From contig NZ_BFAX01000003.1 in the NCBI RefSeq assembly GCF_004310395.1, positions 1-64,000 of the forward strand: 64,000 nucleotides of DNA. The letters are read 5' to 3'. The notes beneath the pieces were generated by a model. The model worked only from the letters and a program-made list of their open reading frames with translations, did no database searches and was not told the DNA's origin. A program made the position numbers and the translations under genes. The stretch is from Methanofervidicoccus abyssi. GTDB lineage: Archaea > AGJL01 > Methanococci > Methanococcales > Methanococcaceae. The stretch's first letter is position 1. The number at the start of each line of letters is the position of its first letter. Positions 1-64,000 of this stretch are shown here, one piece after another.

Positions 1-1
1 A

Positions 2-475
2 TCATCCTCAGGAGGAGGCGGATCCCCAGTATTTAAAAATCCTTACCCAGATGTAGCTCCAGACATTAAATCAATAAAAATAAAAGAAATAGTACATAAA
101 GCAAAATTAATAGTAGGTTCTAATATAGATGTCAATCTGTCAGCAAAGGACTTAAAAACAACATTTGTTCTAACAAATAAACCTCTTGATATAGAAGAAG
201 ATTGTATCTTAATAGGAGGGCCGGTGGCAAACCCGATTGTGAAAAAATACTTGTGGGCATTCTCAGTTAAGGTAACTAACGAATACCCAGGAAAACATAA
301 GGGAGTAATTCAAAAACAGATTATTAATGGACATACAGTTATTCTCTTAGCAGGTTCCGACAGATGGGGTACAAAGGCTGCCGTGGAGTACTTCAAGACC
401 CTTGAAGATATCCCTGAAGAGCCAATCTTTGTAGAGTGGAGAGATGGAAAGGCAGTTAAAATAAACAGACCTTAA
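2..475 (+). CDS. S-layer-type surface protein, C-terminal part (5' end outside window)
   Basis: This is the last 157 residues of a surface protein whose 5' part lies before the window; the frame is open from base 2 to the TAA at 473-475. It begins in a Ser/Gly linker (SSSGGGGSP) and continues into a C-terminal module carrying GGPVANP near residue 75 and LAGSDRWGTKAAVEYF about 40 residues later. That module is typical of the C-terminal domain of methanococcal S-layer and related surface proteins, so a role in the cell envelope is inferred. The same module ends the protein at 911-2356: the first 252 bases here are almost identical to bases 1882-2133, after which the copies diverge clearly. There is no membrane anchor at the C-terminus (it ends KINRP). 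An internal GTG at 224 is not a believable start because the frame is open and homologous upstream of it. Confidence 0.8.
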   Translation, partial: SSSGGGGSPVFKNPYPDVAPDIKSIKIKEIVHKAKLIVGSNIDVNLSAKDLKTTFVLTNKPLDIEEDCILIGGPVANPIVKKYLWAFSVKVTNEYPGKHKGVIQKQIINGHTVILLAGSDRWGTKAAVEYFKTLEDIPEEPIFVEWRDGKAVKINRP

Positions 476-691
476 TTAATATTTTATTCTTTTTGTTCCT
501 TTTAATATAATTTTAAAAATATTTTTTTTAAAGTCTTTAATATTATTACGTTATTAAAATTAAACTTATAACCTATAAAATAAATATTATATGCTCGTAT
601 TTATACTAATACCGTTATTATATAACCAACAATTATATGTGTAATTAAAAAAAATATAAACATATAATGTATTCTAAATACCTGCAAAATA
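476..691. other. AT-rich intergenic spacer
   Basis: Very AT-rich sequence between two surface-protein remnants. It contains TATA-like stretches (for example tattatatgc near 586-595), but I cannot link any of them to a gene. No coding signal is seen. Confidence 0.5.
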
Positions 692-909
692 ATAAGAAGT
701 GAAATCTATACATTCCCAGTGGAAATAACCATTACAAATGCCTCAGGAAATGTGGTATATACTGATACAATAAATGTAAGCGGATTAAATTGGATGAAAA
801 TAAAACCTTAACCTTCAACTGGATTCCTGGCAACACTGGAGAATACACTATCATAGCAGTTGTAGATTCAAACTACACTATAAATGAGTCAAACTTAATG
901 GTGAGGTAT
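692..909 (+). pseudogene. frameshifted CARDB-like surface-protein remnant
   Basis: Frame 2 reads RSEIYTFPVEITITNASGNV and continues to a stop at 809-811. From about base 784 the adjacent frame reads on with LDENKTLTFNWIPGNTGEYT and a further conserved-looking tail (VVDSNYTINESN). Joined, the two pieces look like one CARDB/Ig-like beta-sandwich domain, a type common in archaeal surface proteins. The simplest reading is a one-base frameshift near 784-800 in a decayed gene. No start codon with a ribosome-binding site is found upstream, and the 5' end of the domain is missing. The remnant runs directly into the ribosome-binding site of the next gene. The family assignment rests on pattern alone. 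Confidence 0.6.
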
Positions 910-910
910 T

Positions 911-2356
911 ATGAAGTGGAAGTTTTTACTAATACCAATTTTACTAATGTCACTGGTTGGTATCTGTTATGGGGAGAACATCACAGTGGAACTCCTACCT
1001 AGCAATATAGAGGCAAATATTGGAGATACTTTTAACTTAAGTTTAATTGTAAAAAATGTTCCTGAAATTGTAAAAAGTAGAATTAATATATTTAATCCAA
1101 ATGTCCCTGAAGAAGATGGGAAGTGCGCAGGTGTTGATATTTATATATGTTATGACTCCAATATCCTGAGTTTAAGTAATATTCAATTGAGTAATATTGG
1201 AGAGAGTGCTGATTTAAAAATGGTAAATCTCTCCTCTGGATTCATATCCTTAGCATGGCTCTTTAACCCAGTTTATGGTAATTTTACAATAGCCACTATC
1301 TCCTTCAAGGGGTTAAATCCTGGAGAAACAAATATAACCCTGAAGAATGTGGTAATATCTACAGAGGATGGATACGAGTATAAAAATGTATCAACTTATC
1401 CAGCAACGGTTGTAATTAAACCCTACACCACAACCATCACTGTAACTGTACCTACACCAAACCTAGTAATAGGTACTACTACACCACCTCAATTACCTGC
1501 CCAATACTATGGAAAGGTTATTTCGCCAACTCCATTAAGTGGATATATTGTAGCAAAAATAGGGAATGAATCTTATGGTTCCATACCTCTAGTGAATAAT
1601 ACTTTTGGAGGTCCTACTTATTTAGATGAAAAGTTATTGGTATATGCACCGGGACAGGATGGTGCAGAGGTTACTTTTTATTTAAATGGTAGTATCCTAC
1701 TTAACTCTTCTGATACTATATATTATAAGGCAGGAGACATTAGAAATGTTACCTTATATTATAATGCAGAAAACATTAGAAATGTTACCTCATCAAGTAG
1801 CACATCATCAGGATCAGAAAGTACAAGTAGTACATCATCAGGATCAGAAAGTATAAGTAGCACATCATCAGGAAGTAGTATATCATCCTCAGGAGGAGGC
1901 GGATCCCCAGTATTTAAAAATCCTTACCCAGATGTAGCTCCAGATATTAAATCAATAAAAATAAAAGAAATAGTACATAAAGCAAAATTAATAGTAGGTT
2001 CTAATATAGATGTCAATCTGTCAGCAAAGGACTTAAAAACAACATTTGTTCTAACAAATAAACCTCTTGATATAGAAGAAGATTGTATCTTAATAGGAGG
2101 GCCGGTGGCAAACCCGATTGTGAAAAAATACTTAGAGATTTTTCCAGTAAAGGTAACTAACGAATACCCAGGGAAGCACAGAGGAGTAATAGAGGTGACA
2201 AAGATCAACGGCCATACAGTAGTTCTTTTGGCAGGCTCAGACAGGTGGGGTACAAAGGCAGCAGTGGAGTACTTTAAAACCTTAGAGGATATCCCAGATA
2301 GACCTATCTTTGTAGAGTGGAGAGATGGAAAGGTAGTTAAAATAAACAGACCTTAA
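911..2356 (+). CDS. secreted surface protein: cohesin-like domain plus S-layer-type C-terminal module
   Basis: 481 residues. Residues 1-21 form a signal peptide (KWKFLLIPILLMSLVGICYG), so the protein is exported. Residues about 22-165 resemble a cohesin-type beta-sandwich (GDTFNLSLIVKNVP at the start, ISFKGLNPGETNITL near the end). A Ser/Thr/Gly linker follows at about 293-331, encoded by 30-base repeats. Residues 332-481 are the S-layer-type C-terminal module also found at 2-475 (GGPVANP, AGSDRWGTKAAVEYF). Many N-X-S/T sequons suggest N-glycosylation. The ATG at 911 is preceded by GGTGAGG (900-906), which lies in the tail of the degraded CARDB remnant. A cell-surface or adhesive role is inferred; it is shorter than a full S-layer subunit. 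No C-terminal membrane helix or sorting signal is visible. Confidence 0.8.
   Translation: MKWKFLLIPILLMSLVGICYGENITVELLPSNIEANIGDTFNLSLIVKNVPEIVKSRINIFNPNVPEEDGKCAGVDIYICYDSNILSLSNIQLSNIGESADLKMVNLSSGFISLAWLFNPVYGNFTIATISFKGLNPGETNITLKNVVISTEDGYEYKNVSTYPATVVIKPYTTTITVTVPTPNLVIGTTTPPQLPAQYYGKVISPTPLSGYIVAKIGNESYGSIPLVNNTFGGPTYLDEKLLVYAPGQDGAEVTFYLNGSILLNSSDTIYYKAGDIRNVTLYYNAENIRNVTSSSSTSSGSESTSSTSSGSESISSTSSGSSISSSGGGGSPVFKNPYPDVAPDIKSIKIKEIVHKAKLIVGSNIDVNLSAKDLKTTFVLTNKPLDIEEDCILIGGPVANPIVKKYLEIFPVKVTNEYPGKHRGVIEVTKINGHTVVLLAGSDRWGTKAAVEYFKTLEDIPDRPIFVEWRDGKVVKINRP
1796..1885 (+). repeat. 30-base tandem repeat encoding the Ser-rich linker
   Basis: Two nearly perfect 30-base units (1796-1825 and 1826-1855), beginning agtagcacatcatcaggatc, plus a partial third unit encode SSTSSGSEST-type linker. 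Just before them a block with acattagaaatgttacct also occurs twice. Such in-frame repeats can change the linker length. Confidence 0.85.
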
Positions 2357-2574
2357 TAATTAATATTTTTTTTATTTTTTAATATTCTAAGTTCCCATCT
2401 ACTAATATTAAGTATTTTTCACCTGTATTTCTTCTTTTAACTCTTTTTATAGATCTCATTTTAACAACAAAATAGAAAATCTTCATGGTTATTATTAGAT
2501 GGAAACTCTGAGATTAAAAAAAAATAAAAAAAGAAAAATAATTATAGAAAAAAGTAATGGGAATTAAGGTAATT

Positions 2575-3021
2575 TTATTCTATGTTAATACCTCTTTTAA
2601 TAGAAGCTTCAGTCTTTGGTAGATTCACAATAAGTAGCCCATTTTCATATTTAGCACTTGCAGCATCTTCTTTTACAGTTGCAGGTAATTTTATTATCCT
2701 GTAAACTTCTTCATCTTCAGGTATTTCAGAGTAGATAACCCTCTCAGATTCAGTTACCATTAAAGGTGCCCTCTTGGCCCTAATTTCTAAGGTATCTCCA
2801 ATAGCATTTAATACAATATCCTCCTTATTTACTCCAGGAAGCATAGCAATAACTTTTATATTGTTGTCTCCCTCTATCAATGTAATGGGCATGTATCCTT
2901 TACCTGAGATCTCCAGTCCTGTGGAAGTTATAGTTCTTCTACTGGATAAACCCATCATAGGAGTCATGAACATTTCAGCCATTAATTTTTCTATCTCTGA
3001 GAATGGATCTCTTCCAAACAT
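2575..3021 (-). CDS. small heat shock protein, Hsp20/alpha-crystallin family
   Basis: 148 residues, an ATP-independent chaperone that holds unfolding cytoplasmic proteins. The N-terminal arm begins [18 protein letters not shown]. The alpha-crystallin domain follows, with PGVNKEDI and the conserved C-terminal motif [13 protein letters not shown], and a short tail ends in an I-X-I-like INIE. I place the start at the ATG at 3021 because GAGGTG lies just upstream; an in-frame GTG at 3030 would overlap that ribosome-binding site. It is a single gene with its own TATA-like promoter around 3066-3084, as expected for a heat-inducible gene, although inducibility itself is not shown by the sequence. 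Confidence 0.93.
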
Positions 3022-3063
3022 ATATTTCACCTCTTTCCGCTCTTATATAATTATTCCTCCGTA

Positions 3064-3084
3064 GTTCTATATAAATCTTTTGAT
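3064..3084 (-). promoter_or_regulatory. probable promoter of the hsp20 gene
   Basis: Read on the minus strand, the sequence aaaagatttatatagaac contains an archaeal TATA box about 45-60 bases upstream of the ATG at 3021, leaving room for a short leader with the ribosome-binding site. Confidence 0.5.
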
Positions 3085-3137
3085 GTAGTGCTAAATATAA
3101 TCACAACAGTGGTATTAAAAGTTTTAAAGGTGATAAT

Positions 3138-4382
3138 ATTAAAATAACCAAAATAACTGAATTTTTAGATAAATCTATAATTCATCCTGTTTTTATTGTA
3201 ACTATAGGACATTTGGCAATATTCTTAATAGCTATTCCTTACTATTCCTCTTTTGAATACACTTCATTAATAAAGATTTTTCTACTGGTTTTTATCTTTA
3301 TAATCTTCTATTCCATACCTTTTTTTATAGATAAAAAAGTATATCAGTATTTCGATAGAATAAAAATACTCAATATCCAATTAAAAACACTACTTCCTGT
3401 AGTATATGGGACACTACTGTTTATCTTGATATTCCATGGAGTGTTTATAATTACACATTCCTATTTACTATCTCTTCTCTACCCTATCTTGGTACTTATA
3501 ATATTGAATCTCTATGTCATCCAGAAGTTTGTAGAGAATGGAATTGTAAAAAACCTTTCCACAGTGTTTAGGGTATTCAGACAGATAGATAATGTACTAT
3601 TTGTAGTAGGTGTTTTATCCTTTATAGTATTGACGGTGAAATACGGTACTCTACCAATATTGGACTACAAAGTTAGAATAGCTATCTCTCATGATCCCCT
3701 ACGGCTCATTTCTACTGGGGCCCTTGTATACGGAGGCATGTGTAATACTTTTTACTTTACAGTAGCCTTTGTACTTCTTCTGCTTCTGGGATATAAGGCA
3801 GGGATATTGATACTTTGCATCTCTTTTTTACTATATAGATATAGTCTAAGGAAGATATCCATTAAAGAGATAGTTGTTTCACTACTGGGATTAATGGTAG
3901 TATTAGCAGTTATGAGTAAGGTTATACTGCTATCTTCTGGACAGAGATGGAGTATTGGTGTATTCGAGATACTGTCCTATAGAGCCTATTTCGATATTAC
4001 TGTATTGGAAAAGATAATAAACTCCCAGATACACACACTAGGTAAGATTACACTAAACCCAGATGGTGAAAAACTAATTGGAGAGTTACTCTTTGGTTAT
4101 CCCCATAACCTTACATCAACAATGTTTGGGCCTGTATACTTAGATTTTGGTATCTACGGGTTGGTGTTTGCAATCCTTTTGGGTTTATTTAGTAGATCGA
4201 TATACATGGGGGATAGGAAGATATACTGTATATACGCAGCTATACTTCTGTCTATATGTGAAATAGGTATTAACTACGGATTTTTGATAGTTGTCTTTAT
4301 TATGCTCTATATCAATTCCATTCTTTCTTCAAGGTGGTTTAGGATAATTGTTCTTAATCTTGTCCAATATTATAAAAATTAA
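3138..4382 (+). CDS. polytopic membrane protein, oligosaccharide repeat-unit polymerase type
   Basis: A protein of 389-414 residues, mostly membrane helices (about ten hydrophobic segments), with a larger loop at about residues 270-340. Length and layout resemble archaeal O-antigen/repeat-unit polymerase-like proteins that build surface glycans; this is a tentative family call without a diagnostic motif. The first conventional start, TTG at 3213, has no ribosome-binding site and falls inside the first helix. An AAAGGTGATA site at 3126-3135 is followed, five bases after GGTG, by an in-frame ATT at 3138. Starting there adds 25 residues (IKITKITEFLDKSIIHPVF and on) and completes the first helix. 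I therefore prefer an ATT start. It stands alone between hsp20 (minus strand) and a DHH gene (minus strand). Confidence 0.6.
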   Translation: MKITKITEFLDKSIIHPVFIVTIGHLAIFLIAIPYYSSFEYTSLIKIFLLVFIFIIFYSIPFFIDKKVYQYFDRIKILNIQLKTLLPVVYGTLLFILIFHGVFIITHSYLLSLLYPILVLIILNLYVIQKFVENGIVKNLSTVFRVFRQIDNVLFVVGVLSFIVLTVKYGTLPILDYKVRIAISHDPLRLISTGALVYGGMCNTFYFTVAFVLLLLLGYKAGILILCISFLLYRYSLRKISIKEIVVSLLGLMVVLAVMSKVILLSSGQRWSIGVFEILSYRAYFDITVLEKIINSQIHTLGKITLNPDGEKLIGELLFGYPHNLTSTMFGPVYLDFGIYGLVFAILLGLFSRSIYMGDRKIYCIYAAILLSICEIGINYGFLIVVFIMLYINSILSSRWFRIIVLNLVQYYKN

Positions 4383-4687
4383 TAAAATTAATAAAAAAGT
4401 AAAAAAATGAAGGATAAATAGATAGATATACTCCCTCTACTCCTGAACGTTGCAAAAATAGAGATATATAATATCTTCTAACTACAAGTGTGGATATTCC
4501 TTATATCATGCTATAATTTTCTCATATTATTCCAGTATTCAGGAAAAGATCTTGGATATAGGTTATGGTCAAAAAATTAATTATACTTATAACTATTATA
4601 AAATAAAGAATTATTAAAATAATAAAAAAATCACTTCAAAAAGTTATGTGCCCAAATATATAACGATCAATAATATTTCTACAACTG
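4383..4687. other. AT-rich intergenic region between convergent genes
   Basis: Separates two convergent genes. Bases about 4420-4450 (actccctctactcctgaac) resemble a stretch at 6063-6085 and the 5' part of the dispersed intergenic repeat. No gene is seen. Confidence 0.4.
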
Positions 4688-5713
4688 TCAATCCGATTTA
4701 ACCTTCTGCAATTTCTCCTTAAAAACCTCATAACAAAGATCTAAAACTTCCCTTATAACTTCATCTTTACTTCTATCTTTATCGTACTTTGCATTTAGTC
4801 CTGCAGCTTCTCTATGTCCCCCACCTTCTCCTCCTAACCTCTTAGCTACCTCTTCCATCACTTCCCCTATATGTATCCTCTTGGACAGAGATTTTCTACA
4901 CCTCCCACTTACCCTTATCTCCCCCTCCTTCTTCCTCACCGCCACCACAAAGGACACATCTGCACCGATAGATACGATAGTTTTTGCACAGGATGCCTCG
5001 TAGGAACTTACATAGGACAGTGCTACGATATATCTGTCGACTTCCCTCAACTCCATCCTACTACAGGCCTTTAAATGTGCCATCCTTTTACTCTCATCCA
5101 TTTCCTGGGTTAAAAGACTGAGTATTCTCTGAAAGTTAATACCTTTTATAAGCCAGGCTATTATCTGAAATGTTTCTTCCCTTGCAAGTTTCAGATGCTT
5201 GGTATCGTAGAGAATCCCGCAGAGTAGGGCTACCCTAATCCCCTTTGGAGGATATATTCCCATCTTCCTGAATATCTGAGAGACTATCTCACAGGTGGAG
5301 GTAGCCCCTTCATCTACGATAGAGAAAGTACAGAGATCTAAGAGATCTGTCTTTTTATGATGATCTATCATCACTAAAATAGAATTTTTCAACTCCTGGG
5401 TACTCACCTTCACCTGGTTTAAATTAGAGGTGTCTACAAAGAATACTACATCTAACAACTTAGGATACTGGACAATTTCCACCTCTTCACCAATTTCTTC
5501 AAGTATATTTTTTGACAACTTACTTATAGAATCCGCTGATATTTTGAGGTTTTTATCCTCTCCTTTGTTCAAAACATCTGCAAGGTACTTTAAGGCAACT
5601 GCAGCCCCAACTGCGTCTGGATCTGCATTATGATGACATAAAAACAGTATATTTCTATTCTCCTGAAGTATCTTTTTTAGGTTAATTACATCTTCACTTT
5701 TTAACTTTACCAT
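4688..5713 (-). CDS. DHH/DHHA1-family phosphoesterase (oligoribonuclease/pAp-phosphatase-like)
   Basis: 341 residues with the full DHH layout: metal-binding HHNADPDAVGA near residue 27, VDTSN near 92, the DHH motif IDHHKKTD near 115, and the C-terminal DHHA1 substrate motif GGEGGGHREAAG at about 294-305. Family members hydrolyse short oligonucleotides, pAp or cyclic dinucleotides using Mn2+; which substrate is used here cannot be read from the sequence. Similar stand-alone archaeal proteins have been described as oligoribonuclease/pAp-phosphatases. The ATG at 5713 is supported by TTGGTG five bases upstream. A second DHH protein, fused to a TrkA-N domain, lies at 15528-16991. Confidence 0.85.
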   Translation of the reverse strand: MVKLKSEDVINLKKILQENRNILFLCHHNADPDAVGAAVALKYLADVLNKGEDKNLKISADSISKLSKNILEEIGEEVEIVQYPKLLDVVFFVDTSNLNQVKVSTQELKNSILVMIDHHKKTDLLDLCTFSIVDEGATSTCEIVSQIFRKMGIYPPKGIRVALLCGILYDTKHLKLAREETFQIIAWLIKGINFQRILSLLTQEMDESKRMAHLKACSRMELREVDRYIVALSYVSSYEASCAKTIVSIGADVSFVVAVRKKEGEIRVSGRCRKSLSKRIHIGEVMEEVAKRLGGEGGGHREAAGLNAKYDKDRSKDEVIREVLDLCYEVFKEKLQKVKSD

Positions 5714-6354
5714 ATTAACACCAAGTTTTTATAGTCAAGAAAACAAATTTTCAAAGTAAAATTAAAAGTATAAAATAAAAAAATAAAAAATTCTAAGAAG
5801 AAAGGTCAACGGAGATCTATAGTGTTAGGATATTTTCAAAAGATGAAACAGAATTTATTTTTACTTCTGTTTTTCTTATTAAGTATCTGGCAATTTATAA
5901 AATTTTTATCATTTTTCTGATTTAACTATTCTTTAATTTATTATTAGCTCTATTTCTCACTAAACTGATAGTTAAAAAATAATTTTATTTAAAAATAAAA
6001 TAAAAGAAGATTAAAAAAATAAATTAAATATAAATTCTCAAAAAAGTATTAACAGATAAATTACTCTCTCTACTCCTAAAAATTAGAGGAATTGTCCCTG
6101 AATATTTCTATTATAACTGTTGATATTACAATAGAGGTGGTTTAATAATATTTTTTTAATTCTACTTTGATGAGAACTAGGATTTATTGTTATTTTTTAT
6201 TATATTCATATTTATTTTTTATATTATATTTTATTATTTTATCGAGATTCCCAATGTTTTTGAATGATTTGTTGTAAAACATTTTAAAATTAATTTTAAT
6301 GTTATAAAAGTTACTTTTAATTCTTTAAATTGGATTTTAAGGGATAATTCATGC
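5714..6354. other. long AT-rich divergent intergenic region
   Basis: About 640 bases between the divergent DHH and cdhD genes, before the cdhD promoter. Bases 5788-5830 match the dispersed intergenic repeat on the minus strand. Around 6040-6100 lies the segment similar to 4420-4450. Nothing else is recognised; no open frame of note. Confidence 0.4.
5788..5830 (-). repeat. dispersed intergenic repeat, fragment
   Basis: Read on the minus strand this segment contains ccgttgacctttcttcttag, matching the core (gttaatc-ttcttctta-aagttttt) of the copies near 12931, 26690, 34711, 54789 and 58355. Confidence 0.45.
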
Positions 6355-6430
6355 TATTCAAAAACTTTATATATTATTAACATAATTTATAATGATTTAT
6401 AATGATAAATTTTATCCCTTGGTGATCTTA
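6355..6430 (+). promoter_or_regulatory. cdhDE promoter, leader and tandem decamer
   Basis: caaaaactttatatatt at 6360-6376 is a strong archaeal TATA box. The predicted transcription start, about 25 bases on, falls in two perfect tandem copies of atttataatg (6385-6394 and 6395-6404). The leader ends with GGTG at 6421-6424, six bases before the ATG at 6431. The decamer repeat at the start site could be an operator, but no regulator is indicated. Confidence 0.6.
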
Positions 6431-7621
6431 ATGGATATTGATGAACTACTTAATCTAATGAAGAAGGTAAAGAAGATAAAAATAGATAATATCGAAATAA
6501 CGGCAGACGAGATAATTATAAACATTCCCACACTACCTCCTATCCCCATACCACAAACTCCCCCAATAAGAGAAGGTATTAAGAGAATAGTATCACCTGT
6601 AGAGCCTAAGATAGAGATACCTGAGGTAGATTGGAGCCCTCCAGTAGAAAAGTATAAAGGATATATAAGGGAGGTGCAATTTGGTAGGCCTAAATCTGAG
6701 GGGGGTAGAGGTAAGGTGATAAAGATAGGGGGACAGAGAACACTTTACAGGTTCGAGGAGGTTCAACCAAACCCTCCAGTGGTAACATTTGATATATTTG
6801 ATATGCCTATGCCTGGGCTACCTAAACCTGTTAGAGAGTACTTCCAGGACGTTATGGAGGATCCTGTTGAGTGGGCTAAAAAGTGTGTGAAAGAGTTCAA
6901 CGCAGATATGGTAACTATTCACCATATATCAACAGATCCAAAACTTAAGAATACACCTCCAAAGGAATCTGCTAAGTTGATGGAGGATTTACTCCAGGCT
7001 GTAGATGTACCCTTTGTTATTGGAGGTAGTGGAGATCCTAAGAAGGATCCTCTTGTTTTGGAAGCCTGTGCTCAGGTTGCAGAAGGGGAGAAATGCCTAC
7101 TGGCGTCTGCAAACTTAGATCTAGATTACAAGAAGGTGGCAGATGCTGCAATGAAGTACGATCACAACGTGCTATCCTGGACTATTATGGATCCAAATAT
7201 GGCAAAGGACTTAAATAGAAGATTGATATCCCATGGCTTGGATGGAAATAGGATTGTTATGGATCCTACTACATGTTCCCTCGGATACGGTATAGAATTC
7301 TCCATAAACACCATGATAAGGTTGAGACTGGCAGGTTTGAAAGGTGATGAATTAGTAAATATGCCAATGTCTTCTGGAACTACAAACGCCATAGGTGCTA
7401 GGGAGGCCTGGATGGTTAACCCAGAATGGGGAGATAGAAGGTACAGACTACCTCTCTGGGAGATTACAACAGGACTGACTATGCTCCTATGTGGTGTAGA
7501 TATATTTATGATGCTTCACCCTCTTTCTATAGCGGTAATAAAGGAGTTTGGGCGGTTACTGGTGAGTAAGCCTGAGAAAATAAAGGTAAATACTGATAAC
7601 TATGAGTGGATAAGGGCATAG
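6431..7621 (+). CDS. cdhD: acetyl-CoA decarbonylase/synthase, delta subunit of the corrinoid protein
   Basis: 396 residues. With CdhE it forms the corrinoid iron-sulfur protein of the ACDS complex, which carries the methyl group between tetrahydromethanopterin and the acetyl-CoA-forming A cluster; in a hydrogenotrophic methanogen this makes acetyl-CoA for growth. The protein has the CdhD TIM-barrel region (TFDIFDMPMPGLPKPVREYF, GGSGDPKKDP, PTTCSLGYGIEFS). The Pro-rich segment at about residues 35-75 is normal for this subunit. Start: ATG at 6431 after GGTG at 6421-6424; an upstream in-frame ATG at 6392 lies at the predicted transcription start and lacks a ribosome-binding site. cdhE follows after 13 bases. 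Other ACDS subunit genes are not in the window. Confidence 0.95.
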   Translation: MDIDELLNLMKKVKKIKIDNIEITADEIIINIPTLPPIPIPQTPPIREGIKRIVSPVEPKIEIPEVDWSPPVEKYKGYIREVQFGRPKSEGGRGKVIKIGGQRTLYRFEEVQPNPPVVTFDIFDMPMPGLPKPVREYFQDVMEDPVEWAKKCVKEFNADMVTIHHISTDPKLKNTPPKESAKLMEDLLQAVDVPFVIGGSGDPKKDPLVLEACAQVAEGEKCLLASANLDLDYKKVADAAMKYDHNVLSWTIMDPNMAKDLNRRLISHGLDGNRIVMDPTTCSLGYGIEFSINTMIRLRLAGLKGDELVNMPMSSGTTNAIGAREAWMVNPEWGDRRYRLPLWEITTGLTMLLCGVDIFMMLHPLSIAVIKEFGRLLVSKPEKIKVNTDNYEWIRA

Positions 7622-7634
7622 TGCCGGTGATATG

Positions 7635-9107
7635 ATGGCTAAAAAAATAAGTGCCATGGATATTTACAAACTACTTCCAAAGATAAACTGTAAAAAATGT
7701 GGGGAATCTTCCTGTATGGCCTTTGCCACGAAACTACAGGAGAGAAAAGTTACCATCGATGAATGTCCTATCTTAAAGTCTCCAAAATTTGAGAAAAACA
7801 GAAAGAAACTTGAAGAACTCCTTTCTCCACCTGTAAAGGAGATATGGTTTGGATACGAGGATAAGAAGGTGATCCTAGGTGGAGAGGAGGTAATGTATAG
7901 GTATGAACTTACCTTTTTTAACCCCACGGCTATAGGGATAGATATATCAGATAGTCTACCTGAAGAGGAGATAAAAAAGAGGGCTAAATTCGTTGAAGAT
8001 TTTGTTTTTGAAAGGACAGGAGAGAAATTGAAGTTAGATTTTATAGCCCTGAGAAACGCTTCAGATGATCCTGAGAGGTTTGTAAAGGCGTTGAAAATTA
8101 TCCAGGAGAACACTAACATGCCTGTCGCTCTCTGTTCTCTAAATGTAGAAAGTATAGAAAAAGCCTTAGATATTGTAAGATCTAAACCTATGATATATGG
8201 AGCAACGGAGAAGAACTTCTCTGAAATGATAAAGATGTTAATATCTAAGAAGAGAGATAAAAAAGAGTTTGCACTGACACTGTCCTCAAGTAATATTAAA
8301 ACATTAAAGGGCATGGTTAAGGCATCCTTGGAACATGGCATAGAGGATCTAATTTTAGATCCCCACACAACACCAGAGAACATTATGGAAACTCTGGATA
8401 AGTTCGTAATGATAAGGAGGAGTGCCATTGAAAGAGGAGACAAACTTCTTGGATATCCTATCTTAGGACTCCCAATAAACACTTACTTCTATGTACTCAA
8501 GGGCAATAATCCAATTAAACAGTTTGTTGAAAAGTTGGATAAGGCTGCTGCAATTATGGAGGCGAGGACAGCTTGTGCAATGTTGAACAGGTATGCAGAT
8601 GGGATAATTATCCATGGTACAGAGGTCTGGGAGTTGATGCCGATACTTACCCTCAGACAGGCGATATATACAGATCCTAGAAAACCTCAAACTGTTGAGC
8701 CTGGCCTATATCCAATTGGCAACCCAGATGAAAACAGTCCTGTGATCATGACAACAAACTTCTCCCTAACCTTCTACACAGTAACTGGAGATTTTGAGAA
8801 GGATGGTGTTGTCTGTTGGCTCCTAGTTATGGATACAGAAGGTAAGGCTGTTGATGTTGCAGTGGCAGGAGGGCAATACTGTGGAGATAACGCCAAAAAG
8901 CTAATAGAAGAGACGAAAATAGAGGAAAAGGTAAATCACAGGATTATTATACTCCCAGGGTTGGCGGCTCCTGTAAGGGGAGATATTGAGGAGAAGACAG
9001 GTTGGACATGTGTAGTGGGGACGAGGGATTCTTCCCAGGTTGGAGAGTTTCTAAGGAAGAACTGGAATAAAATACTTGAAGAGTGGAAGGCTAAACAGGA
9101 GTTGTAA
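7635..9107 (+). CDS. cdhE: acetyl-CoA decarbonylase/synthase, gamma subunit of the corrinoid protein
   Basis: 490 residues. Partner of CdhD: the N-terminus holds a [4Fe-4S] cluster with Cys in the pattern CKKCGESSC, then a fourth Cys in DECP about 20 residues on (all within residues 17-45). This cluster reduces the cobalt of the corrinoid. The central TIM barrel and the C-terminal corrinoid-binding domain (GGQYCGDNAKKL, LPGLAAPVRGDIEE) complete the family architecture. Start: ATG at 7635 with GGTG at 7626-7629, five bases upstream; an ATG at 7632 is directly adjacent. It is clearly cotranscribed with cdhD. The long open frame on the opposite strand (7664-8482) is a codon-bias shadow. Confidence 0.95.
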   Translation: MAKKISAMDIYKLLPKINCKKCGESSCMAFATKLQERKVTIDECPILKSPKFEKNRKKLEELLSPPVKEIWFGYEDKKVILGGEEVMYRYELTFFNPTAIGIDISDSLPEEEIKKRAKFVEDFVFERTGEKLKLDFIALRNASDDPERFVKALKIIQENTNMPVALCSLNVESIEKALDIVRSKPMIYGATEKNFSEMIKMLISKKRDKKEFALTLSSSNIKTLKGMVKASLEHGIEDLILDPHTTPENIMETLDKFVMIRRSAIERGDKLLGYPILGLPINTYFYVLKGNNPIKQFVEKLDKAAAIMEARTACAMLNRYADGIIIHGTEVWELMPILTLRQAIYTDPRKPQTVEPGLYPIGNPDENSPVIMTTNFSLTFYTVTGDFEKDGVVCWLLVMDTEGKAVDVAVAGGQYCGDNAKKLIEETKIEEKVNHRIIILPGLAAPVRGDIEEKTGWTCVVGTRDSSQVGEFLRKNWNKILEEWKAKQEL

Positions 9108-9243
9108 ATATATACTTATTTAGTTATTCAGGAAAATATAGTAATGGTTTTATTTATTTTTATGATTATATTTTATTGGGGATTTTATTATTCAATAATA
9201 AATAAATTATATCATGTACTATTTAGATTAAATAATCTGGGAA

Positions 9244-10209
9244 ATGATGAAAATAACAGAGTTGGATGTAATAAAAACCATAATGGATAACATAACCTAC
9301 AGGGGAGATGTAGTAAAGGGAATAGGAGATGACTGTGCAGTTTTCAAACTGGGTAATACCTACTTAACAGTTACTACAGATATGATGTTCAGATCTACAC
9401 ACTTTCCAGATATTCTTACACCTTTTCAGATAGGAATGAGGGTGATCACTGCAACTGTATCAGACATATGTGCGATGTGTGCGAGGCCCTTGGGAATAGT
9501 AGTGTCTATGGGACTTCCCACGGTGGAGAGAGGTTTTCTCTTAGAGTTAATAAAAGGAATAGATTATGCATGTAGGAAGTACAGTTGTCCCATAGTTGGT
9601 GGGGATACAAACAGAGGGAAAGAGTTAATACTCTGTGGTACAGCAATTGGAGTTACAGATAATCCTGTATATAGAGGGGGAAAAGTAGGGGAAGATATAA
9701 TGGTAACCTACGATATAGGCAGAGTATATTGTGCCTTAGAAATTCTCAAGATGAAGGAGAAGGGAGTAATAAGCAGAAAAACCTTTTACGATCTCTGGGA
9801 AGAGTATCCAAATATTATGAAAAAATTAGTTGAACCTATTGCAAGGGTGAGGGAAGGGCTGCTCTTGAATAAATATGTGAGTTCCTGCTGTGATATATCA
9901 GATGGACTTAAAAAAGAGTTATTCTATATTGGTAATTTTGAAATATCCAGTAAAAAACTTTTAAGAGTTGTACCAAAGGATGTTATAGAGTTCTGTGACA
10001 GGTTTCAGATAGATCCTATCCATGCCGCTTTAAACAGTGGGGAGGAGTTTGAATTGTTGTTTACAACGAAAAGATGTGATGACATCTTTGAGGTATTGAG
10101 AAGTGAATGTGAAGGAGAAGCTAAGAAAATTGGTAAGGTTATTGAGGAAGGCTACTATATAGATGGTGAAGAGTTAGAGTTTGGAGGGTACATTCACAGT
10201 TGGGAGTGA
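9244..10209 (+). CDS. thiL: thiamine-monophosphate kinase
   Basis: 321 residues. ThiL phosphorylates thiamine monophosphate to the active cofactor thiamine diphosphate, the last step of the pathway. It is a PurM/SelD-fold ATPase: GIGDDCAVF near residues 26-34 and TTDMMFRSTHFP near 47-58 are the Mg-ATP and substrate loops, VGGDTNRG near 118-125 is the second acidic loop, and CDISDGLKKEL near 219-229 and NSGEEFELLF near 260-269 are the C-terminal signature motifs. ATG codons at 9244 and 9247 are both possible; no strong ribosome-binding site distinguishes them. It is convergent with the MTH1187-family gene. The other thiamine genes in the window (28473 and 62914) are far away. Confidence 0.9.
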   Translation: MMKITELDVIKTIMDNITYRGDVVKGIGDDCAVFKLGNTYLTVTTDMMFRSTHFPDILTPFQIGMRVITATVSDICAMCARPLGIVVSMGLPTVERGFLLELIKGIDYACRKYSCPIVGGDTNRGKELILCGTAIGVTDNPVYRGGKVGEDIMVTYDIGRVYCALEILKMKEKGVISRKTFYDLWEEYPNIMKKLVEPIARVREGLLLNKYVSSCCDISDGLKKELFYIGNFEISSKKLLRVVPKDVIEFCDRFQIDPIHAALNSGEEFELLFTTKRCDDIFEVLRSECEGEAKKIGKVIEEGYYIDGEELEFGGYIHSWE

Positions 10210-10435
10210 TTTATAGAGAAGTAGAATAGTATTTATATCCAGGATTATGAGACATTTATTTTTAAAATCTTTTCTTTATTTTCTATATTATACTAAAAAC
10301 TGTTAACACCTAATATAAAGAATAAATAGCGATAAGAAGTTAAAAATACAAATTTTACTCCTTAGTACTACCATATACATTTTTATTTTATTATTAATTT
10401 TTTTATATTATTATCCTGAAAATCCTATTTTCTAA

Positions 10436-10726
10436 TTACTTATAACAATCTATAGCCTTTAACTTCTCTTCTATTGTGTTCTCCTTATCCCTTCTGTCGT
10501 CGATCTTTAAAGTACTCAGTACTCTTACAGTATCTTTAAGTACAGTTTCGTGAGCCTCTTTATAGGCCTTTATTATCTCATCTAAGTTCCCTTCTAATAC
10601 AGTTCCCATAGCACCAGGTTCAACCTTCAAGTTATACTTTTTAAAAACATCTATGGCCTTCTTTACATACTTTGAGATACTTGGACCTTCTCCAATGGGT
10701 ACTATACTAACTTCTGCAACGGGCAT
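10436..10726 (-). CDS. MTH1187/YkoF-type (UPF0045) thiamine-binding-like protein
   Basis: 96 residues, the usual length for this small ferredoxin-like-fold family. Signature features are the N-terminal VAEVSIVPIGEGPSISKYV and EPGAMGTVLEGNLDEI in the middle. Related proteins bind thiamine or its pyrimidine moiety and are thought to sense or buffer it; the role in methanogens is not established. Its position between thiL and pdxS fits a cofactor-related function but is not proof. It could share a transcript with pdxS, which lies 57 bases upstream on the same strand. Confidence 0.8.
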   Translation of the reverse strand: MPVAEVSIVPIGEGPSISKYVKKAIDVFKKYNLKVEPGAMGTVLEGNLDEIIKAYKEAHETVLKDTVRVLSTLKIDDRRDKENTIEEKLKAIDCYK

Positions 10727-10783
10727 ATTATCCCCCGAAATACTTTATAAAACATAAAAGTTTAAACTTCATACTATCTATAG

Positions 10784-11680
10784 TTAATTCCCTCTCTTAG
10801 CGAGGCGATCTTTCTCAGGTAGGCTCTCTATATCTATACCTGGCATGGCCTCTCCAAGGTTCTTACTAACCTCTGCTATAACATCAGGTTTATCGTAGTT
10901 GTATGTAGCCTCGACAATAGCCCTTGCTCTCTCCTCTGGATTCTCAGATTTGAAGATACCAGAACCTACAAATACTCCATCACATCCCAACTGCATCATC
11001 ATGGCAGCATCTGCAGGTGTGGCAATACCTCCTGCAGCGAAATTTACAACAGGCAGTCTTCTCAATTTGGCAATCTCATATAAGAGATCTACAGAGACCT
11101 TTAGCTCTCTTGCCATTTGTAGAAGTTCCCTGTCTAATCCCATCTCGTAGTATCCAACTACCTTTGCAATACCCTCATTTACAGCCCTTACATGTCTAAC
11201 AGCCTCTACAACGTTACCAGTCCCTGCCTCTCCCTTAGTTCTTATCATAGCTGCCCCTTCTTCTATCCTCCTAAGTGCCTCCCCTAACTCCCTTGCACCG
11301 CATACAAAGGGCACTGTAAATACCTTCTTATCTATATGGTGTACATCGTCTGCAGGTGTAAGTACTTCACTTTCGTCTATCATATCTACACCTATGGCCT
11401 CTAAGACCTGTGCCTCGACGAAGTGTCCTATCCTTACCTTGGCCATTACAGGAATGGACACAGAATCCTTTATATCTAAGATCAGTTGGGGATCAGACAT
11501 CCTTGCAACCCCTCCCTGGGCCCTTATATCAGCAGGCACCCTTTCCAACGCCATCACTGCAGTAGCTCCAGCATCCTCGGCGATCTGTGCCTGTTCAACA
11601 TTTGTAACATCCATTATAACTCCATACTTCACCATCTTAGCAAATCCTCTCTTTAAGACCTCTGTACCTACTTTTTTCAT
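10784..11680 (-). CDS. pdxS: pyridoxal 5'-phosphate synthase, PdxS subunit
   Basis: 298 residues. PdxS condenses ribose 5-phosphate, glyceraldehyde 3-phosphate and ammonia to PLP; ammonia comes from the glutaminase PdxT, which is not in the window. The (beta/alpha)8 barrel carries the family motifs: [18 protein letters not shown] at the N-terminus, the first catalytic Lys in [14 protein letters not shown], the second in [10 protein letters not shown], and the phosphate loop [14 protein letters not shown] followed by [12 protein letters not shown] start at the ATG at 11680 ([13 protein letters not shown]) because AAAGGTG lies six bases upstream; the frame is open another 17 codons, but that part lacks family sequence. 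Confidence 0.96.
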
Positions 11681-11842
11681 GTTTTTCACCTTTAGGTTAT
11701 GATACATAATAACATACCATTTACTTTTCATTTACTTTATATCTTTAACACTAAATTTATAATAATTTATTTATACATAATATATTAGAATATAATATAT
11801 AATATACTATATACCGACTATATTATTATCACATGGGATACT

Positions 11843-12862
11843 ATGGTAAAGGTCCTAATAAATGGATATGGTTCCATAGGTAAGAGGGTAGCAGATGCAG
11901 TTGCAATGCAGAAAGACATGGAAGTACTTGGAGTTACCAAGACAAAACCAGACTTTGAAGCACGGTTAGCTGTAGAAAAAGGATATAAGTTATATGCTGC
12001 TATTCCAGAGAGGAAACCACTCTTCGAAGAAAAGGGTATAGAAATTGAAGGTACTATTTTCGATGTTATAGAGGAAGCAGATATTGTAGTAGACTGTACT
12101 CCAGGTGGCGTAGGGAAAGATAACCTAAAAATGTATAAGGAGTATAAGGTAAAGGCCATACTTCAAGGTGGTGAAAAGGCACAGTACGTAGAAGATAATT
12201 TCAATGCACTCTGGAGTTATGACAGATGTTATGGGAAAGATTATATAAGGGTAGTATCATGTAATACAACAGGGCTCTGTAGGATACTCTACGCCATAAA
12301 TTCAGTTACCGATATTGTAAAGGTAAGGGCAGTACTTGTAAGAAGAGGGGCAGATCCTAACGATGTAAAGAAGGGTCCTATAAATGGAATAGTGCCGAAC
12401 CCTCCAACTCTACCTTCTCACCATGGACCTGATGTAGTTTCTGTAATTCCAGAGCTTGAAGGGAAGATATTCACATCGGCGGTAGTTGTACCTACAACTT
12501 TAATGCATATGCATATAATTATGGTGGAGACTACAGGTACCACCAGGGATAATATCATAGAAAGTATAGAAAAAACTCCGAGGATAATTACAGTAAGTGC
12601 AGAGGAAGGTCTTAACTCAACTGCTGCAATAATAGAGTTTGCAAGAGATCTTGGGAGGATGAGGTACGACCTCAACGAGATTGCAGTGTGGGAAGAAAGT
12701 ATCAACGTAGTGGATAACGAAGTATTCTTGATGCAGGCTATTCATCAGGAGAGTGATGTAATACCTGAGAATATAGATTGTATAAGGTCGATGCTAGAGA
12801 TGGTGGATGATAAGATGAAATCTATAGAGATGACAAACAAGGCTATGGGATTGTTGAAGTAA
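11843..12862 (+). CDS. gap: glyceraldehyde-3-phosphate dehydrogenase, archaeal type II
   Basis: 339 residues. It oxidises glyceraldehyde 3-phosphate with phosphate and NAD(P)+, or runs in the gluconeogenic direction, which is the likely main flow in an autotrophic methanogen. The N-terminal Rossmann motif is [13 protein letters not shown]; the catalytic Cys is C140 in SCNTTGLCR, as in other archaeal enzymes. The substrate-binding PSHHGPDV and the C-terminal helix region fit the family. ATG at 11843 follows gggatact. The promoter must lie in the very AT-rich 11732-11842 interval shared with the divergent pdxS gene. Confidence 0.95.
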
Positions 12863-13432
12863 TGGATAGTTAGTTATCTTTAAAAGAGTCTTCTTTTTAT
12901 ATTAAATTAACTTTATAGGTGTAACATATAGAGGAAAAACTTCTAAGAAGAAGGATTAACAAAATATGCTTTAACTTTTACTCGTGTTTATTCCTTTTTA
13001 TTTAGACTATTGTTTAAGATTTTTATTTTTTTGATTTTACTTTATTATTATTTTTATCAAGATTCTGAATGATGATATCTCACAAATTGTATTTAGAAGA
13101 TATTGGAAAATCCATCTTCTTCTCCTAATGTTCAGGTGTGGTTATATTAGTTTATTTTCATAAGGAGTAGCACTGAATTTGATAGTAAGTATTTAAAAAA
13201 TTAAAAAGTATATTAAGAATAAAATAAGATAAAATAACAGAAAAAATGGAAAAATTATTTTGTTCATATTTGCCAATGGTTGTTATTGGTTTAAAAAAGT
13301 TTTGTTCAAGGGTTGGTAATTATTTGTAATAAAGAGATAAAAATGATACATTTATCAATACCTCCATTGGATGAGTTTTATTATTATATTTATTTAATTA
13401 TTGCTTCAATGAAACTAATAATATTCTATTCC
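12863..13432. other. AT-rich intergenic region with a repeat copy
   Basis: 570 bases between the convergent gap and topA genes. A dispersed-repeat copy lies at 12930-12990 (minus strand), and the following 90 bases keep some likeness to the flank of the copy near 26690. No gene is seen. Confidence 0.45.
12930..12990 (-). repeat. dispersed intergenic repeat, copy
   Basis: On the minus strand it reads ttttgttaatccttcttctt followed by agaagtttttcctc, matching copies near 26690, 34711 and 54789. T-rich similarity (taagatttttatttttttga) continues to about 13040 and is shared with the 26690 copy. Confidence 0.55.
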
Positions 13433-15331
13433 TCATTTTTTATCTACATTCTCAATATATCTACATTTCGGATAGTTGGAACATCCTAAGAACATCCCGT
13501 ATTTACTTCTTCTAACTACAAGATATCCTCCACACTTTGGGCATCTTCCAGAAGTTTTTATGTCCTTATCTTTCTCAATTTTGCTTATTAATTCTCTTCC
13601 AATCTCAACTTCTTTACTTTTTACCTCCTGTAGTATCTTTCTCAGTCTCTTTTCAGCCTCCTTTAAAACATCTTCCTTCCTTACCTCCCCCCTCTGTACT
13701 TTCTCCAGTTTATCCTCCATATCTCTTGTCATGCCTTCCTCTACTATCTCGGGACAGTACTTCTTTAAAGTCTCGATCACCGCCATGCCTAAATTAGTTA
13801 CTCTAAGATAACCTTTCTCTTCAACTACATAACCTCTCTTTATAAGTTTTTCTACAATTTCCGCCCTTGTAGATTTTGTCCCCAATCTTCTTTTTTCCAG
13901 CTCCTTTATAATGGAAGACATGCTATATCTCTTAGGGGGTTTAGTTCTCCTCTCCTCTAATATTATCTTCTTAATAGATGCTACGTTTCCTTCTCTGAAG
14001 TTGGGAATCTCCTTCTCCTTAAACTCGGTGAAGTAGTATATCTCATGCCAACCTTCATTTAATGTTCTGGCACCACTGAGTTTAAACAACTCACCACCTA
14101 TATCTAAATATATATTTATATACTCCCTCCTCATATCATCCCAGAATGCTCCCAAGGTTCTTCTAGCTATAAGATCGTAGATTTTCCTTTCCTTAGATGT
14201 TAGAGGTTCCTCAGGTATATCTACAATATGTATTGCAGGGTGGGCAGGATCCTCCTTCTCACCTTTAACAGGTTTTCTACCTTCCTTAATTATCTTCTCA
14301 GCGTATTCTCTATACTCCTCAATTTCAGTTATTTTTTTCAGTATATTCTCCAGGTATTCCCAATTATCAGGGAGTTTCTGGGAATTTGTCCTTGGGTAGG
14401 AGCAGTATCCTTTCTCGTAGAGTCTCTGGGCGATCTCCTGGGTCTCCTTAGGAGAGATTTTATATATCCTGTATGCCTCCCTCTGTAGAGTTCCTAAGTC
14501 AAAAGGGGGAAAGGGTTTTATATTTTTCTCCCTTCTTTCAATCTTTAGAATCATGCCTTCTTTTTTATCCTTTATCTTACTATATATATCCTTTGCCTCT
14601 CCCTCATTCCAGAATTTCTCCCTACTATGAATTACTTTTATATCTCCTTCCAATAACCCTTCTATTACCCAGTATTTTCTACTCTGGAAGTTTTTTATCT
14701 CCAACTCCCTCTCCACTAAGAAAGCCAAGGTTGGACCTTGAACCCTCCCGGTACTCATAGTTCTCCATCTATTTACAGCCTTGAGGGATTGCATAAGGGC
14801 TCTTGAAACGTTAATCCCGTAGTACCAATCTAACTTGTGCCTACTCTCCCCAGCATCTACGAGACCAAAGTCTATCCTATCTGGGTTTTCATATGCCTTT
14901 ACTATCTCTTCCTTTGTTAAACTGGAGAATCTCATCCTCTTTGCATTCCTTCTTCCACAGATATAGTAGAGGACGTGGTATCCTATTAATTCTCCTTCAA
15001 TATCCCAATCTGTCGCTATATAGATGTCATCCACATTCTTTGAGAGTTTTTTTAAAGTGTCTATGTATTTCTTTACATACTCCTTTCCCTTTACTATCCA
15101 TGCAGGTACCCATTTCACACAGAATACTGGATACTCTCCAAATTTCCTATTTTTACTGTCCTCTTCCAATGTAAATAGATGTCCAACTGCAGAGGCAACT
15201 ATAATCTTCTCTCCATTCCTCTCCACCTCGTAATAAGGTACTCCCTTGTAGGATTTCTTCTTTGCCTTTCCCAGAGCATTGCCTATCTTCTTCGCAACCT
15301 TAGGTTTCTCGCAGATTATTAACTTTGTCAT
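13433..15331 (-). CDS. topA: DNA topoisomerase I (type IA)
   Basis: 632 residues. It relaxes negatively supercoiled DNA by breaking and passing a single strand. The TOPRIM domain is at the N-terminus (ICEKPKVAKKIG; acidic motif DWDIEGE at 108-114). The catalytic Tyr is Y312 in GYCSYPRTNS. A single C-terminal zinc ribbon has C597, C600, C617 and C623 (CPKCGG, GCSNYPKC). This is the compact archaeal TopoIA/III-like form with one zinc finger. The ATG at 15331 lacks a clear ribosome-binding site. Several long frames on the opposite strand are shadows of this gene. Confidence 0.95.
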   Translation of the reverse strand: MTKLIICEKPKVAKKIGNALGKAKKKSYKGVPYYEVERNGEKIIVASAVGHLFTLEEDSKNRKFGEYPVFCVKWVPAWIVKGKEYVKKYIDTLKKLSKNVDDIYIATDWDIEGELIGYHVLYYICGRRNAKRMRFSSLTKEEIVKAYENPDRIDFGLVDAGESRHKLDWYYGINVSRALMQSLKAVNRWRTMSTGRVQGPTLAFLVERELEIKNFQSRKYWVIEGLLEGDIKVIHSREKFWNEGEAKDIYSKIKDKKEGMILKIERREKNIKPFPPFDLGTLQREAYRIYKISPKETQEIAQRLYEKGYCSYPRTNSQKLPDNWEYLENILKKITEIEEYREYAEKIIKEGRKPVKGEKEDPAHPAIHIVDIPEEPLTSKERKIYDLIARRTLGAFWDDMRREYINIYLDIGGELFKLSGARTLNEGWHEIYYFTEFKEKEIPNFREGNVASIKKIILEERRTKPPKRYSMSSIIKELEKRRLGTKSTRAEIVEKLIKRGYVVEEKGYLRVTNLGMAVIETLKKYCPEIVEEGMTRDMEDKLEKVQRGEVRKEDVLKEAEKRLRKILQEVKSKEVEIGRELISKIEKDKDIKTSGRCPKCGGYLVVRRSKYGMFLGCSNYPKCRYIENVDKK

Positions 15332-15527
15332 GGTTAAAACCCTAGAATATTAATGTTAATTAAACCATAAATGTTATATAACATGAGAGAATGTAGTTTA
15401 ACATTTGATAGAGTATAGAACATATCGATATTTAATTTAATAGATATTTTTAGAAAAAATTTTTAAAGTATTTATTACCTAACATAATTATATTAATTAT
15501 TAATAACTTCTCTTTCTGGAGGAGAAT

Positions 15528-16991
15528 ATGATACTAATTATAGGTTATGGTTCCTTTGGTCGTAAAGTTGTGAGCTATGTTAAAGCCTTAGATAGGATAA
15601 TAGTAATAGACAAAAACCCAACAGTTTTTGAATCCGTAGAGAAGTTAGACTTTGAATATATTGTAGGAGACGCCTGTGAAAAAGAGACACTTCTGAAGGC
15701 TGGTATTAAAGAGGTCGACACTGTACTGATACTTACCAACGATCATACAACAAATAAAAAGATAGTAGAACTGATAAGGGAGTTAAATCCTACTGCCTAT
15801 TTAATTGTCAGAGGGATTTCCAAGTATCCAGATCTATATTCGGGGACTAAGGTCGATAGGGTCATATATCCTATTGATTGTGCTGCCAAGGAGATAGTAG
15901 CTGAGATGGAGAAATCTCAATTAAGAAAAAGATTGATGGATCTGGAAAAGGTAATACTGGATTTAAAGTCAAAACATGGTGTTACCATAGATGCAGATAA
16001 TCCGAAGGAGGGTATTAACAACAACGGTATTATATCCTTTTTAATACTCATGCATAACAACCCAGATCCAGACTCTATAGCCAGTGCAATGGCTCTAAAG
16101 AGAATTCTTGAGAGGTGGAAGGTAAAGGCGGATATAGGTTATGGAGGAAGGATAGAGTTCGATGAAAATAAGGCTATGGTCAACCTCCTCGGTATAAAGT
16201 TGATACCTGTTGAAGATGTAGATATTAATAAATACGACGGTATTGCAGTTGTAGATACATCCTCCTCCAAATTACTCCCTATAAATCCAGATCGTGAGAT
16301 AGACATCCTTATAGATCATCATGAGAATGGAGACCTAACAGCAAAATACATGGATATAAGGCCAGAGATTGGAGCAACTGCAACGATACTCTTGGAGTAC
16401 TTAAACGAATTGAACATAACCCCAAAGCAGGATTTAGCAACAGCTCTCTACTATGCCATATGTACAGATACTAATTATTTCAGGAGAAAAACATCCAAAA
16501 AAGACTTTGAGGCAGCGGGATATTTACAGGATCTAATGGATCCAAAAACCTTAGAGATGATAGAGAATCCTGAGATGGACACCGAAACCATGGAGATTCT
16601 TGCAAGATCTATCTTAAATAGAAAGATAGTTAGAAGTAGCATTGCACTATCCTATGTGGGTATTATTAAAAATAGAGGAGCATTAGCCAAAGCTGCAGAT
16701 TTTTTACTCAAGATGGAGGGTATAACTACGACTTATGTATTTGGAATATCTGGGAATAAGATATACATAAGTGCGAGAACAAAGGACTTGAGGATAGATG
16801 TAGGGGAGATTATGAGAAGGGCCTTTGGAGGAGGAGGACATCAAAAGGCTGCAGCGGCTAGTATAGATCTTGGGATATTTGAATCTGTCTCAGATAAGGA
16901 TTCGCTTAGGAAGTTAGTTGAAGAGGCTATACAGACTAAAATATTGAAAGTGATGGGAATAAGTGAAGAAGAGAGAAGAGTTAAGAGTTAA
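15528..16991 (+). CDS. TrkA-N domain fused to DHH/DHHA1 phosphoesterase
   Basis: 487 residues in three parts. Residues 1-140 are a Rossmann TrkA-N/RCK domain (IIGYGSFGRKVV, IVIDKNP, YIVGDACEKETLLKAGI). A DHH domain follows, with NNPDPDSIASA near 176, VDTSSSKLL near 242 and the DHH motif LIDHHENGD near 262. A DHHA1 domain has AFGGGGHQKAAAA at about 431-443. Family members cleave phosphodiesters such as short oligonucleotides or cyclic di-AMP; the nucleotide-sensing TrkA-N part suggests ligand control. A cyclic di-AMP phosphodiesterase role is possible but only inferred. ATG at 15528 follows GGAGGAG. It opens a co-oriented run of genes to 20574. Confidence 0.85.
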   Translation: MILIIGYGSFGRKVVSYVKALDRIIVIDKNPTVFESVEKLDFEYIVGDACEKETLLKAGIKEVDTVLILTNDHTTNKKIVELIRELNPTAYLIVRGISKYPDLYSGTKVDRVIYPIDCAAKEIVAEMEKSQLRKRLMDLEKVILDLKSKHGVTIDADNPKEGINNNGIISFLILMHNNPDPDSIASAMALKRILERWKVKADIGYGGRIEFDENKAMVNLLGIKLIPVEDVDINKYDGIAVVDTSSSKLLPINPDREIDILIDHHENGDLTAKYMDIRPEIGATATILLEYLNELNITPKQDLATALYYAICTDTNYFRRKTSKKDFEAAGYLQDLMDPKTLEMIENPEMDTETMEILARSILNRKIVRSSIALSYVGIIKNRGALAKAADFLLKMEGITTTYVFGISGNKIYISARTKDLRIDVGEIMRRAFGGGGHQKAAAASIDLGIFESVSDKDSLRKLVEEAIQTKILKVMGISEEERRVKS

Positions 16992-17028
16992 TAACAAAAA
17001 ATAAAATATAAATAAAAAAAATAAAAAC

Positions 17029-17292
17029 ATGTTAAAGGAGTTAATAAACAAGATACTTTGGCATCCTGGTTACTCTCCTGAAGATTACGAGGTAGTATAT
17101 TTACATAGGGAGGGTAGTAGTGGAAAATGTAATAATCTTAAAAAGAGAATCTCGATGGACAGTATATGTATTAAAGGATCCTTTATAGTATTTGAAAGAG
17201 ACTGTGAAGTTACAACAATTCCACTCCATAGAGTACTGGAAATTAGAAACAAAAAAACAGGGGAGATACTGTACAGAAAGAGCAGAAGATAG
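17029..17292 (+). CDS. UPF0248/DUF504 family protein
   Basis: 87 residues, the usual size. The family signature is clear: LKELINKILWHPGYSPEDYE at the N-terminus and IPLHRVLEIRNKKTGEILY at the C-terminus, with an intervening beta region. The function is not established; RNA binding has been suggested for the fold. It sits 37 bases after the TrkA-DHH gene in an A-rich gap without a visible ribosome-binding site, and 11 bases before the CBS-ParB gene, so it is probably part of the same operon. Confidence 0.85.
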   Translation: MLKELINKILWHPGYSPEDYEVVYLHREGSSGKCNNLKKRISMDSICIKGSFIVFERDCEVTTIPLHRVLEIRNKKTGEILYRKSRR

Positions 17293-17303
17293 GAAGGGTT
17301 ATT

Positions 17304-18101
17304 ATGGTTAAAGTGGAAGAATATATGACAAAAAATGTATATTACGTCAGTCCAGAGAATACTGTAAAAGATGTAATAGAACTCATTAAGAAGACCTCCC
17401 ATGATACATTTCCAGTAGTCTCAGAGGGTAGAGTAGTAGGTATCGTCTCAGTCAACGACCTGATAGGTAAAGACGAAAATGAGAAGGTAAAGAACATAAT
17501 GGTTAAAAGAAAAAATATGATAACCACTAGACCAGATGCCGATATAAGGGATGTTGGAAGGTTGATGTTTAGGACAGGGTTTTCAAAATTACCTGTTATA
17601 GATGAAGAAGATAGACTATTAGGTATAATCACTAACACCGATGTTATAAGATCCCAGATAGAGAAAACTACTCCAGAGAAGTTAAATAAAATAGTGGATG
17701 CCTATAGAAAGTTAGGGTTTAACCTTAGAGTATATACAGATACCATACCGGTAAATAAAATCAGACCTACACAGGGAAAGATCTACGAAGATGAATTACA
17801 GGGGAGAATATATGAGTTGAAGAGAGGCCTCGCTGAGCCTATAATAGTTATAAAGAAAAAGGGTAGAGATGATCAGTATATCCTTGTAGATGGACATCAC
17901 AGGGCTGTAGCATGTAATATCCTTAAGATACCTACATTGGAGGCTTATGTCATAGAGATCGATACAGATAAAAAGTTAGGAATAGAGAAGACTGCCGACA
18001 GCTTAGGTTTAAGATCCATTGAAGATATTGAAATAGTAGATGAAGAGAATAACGACTCCTGTAGAATATACGAACTTACATCTAATAGAAACCACATATA
18101 A
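17304..18101 (+). CDS. two CBS domains fused to a ParB/Srx-fold domain (SerK-like?)
   Basis: 265 residues. Residues about 1-120 are a CBS pair (MTKNVYYVSPENTVKDVIEL; later LMFRTGFSKLPVIDEEDRLL), which normally binds adenine nucleotides or SAM and regulates the attached domain. Residues about 145-225 have a ParB/sulfiredoxin fold, with the active-site-like motif LVDGHHRAVA at about 193-202. The same DGHHR motif is known from an archaeal ADP-dependent free-serine kinase (SerK), a plausible alternative to a DNA-partition role: no parS-like sites or ParA gene are nearby. ATG at 17304; it overlaps nothing and lies 9 bases before the pantothenate gene. Confidence 0.75.
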   Translation: MVKVEEYMTKNVYYVSPENTVKDVIELIKKTSHDTFPVVSEGRVVGIVSVNDLIGKDENEKVKNIMVKRKNMITTRPDADIRDVGRLMFRTGFSKLPVIDEEDRLLGIITNTDVIRSQIEKTTPEKLNKIVDAYRKLGFNLRVYTDTIPVNKIRPTQGKIYEDELQGRIYELKRGLAEPIIVIKKKGRDDQYILVDGHHRAVACNILKIPTLEAYVIEIDTDKKLGIEKTADSLGLRSIEDIEIVDEENNDSCRIYELTSNRNHI

Positions 18102-18110
18102 CTTGATACT

Positions 18111-18893
18111 ATGGATATCCCAAAAAGCCATCCAAGGTATAAATCTTTACTAAATAGGGAGAAGATAGTGGAAGCATTAGATAGGGGGATACTTGCAAAG
18201 GCAGGTCTTATCGCCCATGGTAGGGGAGAGACTTTCGACTATCTCATAGGAGAGAGGACTACAGATATTGCCCTAAGGGCTATAAAAACTGCTGCCGCAA
18301 TATTGGTACTGGCAGAGAACCCTGTTATCTCAGTTAACGGCAATACGGTGGCACTGGCTAGGGAGGAAATCGTCAAACTTGCAGAGGAGTTAAATGGAAA
18401 GATTGAGGTAAATCTTTTCTACAGAAGTGAGGAAAGACTGAGGAAGATTAAAGAGTTCTTTGAGGAGAACCCTGTTATTAGGGAGAAGATTAAAAGTGGT
18501 AGAATAAAGATATTAGGAATAGAAGATGCCAACAAACAGATACCTAACTTGGAGAGTGCTAGAGGTAGGGTTTCCCAGGAGGGGATATACTCTGCAGATG
18601 TGATCCTTGTGCCTTTGGAAGACGGAGATAGAACTGAGGCTCTTGTAAAGATGGGCAAAAAAGTTATTTCTATAGATCTAAATCCACTCTCCAGGACAGC
18701 TCAACAATCTACAGTTACTATAGTAGATGAATTAACTAGATGCTTGCCACTTCTTAGGAAATACGTTAGAGATTACAAGAATTTAGATAGAGAAGAACTT
18801 CAGAGGATAGTAAAAGAATTTGACAACAAGGAGAACTTAAAGAATATGTTGAATCATATATGTAATAGGTTAAAGAATTTGCAATCCACTTAA
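18111..18893 (+). CDS. 4-phosphopantoate--beta-alanine ligase
   Basis: 260 residues. This archaeal enzyme joins 4-phosphopantoate and beta-alanine with ATP to give 4'-phosphopantothenate, replacing bacterial PanC/CoaA in coenzyme A synthesis. Conserved segments are [19 protein letters not shown] at the N-terminus, [20 protein letters not shown], the nucleotide-binding VEANLFYR-like stretch (here [10 protein letters not shown]), and [11 protein letters not shown] near residue 187. ATG at 18111 follows cttgatact, a variant of the usual GGTGATA-type site. It lies 9 bases after the CBS-ParB gene and 2 bases before DUF116, so cotranscription is likely. Confidence 0.92.
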
Positions 18894-18895
18894 AA

Positions 18896-20574
<1,679 letters not shown>

Positions 20575-20707
20575 TATTACTCTATCATTAATTATTTTTA
20601 TTATTTACCATTTCCATTAAAAATTATAAAAATAATATAATACAATAAAAATAATAATTAATTAATAATTAATCTTAACAAAGTACTGTTATTTTTTTAA
20701 CGGACTA

Positions 20708-21553
20708 TTACAACTCTATGTTGTAAAGTTTCTCAACATTTTCCTTATGAATCTTATAAGCACCTTCTTCATTAATTATACCCATTTCTAAAAGTTTTCT
20801 AGTCCTTCTTGGGACTGTCTTTATCCCTAAAACTGCTCCAGGACGTCTTAAGTCGTCGATATAGTCAGTTTCCATTACAAACCTTAGGGATTTTTTTGCG
20901 GCCTCGACAACTGGTTTAGAGGCTATAATAGAGGGAAAGATTCCGTATTTTTCTCCTTCCAATACGTTATCTCCACAGTGGTGTTTTATAACCTTTTCAG
21001 GATTTAGATTTACAGATCTAGCCATATCTCTAAATTCCCTGAACTGCTCCTCTGAGGCACTCTCTCCATGGATCTGTAAGGCACATCCAATATCCTTAGC
21101 AATCTCCATAGAATATAGGAGTATCTCGTTAGAGAGCTTCCATACATCCTTACTCACTTTAAAGTGGGGTCTCCCTACCTCTCCAATACCAACTAAAAAT
21201 TCCTTCTCTTCTACAAGTTTCCTGGCATAGTTTAAGGCTTCTATCACCTTCTCCTTAGTATATTCTAAACTCTTCCCTTTCTCCACCATCGTGATGATTT
21301 CACAGGGATGTACTCCAACTAATCCGTATACCTGTATCCCATCAACTTTCTTTCTTATAGTCTCTATATCCCGTATTAACATATCCATGGGGCCAGTTAG
21401 ATCACCTGTAAATGAAGGTTTATTCAGTAATATTAGAGTCTTTCCTCCAGCATTTTTGAAAATTCTTGCCACCTTTTCAGCACCGTAACCATTCTTACCA
21501 TCTACGTGCATATGATTGTCTGTAATAGGTATATCCTTTAAATCTGCACTCAT
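20708..21553 (-). CDS. TatD-related metal-dependent hydrolase
   Basis: 281 residues. TIM-barrel amidohydrolase features: the N-terminal metal-binding TDNHMHVDGKNGYG, GVHPCEI near residue 80, GIGEVGRPH near 122, LQIHGESASEEQ near 158, KHHCGDN near 187, and METDYIDD near 227. TatD relatives are 3'-5' nucleases, but this archaeal branch is uncharacterised and the substrate is unknown. It has its own transcription unit on the minus strand. The ATG at 21553 is preceded by CTGGGGAATGTA. Confidence 0.85.
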   Translation of the reverse strand: MSADLKDIPITDNHMHVDGKNGYGAEKVARIFKNAGGKTLILLNKPSFTGDLTGPMDMLIRDIETIRKKVDGIQVYGLVGVHPCEIITMVEKGKSLEYTKEKVIEALNYARKLVEEKEFLVGIGEVGRPHFKVSKDVWKLSNEILLYSMEIAKDIGCALQIHGESASEEQFREFRDMARSVNLNPEKVIKHHCGDNVLEGEKYGIFPSIIASKPVVEAAKKSLRFVMETDYIDDLRRPGAVLGIKTVPRRTRKLLEMGIINEEGAYKIHKENVEKLYNIEL

Positions 21554-21674
21554 TACATTCCCCAGATGTTTTATTGTAAAAACGATTAAAAAGATTTATT
21601 AAAAAGATTTTATAATTTTTATATTCCAATACATCCAGATTTATTGTGTTATATAGACTACTTGATTCAATCTA

Positions 21675-23537
21675 CTATTTAGATACCCTTAGTGATTTGA
21701 CTTCTTCTAAGAATCTTCCGATTCCAACTCTACTCATAACGGCAGATAATCTCTCCCTCTGAGGTTTCTCGGCATACTTAGAATATACCTTTAATACACT
21801 CTCTATTAGGGGAACTATCTCATCTACACTCACCAATCCGATAGGTACTCCAAATACCACATCCCTTCCAGATTTTCCTCCAATATACACCATATACCCC
21901 TCCTCTTTTACATCCCTACCCTCGTTAGGACAGGCCTTGATACACTTTCCACAACCTACACAGATGTTGTAGTTGGTATAAGAAGTTTCTCCTCTAATGT
22001 CTATAGCCTCAACCTTACAAACATCTGCACATCTTCCACATCCATTACAGTTTTCATTGGTCTCAGGGTATTTAACACCAACTATTCCAATATCGTGGAT
22101 CTGTGGCCTAACGCACTTATTTGGACAGCCACTTATCGCAATCTTGAATTTGTAGGGAGCGGGATACTCTTTAAACTTCTCTTCTATCAACGTACATAAC
22201 TCCTTAGTATCTATCAGCCCACTTTTACAGTTCCCACCACCTGGACATCCAAGAACAGTTCTCACTAAAGGCCCTTCGGATCCTGTCTCAAAACCTCTTC
22301 TATGTAGCTCTAAAACCATATCTTCTACATCGATTGGGTGAATGGAATGGATCTCAAATGATCCTCTATCTGTTATTTTTATCCTACCACCGTATTTTTC
22401 AGTAATCTCCAATATATCTCTTATATCTTCTATGGAGTACCAGCCACAAGGTTTTCCCCTTATCCTTATAAAGTGTGTGCTATCCGCTCTCTTACCTATA
22501 CCTCCGTAGTCAGTAATCCAGTAGTAAGATATCTTTTTCCCACTTTTTCTTCTTTTCTCTATCTCTTTTCTAAATTTCTTCATTTTTAATCTTCTTATCT
22601 TTTCTATGCTCTCTATATCCACATTCTCCTTTAACTCTACAGCCTCTTTAATAATCTCTCCCTTTTCAGTCCTTATTATCACCGTAGAGTACCCCTCTGG
22701 ACTTCCCACAGATCCCACAGAAACATCTGCCATTGTAGAATCGAAATCCCTACAGATTTTACACCCTTCACAGTATTCAAGCTCCTTCAGGGGGACAGTA
22801 TATCTTTTTCCTTCCTTAGTTATCATTGTAAACATATCCTTCTTAATATCGAATTTCTCTATATCCTCTCTTCTCAGGTTGTTATTTTCTAGAACCCTGT
22901 TTATGCTTTCCTCTTGAAATTTGCCCATACAAAACAATCCTATTAAATACTCTATCCTTGGCAACTTTACCATCTTTCCATCTTTACCTATCTCACCGTT
23001 GTAATTAGCTAAGTATGGGAAATACTGGAGTTTTCTAAGGCCAGATATTTGACATGGAAGGCCTACAACTGCAACTCTTTCAATTCCCATCTCTCCTGCA
23101 GTCCTAAGTGCATCAAGTGTAGAAATTGTATACTTAGATTTTGTAGATCTTTTTATATCTTCAGAGTTCTGAACTATTATAGATACAGGCTTCCAGCACT
23201 CATCACCTACAACTATCGCTCCGTCTATCTTACCACTCTCTAAAAGATACTTTAAAAATGTGGAAACTACTCCACCATCCTGCCCCTCAATATCTCCCCT
23301 TCCGAAGTAGTACTCTATTCTCTCTTTAAAGTCAGCTCTGATCCTTATCTGATAACCACCAGAAGATACCCTTGGACATACCTCGTAGCACATCCCATGT
23401 CCCTTCCTTAGACACTCCTCTTTTAATTTTGGGATACCGTCAAAAACTATTTTACTATTTGGACATACTATAGCACAGGTACCACACCTGGCACATAAAT
23501 CGTTATCTACTATTTCGCTTAGTTTCCACTGATACAT
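21675..23537 (-). CDS. fsr: coenzyme F420-dependent sulfite reductase
   Basis: 620 residues. Fsr reduces sulfite to sulfide with reduced F420, so the cell can detoxify sulfite and use it as a sulfur source. The N-terminal half is FrhB/FpoF-like: a ferredoxin-type start (CARCGTCAIVCP, residues about 15-26), then the F420/FAD domain (GQDGGVVSTFLKYLLESG, CEGCKIC). The C-terminal half is a siroheme sulfite reductase with the CX5C motif CPGGGNC and the CX3C motif CPNKC, plus an inserted two-cluster ferredoxin (CNGCGRCADVCK, CVGCGKCIKACP). I start at ATG 23537, six bases after GGTG; an in-frame GTG at 23546 overlaps that site. It is a single-gene unit. Confidence 0.96.
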   Translation of the reverse strand: MYQWKLSEIVDNDLCARCGTCAIVCPNSKIVFDGIPKLKEECLRKGHGMCYEVCPRVSSGGYQIRIRADFKERIEYYFGRGDIEGQDGGVVSTFLKYLLESGKIDGAIVVGDECWKPVSIIVQNSEDIKRSTKSKYTISTLDALRTAGEMGIERVAVVGLPCQISGLRKLQYFPYLANYNGEIGKDGKMVKLPRIEYLIGLFCMGKFQEESINRVLENNNLRREDIEKFDIKKDMFTMITKEGKRYTVPLKELEYCEGCKICRDFDSTMADVSVGSVGSPEGYSTVIIRTEKGEIIKEAVELKENVDIESIEKIRRLKMKKFRKEIEKRRKSGKKISYYWITDYGGIGKRADSTHFIRIRGKPCGWYSIEDIRDILEITEKYGGRIKITDRGSFEIHSIHPIDVEDMVLELHRRGFETGSEGPLVRTVLGCPGGGNCKSGLIDTKELCTLIEEKFKEYPAPYKFKIAISGCPNKCVRPQIHDIGIVGVKYPETNENCNGCGRCADVCKVEAIDIRGETSYTNYNICVGCGKCIKACPNEGRDVKEEGYMVYIGGKSGRDVVFGVPIGLVSVDEIVPLIESVLKVYSKYAEKPQRERLSAVMSRVGIGRFLEEVKSLRVSK

Positions 23538-23586
23538 GCTTTTCACCTATCAATCAAATATTGTAATTATTTATATTTTGAGATGG

Positions 23587-23766
23587 ATGGAAGTTTTATT
23601 TTTTATATTAAATTTTTTAGTATCTTTAATTTTTATAATTTATGCTCTTATAATTATATTTTTATTAATGGGATTGATTCTGTTATTATTTTTATTGAGA
23701 TTCCATGATCGTTTTAATAAAATAGAAAATAATAACGATATCAATAAAAATAATTTAAAAAACTAA
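23587..23766 (+). CDS. small membrane protein of unknown function
   Basis: 59 residues from the ATG at 23587. Residues about 3-37 are continuously hydrophobic (VLFFILNFLVSLIFIIYALI and on), enough for one or two helices, followed by a charged Asn/Lys-rich tail (RFHDRFNKIENNN). The reading frame is open to 23536 and overlaps the fsr start region; a longer form would run over the fsr ribosome-binding site, so the shorter form is preferred. No convincing ribosome-binding site is seen. It could be a chance frame in AT-rich DNA, where hydrophobic codons are common. Confidence 0.3.
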   Translation: MEVLFFILNFLVSLIFIIYALIIIFLLMGLILLLFLLRFHDRFNKIENNNDINKNNLKN

Positions 23767-23987
23767 TTGGAACAAAATAAAAAATAATAAAAGAAATAAA
23801 AGATTATTAATAAAAAGAGAGTAAAACAGACACTTTAAGGAGATAAGAGTTTAAAGAATTCTATCGTACTTCCAGCATCTAATCACATCCCAAGGAGTTT
23901 TAAAAGTAAATTACTCTTTTATGTGTTTTTTCTGTTTTTTAATTTAAATGATCGTATGTATAAAATAACGACTAACCTGGTATAACT

Positions 23988-24845
23988 ATGATAACCATAA
24001 TAAGTCCAGAAGGTAGTTCCACGACTTATGCTCTAAAGAGGGCTATAGAGAATCTAGGGGGTAGATGTGAGGTTCTGCTATTGGCAGATGATAAATTAAT
24101 AGTAGATAGAAATTTTTACATAGAATGTGATGTGATACATTCTAGATGTAGCATAGGTAACTATCTAGGCAGATTGACAATGTATTCCTGGCAGGTGTTA
24201 AATGCCTTGGAGTGTGAAGGATATATCTTTATAAACAGTTTAAAAGCCTTATATAATTCTTCAGATAAATTTAAAACTATCAAAATACTCTCTAAAAATA
24301 AAATAAATACTCCAAAAACAGCCCTAATAAGAGATTACGAAGATGCAAAAAGGTTTATGGAAGAAGAGAATTTGGATTATCCCGTAGTACTGAAGAACTC
24401 TTTTTCAAAGTGTGGAGTTACAGTGAAAAAGATAACATCAGATGAGGAGTTAAAAAGATACACCAAAAATGCAATATGGGAGGGGATGATAGTACAGGAG
24501 TATATAGATTTCAGGGTTGGAGATCTCTACAGGGATGTCAGGATATTGGTAGTTGGAGATGAAGTGATTGGAGGATACAGTAGGGTTAGTAAGAATTTTA
24601 TCACAAATCTACACATGGGAGGTTCCATCAAACCTGTAAAAATCACTGAAGAATTAGAAGATTTAGCACTTAGATGTGCCCAGGCTATAGGTGGAGATAT
24701 AGTAGGGATAGATATACTTCCCTCTAAGGAAGGTTATTACGTTATTGAAACTAACGCTGCACCAGGTATAAAGGGGTTCCAGTACTTAGGTATAGATGCG
24801 GATTACAGGATTGCAGAGTTTTTGATAAAGAGTAGTAAGGTATAA
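23988..24845 (+). CDS. ATP-grasp glutamate ligase, CofF/MptN (RimK) family
   Basis: 285 residues with the ATP-grasp fold: an N-terminal domain, then DYPVVLKNSFSKCGVTVKKI near residues 125-145 (ATP-binding), IVQEYIDFRVGDLYRDVRIL near 163-182, and the Mg site VGIDILPSKEGYYVIETNAAPG near 240-261. In methanogens two close RimK-like enzymes add L-glutamate to cofactors: CofF caps F420 and MptN makes tetrahydrosarcinapterin. The sequence places this protein in that group, but I cannot tell which of the two it is. The next gene (a permease) follows after 19 bases. Confidence 0.85.
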   Translation: MITIISPEGSSTTYALKRAIENLGGRCEVLLLADDKLIVDRNFYIECDVIHSRCSIGNYLGRLTMYSWQVLNALECEGYIFINSLKALYNSSDKFKTIKILSKNKINTPKTALIRDYEDAKRFMEEENLDYPVVLKNSFSKCGVTVKKITSDEELKRYTKNAIWEGMIVQEYIDFRVGDLYRDVRILVVGDEVIGGYSRVSKNFITNLHMGGSIKPVKITEELEDLALRCAQAIGGDIVGIDILPSKEGYYVIETNAAPGIKGFQYLGIDADYRIAEFLIKSSKV

Positions 24846-24864
24846 CTCTCTTTGGGGATTTTCT

Positions 24865-25614
24865 ATGGTTGAGTTAATTTATGGTTTTATCTTTATACTT
24901 ATTGCTATAATTCTATCTATTAAGGAGGAAATCAGATTAGAGAAAGAGATTCTATATTCTGCCATCCTGGCACTTATTCAACTTATAATATTAGGCTATG
25001 TTCTTATCTACATCTTCGAATATGGAGGAATTGTAATTACCTATATTATGGTACTTCTGATGATACTTACTGCAACCTACATCGTCAACAGTAAAATGAA
25101 TGCTAAAATTAAGGAAAATAAAAGGTATAATAAAAGATACATGTTTCTTTATATCTCTCTAACACTCCTAACAGTTACCTTCTTTACCTTGATGGTATTG
25201 AGGTTTTCCCATGTAGTACCCTACGAACCAAGGTACATCATTCCCTTGATAGGTATGATTGTTGGAAACTCCATGAATGCTATTCACCTCGTACTAGATA
25301 AGATCGTAGATCATATTAGATCCAACAGGAGTATACTCTGGGGATATTTAGCTTTAGGTGCATCTGAATTTCAGGCATTGAGACCTTTTATGAGGGTGGC
25401 AATTACCTCCTCTGTCACACCTATGATGAACATGATGAAGTCTGTAGGTATTATATTTATACCAGGAGCTATGACAGGTATGATACTTGCTGGTGCAGAT
25501 CCCCTATATGCGGCGAAAATTCAGGTTATAATTATGTGGATGGTGCTGGGAACTGCCCTACTCTCAGGTTTAATACTCTGCTACCTGTCTTACCGGGAAT
25601 TGATCAGGTTATAA
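24865..25614 (+). CDS. FetB/UPF0014-type ABC transporter permease
   Basis: 249 residues with about six or seven membrane segments. The family signature is the central block RYIIPLIGMIVGNSMNAIHL, and later LGASEFQALRPFMRVAITSSVTPMMNMMKSVG with FIPGAMTGMILAGADPLYAAKIQ. The bacterial member FetB, with the ATPase FetA, exports iron and helps resist oxidative stress; the ATPase partner is not next to this gene. A metal-export role is thus inferred from family only. ATG at 24865 follows TTGGGGATTTTCT. Confidence 0.85.
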   Translation: MVELIYGFIFILIAIILSIKEEIRLEKEILYSAILALIQLIILGYVLIYIFEYGGIVITYIMVLLMILTATYIVNSKMNAKIKENKRYNKRYMFLYISLTLLTVTFFTLMVLRFSHVVPYEPRYIIPLIGMIVGNSMNAIHLVLDKIVDHIRSNRSILWGYLALGASEFQALRPFMRVAITSSVTPMMNMMKSVGIIFIPGAMTGMILAGADPLYAAKIQVIIMWMVLGTALLSGLILCYLSYRELIRL

Positions 25615-25661
25615 TCTAACAGCTGGAATCCTGTTAAAAGTTTTTTTATATTTTTTATCAA

Positions 25662-26528
25662 CTATAAGATTCTCTCAATAGGTATTATTAATATATCCTT
25701 AGCACCAAGTTCCTCTAATTTAGCCACTGTAGAAAACACTTCCTTCTCATCTATCACTGCATGAATAGCCACTATACTGTCGTCAGAGAGGACCTGTGAA
25801 ACTGTAGGACCACTCATACCAGGTAGTACCTTTTTAATATCCTCCAATATTTCCTTGGGCGCATTCATCATAATAAGTCTCTTTGTCTGGGCGTGGAGTA
25901 CACTTTTTATTCCAGTAACTATCTGATTTATCTTCATCTGTTTCTTAGAATCTTTTATACTTTCTTTATTCGCTATCAACCTTGTAGTAGAAGAGACTAT
26001 TGTCACGATAGGTTTTAACCTGTTTAACCGTAGGGTAGTACCTGTAGAGGTTAGATCACTTATAAGATCTGCAATCCCTATGAAAGGAGCTATTTCAGTA
26101 GCTCCACTAAGCTCTATTATTTCCAACTTCAAGTTTCTACTCTCTAAGAACTTCCTCGTAATATTTGGAAACTCTGTTGCTATTCTCATACCATCCTTTA
26201 AGTCATCTATTGAAGAGATGTTAGAGTCCTCTGGAGCTGCAATTACTAAATCAGCCTTTCCAAGGTTGAGATCTAGAAGGAATTCTACTCTATCTTCTAC
26301 TCCCCTCTCAAGTACTAAGTCGTACCCTGTGATACCTAAGTCTGCCACACCATCTGCCACAAACTCTGGAATATCCCTGGCTCTGGCAAACATCACATTT
26401 ATATCTTCATCTACAGTTTTTGCGAATAGACTTCTTCCCTTAACAGACATCTTTAACCCTGCTTTTTCCAGTATCTTGATAACAGGCTCAGAAATCCTCC
26501 CCTTGTTTGGCACTGCCAAAAGTATCAA
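25662..26528 (-). CDS. hisG: ATP phosphoribosyltransferase, long form
   Basis: 288 residues. First step of histidine synthesis: ATP plus PRPP gives phosphoribosyl-ATP. Catalytic domains: [20 protein letters not shown] at the N-terminus, [10 protein letters not shown] near 65, and the PRPP loop [15 protein letters not shown] near 156. The C-terminal 75 residues form the ACT-like regulatory domain of the long, histidine-inhibited type ([13 protein letters not shown]), so HisZ is not required. The start is TTG at 26528 with GGTG five bases upstream, the same spacing as for the ATG genes. Confidence 0.95.
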
Positions 26529-27029
26529 ACTACCACCTTTTGTAATAGTATTTGTTTTTCTAACTCTCTGTAGTTTTGAATAATAGTATTGATACGGTTT
26601 ATTTATTAATAATTAATTACTACCTAATTAAAAATTAAAAATAGAATAGGAATAATAATAAAAATAGCCAAAATTATACAGAAAAGAAGCAAAAACTTAT
26701 AAGAAGGAAGATTAACAGAAAATTCTATCCTGTTTTCAGTACTGATGTAGTCCAGGAAATAGGAGTTATTTTACTTTTTTACCCATTAATTTTTTTATTA
26801 AGCTCTATTAAGATTTCTATTTTTTTAATTTTAATTATTCTTATATAATTATATTTATTGTTGTTAATTCATGTTAATTTAAAAAGTCCTGTTTATAACT
26901 ATTTATAACTATAACTATAACCAATCAAATAAAAAAGAAAAAGAAATACATTATACCATTTTCCACAACTAAGTAGAGGGGAATTTTCATCTTTATTGCT
27001 TTAGATAGGAAATGAGATGTATTAATCCA
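26529..27029. other. AT-rich intergenic region with the longest repeat copy
   Basis: 500 bases upstream of hisG and downstream of metK (both on the minus strand). Besides the repeat copy at 26685-26785 and its T-rich flank, only AT-rich sequence is seen, including a short duplication (ataactatttataactataactataacc) near 26897-26922. The hisG promoter must lie in its left part, after about 26540. Confidence 0.45.
26685..26785 (-). repeat. dispersed intergenic repeat, long copy
   Basis: On the minus strand it reads tcctggactacatcagtact, then gatagaattttctgttaatc and ttccttcttataagtttttg. All three blocks occur in the same order and spacing in the copy at 54789-54885 on the plus strand. Copies lie only between genes. 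Confidence 0.7.
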
Positions 27030-28244
27030 TTAAAATGTTTTAATCTCTCCATTTATAACCCTCTCCATAACCTCCGGGATCTTATCTAACCATTTTTTTG
27101 CAATATCTTTTGCCCTAGGTTCTATATCCTCTAAGTTATAACCTTCTTCAGTTATCACCTCTATATCTAAGATCTTCGGTTCATTTATAGGTTTCCCTAT
27201 CTGACTGAGTATTCTAACGTAACACTCCTTAACACCTCCTATCTCTGCTATATTATTGGCTATTATATTAGCTAGTATATTGTATATCTTTCCAACATGA
27301 TTTACTGGATTTTTACCACTAGCTGCTTCCATACTCATGGGCCTAAAAGGTGTGATCAGTCCATTCACTCTATTTCCCCTTCCAACTGAACCGTCGTCTC
27401 CCATCTCTGCCGAAGTTCCAGTTACCGTTAAATATACACTGTCACCACTATCTGCAGTGTTTATACATATTTCTACATCGTAATCCCCTGCTATCTCCTT
27501 AGCCAACTTCTCCACCTTTTCTTTAACCTTTTTCTTTATCTCGTAGTACTCTTCGATGGATTTTACATATCTATCTACTACAGCCATGGCTATAGTTAAA
27601 GTAATCTTTTTCCCTTCCCTTAGACCCATAACCTTTATATCCTCTCCAACTGCAGGAATCTCCTTCTTTAACTCCTCACTGTTTAGGAATCTCTCTGTCT
27701 CTAAGACTAATTTTTCTGTGGTACTAAGTGGAGCGTATCCTACTCCAAAAGAGGTGTCATTTGCCAACGGGATCTCAGATTTTTTCCTCTCAAATACTTC
27801 AATTAAATCCATGGACCCCTGTCCCATCCTACAATCTATTACAACGTCTTTATCTATATCTATGTTTTTCAGTATCTTTTTCAAATAAGACCTTGCAGCC
27901 TCGATGGCAACAGTGGCAGTAGGTAATTTAACGATCTCTCCATTTTCCCTGTTTAGTATCTCCATGGTTGCCCTTCCAGATATAAGGATATAAATAGGAG
28001 TTACCACAAGACCTCCTCCTAATTTTGGATAGGCATGACCTCCCACAAGTTCAACCTGGTCTGTATTATGGTGAAGTATAGTACCTACTTTCTCCTTATA
28101 CATCCTACAGAGTGCAGCACTTACACTTTCAGCTATACCATCGCAGATACTGTCCGGATGGCCTAAGCCCTTTCTCTCTACGATTTCAATAGGCCTCTCT
28201 TCTACAGGAGTAGTATCTAATTTTCTAACTACTATATTTACCAC
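27030..28244 (-). CDS. metK: S-adenosylmethionine synthetase, archaeal type
   Basis: 404 residues. It makes SAM from methionine and ATP. It belongs to the archaeal MAT class, distant from bacterial Met[18 protein letters not shown] at about residues 22-39, [12 protein letters not shown] near 59-70, [21 protein letters not shown], and [21 protein letters not shown] near residues 281-301 are its conserved blocks. The start is GTG at 28244, five bases after GGTG. A TATA-like tttatatataat lies upstream near 28362-28373. SAM made here also serves the radical SAM enzymes and methyltransferases in this region. Confidence 0.96.
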
Positions 28245-28463
28245 GGTATCACCAAATCTTTTTTATATTTTTTATATATCGATACTTACAGAAATACTAA
28301 AAAGATTTATGAAAACTTTAAATATAAAATCTATAAAAAGATTAAACTTTTAAGTATTATATATAAATACCTCATATTAACAGGAGTTATAAAATAATAT
28401 AAAACAACTTATATAAAATAGTTGGAAAACATAGATTAAAAAGTATAAAATAAAAAAATCTAG

Positions 28464-29258
<795 letters not shown>

Positions 29259-29326
29259 ATAACAATTTCTTTTCTTTTTGAATAATAATACGGAAGTATA
29301 TAAAACATACAAAATCTCTTGTGAAG

Positions 29327-29824
29327 ATGATGGAAAATATAAAAATCAGAAAGATGAGGGACAGTGATATACTTCAGGTAATAAAGATAGAGGAAGAGTC
29401 TTTTGAATACACATATCCTCCTCTGTTGATAATGCAAGTATTTTCTTCATTTCCAGAAGGATTCTTAGTTGCGGAAGACGAAAATACCAAGAAGTTAGTG
29501 GGTTATATTATAGGGATTATAGAGTGGGGACATGGGCATATAGTGTCTATTGCAACTTCTAAGGAGTATAGAAATAAAGGTATAGGTACTGCACTCCTGA
29601 AGAAACTGGAAGATACTCTATTTAAAAAGTACAACGTTGGATATATAGCCTTAGAGGTGAGGTTCAACAACGTGGATGCAAGGAAGTTCTATTACAAGAG
29701 AGGTTACATGGACAAGAGATTACTACCAAGATACTACGAGGACGGTACAGATGCCATTCTAATGGTAAAGAAAAACCCTTACATTAAATTGCCTGATACT
29801 CCAGTTATTGTTACTATGTGGTAG
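29327..29824 (+). CDS. GNAT-family N-acetyltransferase, RimI-like
   Basis: 165 residues if started at the ATG at 29327 (a second ATG follows at once; an in-frame GTG lies at 29321). GNAT features: IKIRKMRDSDILQVIKIEEE at the N-terminus, the acetyl-CoA loop SKEYRNKGIGTALLKKLE in the middle, and VRFNNVDARKFYYKRGY near the end. RimI-like archaeal enzymes acetylate protein N-termini; the last residues (RYYEDGTDAILMVKK) fit this group well. Its stop overlaps the region just before the next gene's ATG, suggesting cotranscription. Confidence 0.85.
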   Translation: MMENIKIRKMRDSDILQVIKIEEESFEYTYPPLLIMQVFSSFPEGFLVAEDENTKKLVGYIIGIIEWGHGHIVSIATSKEYRNKGIGTALLKKLEDTLFKKYNVGYIALEVRFNNVDARKFYYKRGYMDKRLLPRYYEDGTDAILMVKKNPYIKLPDTPVIVTMW

Positions 29825-29826
29825 AG

Positions 29827-31173
29827 ATGAAAAGAATAACAATATTTTCTCCTAACTGTTATACCTACGGTGCTATGATCGTTGGAGGGGTGCTTAAAGA
29901 GAGATTTAAAGGTAAATACATCATAAAACTTGTTAGACATTTAAATAACAACATTCTCAATCTCTTTTTAAAGTCTGATGTTGTCATATTAAGTTTATAC
30001 TCCACTTTACATATTTTAGACAACAAATTAAAGGAAATTATTGAATTTGTAAGAAAACAGAGTAAAAAAAGAAGAGATAAAAATATTAAAATTTACGTTG
30101 GAGGTCCTGTATCTGCCTATCCAGAGATAGTTCTCAGGGAGATGAAGGTAGATGGGGTGATACTAGGAGAAGGGGAAATCTCGACTCCAAATGTGATAGA
30201 GGGGCATAGGGAGGGCCTGGCGTATTTAGAGAATGGGGAGATAATAATAAACGAGTTAAAGGAAAAACCTGAGCTGACCTCAAAACCTCTTATACCAGAT
30301 GATATAGGTAGTCAGAACATCAGAGGGGCAAATGTATATATAGAAACCCACAGAGGATGCTTAGGTAACTGCACTTTCTGTCAAGTTCCAAGGTTCTTTG
30401 GAAGAAAGATAAGGAGTAAGCCCTTAGAACTTGTATTAGAAGAGGTAAAGGAGTTTAAAAAGAAAGGCGTTAAGAGAATAGCAGTTAGTGGAGGTACAGG
30501 GAGCCTTTACAACTTCAAGAAGGATGTAAATAAAAGTGCATTTATTGAACTTCTCGAAGGTATAGCAGAGATCGTTGGAAGTAGGAACCTCTCTGTACCT
30601 GATATGAGAGTGGATTACGTCGATGAAGATATACTAGGGGCCATAAAGAAATATACTATTGGTTGGGTATTTTATGGTATAGAGAGTGGAAGTGATAGGA
30701 TACTGAAATCTATGAAGAAGGGAACTAATAGGGAGAAGAATCTATACGCTATACAACTGGCAAAAGAGAATGATGTAAAGGTAGGAGGTAGTTTTATAGT
30801 GGGATATCCTGGAGAGAGGGAGATCGACTATCTACTAACTAAAGACTTTATAGTAGAGGCCGAGTTAGATGATATCTTTGTATCTATAGCCGAACCTATA
30901 CCTAAAACAGAGTTGTGCAACTTAGTAATTAAAACACCTCTTGAGGAGAATCTAACATTTAAACCTCATTTAGGAAATTATAGACGTTTTAATCTGACAG
31001 AGAGTGAGGCTAGATGTCTCGACCTTATGCTCCATGGTGAGCAGTGGAAACCTAAGCCTTCTGTTATTACAAAGAGTAAGTTTTTACTGTATTTAAATGA
31101 GGCTAAGAGACAGGGAGAGGATATAAGGAATATTACAAGGTTAATATTCAAGTATAGAGATTGTTTGATGTGA
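29827..31173 (+). CDS. B12-binding radical SAM protein
   Basis: 448 residues. The N-terminal 150 residues look like a cobalamin-binding Rossmann domain (IYVGGPVSAYPEIV, DGVILGEGE). The radical SAM core has C178, C182 and C185 in RGCLGNCTFC, then AVSGGTGSLYNF, GIESGSDRILKSMKKG and GGSFIVGYPGE. The C-terminus is a family-specific extension. B12-radical SAM proteins of methanogens include methyltransferases that modify methyl-coenzyme M reductase, such as the glutamine C-methyltransferase; this protein could be one of these, but I cannot prove it. ATG at 29827; the GTG at 29818 lies in the preceding gene. Confidence 0.75.
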   Translation: MKRITIFSPNCYTYGAMIVGGVLKERFKGKYIIKLVRHLNNNILNLFLKSDVVILSLYSTLHILDNKLKEIIEFVRKQSKKRRDKNIKIYVGGPVSAYPEIVLREMKVDGVILGEGEISTPNVIEGHREGLAYLENGEIIINELKEKPELTSKPLIPDDIGSQNIRGANVYIETHRGCLGNCTFCQVPRFFGRKIRSKPLELVLEEVKEFKKKGVKRIAVSGGTGSLYNFKKDVNKSAFIELLEGIAEIVGSRNLSVPDMRVDYVDEDILGAIKKYTIGWVFYGIESGSDRILKSMKKGTNREKNLYAIQLAKENDVKVGGSFIVGYPGEREIDYLLTKDFIVEAELDDIFVSIAEPIPKTELCNLVIKTPLEENLTFKPHLGNYRRFNLTESEARCLDLMLHGEQWKPKPSVITKSKFLLYLNEAKRQGEDIRNITRLIFKYRDCLM

Positions 31174-31433
31174 TTATTGGGGATTTAAAATATAATCTAA
31201 ATAGAAAAAACTGTAAAGAAAACAAAATATTATTTTATAATCTTCGATTCCAATATTGGGAGAAGGGAGGAGATACGGTATATATCCGTGATAAATAGAG
31301 ATTTTTATTTTTTAGCAACATTTTTCTTAATTTTTTATTTTTTATCATTATTATAAATATACTCTTAATAAAACTGAAACAATAATAATTATGAAAAAAT
31401 TATTAAAATCAAAAAATATCCGAAGGTGTCTCT

Positions 31434-32704
<1,271 letters not shown>

Positions 32705-32864
32705 TGAAAAGTAGAAACTCTTTATCTATTTCTTCTTAATAAGAAGAATTGTTAAGTTTATCTACTTTATTTAATCTCTTGATGATTCTATACTTTGGAA
32801 AAATATATAAGAATGATAGAAGGATAAAGATAGAACAGTGATTAAAAAGTTAGGAGGTGGGAAG

Positions 32865-33521
32865 GTGAAATTTTTCTTAGATACTGCAAATGTGGAGAAG
32901 ATAAGAGAATTTGTCCAATTAGGTATAGTTGATGGAGTTACAACAAACCCAACACTCATTGCAAAGGAAGGTAGAGATTTCCAAGAGGTAGTTAGAGAGA
33001 TATGTTCCATTGTAAAAGGGCCTGTAAGTGTAGAGGCGACTGCGTTAGATACTGAAGGTATGGTCAAAGAAGCCAGAGAATTCTCAAAACTTGCCGACAA
33101 TATCGTAGTTAAGATACCTATGACTAAGGAAGGTATAAAAGCTGTAAATATTCTCTCAAAGGAAGGTATAAAAACTAACGTTACCCTTGTATTCTCCGCA
33201 AATCAGGCGTTAATTGCTGCGAAGGCTGGAGCAACTTATGTCTCTCCCTTCGTTGGTAGATTAGATGATAACGGACAGGAAGGTATGGAACTGGTAAAGG
33301 AAGTAGTAAGTATATTCAAGAACTACGAAATAGAAACTGAAGTTATTGTAGCATCCATCAGACATCCACGTCATGTAATCGAAGCTGCGAAGATCGGTGC
33401 CCATATCGCTACTATACCATTCGAGGTACTGGAGAAAATGTTCCACCACCCATTAACAGATAGAGGTATAGAGATCTTCAAGAGGGACTGGGAGAACTAC
33501 TTAAAAAATAGAAGCAAATAG
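32865..33521 (+). CDS. tal: transaldolase (short FSA/TalC type)
   Basis: 218 residues, the short transaldolase form. It moves dihydroxyacetone units between sugar phosphates in pentose metabolism. Family motifs: [14 protein letters not shown] at the N-terminus, [13 protein letters not shown] near 25-37, the Schiff-base Lys in NIVVKIPMT near 82-90, and [12 protein letters not shown] near 130-141. I place the start at GTG 32865 (KFFLDTANV) because GGAGGTG ends five bases upstream; the GTG at 32838 precedes that site and adds non-family residues. Confidence 0.93.
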
Positions 33522-33568
33522 ATCTATCTTATTAAAATAAATCAGAGCTACATAATACAGTGAGATTT

Positions 33569-34006
33569 ATGAGATATATAAGAGATGAGATGATCGAACC
33601 TATATTTATTGGAGGGATTGTGGGCGGGGTACTATCTTCTATTCCTATAATAGCATGCTTAAACTGTTGCTGTCTTCTCTATATCCTATCTGGTGTTATT
33701 ACAGCTTATTTAATGAGCAAGAAATTTAACCCAACTGATAGAGACTATCTTATAGCTGGTGGGTTAAGTGGGAGTATTGCAGGACTTATTAAGTGGTTAG
33801 GCATGTTAATAGGTTTTGGCATGTTTGGAACAATGGTTCCATTTATGATAAATCACTGTCCTAATAAATTACTATATATGAAGATGACGGGAACAATGGT
33901 TCCACCAATGATGGTATTTAGCATACTTTACTTCCTTATATACATGATAATAGGCGCTATCTTTGGAGCTATTGGAGGAATACTCTACGGAAAATTAAAG
34001 GAATAA
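33569..34006 (+). CDS. polytopic membrane protein of unknown function
   Basis: 145 residues (148 if the GTG at 33560 is used). Four hydrophobic segments: about residues 10-32 (IFIGGIVGGVLSSIPIIACL), 33-50 (with a striking CLNCCCLLY), 60-85, and 108-140, with glycine-rich helices (GGLSGSIAGLIKW; GAIFGAIGGILYG). The repeated TMVPFM/TMVPPM elements suggest internal duplication. I do not recognise a characterised family; similar small archaeal membrane proteins of the DUF5518 kind have this Gly-rich layout. Confidence 0.6.
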   Translation: MRYIRDEMIEPIFIGGIVGGVLSSIPIIACLNCCCLLYILSGVITAYLMSKKFNPTDRDYLIAGGLSGSIAGLIKWLGMLIGFGMFGTMVPFMINHCPNKLLYMKMTGTMVPPMMVFSILYFLIYMIIGAIFGAIGGILYGKLKE

Positions 34007-34058
34007 AAAGTTAAAAATATTTTTTTATTTTTATATTATTTTCATTTAAGGGTAAAAT

Positions 34059-34655
34059 TTGTGTGATGAATATCTCAATCTACCAATAGAGATTACTCGA
34101 ACTATTGGAGAAATACCTTTTACGGAAAAAATTAAAGAGGTATATAGTAAGATGAAGAAAAAAATCTCATATGTTTATCTAATTATTCTATTTTTATTCC
34201 TAATCTTTTATATAGGTATTTTTTTAGCTCCTTACCTCTACGATAAGAATAGATTTCTATCCCTTCTTATCTACGGCATATACTCACAGATCTGTCATCA
34301 AATGCCTGAAAGGAGTTACTACATATTCAACCATAAGATGGGAGTATGTGCCAGATGTTTCGGTATCTACACTGGAGTTCTACTGGGTATGTTGATATAT
34401 CCTTTTATTAGAAGATTAGATAACTTCAAAACTCCAAATAAGTGGTATTTAATTCTAGCGTTAACTCCCATGGGTATAGACGGTACTACACAGTTGTTAG
34501 GTTTAAGGGAGAGTTTCAACGAGTTAAGATTTATAACTGGTTTCATCGCTGGGTTTGTAGCCCTCTTTTATATTTTGCCTGTATTCTTAGGTGTTATTAA
34601 TAAAGAGAAAGTTTTTATAGAGATGAAACATACTTCTCACCAAAAATCCAAGTAA
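34059..34655 (+). CDS. DUF2085 family membrane protein
   Basis: 198 residues from TTG 34059; a shorter start at ATG 34152 (KKKISYVYLI) is also possible. The family core is plain: YSQICHQMPERSYYIFNHKMGVCARCFGIYTG at about residues 80-110, with His and Cys residues that look like a metal site facing the membrane, and LTPMGIDGTTQL near 145. About four membrane helices. Function unknown; the conserved Cys/His suggest a redox or metal role. It lies alone, 52 bases after the preceding membrane-protein gene. Confidence 0.8.
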   Translation: MCDEYLNLPIEITRTIGEIPFTEKIKEVYSKMKKKISYVYLIILFLFLIFYIGIFLAPYLYDKNRFLSLLIYGIYSQICHQMPERSYYIFNHKMGVCARCFGIYTGVLLGMLIYPFIRRLDNFKTPNKWYLILALTPMGIDGTTQLLGLRESFNELRFITGFIAGFVALFYILPVFLGVINKEKVFIEMKHTSHQKSK

Positions 34656-34710
34656 AGTTGATTAGAAATAAATTAGAGTTTTATTGTTTAGGAGATTGTT
34701 CAGAAAACCG

Positions 34711-34800
34711 CTCTTCTTCAGTGTACTGGAGAAGTACTACATTCCTGTTAATCTAACTTCTTAGAAGTTTTTTGCCCCATTTATTATTTTTGTTATTGTT
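34711..34800 (+). repeat. dispersed intergenic repeat, copy
   Basis: cttcagtgtactggagaagt, then attcctgttaatctaacttc and ttagaagttttttgcccc are shared, in order, with the copies at 54789-54885 and 26685-26785. It lies between the convergent DUF2085 and argB genes. Confidence 0.6.
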
Positions 34801-34901
34801 ATTCTAACTATTTATATATAGTTTAATGAGTATGGATAAACGTTCTTTAAACCCATAAAGAACTCTTTAAAAACTATTTTTCCTTTACTAAGGAATTTCA
34901 T

Positions 34902-35792
34902 TTAATCCTTAACAATCATAGTTCCAATACCTTCCTCTGTAAATATCTCCAAAAGGATGGAGTGGGGTATCTTACCATTTATAATATGGACACTCTCTAC
35001 ACCTTTTTTTAGAGCATTTATACACGCCTCAACCTTCGGTATCATCCCTCCAGAAATCATTCCTTCCTTTATCAGCTCTTCTGCCTCGGAGATTGTAAGT
35101 TTTTTAAAGAGTGTAGACGGATCTTCTATATTTTTCATAATTCCATCAACGTCTGTGATCATTATCAACTTCTTTGCACCGATAGCTGCAGCAATGTCTC
35201 CTGCAACCATGTCTGCATTTAAGTTAAATATATCACCTTTGTCATCTATTCCAATAGGGGATATTACAGGGATATACTTTTTCTCCAGTAGTATGTCTAT
35301 TAACTCAGTATTTATCTCCTCCACATCACCAACTTTACCTAAATCAATCTCTATCTTTTTGTTGTCTTTTATAATATACCCTTTCTTCTTTTTAGCCTTA
35401 ATTAGATATCCAGATTTTCCAGAGAGTCCTATAGCCTTACCACCGTATTTTCCAAGTTTTGATACAATATCACCGTTGATCTTTCCAACGAGAATCATTT
35501 TAACGATCTCCATCGTCTCTTCGTCAGTCACTCTTAAACCATGGATAAACTCAGGTTCTTTTCCCATCTTTCTCATTGCAGCGTCTATTTCAGGACCTCC
35601 TCCATGGACAACGACAGGATTGATACCAACGAATCTTAGGAGAACTATATCCTGTGCTATCCAATTTTTAGCCTCTTTATTTACCATGGCATGGCCCCCG
35701 TACTTTATTACGATCCTGTGATCTTGAAACTTACATATATAAGGTAGCGCTTCCACCAGTACCTCTGCTTTGAGGGAGTTATTTATTTCCAC
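34902..35792 (-). CDS. argB: acetylglutamate kinase
   Basis: 296 residues. It phosphorylates N-acetylglutamate in arginine synthesis. Amino-acid-kinase fold: [11 protein letters not shown] near residues 27-37, VHGGGPEID near 61-69 (substrate and phosphate loops), GLSGKSG near 126, [20 protein letters not shown] near 192-211, and GGMIPKVEA near 249. The start is GTG at 35792 with GGTG five bases upstream. It is a single gene. The long frame on the opposite strand (34957-35721) is a shadow. Confidence 0.95.
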
Positions 35793-36065
35793 TTTCTCAC
35801 CTTTAAGGGTTTATTAGACTTAATTAACTAATATAGAAGATCTCCAAAAATAATCTCTGTTGAAGATGTGTTTTTGTCATTTTTCTCCTTTAACATCAAT
35901 TAACAACCATTAATATTTGCCTAATAATTTTATTATAATTTTATTTTATTATTTTTGAGTAGGGTTTTTATTTTTGTTATAACAATTATAATAATCATTT
36001 TTTTGACTACTACTTGATAAAATGAAGCTTTATTTTATAAGTCCATTATTTTTTATTTGAAATCT

Positions 36066-36704
36066 TTAAGGTGCTATATGTTTATTTAAGGGACATACGT
36101 ATTCACACTCCCTACAGGATATACAGGAATATATATCGATACTTACCATAAGGTATTTTATATAATCTGTAGGAGAGTAAATAGCTTTCATGGGACAGAT
36201 GTTAATACAGGATAGACACATTTTACATCTATCCTCGTCAATAAACACTTTATCATCTTTTAGATATACTGCACCTTCAGGACATCTTTTTATACAGAGA
36301 CCACAACGGTTACATCTATCTTCTACTAAAACAGGTGTTTTTGGTTTAGGAATTTCCTCCTTAATAACAGGTAGAGTACATACTATCCCACAGTATCCAC
36401 ATTTTATACATCTCTCTTTATCTACCCTAAATCTATCTAAAGTTATAGCATTATTGGGACATACGTCTATACATGCTCCACAATTTTCACAGATTATATT
36501 TCTAAATTTAAACAATTTAATAGCCCCGGTGGGACATACTTTACTGCATAAACCACAAACTATACAACTGTTTAAATTTGGATATTCTTCCTTTACTACT
36601 ACTTTTTTAGATTTTTCCTTTTGAATTAGATGTTTAAATATCAATCTTAGTGTCTTTTTACCTACCACAGCATCCCTCTGCAAATATCTATTGTTATAAA
36701 ACAT
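36066..36704 (-). CDS. polyferredoxin with six [4Fe-4S] motifs
   Basis: 212 residues with six ferredoxin motifs in a row: CIVCGLCSKVCP, CENCGACIDVCP, CIKCGYCGIVCT, CNRCGLCIKRCP, CKMCLSCINICP and CISCRECEYVCP. The third lacks the usual final proline, and the last follows a short linker. The N-terminal 45 residues are basic and lack clusters. Such polyferredoxins pass electrons between hydrogenases, heterodisulfide reductase and low-potential enzymes in methanogens; the partner cannot be told because no hydrogenase gene is adjacent. It lies just after the tRNA-5S operon on the same strand. Confidence 0.88.
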   Translation of the reverse strand: MFYNNRYLQRDAVVGKKTLRLIFKHLIQKEKSKKVVVKEEYPNLNSCIVCGLCSKVCPTGAIKLFKFRNIICENCGACIDVCPNNAITLDRFRVDKERCIKCGYCGIVCTLPVIKEEIPKPKTPVLVEDRCNRCGLCIKRCPEGAVYLKDDKVFIDEDRCKMCLSCINICPMKAIYSPTDYIKYLMVSIDIYSCISCRECEYVCPLNKHIAP

Positions 36705-36740
36705 TTAGATATATCAATATACAATTGTAAAAAAATAAAG

Positions 36741-36815
36741 CGCCCTGGTCGGGATTTGAACCCGAGTCACAGGAGTGACAGTCCTGTATGATAGGCCCGG
36801 CTACACCACCAGGGC
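36741..36815 (-). tRNA. tRNA-Asp (GUC)
   Basis: 75 bases. Acceptor GCCCTGG pairs with CCAGGGC, discriminator G as usual for Asp, anticodon GTC in the loop CTGTCAC, T arm GGGTTCAAATCCC. CCA is not encoded. It is the last gene of the tRNA-5S unit. Confidence 0.96.
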
Positions 36816-36825
36816 AAGATAAAAA

Positions 36826-36947
36826 GTGGCTGACGGCGTCGCCCCGTTCCCACCCAAAGGCAGTACTTGGGGCATCGCTGGAGGGCTTAATTTCCGAGAT
36901 CGGGACGGGATCGGATGTAGCCCCTCCGCTATGGCCGTCATGCCACA
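36826..36947 (-). rRNA. rrf: 5S rRNA
   Basis: About 120 bases. The ends pair (TGGCATGACGGCC with GCCGTCAGCCA), and the conserved inner segments CCGATCCCGTCCCGATCTCG and TTAAGCCC-CCAGCG are typical of archaeal 5S. It stands among tRNA genes, with no 16S or 23S gene nearby. Exact ends are estimated from the pairing. Confidence 0.93.
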
Positions 36948-36957
36948 GAGTATTTAA

Positions 36958-37031
36958 CGGGCCCGAAGGGATTTGAACCCTCGACCACCTGGTTAAAAGC
37001 CAGGCGCTCTACCAGACTGAGCTACGGGCCC
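36958..37031 (-). tRNA. tRNA-Lys (UUU)
   Basis: 74 bases. Acceptor GGGCCCG/CGGGCCC, anticodon TTT in loop CTTTTAA, D arm GCTCAGTCTGGTAGAGC, T arm AGGGTTCAAATCCCT. Discriminator G, no encoded CCA. Confidence 0.96.
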
Positions 37032-37035
37032 TCGG

Positions 37036-37112
37036 TGGTCCGGCGGGCCGGATTTGAACCAGCGACATGCGGATCTACAGTCCGCCGTTCTACCAGGCTG
37101 AACTACCGCCGG
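37036..37112 (-). tRNA. tRNA-Tyr (GUA), CCA encoded
   Basis: Acceptor CCGGCGG/CCGCCGG, discriminator A, anticodon GTA in loop CTGTAGA, T arm GGTTCAAATCC. The 3' CCA is present in the DNA (37036-37038), unlike the other tRNA genes of this cluster. C1-G72 is the archaeal Tyr identity pair. Confidence 0.95.
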
Positions 37113-37135
37113 ACTTTAGACATGCAATAGGATGA

Positions 37136-37210
37136 TGGGCCTGCCCAGATTTGAACTGGGGTCTCAGGATCCCAAATCCCAAAGGATAGACCAGGCTACC
37201 CCACAGGCCC
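37136..37210 (-). tRNA. tRNA-Pro (UGG)
   Basis: 75 bases. Acceptor GGGCCTG/CAGGCCC, discriminator A, anticodon TGG in loop TTTGGGA, T arm CAGTTCAAATCTG. No encoded CCA. Confidence 0.95.
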
Positions 37211-37231
37211 AACCTGATCTCCCAAATATTA

Positions 37232-37305
37232 AGCCCCGGGGGGGATTTGAACCCCCGACCACCTGATTACAAGTCAGGCGCTCTACCAGGCTGAGCCACC
37301 GAGGC
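37232..37305 (-). tRNA. tRNA-Thr (UGU)
   Basis: 74 bases. Acceptor GCCTCGG/CCGGGGC with one G-U pair, discriminator T as usual for archaeal Thr, anticodon TGT in loop CTTGTAA. No encoded CCA. First gene of the operon, about 35 bases after the shared promoter. Confidence 0.95.
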
Positions 37306-37337
37306 ATTTTACTTGCACACAAAATAAATAAATTTCT

Positions 37338-37360
37338 CATATATAAACTTTTCGGTTAAC
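37338..37360 (-). promoter_or_regulatory. promoter of the tRNA-5S rRNA operon
   Basis: Minus strand: ttaaccgaaaagtttatata. This is a BRE (ccgaaaa) plus TATA box, placed about 33-50 bases before tRNA-Thr. Nearly the same block precedes tRNA-Leu at 52759-52781. Confidence 0.75.
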
Positions 37361-37508
37361 CTTCTTCAGTTAGAAAATTTTATATAGGAGAACTACAGTT
37401 GTTTATAGTAGTGTATAAAACCAACACAACTAACAATACTATAAATAGAATTTATTTATCTATATTAATATCTATTGGTGTATAATTAGGATATACTCAG
37501 GTGATATA

Positions 37509-38192
37509 ATGGATATTAAAGAGTTAGGTAAAAAGTTAGAGGAGTTGTTGGGATTGGAGTATCCCGCAGTTGCTGTGAAACTTGCTAAATCTAAGGATGA
37601 AATCCCTGAAAATTATAATGAAATAGAAGAGCAGATAAGACACTGTGAAATGATCCAGATAGCAAGGAAGGAAGGGAAAAAATTCTACGCCACCTTAGAT
37701 AAACATGCATGTAAAGGAGGGGCCTATGCAATGGGAATTCTCCAAAACCCACCAGAACCTTTGGCCACAGGTAAGTTGTATCACAAGTTAGGTAACTTCG
37801 AAACTGAGGAAGCTGCAATAAGAACTGTAGAAGCTATACCTAAGGTTAAGGAAAAGATATATGCTAGTGTGTATTCACCTCTAAGTAATACAGACTTTGA
37901 ACCAGACTCAATACTGGTTATAACTACACCAAAGAAGGGATTAAGGCTGGTACAGGCCTTACTCTACAAAGAAGGTGGACGATTCCAGGGAGACTTTGCA
38001 GGTATTCAATCCCTATGTGCAGATGCAGTGGCTGCTGTAAAGGTAAGAGGAGTTGCAAATGCTACATTGGGATGTAACGGTTCTAGGAAGTATGCCCGAA
38101 TAGAAGATGAGGAGATGATATTTGCATTCCCACCTTCTGATTTAGAGAATATCGTCAAGGCTTTAGAACACTTCAAAGAAGTCTGGGGATAA
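37509..38192 (+). CDS. DUF169 family protein
   Basis: 227 residues. DUF169 signature: GLEYPAVAVKLAKSKDEIP near the N-terminus, CEMIQIARKEGKKFYATLDKHACKGGAYAMG near residues 47-77, and GIQSLCADAVA near 159-169, with conserved cysteines C47, C69, C164 and C184. Function unknown; the cysteines and its neighbours (a thioredoxin-like protein, then a TusA/DsrE fusion) hint at redox or sulfur chemistry. ATG at 37509 follows a textbook CAGGTGATATA site. The leader (37390-37500) includes a near-palindrome, tgtttatagtagtgtataaa. Confidence 0.85.
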   Translation: MDIKELGKKLEELLGLEYPAVAVKLAKSKDEIPENYNEIEEQIRHCEMIQIARKEGKKFYATLDKHACKGGAYAMGILQNPPEPLATGKLYHKLGNFETEEAAIRTVEAIPKVKEKIYASVYSPLSNTDFEPDSILVITTPKKGLRLVQALLYKEGGRFQGDFAGIQSLCADAVAAVKVRGVANATLGCNGSRKYARIEDEEMIFAFPPSDLENIVKALEHFKEVWG

Positions 38193-38215
38193 TTAAAAAA
38201 GTAGGGGGTAATATT

Positions 38216-38467
38216 ATGGTAAAAATAATAGTATTCACCTCTCCAATGTGTCCTCACTGTCCTCCTGCAAAGAGGGTTGTTGAAGAAGTAGTTACAGAGA
38301 TGGGTAAAAATATAGAAGTAGAGTATGTAGATGTTATGAAGGAACCTGAAAAAGCTGCAGAGTATGGAATAATGGCAGTACCTACCATAGTAATCGATGG
38401 AGAAGTTGCCTTCGTTGGAGCACCTACAAAGGAAGCATTGAGAGAAAAAATAGCAAAATGTATCTAA
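38216..38467 (+). CDS. thioredoxin/glutaredoxin-like protein (CPHC)
   Basis: 83 residues, the short form found in methanogens. Active site SPMCPHCPPAKR near residues 9-20 has the CXXC pair (C12, C15); cis-Pro in AVPTIVID near residue 59. It reduces disulfides in partner proteins. ATG at 38216 follows GGGGGTAATATT. The DUF169 gene ends 23 bases upstream, so they probably share a transcript. Confidence 0.9.
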   Translation: MVKIIVFTSPMCPHCPPAKRVVEEVVTEMGKNIEVEYVDVMKEPEKAAEYGIMAVPTIVIDGEVAFVGAPTKEALREKIAKCI

Positions 38468-38515
38468 ATATATTTTATAATTTTTATTATAAGTAATATC
38501 AATATACTGATATCT

Positions 38516-38734
38516 ATGAAACTACGGATACTCTGTAAATACAATAATCCAAAAAACATAGATGAAGATAGTCTTATAATAAACTGTGGTATATGTAGAG
38601 GTATGGATTTAAACTCTATTAATATTATATTAGAGGAATACCAAGATGAGATAGAAGAGATAGTTTATCCCGAATGCAATATCTTAAGGAATGTAATTAG
38701 AACAATAAAAAAAATAAATAAAAATAAACGATGA
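38516..38734 (+). CDS. small Cys-containing protein of unknown function
   Basis: 72 residues. It has the motif NCGICRGMDLN near residues 24-34 (a CXXC), an acidic middle (EEYQDEIEEIVYPEC), and a basic C-terminus (RTIKKINKNKR). Four cysteines could bind a metal or act in thiol chemistry. I do not recognise the family. It ends 4 bases before the TusA-DsrE gene, so it is likely cotranscribed with it. ATG at 38516 follows ctgatatct, a weak variant of the usual site. Confidence 0.6.
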   Translation: MKLRILCKYNNPKNIDEDSLIINCGICRGMDLNSINIILEEYQDEIEEIVYPECNILRNVIRTIKKINKNKR

Positions 38735-38738
38735 TACG

Positions 38739-39557
38739 ATGATAAGGGAGATATCTGTCAAGGGCTTAAGAAGTCCCGAAATATTGGTAGCATCCGTACT
38801 CAATAAGATGAAGAAGGGACTGCTAATTGTTGAAACAGAGGGGGAGTATCAGATAAAGGCCATAAAGGATCTTGCAGACAAGATGAACTATAAGATAGAG
38901 GTTGATAACAACGTCGTTAAAATACACGTTGGAGATATCGAGGCTTCACAATCTATAAACGTTGTTGGGGCAACCTGTCCAGGACCTATAATGATGGTAT
39001 CAGATGTACTGGAGAAAATAGATGTTGGAGAAATATTAGAGATAATAGCAGGTAAAAATGCCCTAACCGATCTAACAGAGGGATTGAAAGGGATTGGTCA
39101 TGAGATACTCTCTGTTGAAGAACTTGAAGATGGTAACTACAGAATACTGGTAAAGAAGGGAAAGAAGAAAGAGGAAGAACTCAAATCTGTAAATATAGAT
39201 GAAATATTTATTATCAACACCACAGGTACTGGAAATGCAGAAAGGGCGTACTCTACCTTCATGATGGCAGATATTGCTCTAAGGATGAAGTTGAAACCAA
39301 CTATATTTCTCATGTTAGATGGCGTCAGTTTAGCTCAGAAAGGTGAATGTGATAAGGTAAAACACCCTGCATTTCCCAAGTTAAGTGATCTAGTAAAGGA
39401 GGTTGTAAAGAAAGGTGTTAAAATTTACGTATGTGAGTTAAGTGCACAGTTTAGGGGAATTAGTAGAGAGAACTTAGAGGAAGGTTTCGAAATTGCAGGA
39501 GCACCTACGTTCTTCAACTATCTATCAAAACCCAACGTTAGACCAGTATGGTTATAA
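38739..39557 (+). CDS. TusA-TusA-DsrE fusion protein (sulfur relay)
   Basis: 272 residues in three parts. Residues 1-70 look like a TusA domain whose catalytic Cys is lost (VKGLRSPEILVASVLNKMKK: CPxP replaced by SPE). Residues 74-146 are a canonical TusA domain with the sulfur-carrying Cys in GATCPGPIMMVSDVLEKI. Residues about 152-272 are DsrE/F-like (IINTTGTGNAERAYSTFMMA, later IYVCELSAQFRGI with a candidate Cys). TusA and DsrE proteins pass sulfane sulfur as persulfide. Methanococci lack the classical cysteine desulfurase route, so the donor is unclear. ATG at 38739; downstream gene after about 20 bases. Confidence 0.8.
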   Translation: MIREISVKGLRSPEILVASVLNKMKKGLLIVETEGEYQIKAIKDLADKMNYKIEVDNNVVKIHVGDIEASQSINVVGATCPGPIMMVSDVLEKIDVGEILEIIAGKNALTDLTEGLKGIGHEILSVEELEDGNYRILVKKGKKKEEELKSVNIDEIFIINTTGTGNAERAYSTFMMADIALRMKLKPTIFLMLDGVSLAQKGECDKVKHPAFPKLSDLVKEVVKKGVKIYVCELSAQFRGISRENLEEGFEIAGAPTFFNYLSKPNVRPVWL

Positions 39558-39578
39558 AATAACTTCGATGTGTTTATC

Positions 39579-39989
39579 ATGAAAAAAATAGACCCTATAT
39601 TCGTATCGGCCCTTTACTATGGGATAAATAAAGCCATAGTAAATATTATTGGTACAGGAGGTCAGGTTCTTGGAAGGGAAGCTTCAAGGAAAATGCTTGA
39701 GTTACTAAAGGAAGAGGATATAATAAAGGAAAACATGAAAGATGAAGATATAAAAGATACCTTCGTAAATATATTTGGTTTATCAGAAGACTTAAAAATT
39801 GAAAATAATAATGACGAAGTTATATTTCATGTTGTAAGACCTACTCTCTCTTTATTTTTGGAGAGGATAGCAAAAGAAAAAATACCCCTCTATATTTGTC
39901 CATTTATGTATTTACTTTCGGAAATATATTCCTATAACAAGGGATACAATTTGATGTTTAAAAATGTTCTACCCGAGGGGATACGGTAA
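39579..39989 (+). CDS. conserved-looking protein of unknown function
   Basis: 136 residues. It starts MKKIDPIFVSALYYGINKAI; the middle has GTGGQVLGREASRKMLELL, and the C-terminus LYICPFMYLLSEIYSYNKGY. Mixed alpha/beta with one Cys (in YICPF). The stretch VNIIGTGGQVLGREAS resembles V4R- or heme-NO-type ligand domains, but this is weak. The link to the TusA-DsrE gene, 21 bases upstream, suggests a related role. I prefer the ATG at 39579; the GTG at 39570 is in frame but adds only three residues. Confidence 0.6.
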   Translation: MKKIDPIFVSALYYGINKAIVNIIGTGGQVLGREASRKMLELLKEEDIIKENMKDEDIKDTFVNIFGLSEDLKIENNNDEVIFHVVRPTLSLFLERIAKEKIPLYICPFMYLLSEIYSYNKGYNLMFKNVLPEGIR

Positions 39990-40028
39990 AATTAATATTT
40001 AAAAAAGTAAAAAAATAAGGTGATTTAA

Positions 40029-40361
40029 TTGAACACTATAATATCTTTAATATCCTTAGCAGTGATATTTGGAAGCATGTTCTCGGGATTTGCTACCTTT
40101 AGGTTAACAGGAATGAGACTCATGTATCATTTTGTATCTTTAATACTTGCTTTTATATTTACTTTGCTTTCTTTGATAGTCTCCAACAGTATAATATTTT
40201 ATATTGCAGTACTTTTACAGATACTCACTCCATTTACTATATGTGGTACAATCTGTAATATCTTAAAAACACAGTTCCAAAATACTGGGATATACTCTGC
40301 TCACCTAGGTTTTATGGGAATATTACTCATTTTAGCACTGGGTAATTTATTAATTTCCTAA
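40029..40361 (+). CDS. small membrane protein of unknown function
   Basis: 110 residues with about four hydrophobic segments (ISLISLAVIFGSMFSGFATF; LILAFIFTLLSLIVS; IFYIAVLLQILTPFTICGTI; GFMGILLILALGNLLIS). Two cysteines in ICGTICN lie at the end of a helix. The start is TTG at 40029, preceded by AAGGTG six bases upstream. It ends the cluster that begins at 37509, so an envelope partner in sulfur transport is conceivable but unproven. Confidence 0.65.
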   Translation: MNTIISLISLAVIFGSMFSGFATFRLTGMRLMYHFVSLILAFIFTLLSLIVSNSIIFYIAVLLQILTPFTICGTICNILKTQFQNTGIYSAHLGFMGILLILALGNLLIS

Positions 40362-40551
40362 TATATTATTATTTTTATTTATTATTATATTTTTTTTATT
40401 ATATTATATTTTTTATAATTAAGTCTTGGACAAAACTATTTTATAAATGATTAAGTGTTAAAAAATAAAAAACTCAATAATTCTCAGGAAATATCCTGAC
40501 AATGGACACAGTCAATGGATTTATTTCCTTAGTATGATATATTGATATTCT

Positions 40552-41607
40552 TTAACAATTTTTATTCAATTTGTTTTTTGCTTTATTGTTATTAAAATTT
40601 TTATCGTTATCATTTTCAAAAAATACATCTTCCCACTTTCTATCTTTCAACTTGGACCTGTATATAATCTCCATATGTGGATAAGCTATCTCCACATCTT
40701 TCTCTTTATTGATCTTTTCAAGTATTCTACTTAAAATCTCGGTCTTTACGTCTGCCCACTCAAAGGTATTTACTAAGTATCTAACCTTTAACTCGATACC
40801 GCTATCTAAAAAATTCACCCTGAGAATAGGTTTATCGTATACTTTTGCATTTGTGAAGGGCCTAGGTTTATTCCTCCAGATCTCTGCTAACTCCTTCATA
40901 AGATCTCCTACTACTTCTTCACAGGCCTCCAAAACTAACTTCTTCGCCTTCTCAAAGTTGCTCTCGTAGGTAACTACTACCTTAACGTTATCCCAAATAT
41001 AGGGAGATCCCCTGGTGTAGTTAGTTATGGAGTTAGTGAGCACATAGGCATTTGGTATTATAAGATTTCTCCCAGTAGGCTCTCCAACAACTTCCCTTAA
41101 GTATATATGCATGGTGTCTATCTTGTATACGTCCCCCATTCCTATATCCTTTATATATATCCTGTCGTTTATCTTGAAGGGCCTTGTTATAACTATATTT
41201 ATCCACCCTGCAAAGTTCATAATAGGTCTCTGGAGTGCAAAGGTGAGAGCTGCACCTATAATACCAAGAGACATTAAAAGGGAACCTATGTTGTTGTATA
41301 TAATTGAAAGTCCTATTAATCCGGCGACAAACCATGTTGTATATTTAAAAACTGATGCAAAAATTGGATAATCTCTTAATTCTCCCTTCTTTTCAAAGAA
41401 CCTCTTTATCAGTTCAAGGGAGATATCTAGGAATATCAAGGTACCAAGTATCAGAATAACCGTTATGATTATTTCATTAATATACACTTCTAAGGAAGAA
41501 AAATATTCGAATATATTCAACTTAATACTCAAGTAATATAGTATAATAATCAAGGCCAAAACCTTTATTAGAAATTTACCCCGGAATAGGATTCTTCTGT
41601 CTATCAT
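40552..41607 (-). CDS. MscS-family mechanosensitive channel
   Basis: 351 residues. About four or five N-terminal helices; the pore-lining helix is SLLMSLGIIGAALTFALQRPIMNFAGWI at about residues 107-135, followed by the beta domain (FKINDRIYIKDIGMGDVYKI) and the C-terminal alpha/beta cage (NFLDSGIELKVRYLV, EIAYPHMEI). It opens under membrane tension and releases solutes on osmotic downshift. The Asn/Lys-rich last 20 residues are unusual. The upstream start is ATG at 41607; no clear ribosome-binding site. Confidence 0.93.
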   Translation of the reverse strand: MIDRRILFRGKFLIKVLALIIILYYLSIKLNIFEYFSSLEVYINEIIITVILILGTLIFLDISLELIKRFFEKKGELRDYPIFASVFKYTTWFVAGLIGLSIIYNNIGSLLMSLGIIGAALTFALQRPIMNFAGWINIVITRPFKINDRIYIKDIGMGDVYKIDTMHIYLREVVGEPTGRNLIIPNAYVLTNSITNYTRGSPYIWDNVKVVVTYESNFEKAKKLVLEACEEVVGDLMKELAEIWRNKPRPFTNAKVYDKPILRVNFLDSGIELKVRYLVNTFEWADVKTEILSRILEKINKEKDVEIAYPHMEIIYRSKLKDRKWEDVFFENDNDKNFNNNKAKNKLNKNC

Positions 41608-41918
41608 AGCCTTCCCAGATGATGGAGTTTAATAGTTCCAACTTTCTATTAAGAATCCTCGAAAAAGAACAATCTCCTTGGATTGCATTTTATTTTTATT
41701 ACCATGGTGTTTATAATTTTTACTATGATAATCAGCCTCGCTCCATTAAAGGTAATAGGATAAATAACGAGAGTTACTACTCTAATTCCTAATAATTGCA
41801 ATAAATAATAAATCTATTTTTTTGAACACTGTAGATACTATATAATAAAACAAATTACTTTCTCCCCCGTATCTTCCTGAACATTAAAGTATCATTCCTA
41901 CTGTATCTTCGATTGTCT
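41608..41918. other. AT-rich intergenic region
   Basis: 311 bases between two minus-strand genes. It must hold the mscS promoter near its left end. Around 41852-41895 (ttactttctcccccgtatct, cttcctgaacattaaagta) there is a weak likeness to the 5' part of the dispersed repeat. No gene is seen. Confidence 0.35.
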
Positions 41919-43260
<1,342 letters not shown>

Positions 43261-44400
43261 ATGGAAATAAACTTGGACAAGTATAGAAACCTCAGTAGAC
43301 ACCTTGGAAGAGAATATATAAATTTAAACCCTATACAGAGGGGAGGGATTCTCCCTGTGGAAGCTAAGAAGGTAATTTATGAATACTGGGATGGTTACAG
43401 TGTATGTGACTACTGTGGAGGACGTTTAGACGAAATAAGGACTCCTCCAATATACGAGTTCCTAGAGGATGTTTCTAAGTTCTTAGATATGGATATATCT
43501 AGGCCCACCCATGGAGCTAGAGAGAGTAAGTTTATAGTTATGCACTCTATATGTAAAGAAGGGGACTATGTAATATTGGATGAAAACGCTCACTACACTT
43601 CTTATGTGGCTATAGAGAGGGCGAGGTTGAACTACGTCACAGTGAAGAACGATGGATATCCTACCTATCAGATAGAGCCTGAAAGGTATAAGGAGGCTAT
43701 AGATAGGTTGGAGGATGAAGGAAAGAGTATAGGTTTAATACTACTTACCCATGTAGACGGATCCTATGGCAATCTAAGTGATGCCGAGAAGGTTGGAAAG
43801 ATAGCCAAGAAAAGGAGGTATCCATTTCTCCTAAACTGTGCTTATACAGTTGGGAGGATGCCGGTCAAGGGGAAAAAGTTAAAGGCGGATTTTCTAGCCT
43901 GTTCGGGACATAAGAGTATGGCAGCATCTGGTCCAATAGGTATTCTCTCCATAAGGGAGGAGTTTGCAGAGGAGGTACTAAGAAGGTCTAAGAACCATCC
44001 TAAGAAAGAAGTAGAACTCCTAGGATGTACAAGTAGAGGGGTACCTCTCCTCTCCCTTATAGCAAGTTTTCCATACGTTGTTGAGAGGGTTAAGAAGTGG
44101 GAAGAAGAATTAAAGAAAACCAGATATGTGGTAGATAGGTTGGAGGAGATAGGCTTTAAACAGTTAGGTATGAAACCGAAGGAGCATGATCTCATTAAAT
44201 TTGAGACACCTGTACTTGAGGAGATGTCTAAGAGAAATAAGAGGAGAGGTTTCTTCTTTTACGAGGAGTTGAAGAAGAGAGGTATTGGAGGCATAGTGCC
44301 AGGGGTTACAAAGGAGATAAAGATAAGTGTTTATGGGTTAACCTGGGAACAGGTGGAGTACGTAGTCGATACTATTATAGAGATAGTGGAGAAGTGTTAA
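43261..44400 (+). CDS. pscS: O-phospho-L-seryl-tRNA:Cys-tRNA synthase
   Basis: 379 residues. SepCysS converts phosphoseryl-tRNA(Cys) to Cys-tRNA(Cys), the methanococcal route to cysteine. It is a PLP fold-type I enzyme: the PLP Lys is K218 in CSGHKSMAA, and the essential cysteines C49 and C52 (CDYC) and C256 (LGCTSRG) are all present. Other blocks are NLNPIQRGGILP near residue 21 and RPTHGARESKF near 82. ATG at 43261 follows AAGGTGATCC. Its stop TAA overlaps the ATG of aroE by one base, so the two genes are translationally linked. SepRS and SepCysE are not in the window. Confidence 0.96.
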   Translation: MEINLDKYRNLSRHLGREYINLNPIQRGGILPVEAKKVIYEYWDGYSVCDYCGGRLDEIRTPPIYEFLEDVSKFLDMDISRPTHGARESKFIVMHSICKEGDYVILDENAHYTSYVAIERARLNYVTVKNDGYPTYQIEPERYKEAIDRLEDEGKSIGLILLTHVDGSYGNLSDAEKVGKIAKKRRYPFLLNCAYTVGRMPVKGKKLKADFLACSGHKSMAASGPIGILSIREEFAEEVLRRSKNHPKKEVELLGCTSRGVPLLSLIASFPYVVERVKKWEEELKKTRYVVDRLEEIGFKQLGMKPKEHDLIKFETPVLEEMSKRNKRRGFFFYEELKKRGIGGIVPGVTKEIKISVYGLTWEQVEYVVDTIIEIVEKC

Positions 44401-44401
44401 T

Positions 44402-45241
44402 ATGATAGACTCTAAAACTAAACTTCTAGGACTTATAGGACATCCAGTAGAACACTCCCTATCTCCTATTATGCACAATAAAGCTCTAAGAGATAAAAAT
44501 TTGAACTATGTATACCTGGCCTTCGACGTCCATCCTGATAGGTTGAAGTACGTAGTAGATGGTGCAAAGGCACTGGGGACATTTAGAGGTTTTAACGTAA
44601 CAGTGCCCCATAAGGTAGAGATTATAAAGTATCTAGATGAGTTAGATAGAGAAGCTAGACTTATAGGGGCTGTCAATACTGTAAAGATAGAGAATGATAA
44701 AGCAATTGGATACAACACAGATGGTTTAGGTGCCCGTATGTCTCTTGAGGAGGAGATAGGGAAAGTAAAGAATAGAGATATCCTTATAGTAGGTGCAGGT
44801 GGTGCTGCAAGGGCGGTTGCCTTTGAACTGGCAAAGGATAACAACATCACCATAGTGAATAGAACTCTTGAGAGGGCTAAACTTCTAGCAGAAGAGATCT
44901 CTAGAAAGTTAAATAGAAGTGTAGATTACGGAGATCTAAATGTAGATGTAGGGAACTACGAGATAGTTATCCATACTACACCAGTTGGTATGTATCCTCA
45001 TATTAATGCAGAACCTGTGATAGATGTGAATAATATACGTAGTGATATGGTGGTTATGGATCTTATATACAACCCAAGGGAGACTGTACTACTTAGGGAG
45101 GCTAAAAAGAGAGGAGCAAAGGCTATCAACGGTATTGGGATGTTGGTATATCAGGGAGCCTTGGCCTTTGAGATATGGACAGGTGTAAAACCAGATGTTG
45201 AAGTTATGAAGAGAACTTTAGATATTGAATCACTAAGATAA
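44402..45241 (+). CDS. aroE: shikimate dehydrogenase
   Basis: 279 residues. It reduces 3-dehydroshikimate to shikimate with NADPH in aromatic amino-acid synthesis. Motifs: GLIGHPVEHSLSPIMHNKAL near residues 10-29, FNVTVPHKVEII near 62-73 with the catalytic Lys, GAVNTVK, YNTDGLGARM near 102-111, and the NADPH loop VGAGGAARAVAFEL near 129-142. The ATG at 44402 starts right at the pscS stop, so translation is coupled. TrpF (61421) is the only other aromatic gene here. Confidence 0.95.
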   Translation: MIDSKTKLLGLIGHPVEHSLSPIMHNKALRDKNLNYVYLAFDVHPDRLKYVVDGAKALGTFRGFNVTVPHKVEIIKYLDELDREARLIGAVNTVKIENDKAIGYNTDGLGARMSLEEEIGKVKNRDILIVGAGGAARAVAFELAKDNNITIVNRTLERAKLLAEEISRKLNRSVDYGDLNVDVGNYEIVIHTTPVGMYPHINAEPVIDVNNIRSDMVVMDLIYNPRETVLLREAKKRGAKAINGIGMLVYQGALAFEIWTGVKPDVEVMKRTLDIESLR

Positions 45242-45749
45242 CCAATAAATGTCCTATAACTTTAATATTTTAAACAGGGTACCTAACAAACTCCTTTTTA
45301 AACTAGCAATAACTATCAAGAACTTTAATCAATAATTGATTAATATAAATTATTATGATGGAAAATAATAATAAAAATAGAAAAAAGGTTTTAAAAATAA
45401 TACTTAGAAGAAAAAAATATATAAAAATAGTTTTTTGCCCATAACTATACATTTCACTTTGTTTCTCAAATATTAATTTCTTTGTTTGTTAGATACCTTT
45501 TTAAACATAAATTATTTATAACCAAATATACAACAATTTGATCCCTATTAAGAATTTCAATAAAATAAAAAATTATAATTGTAAAAATCTTCTTTTTTAT
45601 GTCCATAGGAAATTCTGAGAGAGAAGAGAGATTCCTTCACTATGTTTCTGTCCTGGTGTTTTTGGACAACGAGATGAGAGCAAAATTCGCCACTACTTGG
45701 AGTTATTATCACAATATCTGAGATAGGTAAGGTTGTATATCTAATCAAG
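45242..45749. other. intergenic region with a short open frame
   Basis: 508 bases, AT-rich at first. From about 45595 to 45720 base composition is more balanced and a 40-codon frame is open (45599-45721, MSIGNSEREERFLHY), but it has no ribosome-binding site. The promoter of the PUA gene probably lies in this region. Confidence 0.4.
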
Positions 45750-46265
45750 GTGGAACATGGGAACATGAAATACAGAGAGTTAAACTTTGAAGAAATAAAA
45801 AGTATAAAAAATATATTAAATTACTATCTCAGTAGGGAAGCTATAGAAAATTTTAAATTCGAGAATTTATATCTCCTATATGATAAGGATAGATACGATG
45901 TTATTTATACTACTAAGGAAGTTTTAAAAAATCTGAAGTTATTTAAGAGTGTCTATGGAGCAGGTTTGATATTTGGAAGTTTTAAAAAGAGCAAAGATAA
46001 GGTTAAATTTACACTGTCCTTAGAAGGGATGACTCTTATTTCCAGGGATATTGTTAAAAACTACGCTATGGTGAATAGAAAAGGAGAGGTTCTCTTTTTA
46101 TATGGTAGGGATATATTCATGTCTTCTGTTTTGGAGTTGAAAGGCGGAGGGAGGTTGGCTATATTTAACATAGATAGGGAGTTTCTCGGTATTGGTAACT
46201 ACGGGGGAGGAAAGATCATTAAGAACGTTATAGATAAGGGATGGTATTTGAGAGAAGGTGGATAA
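45750..46265 (+). CDS. PUA-domain protein, Nip7-like
   Basis: 171 residues (166 if the ATG at 45765 is used). The N-terminal 85 residues hold an alpha/beta domain; the C-terminal 80 are a PUA domain (MVNRKGEVLFLYGRDIFMSS, GGRLAIFNIDREFLGIGNYG). This layout resembles archaeal Nip7-like or UPF0113 proteins, thought to bind rRNA or tRNA during maturation. The start is uncertain: GTG 45750 has no clear ribosome-binding site. It overlaps the next gene's longer start by 8 bases, and tgtA follows after that gene, so an RNA-linked group is plausible. Confidence 0.7.
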   Translation: MEHGNMKYRELNFEEIKSIKNILNYYLSREAIENFKFENLYLLYDKDRYDVIYTTKEVLKNLKLFKSVYGAGLIFGSFKKSKDKVKFTLSLEGMTLISRDIVKNYAMVNRKGEVLFLYGRDIFMSSVLELKGGGRLAIFNIDREFLGIGNYGGGKIIKNVIDKGWYLREGG

Positions 46266-46290
46266 ATATATAAAAATTTTCAGTGATACT

Positions 46291-47097
46291 ATGGAATCTA
46301 AAAGGCTTATAAAAAGGATATTGAAGGATATCTATAGAAATTTAGACGAATATTCCAAGGATCTTATAAGAGCTTGTAATTACAACGTAAAATTCCAGGG
46401 CTTGTTTTTAGTAGATAAGGATACAGGAAAGAGAAGAGATGTAAAATCCCTAGAGGACTGTGAGTCTCTACCATCCTTCAAGGTGGAGGACAGGGAGTAT
46501 ATTCTCAAAGGAGTTAACTTAGAAGATTTCCATAACGACACCTTAGAGATACTCCTATCTTCAAAGACATCTAAAGAGTACTCTTTCAAGGTAGATGAGA
46601 ACTACAAGGTTATTAGACCTAACAGGGATATAACATACGAACACAGAGAGAGAATATTGAAGTGGAATGAACTCTCTGAAGAGGAGTTGGATAAAAAACT
46701 TGATAGGTTCTACGATATTGTAGAGAAAATTAGCGAGGATCTAAAGAAGATAGAGGGAATGGAAAATCACAATTTTATAGTATATACAGATATATTTATG
46801 GATCTGGACGTTATGGAAAATATCGTAGAGAAAGATGGAGATATGACTATAATCTGGATACATCCCCTCTACCTCTTCTCCAGTGAAGGTGTTTTGAAAG
46901 GTATTGTAGCTTACGAGTTATCCTCCTACAACAGAAAGATCTTAGAGGAGTTTTACAGGGATATCGTGGAGTACTGTGTAGAGTATAAAAAGCTCTTCGG
47001 TAAGAACTTGAATATTATCAGTAAGATAAAGGATATTGCTATAAAGAGGAAGGATAAAGAGGTTATAGCTATTATAAAGGAGATAGAAGAGATGTAG
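46291..47097 (+). CDS. protein of unknown function, downstream of PUA gene
   Basis: 268 residues from ATG 46291; an in-frame GTG at 46258 would add 11. I prefer 46291 because AGTGA lies upstream at the usual distance. The protein is highly charged, rich in Lys/Asp/Glu, with no membrane helix. Notable parts: FQGLFLVDKDTGKRRDVKSL near 37, NHNFIVYTDIFMDLDV near 171, and GIVAYELSSYNRKILEEF near 211, where the sequence resembles a degenerate metalloprotease helix (HExxH replaced by YELSSY). I do not recognise the family. Its link with the PUA gene suggests a joint role. Confidence 0.65.
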   Translation: MESKRLIKRILKDIYRNLDEYSKDLIRACNYNVKFQGLFLVDKDTGKRRDVKSLEDCESLPSFKVEDREYILKGVNLEDFHNDTLEILLSSKTSKEYSFKVDENYKVIRPNRDITYEHRERILKWNELSEEELDKKLDRFYDIVEKISEDLKKIEGMENHNFIVYTDIFMDLDVMENIVEKDGDMTIIWIHPLYLFSSEGVLKGIVAYELSSYNRKILEEFYRDIVEYCVEYKKLFGKNLNIISKIKDIAIKRKDKEVIAIIKEIEEM

Positions 47098-47297
47098 GGA
47101 TTTTTTATTATTTTTCAAATCTAAAAATCTAGGTATATTTAATAGTTTTATTCGTTTTTATCTCATCTCCATTAAGATTTTTTAATTATAATTATTTTTT
47201 ATTCATCCTTTTAATTCTACGTTAATAGACTAGAGTTATGTTTATTATTACTTTTTAACACCATATAGCAGAAACATCAAAAAGAACAGGTGATTCT

Positions 47298-49268
47298 ATG
47301 TTTCAAATAAAGGCGAGAGATGGACTCGGAAAAATCGGAAAATTGGAGATAAACGGTAAAACAATTGAAACACCGACAATAATGCCTGTTATACATCCTG
47401 ACCCAGATAAGCAACTCGTCCCCATGGAGACCGTTAAAAAACTTGCAGATGTGGTAATTACAAACTCCTATATAATATACTCTAAACCAGAACTTAGGGA
47501 GATAGCGGAGAAAAAAGGTGTCCATAAGTTGATAGGATTTGATAAAGTGGTTGTTACAGACAGTGGTTCCTTCCAACTTAGTGTATATGGTAGTATAGAT
47601 GTGAAACCTTTAGAAATCGTGGAGTTCCAGGAGAAGATAGGTGTAGATGTAGGAACTATATTGGACATACCCACACCACCTTATGCAGACAGAGAGAGGG
47701 CAGAGAAGGAGATGGAGGAAACTATAAGGAGAGGTAGGGAATCTCTTGAGTTAAAGAGGGAGAACAACTACAAAATGCTCCTAAATGGGACTATACAGGG
47801 ATCTACATATATGGATCTTAGAAGAAGATGTGCTGAAATCATGGGAAGTATGAATTTCGACATATACCCTATAGGTGCAGTTGTACCCCTTTTAGAGAAA
47901 TATGACTATAAAACTCTTGTAGATGTTATCCTCAACTCAAAGATGGGTCTGCCTACTAACAAACCTGTCCACCTCTTTGGATGTGGACATCCTACTCTAT
48001 TTGCCATCTCCGTCCTCCTGGGATGTGATCTATTTGACAGTGCAGCCTACGCTCTCTACGCCAAGGACGACAGATACCTAACAGAGAATGGAACCTACTA
48101 TTTAGAGGATTTAAAGGACCTTAAACAGTTCCCATGCTCCTGTCCAGTTTGTAGTGAGTACTCCCCAAGAGAAGTATACAATATGGATAAGAAGGAGAAG
48201 GAGAAGGTACTGGCGGAACATAACCTGTACGTTACCTTTGAGGAGATGAGTAGGGTTAAGGAGGCTATCAGAGAGGGGGCTCTTTGGGAATTGGTGGAGT
48301 TGAGGTGTAGAAGTCATCCAAGATTGTTGGAGGCATACAGGCAGGCGTTGAAGTACGTTGAATTTATAGAGAAGTTCGATCCTGTCACTAAGAAGTCTGG
48401 GTTTTTCTACAGTGGATACGAGAGTCTATTTAGACCTGAAGTGATAAGACATAAGGAGAGGATTCATAGGATAAGATTTGAGAAGATATATATAACTACA
48501 GTGTCGAAGGATGTAGAGAAACCCTACAGTGAGAACCTCAAGATCCTCCCAAGTGACGTGGATATCCTTGTAAAGGATGACGTATTTGGATTGATACCAC
48601 TAAATATAGATCTTATCTACCCATTACTTCAAAGTGAGGTACCTGAACTCTACGATATTGAAAAGAGTCACAATAAGAAATTTGTGAAGGAGTTCATTGA
48701 GAGATATAAGGACAGGATAATGGATATCGTTACTTATAACTACTACATCAGTTACTACAACTCCAAGGAGAATAAAAAGAAGATAAATAGCGATATTATA
48801 AAGATAGACAGGATGCTCCAGTATCAATACGGGTTTAAGATATTGGATGAAGAGGTTATAAAAAGAATAATAGTGAGGAGAAGTAAGAGGACAGGATGGA
48901 TAAGGAATGTGCTTATAGTTAAAGATGGTGAGAAAAAGGTTTTATTCACCTTGAGATCTTACGACAACTTTCTCATACCTACAGCGGAAGGGGCAAAACT
49001 ACTACATAGTAAAATACCATATCCAAAGTATAGGGTTGTTGTAGATAGATCTGTTGAGAGGTTTGCAAGGGAGGGTAGATCTGTATATGCTAAGTTCGTT
49101 GTAGACTGTGATAGGGATCTTAGACCTTACGAAGAGGTACTTGTTGTAAATGAGGACGACGAACTCCTGGGATACGGCACTACTATACTCAACGGTAGGG
49201 AATTGATGGAATTTAACTACGGTGTCGCAGTTGATATGAGAGGGGGAATCAGTGATAAAGAGCAATAA
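47298..49268 (+). CDS. tgtA: tRNA-guanine(15) transglycosylase (archaeosine synthesis)
   Basis: 656 residues. It replaces guanine 15 in the tRNA D-loop with preQ0, the first step to archaeosine. The TGT barrel is N-terminal: TPTIMPVIHPDPDKQLVP near residues 30-47, the nucleophile Asp in VVVTDSGSFQLS near 89-100, and the zinc site CSCPVCSEYSP near 277-287. Family-specific C1-C2 domains follow, then a PUA domain in the last 75 residues (KYRVVVDRSVERFAREGRSV), giving full archaeal length. ATG at 47298 follows AACAGGTGATTCT. Confidence 0.96.
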   Translation: MFQIKARDGLGKIGKLEINGKTIETPTIMPVIHPDPDKQLVPMETVKKLADVVITNSYIIYSKPELREIAEKKGVHKLIGFDKVVVTDSGSFQLSVYGSIDVKPLEIVEFQEKIGVDVGTILDIPTPPYADRERAEKEMEETIRRGRESLELKRENNYKMLLNGTIQGSTYMDLRRRCAEIMGSMNFDIYPIGAVVPLLEKYDYKTLVDVILNSKMGLPTNKPVHLFGCGHPTLFAISVLLGCDLFDSAAYALYAKDDRYLTENGTYYLEDLKDLKQFPCSCPVCSEYSPREVYNMDKKEKEKVLAEHNLYVTFEEMSRVKEAIREGALWELVELRCRSHPRLLEAYRQALKYVEFIEKFDPVTKKSGFFYSGYESLFRPEVIRHKERIHRIRFEKIYITTVSKDVEKPYSENLKILPSDVDILVKDDVFGLIPLNIDLIYPLLQSEVPELYDIEKSHNKKFVKEFIERYKDRIMDIVTYNYYISYYNSKENKKKINSDIIKIDRMLQYQYGFKILDEEVIKRIIVRRSKRTGWIRNVLIVKDGEKKVLFTLRSYDNFLIPTAEGAKLLHSKIPYPKYRVVVDRSVERFAREGRSVYAKFVVDCDRDLRPYEEVLVVNEDDELLGYGTTILNGRELMEFNYGVAVDMRGGISDKEQ

Positions 49269-49681
49269 ACATAACGATAATAAAAAAATATAAAAAATAA
49301 TAAAAAAATAATATAGAAAAAAGTTTTAAAATAAAAAACTCCTATCATTCCAGATATAAAATTTTATAAAGAAATTGAAGGAAGGAAATCTTCTGAATAT
49401 CTTCTAGCTATAAATACTGGATTTTTTATAGTTATGAACAAAATAATCCATACTAAACAGTAACTATCTAGGACTTCCAATAAAAATAAAACTTCTAATA
49501 AAAATAAAAATAATATAAAAATAATTTTATGGAATTTCTATTATAACAAAATAAAAGAATTTTAAATATAAAATAAAAAATTATAACAGATAATATAAAG
49601 TTTAATATACAATCCCTTAGACTACATAATGTACTGAAAAAGTAAACCTACCTTTTAAGAGTTTTTTATGACTTGACTATG
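49269..49681. other. AT-rich intergenic region
   Basis: 413 bases between convergent tgtA and the DUF89 gene. Mostly A/T simple sequence (repeated aataaaaataaaacttctaa near 49481-49500). No gene or clear site is seen. Confidence 0.4.
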
Positions 49682-50563
49682 TTATTTTTGTAACTTTTTT
49701 AAAAGTATGTTGTCACCAACTTCAACATCTATAAACTGAGCTACAGGTAAACACTTGGCCTTAAATATATAATATACAGGTTTGTCAATGGAGTATTCAG
49801 TTAAACTCTCAAAGTTACCCATTCCCTTGGCTATAATTATATCTGCCCTCTTAAACTCTTTTAAGAACTCCTCAGAAGATTCCTCCAAATTGACACCTAT
49901 AACATCACAACCTGTTGTTACTACCTTCACCACTTTATCAAGACCTACGTATCTCGCATCTTCTAAGGTGGCGTCGTTCAATATAGGACCTCCCTTTACA
50001 GAAGCCACAACCTCACAGTATTCCTTCAACTCTTCAAGGAGTATCTTATCAAATAGTATCTCACCTGCGTTATCACATATGTAAAGTATCCTATCATATT
50101 CCTTTAGATCTTCAAGTAGTTCCCTACTATGATCGATCTTTAAATCTTCTTCTAATGTCTCCTTTAACTTCCTGTCTATATCTACATCTGTGCTGTAGGG
50201 TCCAAAGTCTATTACATTCCCTGCTATGGCTAATTTTATCTTATACCTCAGCCTCTCCAAGGGAGGTTTATAGTTATACTTTTTTAAACTCTCCTCTATA
50301 CTCTTTATATATTCTATAGCCAACTTATTCGCCCTATCTTTTAGATACCTGTAAGGATCCCTATTACCACTTATCTTCTTGAGGTATCTATGCACCTCAG
50401 TCCCCATCCAGGCTGGAACAGCGTCAGGACCATAAACCTTCTTTATACATGAGAGAGTAGAACTTATCAATTTAAACTGTACTTCCTCCTCCTTAGATAT
50501 CTCTTTAACAGCATCTACAACCTGTCTTACAATACATATGGCACACTCTGGTTTAATCTTCAA
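49682..50563 (-). CDS. DUF89 (ARMT1-like) metal-dependent phosphatase-type protein
   Basis: 293 residues. Archaeal DUF89 architecture: N-terminal helical part with PECAICIVRQVVDAV at residues 5-18, then the Rossmann-like active domain with YICDNAGEILFDKILLEEL near 163-181 (metal-binding Asp/Asn), VKGGPILNDATLEDA near 196-210, and ADIIIAKGMGNFESL near 246-260. Family members are metal-dependent phosphatases of damaged or excess sugar phosphates and other metabolites; the substrate here is unknown. It follows crcB by 19 bases on the same strand, so it is probably the third gene of a proS-crcB operon. Confidence 0.85.
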   Translation of the reverse strand: MKIKPECAICIVRQVVDAVKEISKEEEVQFKLISSTLSCIKKVYGPDAVPAWMGTEVHRYLKKISGNRDPYRYLKDRANKLAIEYIKSIEESLKKYNYKPPLERLRYKIKLAIAGNVIDFGPYSTDVDIDRKLKETLEEDLKIDHSRELLEDLKEYDRILYICDNAGEILFDKILLEELKEYCEVVASVKGGPILNDATLEDARYVGLDKVVKVVTTGCDVIGVNLEESSEEFLKEFKRADIIIAKGMGNFESLTEYSIDKPVYYIFKAKCLPVAQFIDVEVGDNILLKKLQK

Positions 50564-50582
50564 AGGACCACCCTTTAAATTT

Positions 50583-50978
50583 TTATACCTCTCTAAAGAG
50601 GAAGATAGACAAAGATTTACCTAAATATACTGCTAATATACATCCTACAACATTTAATAGAATATTCAACACCATCTTACCGATAAAACCCTTTTCCAGT
50701 AGAAAAAGATTCTCGTAACTGAATGTGGAAAAGGTAGATAGAGCTCCACAGAATCCTGTAACGATAAGAAGTCTATAATGAGGATAGATCTCGTTTAGTG
50801 GAGAATACATAAAAAACCCCATTATAAAACTACCTATTAAATTGACACCCAAAATCCCCATGGGCATTTCAAATGCTGGGGGTATAATATTACTTAGTAT
50901 ATACCTAAATACCGCTCCAAGGAATCCTCCAAACCCAATTATAAGTATCTCTTTTAGATTTTGAGACAACTCCAACAT
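50583..50978 (-). CDS. crcB: CrcB/Fluc fluoride channel
   Basis: 131 residues, four membrane helices. Motifs: GGFLGAVFRYILSN near residues 17-30, LGVNLIGSFIMGFF near 43-56 (the pore Asn), and VTGFCGALSTFSTFSYE near 73-89 with the Phe residues of the ion path. It exports fluoride as a dimer. Fluoride riboswitches often precede such genes, but the gap to proS is only 19 bases and holds none. It is the middle gene of a proS-crcB-DUF89 unit. Confidence 0.93.
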   Translation of the reverse strand: MLELSQNLKEILIIGFGGFLGAVFRYILSNIIPPAFEMPMGILGVNLIGSFIMGFFMYSPLNEIYPHYRLLIVTGFCGALSTFSTFSYENLFLLEKGFIGKMVLNILLNVVGCILAVYLGKSLSIFLFREV

Positions 50979-50997
50979 GATACTGACACCTAAATAC

Positions 50998-52392
50998 TTA
51001 ATAAGTCCTTCCCACTGTGATGTATTTTTCTCCCCTGTACTCGGTTATTCCAAGGATGGAAGCTTCTATCTTCTCCTCAAAATCTTCTCTATATACCTTC
51101 TCACTGTATGGTATTAACACTATTCCTTTTTTCTCCTTAAGTGTTTCCTTAACTCTACATGCTATTTCTTCTATAGGAATATCTGCATTATAATCAACAA
51201 TAGTAATATATCTCTCTATCTTCTCTTTAGCCTTTTTTCTCATGTTATCCTTTATTTTCTCTAATAGATCCAGTATTTCGTCCATGATCTTATCTTCCCC
51301 TACATGATACTTCTCCCCGGTATCCCTCCTGTAGATGGTGACCACTTTATTCTCTATGTCCTTTGGACCAACCTCTATCCTGACTGGTACTCCCCTAAGT
51401 TCCCAGTCGTTGAACTTCCTACCTGGCCTGATATCCCTATCATCTATCTTTACCCTAACTCCTGCCTCCTTCAACAGGCTGTACAATTTCCGAGTTTTAT
51501 CATATACTATCTCTTTCTTCCCCTTAAATAGCAAAGGTATTATAATTACCTGAATTGGGGCAACGTTAGGAGGTAAAATTAGGCCCTTCTCATCCCCATG
51601 AATTGCTATAATGGAAGCTATAGCCCTGTCAGATATACCGTAACATGTCTGATAGACATAATCCTTTCCACCCTCCAAGGTTTCAAACTCTAAATCAAAA
51701 GTTCTTGAGAAGTTCTGCCCTAAGTTATGGACAGTACCTATCTGTATCACTCTGCCATCTGGAAATACAGTATCGAAGGCGACTGTATATTCAGCACCTG
51801 GAAATTTATCCCACTCTGGTCTTCTAGATACAATAACCGGAATACCTAATTCGTTGAAAAACTCTCTGTATATCTCTATAGCCTCTTTAACCTGGTTTTC
51901 AGCCTCTTCCATTGTTGTATGGGCGGTATGTGCTTCCTTAAATGTCATTATCTCTCTCAACCTTATAAGGGGCCTTGTATGTTTTGTCTCGTATCTGAAG
52001 GTATTTACAATCTGGAATATCTTTATAGGTAGATCCTTATGCACCTTTATCCAGAGTTTCATCATATAGTATATAGGTGTTTCAGAGGTTGGTCTCAGTG
52101 CAAGTTTTATCTCTAGAGGCTTTTTCCCCCCATGGGTTACCCAGAATACCTCATTTTCAAATCCCTTTATATGTTCCCCTTCCTTAGCAAGGAGATCTTC
52201 TGGAATAAGTAGAGGAAAGAGAACTTCTTCATGTCCTTTTTCTTCTAACAGTCTCCTTAATATGTCAAAGGTGTATCTTCTAATTTTAAATCCATACGGT
52301 AGATAGACTCCACAGCCCTTTATAGGATATCTGACATCGTATATTTCAGCCTTCTCTAGTATCTCACTGTACCACTCTGAGAAGTTTTCCAC
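50998..52392 (-). CDS. proS: prolyl-tRNA synthetase, archaeal type
   Basis: 464 residues. Class II synthetase: the motif 2 region [20 protein letters not shown] near residues 132-151, motif 3 [11 protein letters not shown] near 269-279, and the anticodon-binding domain ([19 protein letters not shown] near 311-329). It is the archaeal/eukaryal form without the bacterial editing insertion; the C-terminal zinc-like domain is present (last 70 residues). The family is known to misactivate cysteine, which matters in methanogens. ATG at 52392 follows AGAGGTGATAACG. It leads a probable operon with crcB and the DUF89 gene. Confidence 0.96.
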
Positions 52393-52757
52393 GTTATCAC
52401 CTCTGTCATCCTTTTACGGGATTAAGTATATAATTAATTTAGACTATTTATAATTAAATTTATAATTAAATTATAAAGATCTCTGGAAAAGTAGAAAAAC
52501 ATTATTAATCCTGACCATAGGAAAAGAGAATTTGCAAGATATACCCAGGACAAGATATAGAGATGAAAAGTTAAACAATAACAAAAAGATAAATAAAAAA
52601 TTCAATATTGAACTTTATTAAAGATTAGAACCTTGAAACACAGATCCATTAAAATCTTCTAATTCGTTCCATCTAAATATTTAATGAAGAAGTTAAAGAG
52701 ATCGTATCTCCTACTCTTCTTCTTAATTAGAACCAACAGTCAAAGGTTCAACACTTA
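52393..52757. other. AT-rich intergenic region
   Basis: Between divergent proS and tRNA-Leu. Bases 52700-52740 (gtatctcctactcttcttct and on) recall part of the dispersed repeat. The proS promoter must be in the first 60 bases. No gene is seen. Confidence 0.4.
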
Positions 52758-52781
52758 TTAACCGAAAACTTTATATATATG
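52758..52781 (+). promoter_or_regulatory. promoter of tRNA-Leu
   Basis: ttaaccgaaaactttatata, a BRE plus TATA box about 30-50 bases before the tRNA. It matches the tRNA-5S operon promoter (37338-37360) at 19 of 20 positions. Confidence 0.75.
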
Positions 52782-52809
52782 TTTGTTATATCTAATGATG
52801 AATTTGGGC

Positions 52810-52897
52810 GCAGGGGTTGTCGAGCCTGGCCAAAGACGCAGGACTTAAGATCCTGTCCCATAGGGGTTCGGGGGTTCAAATCCCCCCCCCTGCACCA
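52810..52897 (+). tRNA. tRNA-Leu (UAA), CCA encoded
   Basis: Class II tRNA of 85 bases plus an encoded CCA (52895-52897). Acceptor GCAGGGG/CCCCTGC, discriminator A, anticodon TAA in loop CTTAAGA, long variable arm (GTCCCATAGGGGTTC), T arm GGGGGTTCAAATCCCCC. A T-rich run follows directly, a likely terminator. Confidence 0.95.
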
Positions 52898-53014
52898 TTT
52901 TTTATTTTCAGTAATTATATCGATTGATTTATATATATTGTTATATATAGTTTTTGTTACTTTTTTATACTATTAACTAGTTATAAAGTTAAATATAACT
53001 CCCTAGGTGAAGGC

Positions 53015-53647
53015 ATGACCAGATGGACCGCATACAAAATTAAACCAGTGGAATTTTTAGAGAGTGAAATAGTAGGTAACACTCTAATAATAGAGGGTAA
53101 AAGAATACACCGTGTTAGAATATTGGGAGAAGTAAAGAGAGTTTCTGAAACCTCTATACTTACATTTGAATTAGAAGAGGGAATAACTGTTAAGGACTTT
53201 GAAAAGAAAGGAAAAAATATTAAAGAGAAAGATCTTGTAGATATAATTGGAAAAGTTGGTTACTTTGAGGGCTCTCCTTATATTTCTTTAGAGCTCTATA
53301 AGGTAAGGAACGAGAATAAAGAGAAATGGAGAGAGTTGAGAGACCTTGAGATCGAGATAACAAGAAAGTATATAAAAGACGAAGATGAAAAAACTCCCGG
53401 GGATTACAGTAAAGATGACAGAGAAGATCTTATAACTGAGGAAATACAGAAAGATGTGTACAAGGAAGGGATTGATAATAAGGATATAGTTTTGAAGGTA
53501 ATAAAAGATAGGAAATCTGTAGAATATGAAGAGTTATTGAAGGTAGTTAAAATAGATGAATATGAACTTGATAAAATTCTAGAGGAACTTCTGGAAAAGG
53601 GTTATATATATGAACCTAAGGCTGGTCTCTATAAAACAGTTGACTAA
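53015..53647 (+). CDS. OB-fold nucleic-acid-binding protein (RPA32-like)
   Basis: 210 residues. Residues about 5-105 are an OB fold (TRWTAYKIKPVEFLES at the start, IHRVRILGEVKRVSE, GKVGYFEGSPYISLELYKV); an acidic linker follows, then a winged-helix domain in the last 65 residues (DRKSVEYEELLKVVKIDEYE, ELLEKGYIYEPKAGLYK). This OB-plus-winged-helix layout is that of the archaeal/eukaryal RPA32-like subunit and of related archaeal single-strand DNA-binding proteins. No RPA large-subunit gene is near. ATG at 53015 lies five bases after AGGTG. It is followed by sppA after 19 bases, probably in one transcript. Confidence 0.82.
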   Translation: MTRWTAYKIKPVEFLESEIVGNTLIIEGKRIHRVRILGEVKRVSETSILTFELEEGITVKDFEKKGKNIKEKDLVDIIGKVGYFEGSPYISLELYKVRNENKEKWRELRDLEIEITRKYIKDEDEKTPGDYSKDDREDLITEEIQKDVYKEGIDNKDIVLKVIKDRKSVEYEELLKVVKIDEYELDKILEELLEKGYIYEPKAGLYKTVD

Positions 53648-53666
53648 ATAATAACAGTGTGGTAAG

Positions 53667-54599
53667 ATGAAAAAGATATATATAATAATAGGAATATTTT
53701 TTATACTAATTGTACTACTATTATTAATCGTCATTGGAACAGTTATCTTACTTTTAGGTATCGGTGAGAATCCAGCGGGCAATATTGCAAGGATAGACAT
53801 AGACGGAGTACTAACACTTCAGCCCGAGGGCACCTATCCCTTCAGGGAGGAGATAAGTGTCGAGGATTATATAGAGGCCTTGGATAAGGCAGAAATGGAT
53901 CCTAACATCAAAGCTATAATTTTAAGGGTAAACAGTCCTGGAGGAGAGGTTATAGCAAGTGAGAAACTTGCAAGAAAGATTAAAGAAGTATCAGAAAAGA
54001 AACCTGTAGTAGCCTACGTTGAAACCATAGCTACTTCCGGAGCTTATATGGCAATAGCACCTGCAAACTGTATAGTGGCGGAGAAACATTCTATTGTTGG
54101 TAGTATTGGAGTTAGGATGGACGTGATCCAGTACTACGAACTTATGAGAAAACTTGGTATAAATGTAACTGTAATAAAGGCTGGGAAATATAAAGATATC
54201 TGTTCTCCCTACAGACCCATGACACCAGAAGAGAAGAAATACCTAGAACATATGATAAATGAGACTTATATAGATTTTGTTAGATGGGTAGCAGAGAACA
54301 GAAACATGACAGTTGAAGAAACTCTAAAAGTTGCTAATGGTAAGATATATTCTGGATACGATGCTAAAAAGGCTGGTCTTGTAGACTACGTAGGGACTGA
54401 AGAAGATGCAGTAAAGATAGCCCAGAAGTTGGCAAATATATCCCACCCAATGGTTGTAGATTACACACCTCATATATATACCGGATTCTTTAACTTAATG
54501 TCAAGTTTGGCATATAGTTTAGGTTATGGGATAGGGAAAGGTTTTGGTGAAATATGGATAGAGACACATACATTCTATCCTCCTAGTGTAACCTACTAG
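53667..54599 (+). CDS. sppA: signal peptide peptidase SppA
   Basis: 310 residues. An N-terminal membrane helix (about residues 4-32) anchors the protein; the serine-protease domain follows. Ser124 in ETIATSGAYMAIA is the nucleophile and the Lys of the dyad lies in IKAGKYKDI (K174 or K176); LRVNSPGGEVIASEKLA near residues 90-106 and VGSIGVRMDV near 145-154 complete the S49 signature. It degrades cleaved signal peptides at the membrane. ATG at 53667 follows GTGTGGTAAG. Confidence 0.93.
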   Translation: MKKIYIIIGIFFILIVLLLLIVIGTVILLLGIGENPAGNIARIDIDGVLTLQPEGTYPFREEISVEDYIEALDKAEMDPNIKAIILRVNSPGGEVIASEKLARKIKEVSEKKPVVAYVETIATSGAYMAIAPANCIVAEKHSIVGSIGVRMDVIQYYELMRKLGINVTVIKAGKYKDICSPYRPMTPEEKKYLEHMINETYIDFVRWVAENRNMTVEETLKVANGKIYSGYDAKKAGLVDYVGTEEDAVKIAQKLANISHPMVVDYTPHIYTGFFNLMSSLAYSLGYGIGKGFGEIWIETHTFYPPSVTY

Positions 54600-55108
54600 A
54601 AATTATCAGAGACTTGGAGTTTTGAAAGGAGTGATAGTCAATAAAATATGATTATAGTGATAAACAAAACTTTTTAAATTAAAAATAACCATCCATTACC
54701 TCCAATAAAAATAATTATAGAAAAAATATAATTAAAAATAAAAATAAAAATTCTTAAAACATTTTAAATAAAGAATATAAAAGGCACAAAATAATCTCTT
54801 ACTCCTGGACTACATGGAGTACTGGAAAGCAGGGCAGAATTCTGTTAATCGTTCTTCTTATAAGTTTTTTACCTCTTTTTATCATTTTTTGTTATTTCTC
54901 TTTATGTTTATATTATATTAAAATATTTTATTTTTATTTATTTGTTTATAACTATAAAAAGTGAAGTTTTATTTTATATCTTGTTGTTCTGATCCTCCGC
55001 TACTTTTTAGGCCTAACTTACCTAGAGAACGATCTTAATAGCATTTTTCTCTCTCTTTTATGTAAATTAAATCTACCTTCACATATAAAAATTTAGTGAG
55101 GTGATATT
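54600..55108. other. AT-rich intergenic region with a repeat copy
   Basis: 509 bases between sppA and the unknown gene at 55109. The repeat copy at 54789-54885 lies inside. The last 30 bases carry the GAGGTG site for the next gene. Nothing else is recognised. Confidence 0.45.
54789..54885 (+). repeat. dispersed intergenic repeat, long copy
   Basis: Contains tcctggactacatggagtac, agggcagaattctgttaatc and gttcttcttataagtttttt, in the same order as the minus-strand copy at 26685-26785 and the plus-strand copy at 34711-34800. Confidence 0.7.
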
Positions 55109-55558
55109 ATTACTACTGTAAAAAAGGATGATAATGAGAATATACAGTTTAGGGTAAAAAAGGGAAATTGGTTTGTTGTTAAAAAGATGGATATCGATGA
55201 AAATACTGAAGACATAGATATTGCAAGGATGTTGATATCTATAAATGAGACAGTGGATAGAAAGATAATGGAGTATCTTCCTTTCGATATGAAGAAACTT
55301 GAAGAGATCGCTGATGAGATATACAAAAAGAAGGGCAAAATAAAAAATGAAGATATAGTGGAGGTTATCAAGAAGTTAAAATCTCCTAAAATAACCAGGA
55401 GATTGAGGAAAATAACAGACTCCAAGGAAGGTGTGGAAATACTTGGGATTATCCTGAATAGAATTGTATTAGAGAGGTTAGGTATCAAGACGAGAATAGA
55501 TACTAAACTTATAGATAGATATATAGAGAAAGCACGGAATCTAGAAATTAAGGGATAA
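55109..55558 (+). CDS. protein of unknown function upstream of AMP phosphorylase
   Basis: 149 residues if started at ATT 55109. A GAGGTG site (99-103 of this line, i.e. 55098-55103) lies five bases before this ATT, and the frame is open from there (ITTVKKDDNENIQFRVKKGN). The first ATG, 55187, has no ribosome-binding site and would remove this basic segment. The rest is helical and highly charged (ADEIYKKKGKIKNEDIVEVI, RITRRLRK-like basic parts), with no recognisable domain. It ends 2 bases before the AMP phosphorylase ATG, so the two are cotranscribed; an accessory or regulatory role is a guess. Confidence 0.65.
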   Translation: MTTVKKDDNENIQFRVKKGNWFVVKKMDIDENTEDIDIARMLISINETVDRKIMEYLPFDMKKLEEIADEIYKKKGKIKNEDIVEVIKKLKSPKITRRLRKITDSKEGVEILGIILNRIVLERLGIKTRIDTKLIDRYIEKARNLEIKG

Positions 55559-55560
55559 CT

Positions 55561-57072
55561 ATGTTATTCTTCAAGGCAAAACTGTTGGATATAGATCTGG
55601 GGAATAATGGAGTGATAGCAAATGAGAGAGATCTAATAGGGACAGAATATTATCCTCAGGAGAGGGTGCTGATAGAGAGTTCTAAGGGGTCATTTATAGG
55701 AGTGTTATACACTACTAAAAGGATGGTTAAAGAGGGAGAGTTAGGCATAAGTAGAGGTTCTATAGAAGGTATAGAAGAGGGAGAAGAAGTAAGATTAAGG
55801 CATGCTCCCAGACCACAATCTCTAAGATATATAAAAAAGAAGATGGAAGGGCAAATACTGAGACCTCATGAGATACACACCATAGTAGATGAGATAGTCC
55901 AGAAGAAACTCTCAAATATAGAGTTAACAAGTTTTATAGTTTCTACCTATATACATGGGATGGAGATGGGAGAAATTGTAGAAATGGCTAAGAGAATGGG
56001 AGAAACCGGTGATAAACTTGAGTGGGATAAACATCCGGTGGTAGATGTTCACAGTATTGGAGGGGTTCCTGGAAACAAGTACGCCCTAATTACAGTACCT
56101 ATTGTAGCCTCTGCAGGTATAGTTATCCCAAAAACATCTTCCAGGGCTATAACTTCTGCAGCTGGGACAGCTGATGTGATGGAGGTACTTACAAGGGTAA
56201 ATTTAAATGCCCAGGAGATAAAAAGAGTAGTTAAAACTACTAATGGGTGTTTAGTTTGGGGAGGGGGTGTGAATTTAGCCCCTGCAGATGATATAATAAT
56301 AAACGTGGAAAGGCCACTTTCCATAGATCCCCAGCCTCAACTACTTTCAAGTGTTATAGCCAAGAAAATCGCGGCTGGTATCAACTATACAGTAATTGAT
56401 ATACCTGTAGGGCCTGGAACTAAGATAAAAAATGATAGGGAAGGTTATGCCCTTGCAAGGAAGTTTATAGAACTTGGCGAGAGAGTGGGGATAGCTGTAG
56501 AGTGTGCCATTACCTATGGAGGACAACCAATAGGTAGGGCTGTGGGACCTGCCCTCGAGGCTAAGGAGGCACTTATGGCCTTAGAGGACCCTAACTCTGC
56601 TCCAAAAAGTTTAATTGAAAAATCTCTTTCTCTCGCTGGGATACTTCTGGAGTTGGGAGGGGTAGCACAGGTAGGGTCTGGAATGGAAATGGCTAAGAAG
56701 ATCCTCTACTCTGGAAAGGCCCTGGAAAAATTTAAAGAGATAGTGATTGAACAGGGAGGAGGTATTACCAACTCCGAAGATGTGGAGTTAGGGAAATACT
56801 TTGAGGTCATCCCCTCTCCAAAGGATGGATACGTAGTATCTATATCCAATAAGGCAATAACAAATATAGCCAAAGAGGCTGGCGCTCCTATGGATAAAAA
56901 GGCTGGAGTGTTACTTTACGTAAAAAGAGGTAGTAAGGTAAACAAGGGAGATATACTCTACAGAATATACTCCAGTTCAGAGGAGAGATTAAGATCTGCT
57001 GTTAAACTAGCTAGAAGGACGTATCCAGTAAGAGTAGAAGGCATGGTTATTAGAAGGGTTAGTAAATTTTAA
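55561..57072 (+). CDS. deoA: AMP phosphorylase
   Basis: 503 residues. It splits AMP with phosphate into adenine and ribose 1,5-bisphosphate, entering the archaeal AMP pathway that feeds type III RuBisCO. Compared with bacterial thymidine phosphorylases it has an extra N-terminal domain of about 80 residues. Motifs: LRPHEIHTIVDEIVQKKL near residues 100-117, DVHSIGGVPGNKYALITVPI near 162-181 (phosphate loop), KTSSRAITSAAGTADVMEVL near 190-209, and GPALEAKEALMAL. No RuBisCO or isomerase gene is in the window. ATG at 55561 follows GGGATAACT. Confidence 0.94.
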   Translation: MLFFKAKLLDIDLGNNGVIANERDLIGTEYYPQERVLIESSKGSFIGVLYTTKRMVKEGELGISRGSIEGIEEGEEVRLRHAPRPQSLRYIKKKMEGQILRPHEIHTIVDEIVQKKLSNIELTSFIVSTYIHGMEMGEIVEMAKRMGETGDKLEWDKHPVVDVHSIGGVPGNKYALITVPIVASAGIVIPKTSSRAITSAAGTADVMEVLTRVNLNAQEIKRVVKTTNGCLVWGGGVNLAPADDIIINVERPLSIDPQPQLLSSVIAKKIAAGINYTVIDIPVGPGTKIKNDREGYALARKFIELGERVGIAVECAITYGGQPIGRAVGPALEAKEALMALEDPNSAPKSLIEKSLSLAGILLELGGVAQVGSGMEMAKKILYSGKALEKFKEIVIEQGGGITNSEDVELGKYFEVIPSPKDGYVVSISNKAITNIAKEAGAPMDKKAGVLLYVKRGSKVNKGDILYRIYSSSEERLRSAVKLARRTYPVRVEGMVIRRVSKF

Positions 57073-57084
57073 TAAGGTGATAAA

Positions 57085-58302
57085 TTGTATCTCACAAAGG
57101 AAGAGGAGAAAATATACAATGGGGAATATGGAGAAGTTCTTGAGATGGCTATGAATCTTCTAGTATCCCTTGGAGACATATACGGGGCGGAAAGACTTAT
57201 AGATATATCTTCAGCCCAAGTCTCTGGAGTATCCTATAAAACCATAGGAGAAGAAGGTTTAAACTTCTTAAGAGATATATCCAAAGATGATGTTAAGGTA
57301 TCTGTACCTACAACCTTGAATCCTGCAGGTATGGATCTATCTAGATACGAGGAACTTAATTTTCCCAGGAACTTTGTAAAGAAGCAGCTGGATATAATAA
57401 AGTGTTTCAAAAAGATGGGTGTTGAAATAGGATGCACCTGTACACCTTATCTATCTGGTAACATCCCTATCTACGGCGATCATATAGCCTGGGCAGAATC
57501 CTCCGCTGTATCCTATGCAAATTCTGTCATTGGTGCGAGGACAAACAGGGAAGGAGGTCCATCTGCTTTAGCCTCTGCACTAATTGGGAAAACACCTCTC
57601 TATGGATATCACCTAGATGAGAACAGGATGCCAAGTTATACTGTTGAAGTAGAGGCGGAATTAGAAGATATATCTGACTATGGGATTTTAGGATCCTTAG
57701 TGGGAAGGATTGTAAAGGACGAAGTCCCATATTTTGTATTTAAAAATGGTATCTCTGGAGATAAGTACAGTAAGTTGAAGGCTCTCGGAGCCTCCTTAGC
57801 CGCCAGTGGTAGTGTGGCACTCTATCACGTTGAAGGAATAACTCCAGAATGTAGAATGAACAAAATAGATATAGATATCACGGAGAGGATAACTGTAACT
57901 AAGGAAGATCTAGAGGAAGAATACCATAGATTAAATACTACAGAAGAGAAACCTGATCTCATATGTATAGGGTGTCCACACTGTAGTTTAGAAGAGATAA
58001 AAGAAGTTGTAGATTTTATAGTGAAGAACAACATCAGAAGAACAGGATTTAAATGTGACCTATGGGTATGTACTTCTATACATATCAAGGTCATTGCAGA
58101 CAGAATGGGCTATACTGAAGTTATTGAAAGGGCTGGAGGTAAGGTGGTATGTGACACCTGTATGGTTGTTGCCCCAATTGAAGAGATGGGTTATAAAAAT
58201 ATTGCCACAAATTCAGGGAAGGCGGCAACATATCTACCTAATTTCTGTGGTAGTAATGTTATATATGGTAGTACCTCGGAGGTATTAAAGAAGGGATTGT
58301 GA
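57085..58302 (+). CDS. aconitase X, phosphomevalonate dehydratase large subunit
   Basis: 405 residues, with the aconitase X core: YLTKEEEKIYNGEYGEVLEMAM at the N-terminus, CTCTPYLSGNIPIYGDHIAWAESSAVSYANSV-type active region near residues 115-145 (Fe-S Cys candidates), GARTNREGGPSALASALIGKTP, and CIGCPHCSLEEI near 297-308. In archaea this large subunit with a separate small subunit dehydrates phosphomevalonate in the modified mevalonate pathway to membrane isoprenoids. The small subunit is not adjacent. Start TTG at 57085 lies five bases after GGTG. It follows deoA by 12 bases. Confidence 0.88.
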   Translation: MYLTKEEEKIYNGEYGEVLEMAMNLLVSLGDIYGAERLIDISSAQVSGVSYKTIGEEGLNFLRDISKDDVKVSVPTTLNPAGMDLSRYEELNFPRNFVKKQLDIIKCFKKMGVEIGCTCTPYLSGNIPIYGDHIAWAESSAVSYANSVIGARTNREGGPSALASALIGKTPLYGYHLDENRMPSYTVEVEAELEDISDYGILGSLVGRIVKDEVPYFVFKNGISGDKYSKLKALGASLAASGSVALYHVEGITPECRMNKIDIDITERITVTKEDLEEEYHRLNTTEEKPDLICIGCPHCSLEEIKEVVDFIVKNNIRRTGFKCDLWVCTSIHIKVIADRMGYTEVIERAGGKVVCDTCMVVAPIEEMGYKNIATNSGKAATYLPNFCGSNVIYGSTSEVLKKGL

Positions 58303-58612
58303 TTATAATTATAAAAAGTTAAAATTCCTGGGACAAATAGGAATTCTAATGAAAATAAAGATAGAATTCTGTTAAACTCTTCTTCTTATTTTAATTTATA
58401 ACCATACTAATCTCTCAAGAAGTTTCCTAAACATTAGATATAAAATTGAAAAAAGGAGTAAGGGAAGAGTTATCTATTTATACTTTAAAAATTTTATGTT
58501 CAAATGAATATGGAGTATTTATTTTTATAATATTCTTTTTCGTTATTTTAATTTTTATTGTTTAATTTGTGTTATAATAGAAAAATAATTTATTCAACAC
58601 TCACTTATTAAA
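58303..58612. other. AT-rich intergenic region with a repeat fragment
   Basis: 310 bases between convergent genes. The repeat fragment at 58355-58405 lies inside. No gene is seen. Confidence 0.4.
58355..58405 (+). repeat. dispersed intergenic repeat, fragment
   Basis: agatagaattctgttaaact followed by cttcttcttattttaat matches the centre of the copies at 54789 and 26685. Confidence 0.5.
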
Positions 58613-59692
58613 TTACTCCAGTATCCTATATAAGGTATTTCTCTCCTTAGGAATCCTACCTATTTCCTTAATAATGTTTCTTATCTCCTCCACAGATAGG
58701 CTGACACCGTATTGAGCACCTGCAGCCCTAGAGATATTTTCTTCCATAAGTGTTCCTCCAAAGTCATTGGCACCACACCTTAGGGCGACCTGAGCCATCT
58801 TCACCCCTAACTTTACCCATGACACTTGGATATTCCTTATGAGATCTTTAAACAGTATCCTACTTATTGCGTAGATCTTAAGATCTTCTATACCTGTTGC
58901 ACCTCTCCTAGCCCTACCATTGAGGTATATAGGAGCGAATCTGTGCATGAATGTTAGAGGTACAAACTCTGTAAATCCTCCAGTCTCTTCCTGTATCTCC
59001 TTTAATATAAAGAGGTGTTTAACTATATGCCTGTACTCCTCGATGTGACCGTACATTATAGTGCATGTTGTCCTTATTTCCAACTTATGGGCTGTTTTTA
59101 TTACCTTTATCCACTCCCTTGTGGAAAGTTTAGAAGGACAGAGTTCAGCTCGGATAGTGTCATCTAGTATCTCAGCAGCTGTCCCAGGCATAGTGTTTAA
59201 TCCCTTTTCCTTTAATATCATTAATGCCTCCTTTATATCGAGACCTGCATTTTCAGCTGCAAATTTAACTTCCATTGGAGAGAATGCATGGATATGGATA
59301 CCTCCGTAAGGTTCAGTGACACTATGAACTTTCTCCAGAATCTTTCCTTGGAAGTAGGTATCTACCTTGGGGTGGAGACCTCCCTGGATACATACCTCTG
59401 TGCAACCCATCTTTTTTGCCTCTAAGGCTCTCCTGGCGATTTCGTCCACATCTAAAAAGTAGGCCCTTTTATCTCCCATATCCACCCTAAAGGCACAGAA
59501 TTTACAGTCACCTACACAGATGTTGGTATAGTTGATATTTCTGTTGACTACGTAAGTTACTACATCTCCCACAATAATTTTTCTGAGATTATCTCCTATC
59601 TTTAAAATATCAAATAAATTTTCTTCGTCCCTAAAAAGTTCTAAACACTCTCTCCGTGAGATATCTCTTGTATATAGTTTATCTAAATCCAT
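58613..59692 (-). CDS. cofH: FO synthase subunit 2, radical SAM (CofH)
   Basis: 359 residues. With CofG it forms FO, the chromophore of F420, from tyrosine and a riboflavin precursor: CofH makes the tyrosine-derived part. The radical SAM Cys are C59, C63 and C66 in CVGDCKFC; QGGLHPKVDTYF near 103-114, IHIHAFSPMEV near 130-140 and LNTMPGTAAEIL near residues 165-176 are CofH-specific. ATG at 59692 lies five bases after GGTG; the frame is open further upstream but that part is hydrophobic and outside the family. CofG is not in the window. Confidence 0.94.
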   Translation of the reverse strand: MDLDKLYTRDISRRECLELFRDEENLFDILKIGDNLRKIIVGDVVTYVVNRNINYTNICVGDCKFCAFRVDMGDKRAYFLDVDEIARRALEAKKMGCTEVCIQGGLHPKVDTYFQGKILEKVHSVTEPYGGIHIHAFSPMEVKFAAENAGLDIKEALMILKEKGLNTMPGTAAEILDDTIRAELCPSKLSTREWIKVIKTAHKLEIRTTCTIMYGHIEEYRHIVKHLFILKEIQEETGGFTEFVPLTFMHRFAPIYLNGRARRGATGIEDLKIYAISRILFKDLIRNIQVSWVKLGVKMAQVALRCGANDFGGTLMEENISRAAGAQYGVSLSVEEIRNIIKEIGRIPKERNTLYRILE

Positions 59693-59921
59693 GAAATCAC
59701 CGAAAAAAAGAGTTAGATGATGAATTAATATAATTAAGTAATAATTAAAAATTAATAACATATTTTATACTATTGGATTTTAGTATATCTAATACCCCAT
59801 ATTAGGTTTTTAGATTGCTCAGAGTATTTAAAGGTTATATTTATATTTTTCTATTTGATTTAAATGGGAATTAAATATATATCATTAATACTAATAGTAA
59901 CAATAGTAATATAGTGAGTAA

Positions 59922-60911
<990 letters not shown>

Positions 60912-61027
60912 TTTTTATTTTTCTATTTTATTAATTTTATTATAAATAAAAATATTATAATAATTTTAACAATAATTTTAAATTATAATAAATCTAAATT
61001 TTCACACAGATTAAGACGGTGATAATT

Positions 61028-61414
61028 ATGCCAGTACTCTACGGGAGAGTAACTTCTGGGAAGGGAGAAGGTAGATATTACATGTCTTTAAAACCATATA
61101 GGAAGAAATTTAAAAGTTTATTGGGATACTACCCTTACGAAGGAACGTTAAATATTAAATTAAGTGAATATGTACCATTAGACATGTCCAAGTGTTTAGA
61201 GATTGAAGGTTTTGAATACAACGGTGAGAGGTACTACGGAGTAAAACTCCTCCCTGCAAAAATATCTAAGGATGAATTTGGTGTATACGGTGCCTTAATC
61301 TTCCCTGAGAAATCCCACCATTCCAAGGATATAGTAGAGGTCATATCGCCCCTAAATCTTAGAAACTATTTATCCCTAAGAAACGGAGATGTTGTTAAGA
61401 TATTGGTAGAGTGA
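61028..61414 (+). CDS. ribK: CTP-dependent riboflavin kinase
   Basis: 128 residues. This archaeal enzyme makes FMN from riboflavin with CTP, unlike the ATP-dependent bacterial kinase. Sequence features: LYGRVTSGKGEGRYYMSL near residues 4-21, LLGYYPYEGTLNIKLSE near 31-47, and IEVISPLNLRNYLSLRNGD-type C-terminus (here VEVISPLNLRNYLSLRNGDV). ATG at 61028 lies six bases after GGTG; a GTG at 61019 is part of that site. TrpF follows after 6 bases. Confidence 0.92.
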   Translation: MPVLYGRVTSGKGEGRYYMSLKPYRKKFKSLLGYYPYEGTLNIKLSEYVPLDMSKCLEIEGFEYNGERYYGVKLLPAKISKDEFGVYGALIFPEKSHHSKDIVEVISPLNLRNYLSLRNGDVVKILVE

Positions 61415-61420
61415 TATTAA

Positions 61421-62047
61421 ATGTTTATTAAAATATGTGGTATTAAAACCCAGAAGGAGTTAAAGGTTGTAGAAAAATATGCAGATGCTACAGGAGTGGT
61501 GGTGGAGTCAGAGTCTAAAAGGAGAGTAAGTTTAGATAAGGCTAAGGAGTTAATAGAGGCTTCCAGTATTCCAGTATTTACAGTTTCTACATTAGAGGAC
61601 TTTAAGTCGTGGTCAGAGGTAATAGAAAAAACTGGGACTGAATATATCCAAATCCACTCAGATATGGATACTGATACTGTAGAAAAGTTGAAGGAAGAAC
61701 ACAGTGTATTTATAATGAAAGCTTTCAAAGTGCCTAAGAGGAGCTCTTTTCCTGAGATGGATGCAGAAGATCTTATAAAGAGAATAGTTGAGTATAAAGG
61801 CATAGTGGATAGGATCCTCTTAGATACAGGTAAAGGATGTGGTGTTACCCACGATCATAGAGTTAGTAAAATAGTCTGTAGAAAATTTGATGTAGTGCTT
61901 GCAGGAGGATTAAACCCTGAGAATGTTAGGGAGATTGTTGATTACGTGCAACCTTCTGGAGTGGATGTATCAAGTGGTGTTGAGAGAGATGGTGAGAAAA
62001 GGGAGGAGCTAATAAAATCCTTTGTAGAACGTTTAAAAATGAGATAA
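61421..62047 (+). CDS. trpF: phosphoribosylanthranilate isomerase
   Basis: 208 residues, a (beta/alpha)8 barrel in tryptophan synthesis. Motifs: FIKICGIKTQKELKVVEKYA at residues 2-21 with the catalytic Cys in KICGI, IQIHSD near 85-90, LLDTGKGCGVTHD near 135-147, and LAGGLNPENVREIVDYVQPSGVDVSSGVE near 164-192 with the catalytic Asp in VDVSSGVE. Its stop is 9 bases before the HAD gene. Other trp genes are elsewhere. Confidence 0.94.
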   Translation: MFIKICGIKTQKELKVVEKYADATGVVVESESKRRVSLDKAKELIEASSIPVFTVSTLEDFKSWSEVIEKTGTEYIQIHSDMDTDTVEKLKEEHSVFIMKAFKVPKRSSFPEMDAEDLIKRIVEYKGIVDRILLDTGKGCGVTHDHRVSKIVCRKFDVVLAGGLNPENVREIVDYVQPSGVDVSSGVERDGEKREELIKSFVERLKMR

Positions 62048-62056
62048 CGGGATCTT

Positions 62057-62833
62057 ATGAAAATTGCTGTAGTTTTCGACTGCTCTGGTACCTTGGTGGA
62101 CGTTAAGAGGATCATCAAAGAAATAGAATCCCAAAAGTTTCTATGTAATCACCAGACCGTGGATATCGTAGATAAGAAAAGAGGTAGGGTGTTAATCGTT
62201 ATAGGAGAAAAGATCGATCTGTTAAATTTAGATCCAAATATGCTAATGAAAAATCTACTTGAGAGGATAAAGTGGAAGATTACTTACTGCCACCCTCCTA
62301 TTTTTAAGGATAATATTTTAAAAGATAGTAGAACCAAAGTAAAGGAACTACAGGATCCTGCATATATACTTAACAGATTCAAGATCGAGACAGATCCTGG
62401 ATATGCCCTAATCTGTGACACTATAGAAGGGAAAGTGGAATACACTATCGCCACTGGAGGCTGTCTATTTGATGGAGTACAGGAAACCATAAAAGAATTA
62501 AAAGATATGGGTATTGAGATATATATAGCTTCTGGAGATAGCAAGTATGCCATTGAAAAGTTGAGTATGTTGATAGATATTGAGAAAAATCATATCTTTC
62601 CAGAGGCTCATCAACACCTTAAGAAAGATTTAGTGTTAAAGTTAAAGAAAGAAGGATATAAGGTAGTGATGGTAGGGGATGGAACTAACGATGTACCTGC
62701 AATGCTTGAAAGTGATCTATCAGTCATCAACTTACAGGGAGGTAAAGTTTCAAAAAAAGCCTTAGATATTGCAGATATAAGGATAGAAGATATCAAAGAA
62801 GTGGTCGATATTGTGAAGAAATTGAAAGAATGA
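62057..62833 (+). CDS. HAD-family hydrolase, soluble P-type-ATPase-like
   Basis: 258 residues. Motif I is VVFDCSGTLVD at residues 5-15 (nucleophile D8; the DxSGT form resembles P-type ATPases rather than the usual DxDGT), motif II IYIASGDSKYAIEKL near 155-169, the motif III Lys near 193 (HLKKDLVLKLK), and motif IV VMVGDGTNDVPAMLESDLSV near 204-223. A cap-like domain lies in between (residues 30-120). Similar soluble archaeal HADs are phosphatases of unknown substrate. The ribK-trpF-HAD order suggests one transcript. ATG at 62057. Confidence 0.85.
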   Translation: MKIAVVFDCSGTLVDVKRIIKEIESQKFLCNHQTVDIVDKKRGRVLIVIGEKIDLLNLDPNMLMKNLLERIKWKITYCHPPIFKDNILKDSRTKVKELQDPAYILNRFKIETDPGYALICDTIEGKVEYTIATGGCLFDGVQETIKELKDMGIEIYIASGDSKYAIEKLSMLIDIEKNHIFPEAHQHLKKDLVLKLKKEGYKVVMVGDGTNDVPAMLESDLSVINLQGGKVSKKALDIADIRIEDIKEVVDIVKKLKE

Positions 62834-62913
62834 TTATTATAAAAAAAATAATAAAAATAATAGAATAAAAATGAGGAAGAAATTATTAAAATTATTAAAT
62901 TTTATATCTTTTT

Positions 62914-64000
62914 TTATAAAACTTCATACATCTTTTCTATCTTTTTTACAACATCTACTGCATCTTCTCCAAATACAATAATTTTATCCCTAAGGTAGAT
63001 AACATCAGGTGCCCTATCGGACTTCTTACATACAATCTTTACATCCTCTTCAATTCCTCTGTTTTCCATTTTATCAGATAAGGAGAAGAGAGTAAACCCG
63101 CACTCTCTCAAAACCTCCAAAATATCTGGAGAGTATCTTATTGTCATTGCACTTCTAACTTTAGGGTTGTAATAGTTGATGGTAATTATCATCTTAGATA
63201 CAATATTAGGGACTCCAAACTCTACATATTCAACTTTACCTTTCTCTGTAATCCTTAAACTAGCAACATCTTCGATACCTCTTGGAAGGACTAGACACTC
63301 TCCAACGTAAGAACCATCTTCTGGAATAAGATGTTGGAGATTCATATCCCTCAGGAGATGGAAGGCATAATATAAACTCTTTAGTACTCCTTCCCTGCTT
63401 ATATAGACAGGATTGGAGTTATACCCGTACTTAGTCTTAGTTGCATATATCACAGATGTCAGCACCACTCTCTTTCCCTCTTCAATGGCATCTACAATAT
63501 TATATCCCTTTGCAATAAAGGATGCTACTGCAGAGGCAAATACACAACCTGTACCATGTACTTCTCTGTCTATCTTTCTCCCCCTGAACTTCCTTATTAT
63601 ATTACCTTTATAGAGAAGTTTATCTTCTATCCCAGTGATCAGTATATAGTTATCCTCCTTCTCTAAATCCTTAAAGTATTTAGACCGTCTTATTATGTTG
63701 TACTCCTGGAAGTTAGGTAGTATTAAAAGGGATCTTTTGAAAAGTTCAAAATACTTTTTTAGAGTTTTGTCATCTATGAAGGTATAACCTGTTGTGGATC
63801 TCAAGACAGGATCACACACTATTTTAAAGTTATACTCTTTCTGATAGTTTAGAAGTATGTCTATGGCATCTCCAGTCAGTACCCCAGTCTTTACAGTGGA
63901 TACTTGGAAGTCCTCAAAGATAGCCTGGAGTTGGTTCTCTATAACATCCCTTGGGAGATCCACCTTGGAATACACCTTCTTGTTGTTTTGAGGTATTAAG
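62914..64000 (-). CDS. HMP kinase / thiamine-phosphate synthase fusion (ThiD-ThiN), 5' end cut
   Basis: The frame is open to the end of the window (first visible residues LIPQNNKKVYSKVDLPRDVI), so the N-terminus is missing. The first 200 visible residues are the end of the ThiD kinase (VKTGVLTGDAIDILL, CDPVLRSTTGYTFID, DREVHGTGCVFASAVASFIA with the anion-hole GTGC). The last 150 are a ThiN domain, which joins HMP-PP and thiazole phosphate (VLPRGIEDVASLRITEKGKV, YNPKVRSAMTIRYSPDILEV). The fusion replaces bacterial ThiE and matches thi4 (28473) and thiL (9244) in the same pathway. The GTG at 63975 is internal. Confidence 0.9.
   Translation of the reverse strand, partial: LIPQNNKKVYSKVDLPRDVIENQLQAIFEDFQVSTVKTGVLTGDAIDILLNYQKEYNFKIVCDPVLRSTTGYTFIDDKTLKKYFELFKRSLLILPNFQEYNIIRRSKYFKDLEKEDNYILITGIEDKLLYKGNIIRKFRGRKIDREVHGTGCVFASAVASFIAKGYNIVDAIEEGKRVVLTSVIYATKTKYGYNSNPVYISREGVLKSLYYAFHLLRDMNLQHLIPEDGSYVGECLVLPRGIEDVASLRITEKGKVEYVEFGVPNIVSKMIITINYYNPKVRSAMTIRYSPDILEVLRECGFTLFSLSDKMENRGIEEDVKIVCKKSDRAPDVIYLRDKIIVFGEDAVDVVKKIEKMYEVL

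Follow-up and report, generated by a model that had tools for sequence, protein, structure and literature searches.

The window, by which we mean the whole stretch of 64,000 nucleotides analysed here, contains six open reading frames between positions 37509 and 40361, all in one direction and tightly spaced with small gaps. The ORF reading shows all six to be real, including the DUF169 and thioredoxin genes that the original prediction had placed in front of a cluster spanning 38516-40361. The features are as follows:

37509..38192, + strand: DUF169 protein (PF02596; Pfam E=3.5e-68, 230 bits)
38216..38467, + strand: thioredoxin of the MJ0307 family with a CPHC motif (TIGR00411, 122.7 bits, cut-off 92.75)
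38516..38734, + strand: 72-residue CXXC protein, a lineage-restricted accessory (alignment, four conserved Cys)
38739..39557, + strand: TTD, 272 residues, TusA-fold pseudo-domain plus TusA plus DsrE (Pfam, alignment, AlphaFold2, Foldseek, hhalign)
38739..38936, + strand: TTD domain 1, predicted TusA fold without the CPxP Cys (RSPE; S12 codon 38772-38774; hhalign, AlphaFold2)
38940..39161, + strand: TTD domain 2, TusA with CPGP (Cys80 codon 38976-38978; Pfam TusA, Foldseek)
39186..39554, + strand: TTD domain 3, DsrE (Cys232 codon 39432-39434; Pfam DsrE)
39579..39989, + strand: 136-residue protein of unassigned family, a patchy accessory (no Pfam, NCBIfam or PDB relative)
40029..40361, + strand: DUF5400 (PF17379), four-helix membrane protein with a TTG start (Pfam E=7.6e-40)

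A scan with bacterial promoter and terminator models, which are unsuited to archaea, gave no more matches than were obtained in shuffles. Some 3 kb downstream of the cluster (43261-44400) lies a gene for SepCysS (TIGR02539, 624.9 bits), an enzyme that needs sulfur for making Cys-tRNA. A link between this gene and the cluster was considered and rejected, since no SepCysS match was found in any 15-kb neighbour locus of related genomes.

TTD is the name that we give here to the 272-residue three-domain fusion. Its second domain (residues 68-141) belongs to the TusA family (PF01206), with a Pfam match over residues 72-140 (E=3.5e-17, 62.5 bits against a cut-off of 28.6), a CPGP motif and an invariant Cys80; with the TusA equivalog model NF001423, TTD reaches 38.6 bits where 78 are needed, and thus falls outside that equivalog. 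The third domain (residues 150-272) is a DsrE domain (PF02635; residues 156-263, E=1.2e-19, 71.1 bits against 22.7) and carries the DsrE-type cysteine, Cys232. The first domain (residues 1-66) reads ..VKGLRSPEILV.. at the site where TusA proteins have ..GLxCPxP.., and none of 23 orthologs has a cysteine there. It is related to domain 2 in a profile-to-profile comparison (hhalign E=3.7e-5, probability 71%), and an AlphaFold2 model gives it a beta-alpha-beta-alpha-beta-beta order, like a true TusA domain. Domain 2 shows this arrangement of secondary structure in the model as well, so that domain 1 is rightly called a TusA domain without its Cys. Selenocysteine at this position was considered and dropped, since the orthologs have neither an in-frame TGA nor a Cys at the site. 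The architecture claimed in the original prediction, a Cys-less TusA, a CPGP TusA and a DsrE domain in one protein, is thereby confirmed by Pfam, hhalign, AlphaFold2 and 19 orthologs.

Orthologs of TTD are 66-92% identical across Methanococcales, those of Methanothermococcus being 85-92% identical to the window protein, which sets the window within or beside that genus, and the alignment of the 19 Methanococcales orthologs has a mean column identity of 82%, so that the fusion is not a matter of chance. C80, C204 and C232 are all invariant in these 19 sequences. Once the Methanothermobacter-type orthologs are added (23 orthologs, two phyla), Cys80 and Cys232 are the sole cysteines kept; Cys204, which is an alanine outside Methanococcales, was rejected as a catalytic residue. 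A counterpart of Cys232 is kept also in the separate DsrE proteins of Asgard archaea, and Cys232 aligns with the cysteine of 3mc3, 3pnx, 2qs7 and YchN (1jx7). A Foldseek search with the TTD model (mean pLDDT 85; pTM 0.49, for which reason the placement of the domains is not reliable) retrieved the DsrE proteins 3mc3, 3pnx, YchN, DsrEFH and TusBCD, the E. coli TusA structure 3lvj and, from 8k1r, the YeeD part. In a tree built from DsrE domains, the sequences linked to DUF5400 stay separate from the remaining DsrE proteins of their genomes; branch support is moderate (80-89), and the tree is given no weight here. A profile of the linked DsrE domains gives scores of at least 176 to them and at most 53 to other DsrE proteins, the profile having been built from the linked sequences themselves.

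The membrane protein DUF5400 has about 110 residues, and its model (pLDDT 86, pTM 0.77) is filled by the four long predicted helices. It belongs to PF17379, with 135.7 bits for the window protein, 122-149 for the Methanothermobacter-type proteins, and 28.9 and 23.0 for two from Asgard archaea (cut-off 25). The methanogen and Asgard proteins are homologous (Pfam E=1.6e-6; hhalign E=2.1e-9). No solved relative emerged, either by sequence search or from a Foldseek comparison with the PDB, whose best E of 0.96 is not significant. The family is invariant at S19, G20, F21, R25, G28, L38, Q84 and H92. Loops 1-2 and 3-4 have net charges of +2.05 and +0.79, compared with about -0.3 for the outside, which by the positive-inside rule puts both conserved loops in the cytoplasm and thus S19-G20-F21, R25, G28, Q84 and H92 at the cytoplasm or its membrane edge. 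No cysteine position is common to the whole family, Cys72 and Cys76 being confined to Methanococcales; a cysteine relay through the membrane helices was rejected on these grounds. Also rejected was the idea that DUF5400 is half a YedE, similar to PmpA or PmpB: DUF5400 proteins from three phyla gave no match to PF04143 (YeeE/YedE) at E<=1, and hhalign against both halves of the Methanococcales YedE gave E=0.23 and 0.29 at probabilities below 0.3%, whereas the halves of YedE, serving as positive control, recovered each other at 3.5e-6; the Foldseek result agrees. DUF5400 thus lacks both the homology and the conserved transport cysteine of the YeeE/YedE family, the short PmpA/PmpB forms included.

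TTD and DUF5400 are kept together to a degree that sets them apart from most of their neighbours. Among 36 Methanococcales genomes, TTD occurs in 26 and DUF5400 in 24, all 24 having both. The two genomes with TTD only (G002 and G032) have it at a contig end, and in a further genome (G022) the two genes lie on separate contigs, with TTD close to the contig end. They are neighbours in 23 of 23 testable genomes, separated by at most one or two copies of the 136-residue gene. Both are absent from several genomes that are at least 90% complete, including G003, G008, G010, G017, G018, G020 and G021. The two genes are lost together in Methanococcales. In G018 (L044 7224-7954) a stop-riddled remnant of TTD is found beside intact thioredoxin and DUF169 genes, with DUF5400 gone, which speaks for a recent loss of the pair.

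The pair is not confined to this order, contrary to the original prediction of a system peculiar to Methanococci. In a second methanogen phylum (Methanothermobacter type, 152 genomes), the identical nine genomes hold both TTD and DUF5400, and all nine loci have the order DUF169-TTD-DUF5400, the genes mostly abutting or overlapping by a few bases. A tenth DUF5400 match in this phylum (G490) contains a stop and has no partner, and was discarded. Among 227 Asgard genomes, DUF5400 was found in 29; in the Thorarchaeota-like loci that were fetched (20 of 20), TusA, DUF5400 and DsrE are separate neighbouring genes, with a divergent TusA gene before DUF5400 and a DsrE gene after it. Matches in three further archaeal phyla (23, 115 and 398 genomes) came down to two weak ones with stops (E about 3e-4), which we regard as spurious. 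Bacterial genomes were covered by a patterned search for TTD, and the Asgard and other archaeal genomes were sampled. That the same three parts occur in three arrangements, one of them a fusion, is strong evidence for a common function. Near one of the Asgard TusA/DUF5400/DsrE loci (G226, L118 9964-13999) we also noticed several consecutive ORFs that look like heterodisulfide reductase and a fragmentary DsrE.

The other genes of the cluster follow this pattern only in part. The gene order expected across Methanococcales holds for TTD and DUF5400, but the 72- and 136-residue genes are not constant, and the unity of the cluster stands for DUF5400, which is always there, and for DUF169, which accompanies TTD in two phyla, but not for the thioredoxin, which adjoins TTD in Methanococcaceae only. 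The conserved unit is therefore TTD plus DUF5400, with DUF169, and not the whole of 38516-40361. The 72-residue protein, with conserved C7, C24xxC27 and C54, is limited to loci of two genera (g1 and g4), and the 136-residue protein is found near TTD in only seven genomes, where it is sometimes duplicated or lies beyond DUF5400; neither has a relative in Pfam, NCBIfam or the PDB. In one genome (G026, L047 7787-8841) the gene for the latter is a tandem duplicate between TTD and DUF5400, and in locus L041 it lies downstream of DUF5400. A single comparison linked the 136-residue protein to one from Freyarchaeota (L058) at E=0.003, which was too weak to be accepted.

The thioredoxin gene adjoins TTD in all Methanococcaceae loci examined, and not in those of Methanocaldococcaceae or the Methanothermobacter type; it is likely the reductant for the relay considered below. 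In two Methanocaldococcus loci (L039 5997-6837, L047 5880-6723), divergent ORFs upstream of TTD look, by eye, like a membrane protein of the CcdA type and a lipoprotein similar to thioredoxin, a possible electron source. DUF169 adjoins TTD both in Methanococcaceae and in Methanothermobacter-type genomes; the latter have two to five DUF169 matches, of which one belongs specifically to the TTD operon. In Methanococcales it is near-universal and nearly always single-copy, also in genomes without TTD, whereas of five Asgard genomes inspected, four gave no DUF169 match. The TTD-linked DUF169 proteins of both phyla share four invariant cysteines (C46, C68, C170 and C189), a pattern that suggests an Fe-S site. 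DUF169 is a candidate for the role of Fe-S partner or of sulfur acceptor in the relay. In the literature, STRING links DUF169 to YedE (PMC5322559), and DUF169 occurs in some SepRS clusters (PMC8762117).

Several known systems resemble this set of parts. The closest one to have been worked out is thiosulfate uptake by TsuA-TsuB (YeeE-YeeD), in which the transporter YeeE cannot do without its cytoplasmic partner, the TusA-like YeeD, which binds the membrane protein and takes up the sulfur on its cysteine (PMC11073785). Here, too, a membrane protein is paired with an obligate cytoplasmic TusA-type partner with one reactive CPxP cysteine, and the TusA domain of TTD matches the YeeD part of 8k1r/8j4c; unlike YeeD, however, it is fused to DsrE and to a Cys-less TusA, and unlike YeeE, DUF5400 has neither detectable similarity to that family nor a conserved cysteine. 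The nearest in gene arrangement, the YTD clusters of sulfur disproportionators and cable bacteria, join a YedE-type protein with TusA and DsrE (PMC8780430, PMC13293266) in adjacent genes, and the Asgard loci come closest to this layout. TusA and DsrE are present in our loci as well, but DUF5400 takes the place of YedE as the membrane component, and in the methanogens TusA and DsrE are one polypeptide, which places the loci outside the YTD group. YedF (TIGR03527) likewise has a TusA followed by a DsrE-like domain, whereas TTD has an additional N-terminal TusA-fold domain and a distribution independent of SelD. The proteins of the TusBCD/DsrEFH and DsrE2/DsrE3 type share the DsrE fold and a conserved cysteine that aligns with Cys232, but TTD reaches 16.4 with the TusD model, whose cut-off is 89.25, and is fused to TusA and tied to a membrane protein.

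From the order and co-occurrence of the genes, the identity of the domains, the two invariant cysteines and the predicted membrane topology we propose, with about even confidence, that TTD and DUF5400 form a membrane-docked relay for sulfane sulfur; the complex between them, the persulfide chemistry, the order of transfer, the inward direction, the substrate and the acceptor are what we infer. By analogy, the relay would most likely work like TsuA-TsuB or the YTD clusters, though its membrane protein is unrelated to theirs. DUF5400 would recruit TTD, pass reduced sulfur species across the membrane, or both; the sulfur would be taken up as a persulfide on Cys232 of the DsrE domain, handed to Cys80 of TusA and from there passed to an acceptor in the cytoplasm, which might be DUF169 or one of its clients, with the reducing power in Methanococcaceae coming from thioredoxin, while the Cys-less TusA domain would probably be a docking or dimerisation module. 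The pairing with DUF5400 is constant and is found again in two further archaeal phyla, which makes it probable that we are dealing with a hitherto undescribed means of moving sulfur at the cell membrane. It weighs against the relay that DUF5400 has no family-wide cysteine such as YeeE has, and that there is no fixed acceptor, given the distribution of DUF169 in Methanococcales without TTD and in Asgard archaea. With its roughly 110 residues, DUF5400 may also serve for docking or regulation and not as a pore. Tentatively, and with some doubt, we put forward that DUF5400 represents a novel, minimal transporter family of the membrane that has no relation to YeeE/YedE and carries sulfane sulfur or a reduced sulfur anion; together with its TusA-DsrE partner it would be an ancient archaeal sulfur-uptake route common to methanogens and Asgard archaea.

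The small size of DUF5400 and its lack of a conserved cysteine would also suit a mere anchor, with TTD serving as an assembly factor that brings sulfur to one particular client, for instance a heterodisulfide reductase, an Fe-S protein, or a tRNA or cofactor that is thiolated. Genes resembling heterodisulfide reductase do occur near the Asgard locus L118, but this is one of seven wider loci read, and there is no client gene that neighbours TTD in lineage after lineage; we consider this unlikely. The same parts might instead run outward, clearing excess sulfane sulfur or polysulfide. Gene content would be identical under either direction of flow, the system is dispensable according to the genome survey, and in Desulfovibrio G20 a DUF169 gene stands beside a TauE/SafE-type exporter (PMC4001038). 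Yet no sequence feature favours export, and the known systems of TusA, DsrE and a membrane protein have been discussed as import (PMC11073785, PMC13293266), so that we hold export to be rather improbable.

The original prediction went further and saw in the locus a possible sulfur-relay or uptake system of Methanococci's own, standing in for the cysteine desulfurase chain. The first part agrees with the domain content, with the cysteines that never vary and with the conserved membrane partner, but the restriction to Methanococci does not hold. As for the second, sulfur-carrier domains are indeed found here in organisms that are said to lack the usual chain, and TTD could on that account be the principal way by which sulfide reaches Fe-S clusters and thiolation. 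However, the near-complete genomes listed above do without it, one of them retaining no more than a decayed copy, and a chain that Methanococci need cannot be replaced by a system that several genomes at least 90% complete lack; the occurrence of TTD outside Methanococci points the same way, and we regard this role as very improbable. A selenium system, with TTD as a YedF-like carrier and DUF5400 as the transporter, is just as hard to credit. TTD does match the YedF model TIGR03527, but weakly (34.4 bits against a cut-off of 110), and in M. maripaludis a tusA-tusD pair of ambiguous gene identity goes up about 4.5 log2 on selenium depletion (PMC11097638). SelD is above its cut-off in Methanococcales both with and without TTD, being present without it in eight genomes (the seven named above and G034), and is below cut-off in all nine Methanothermobacter-type genomes with TTD; TTD thus differs from YedF both in score and in co-occurrence with SelD. 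This distribution, together with a separate YedE pair in the window genome, makes a role in selenium unlikely.

To our knowledge, little is understood of how sulfur is imported and handed over in methanogens and Asgard archaea, and our literature search found no experimental work on these proteins (DUF5400, and the presumed locus names MJ0758-0760 and MTH1412-1414). The membrane-docked relay offers a defined target, namely a soluble three-domain protein with two conserved cysteines and a small membrane protein, kept together in three archaeal phyla, and it gives DUF5400 a pathway context and DUF169 a link. It also suggests that the plan of a membrane protein plus TusA plus DsrE arose on two or more occasions, from membrane proteins that are not related to one another.

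Other genes of selenium and sulfur metabolism were noted in passing. The 32 Methanococcales SelD genes that score above cut-off and cover the start of the model have one in-frame TGA each, as is expected of a selenoprotein SelD. The YedE pair of the window genome (L123, G000:C3:198400-200200) is split, gives partial matches to TIGR04112 and is followed by a gene labelled by eye as DUF3343-like; together they are likely a separate selenium import cluster. The same genome has a second, separate pair of TusA and DsrE genes (L048 5121-5699, G000:C4), widespread in Methanococcales, which is possibly the TusAD pair that is reported to be induced in M. maripaludis when selenium is depleted (PMC11097638).
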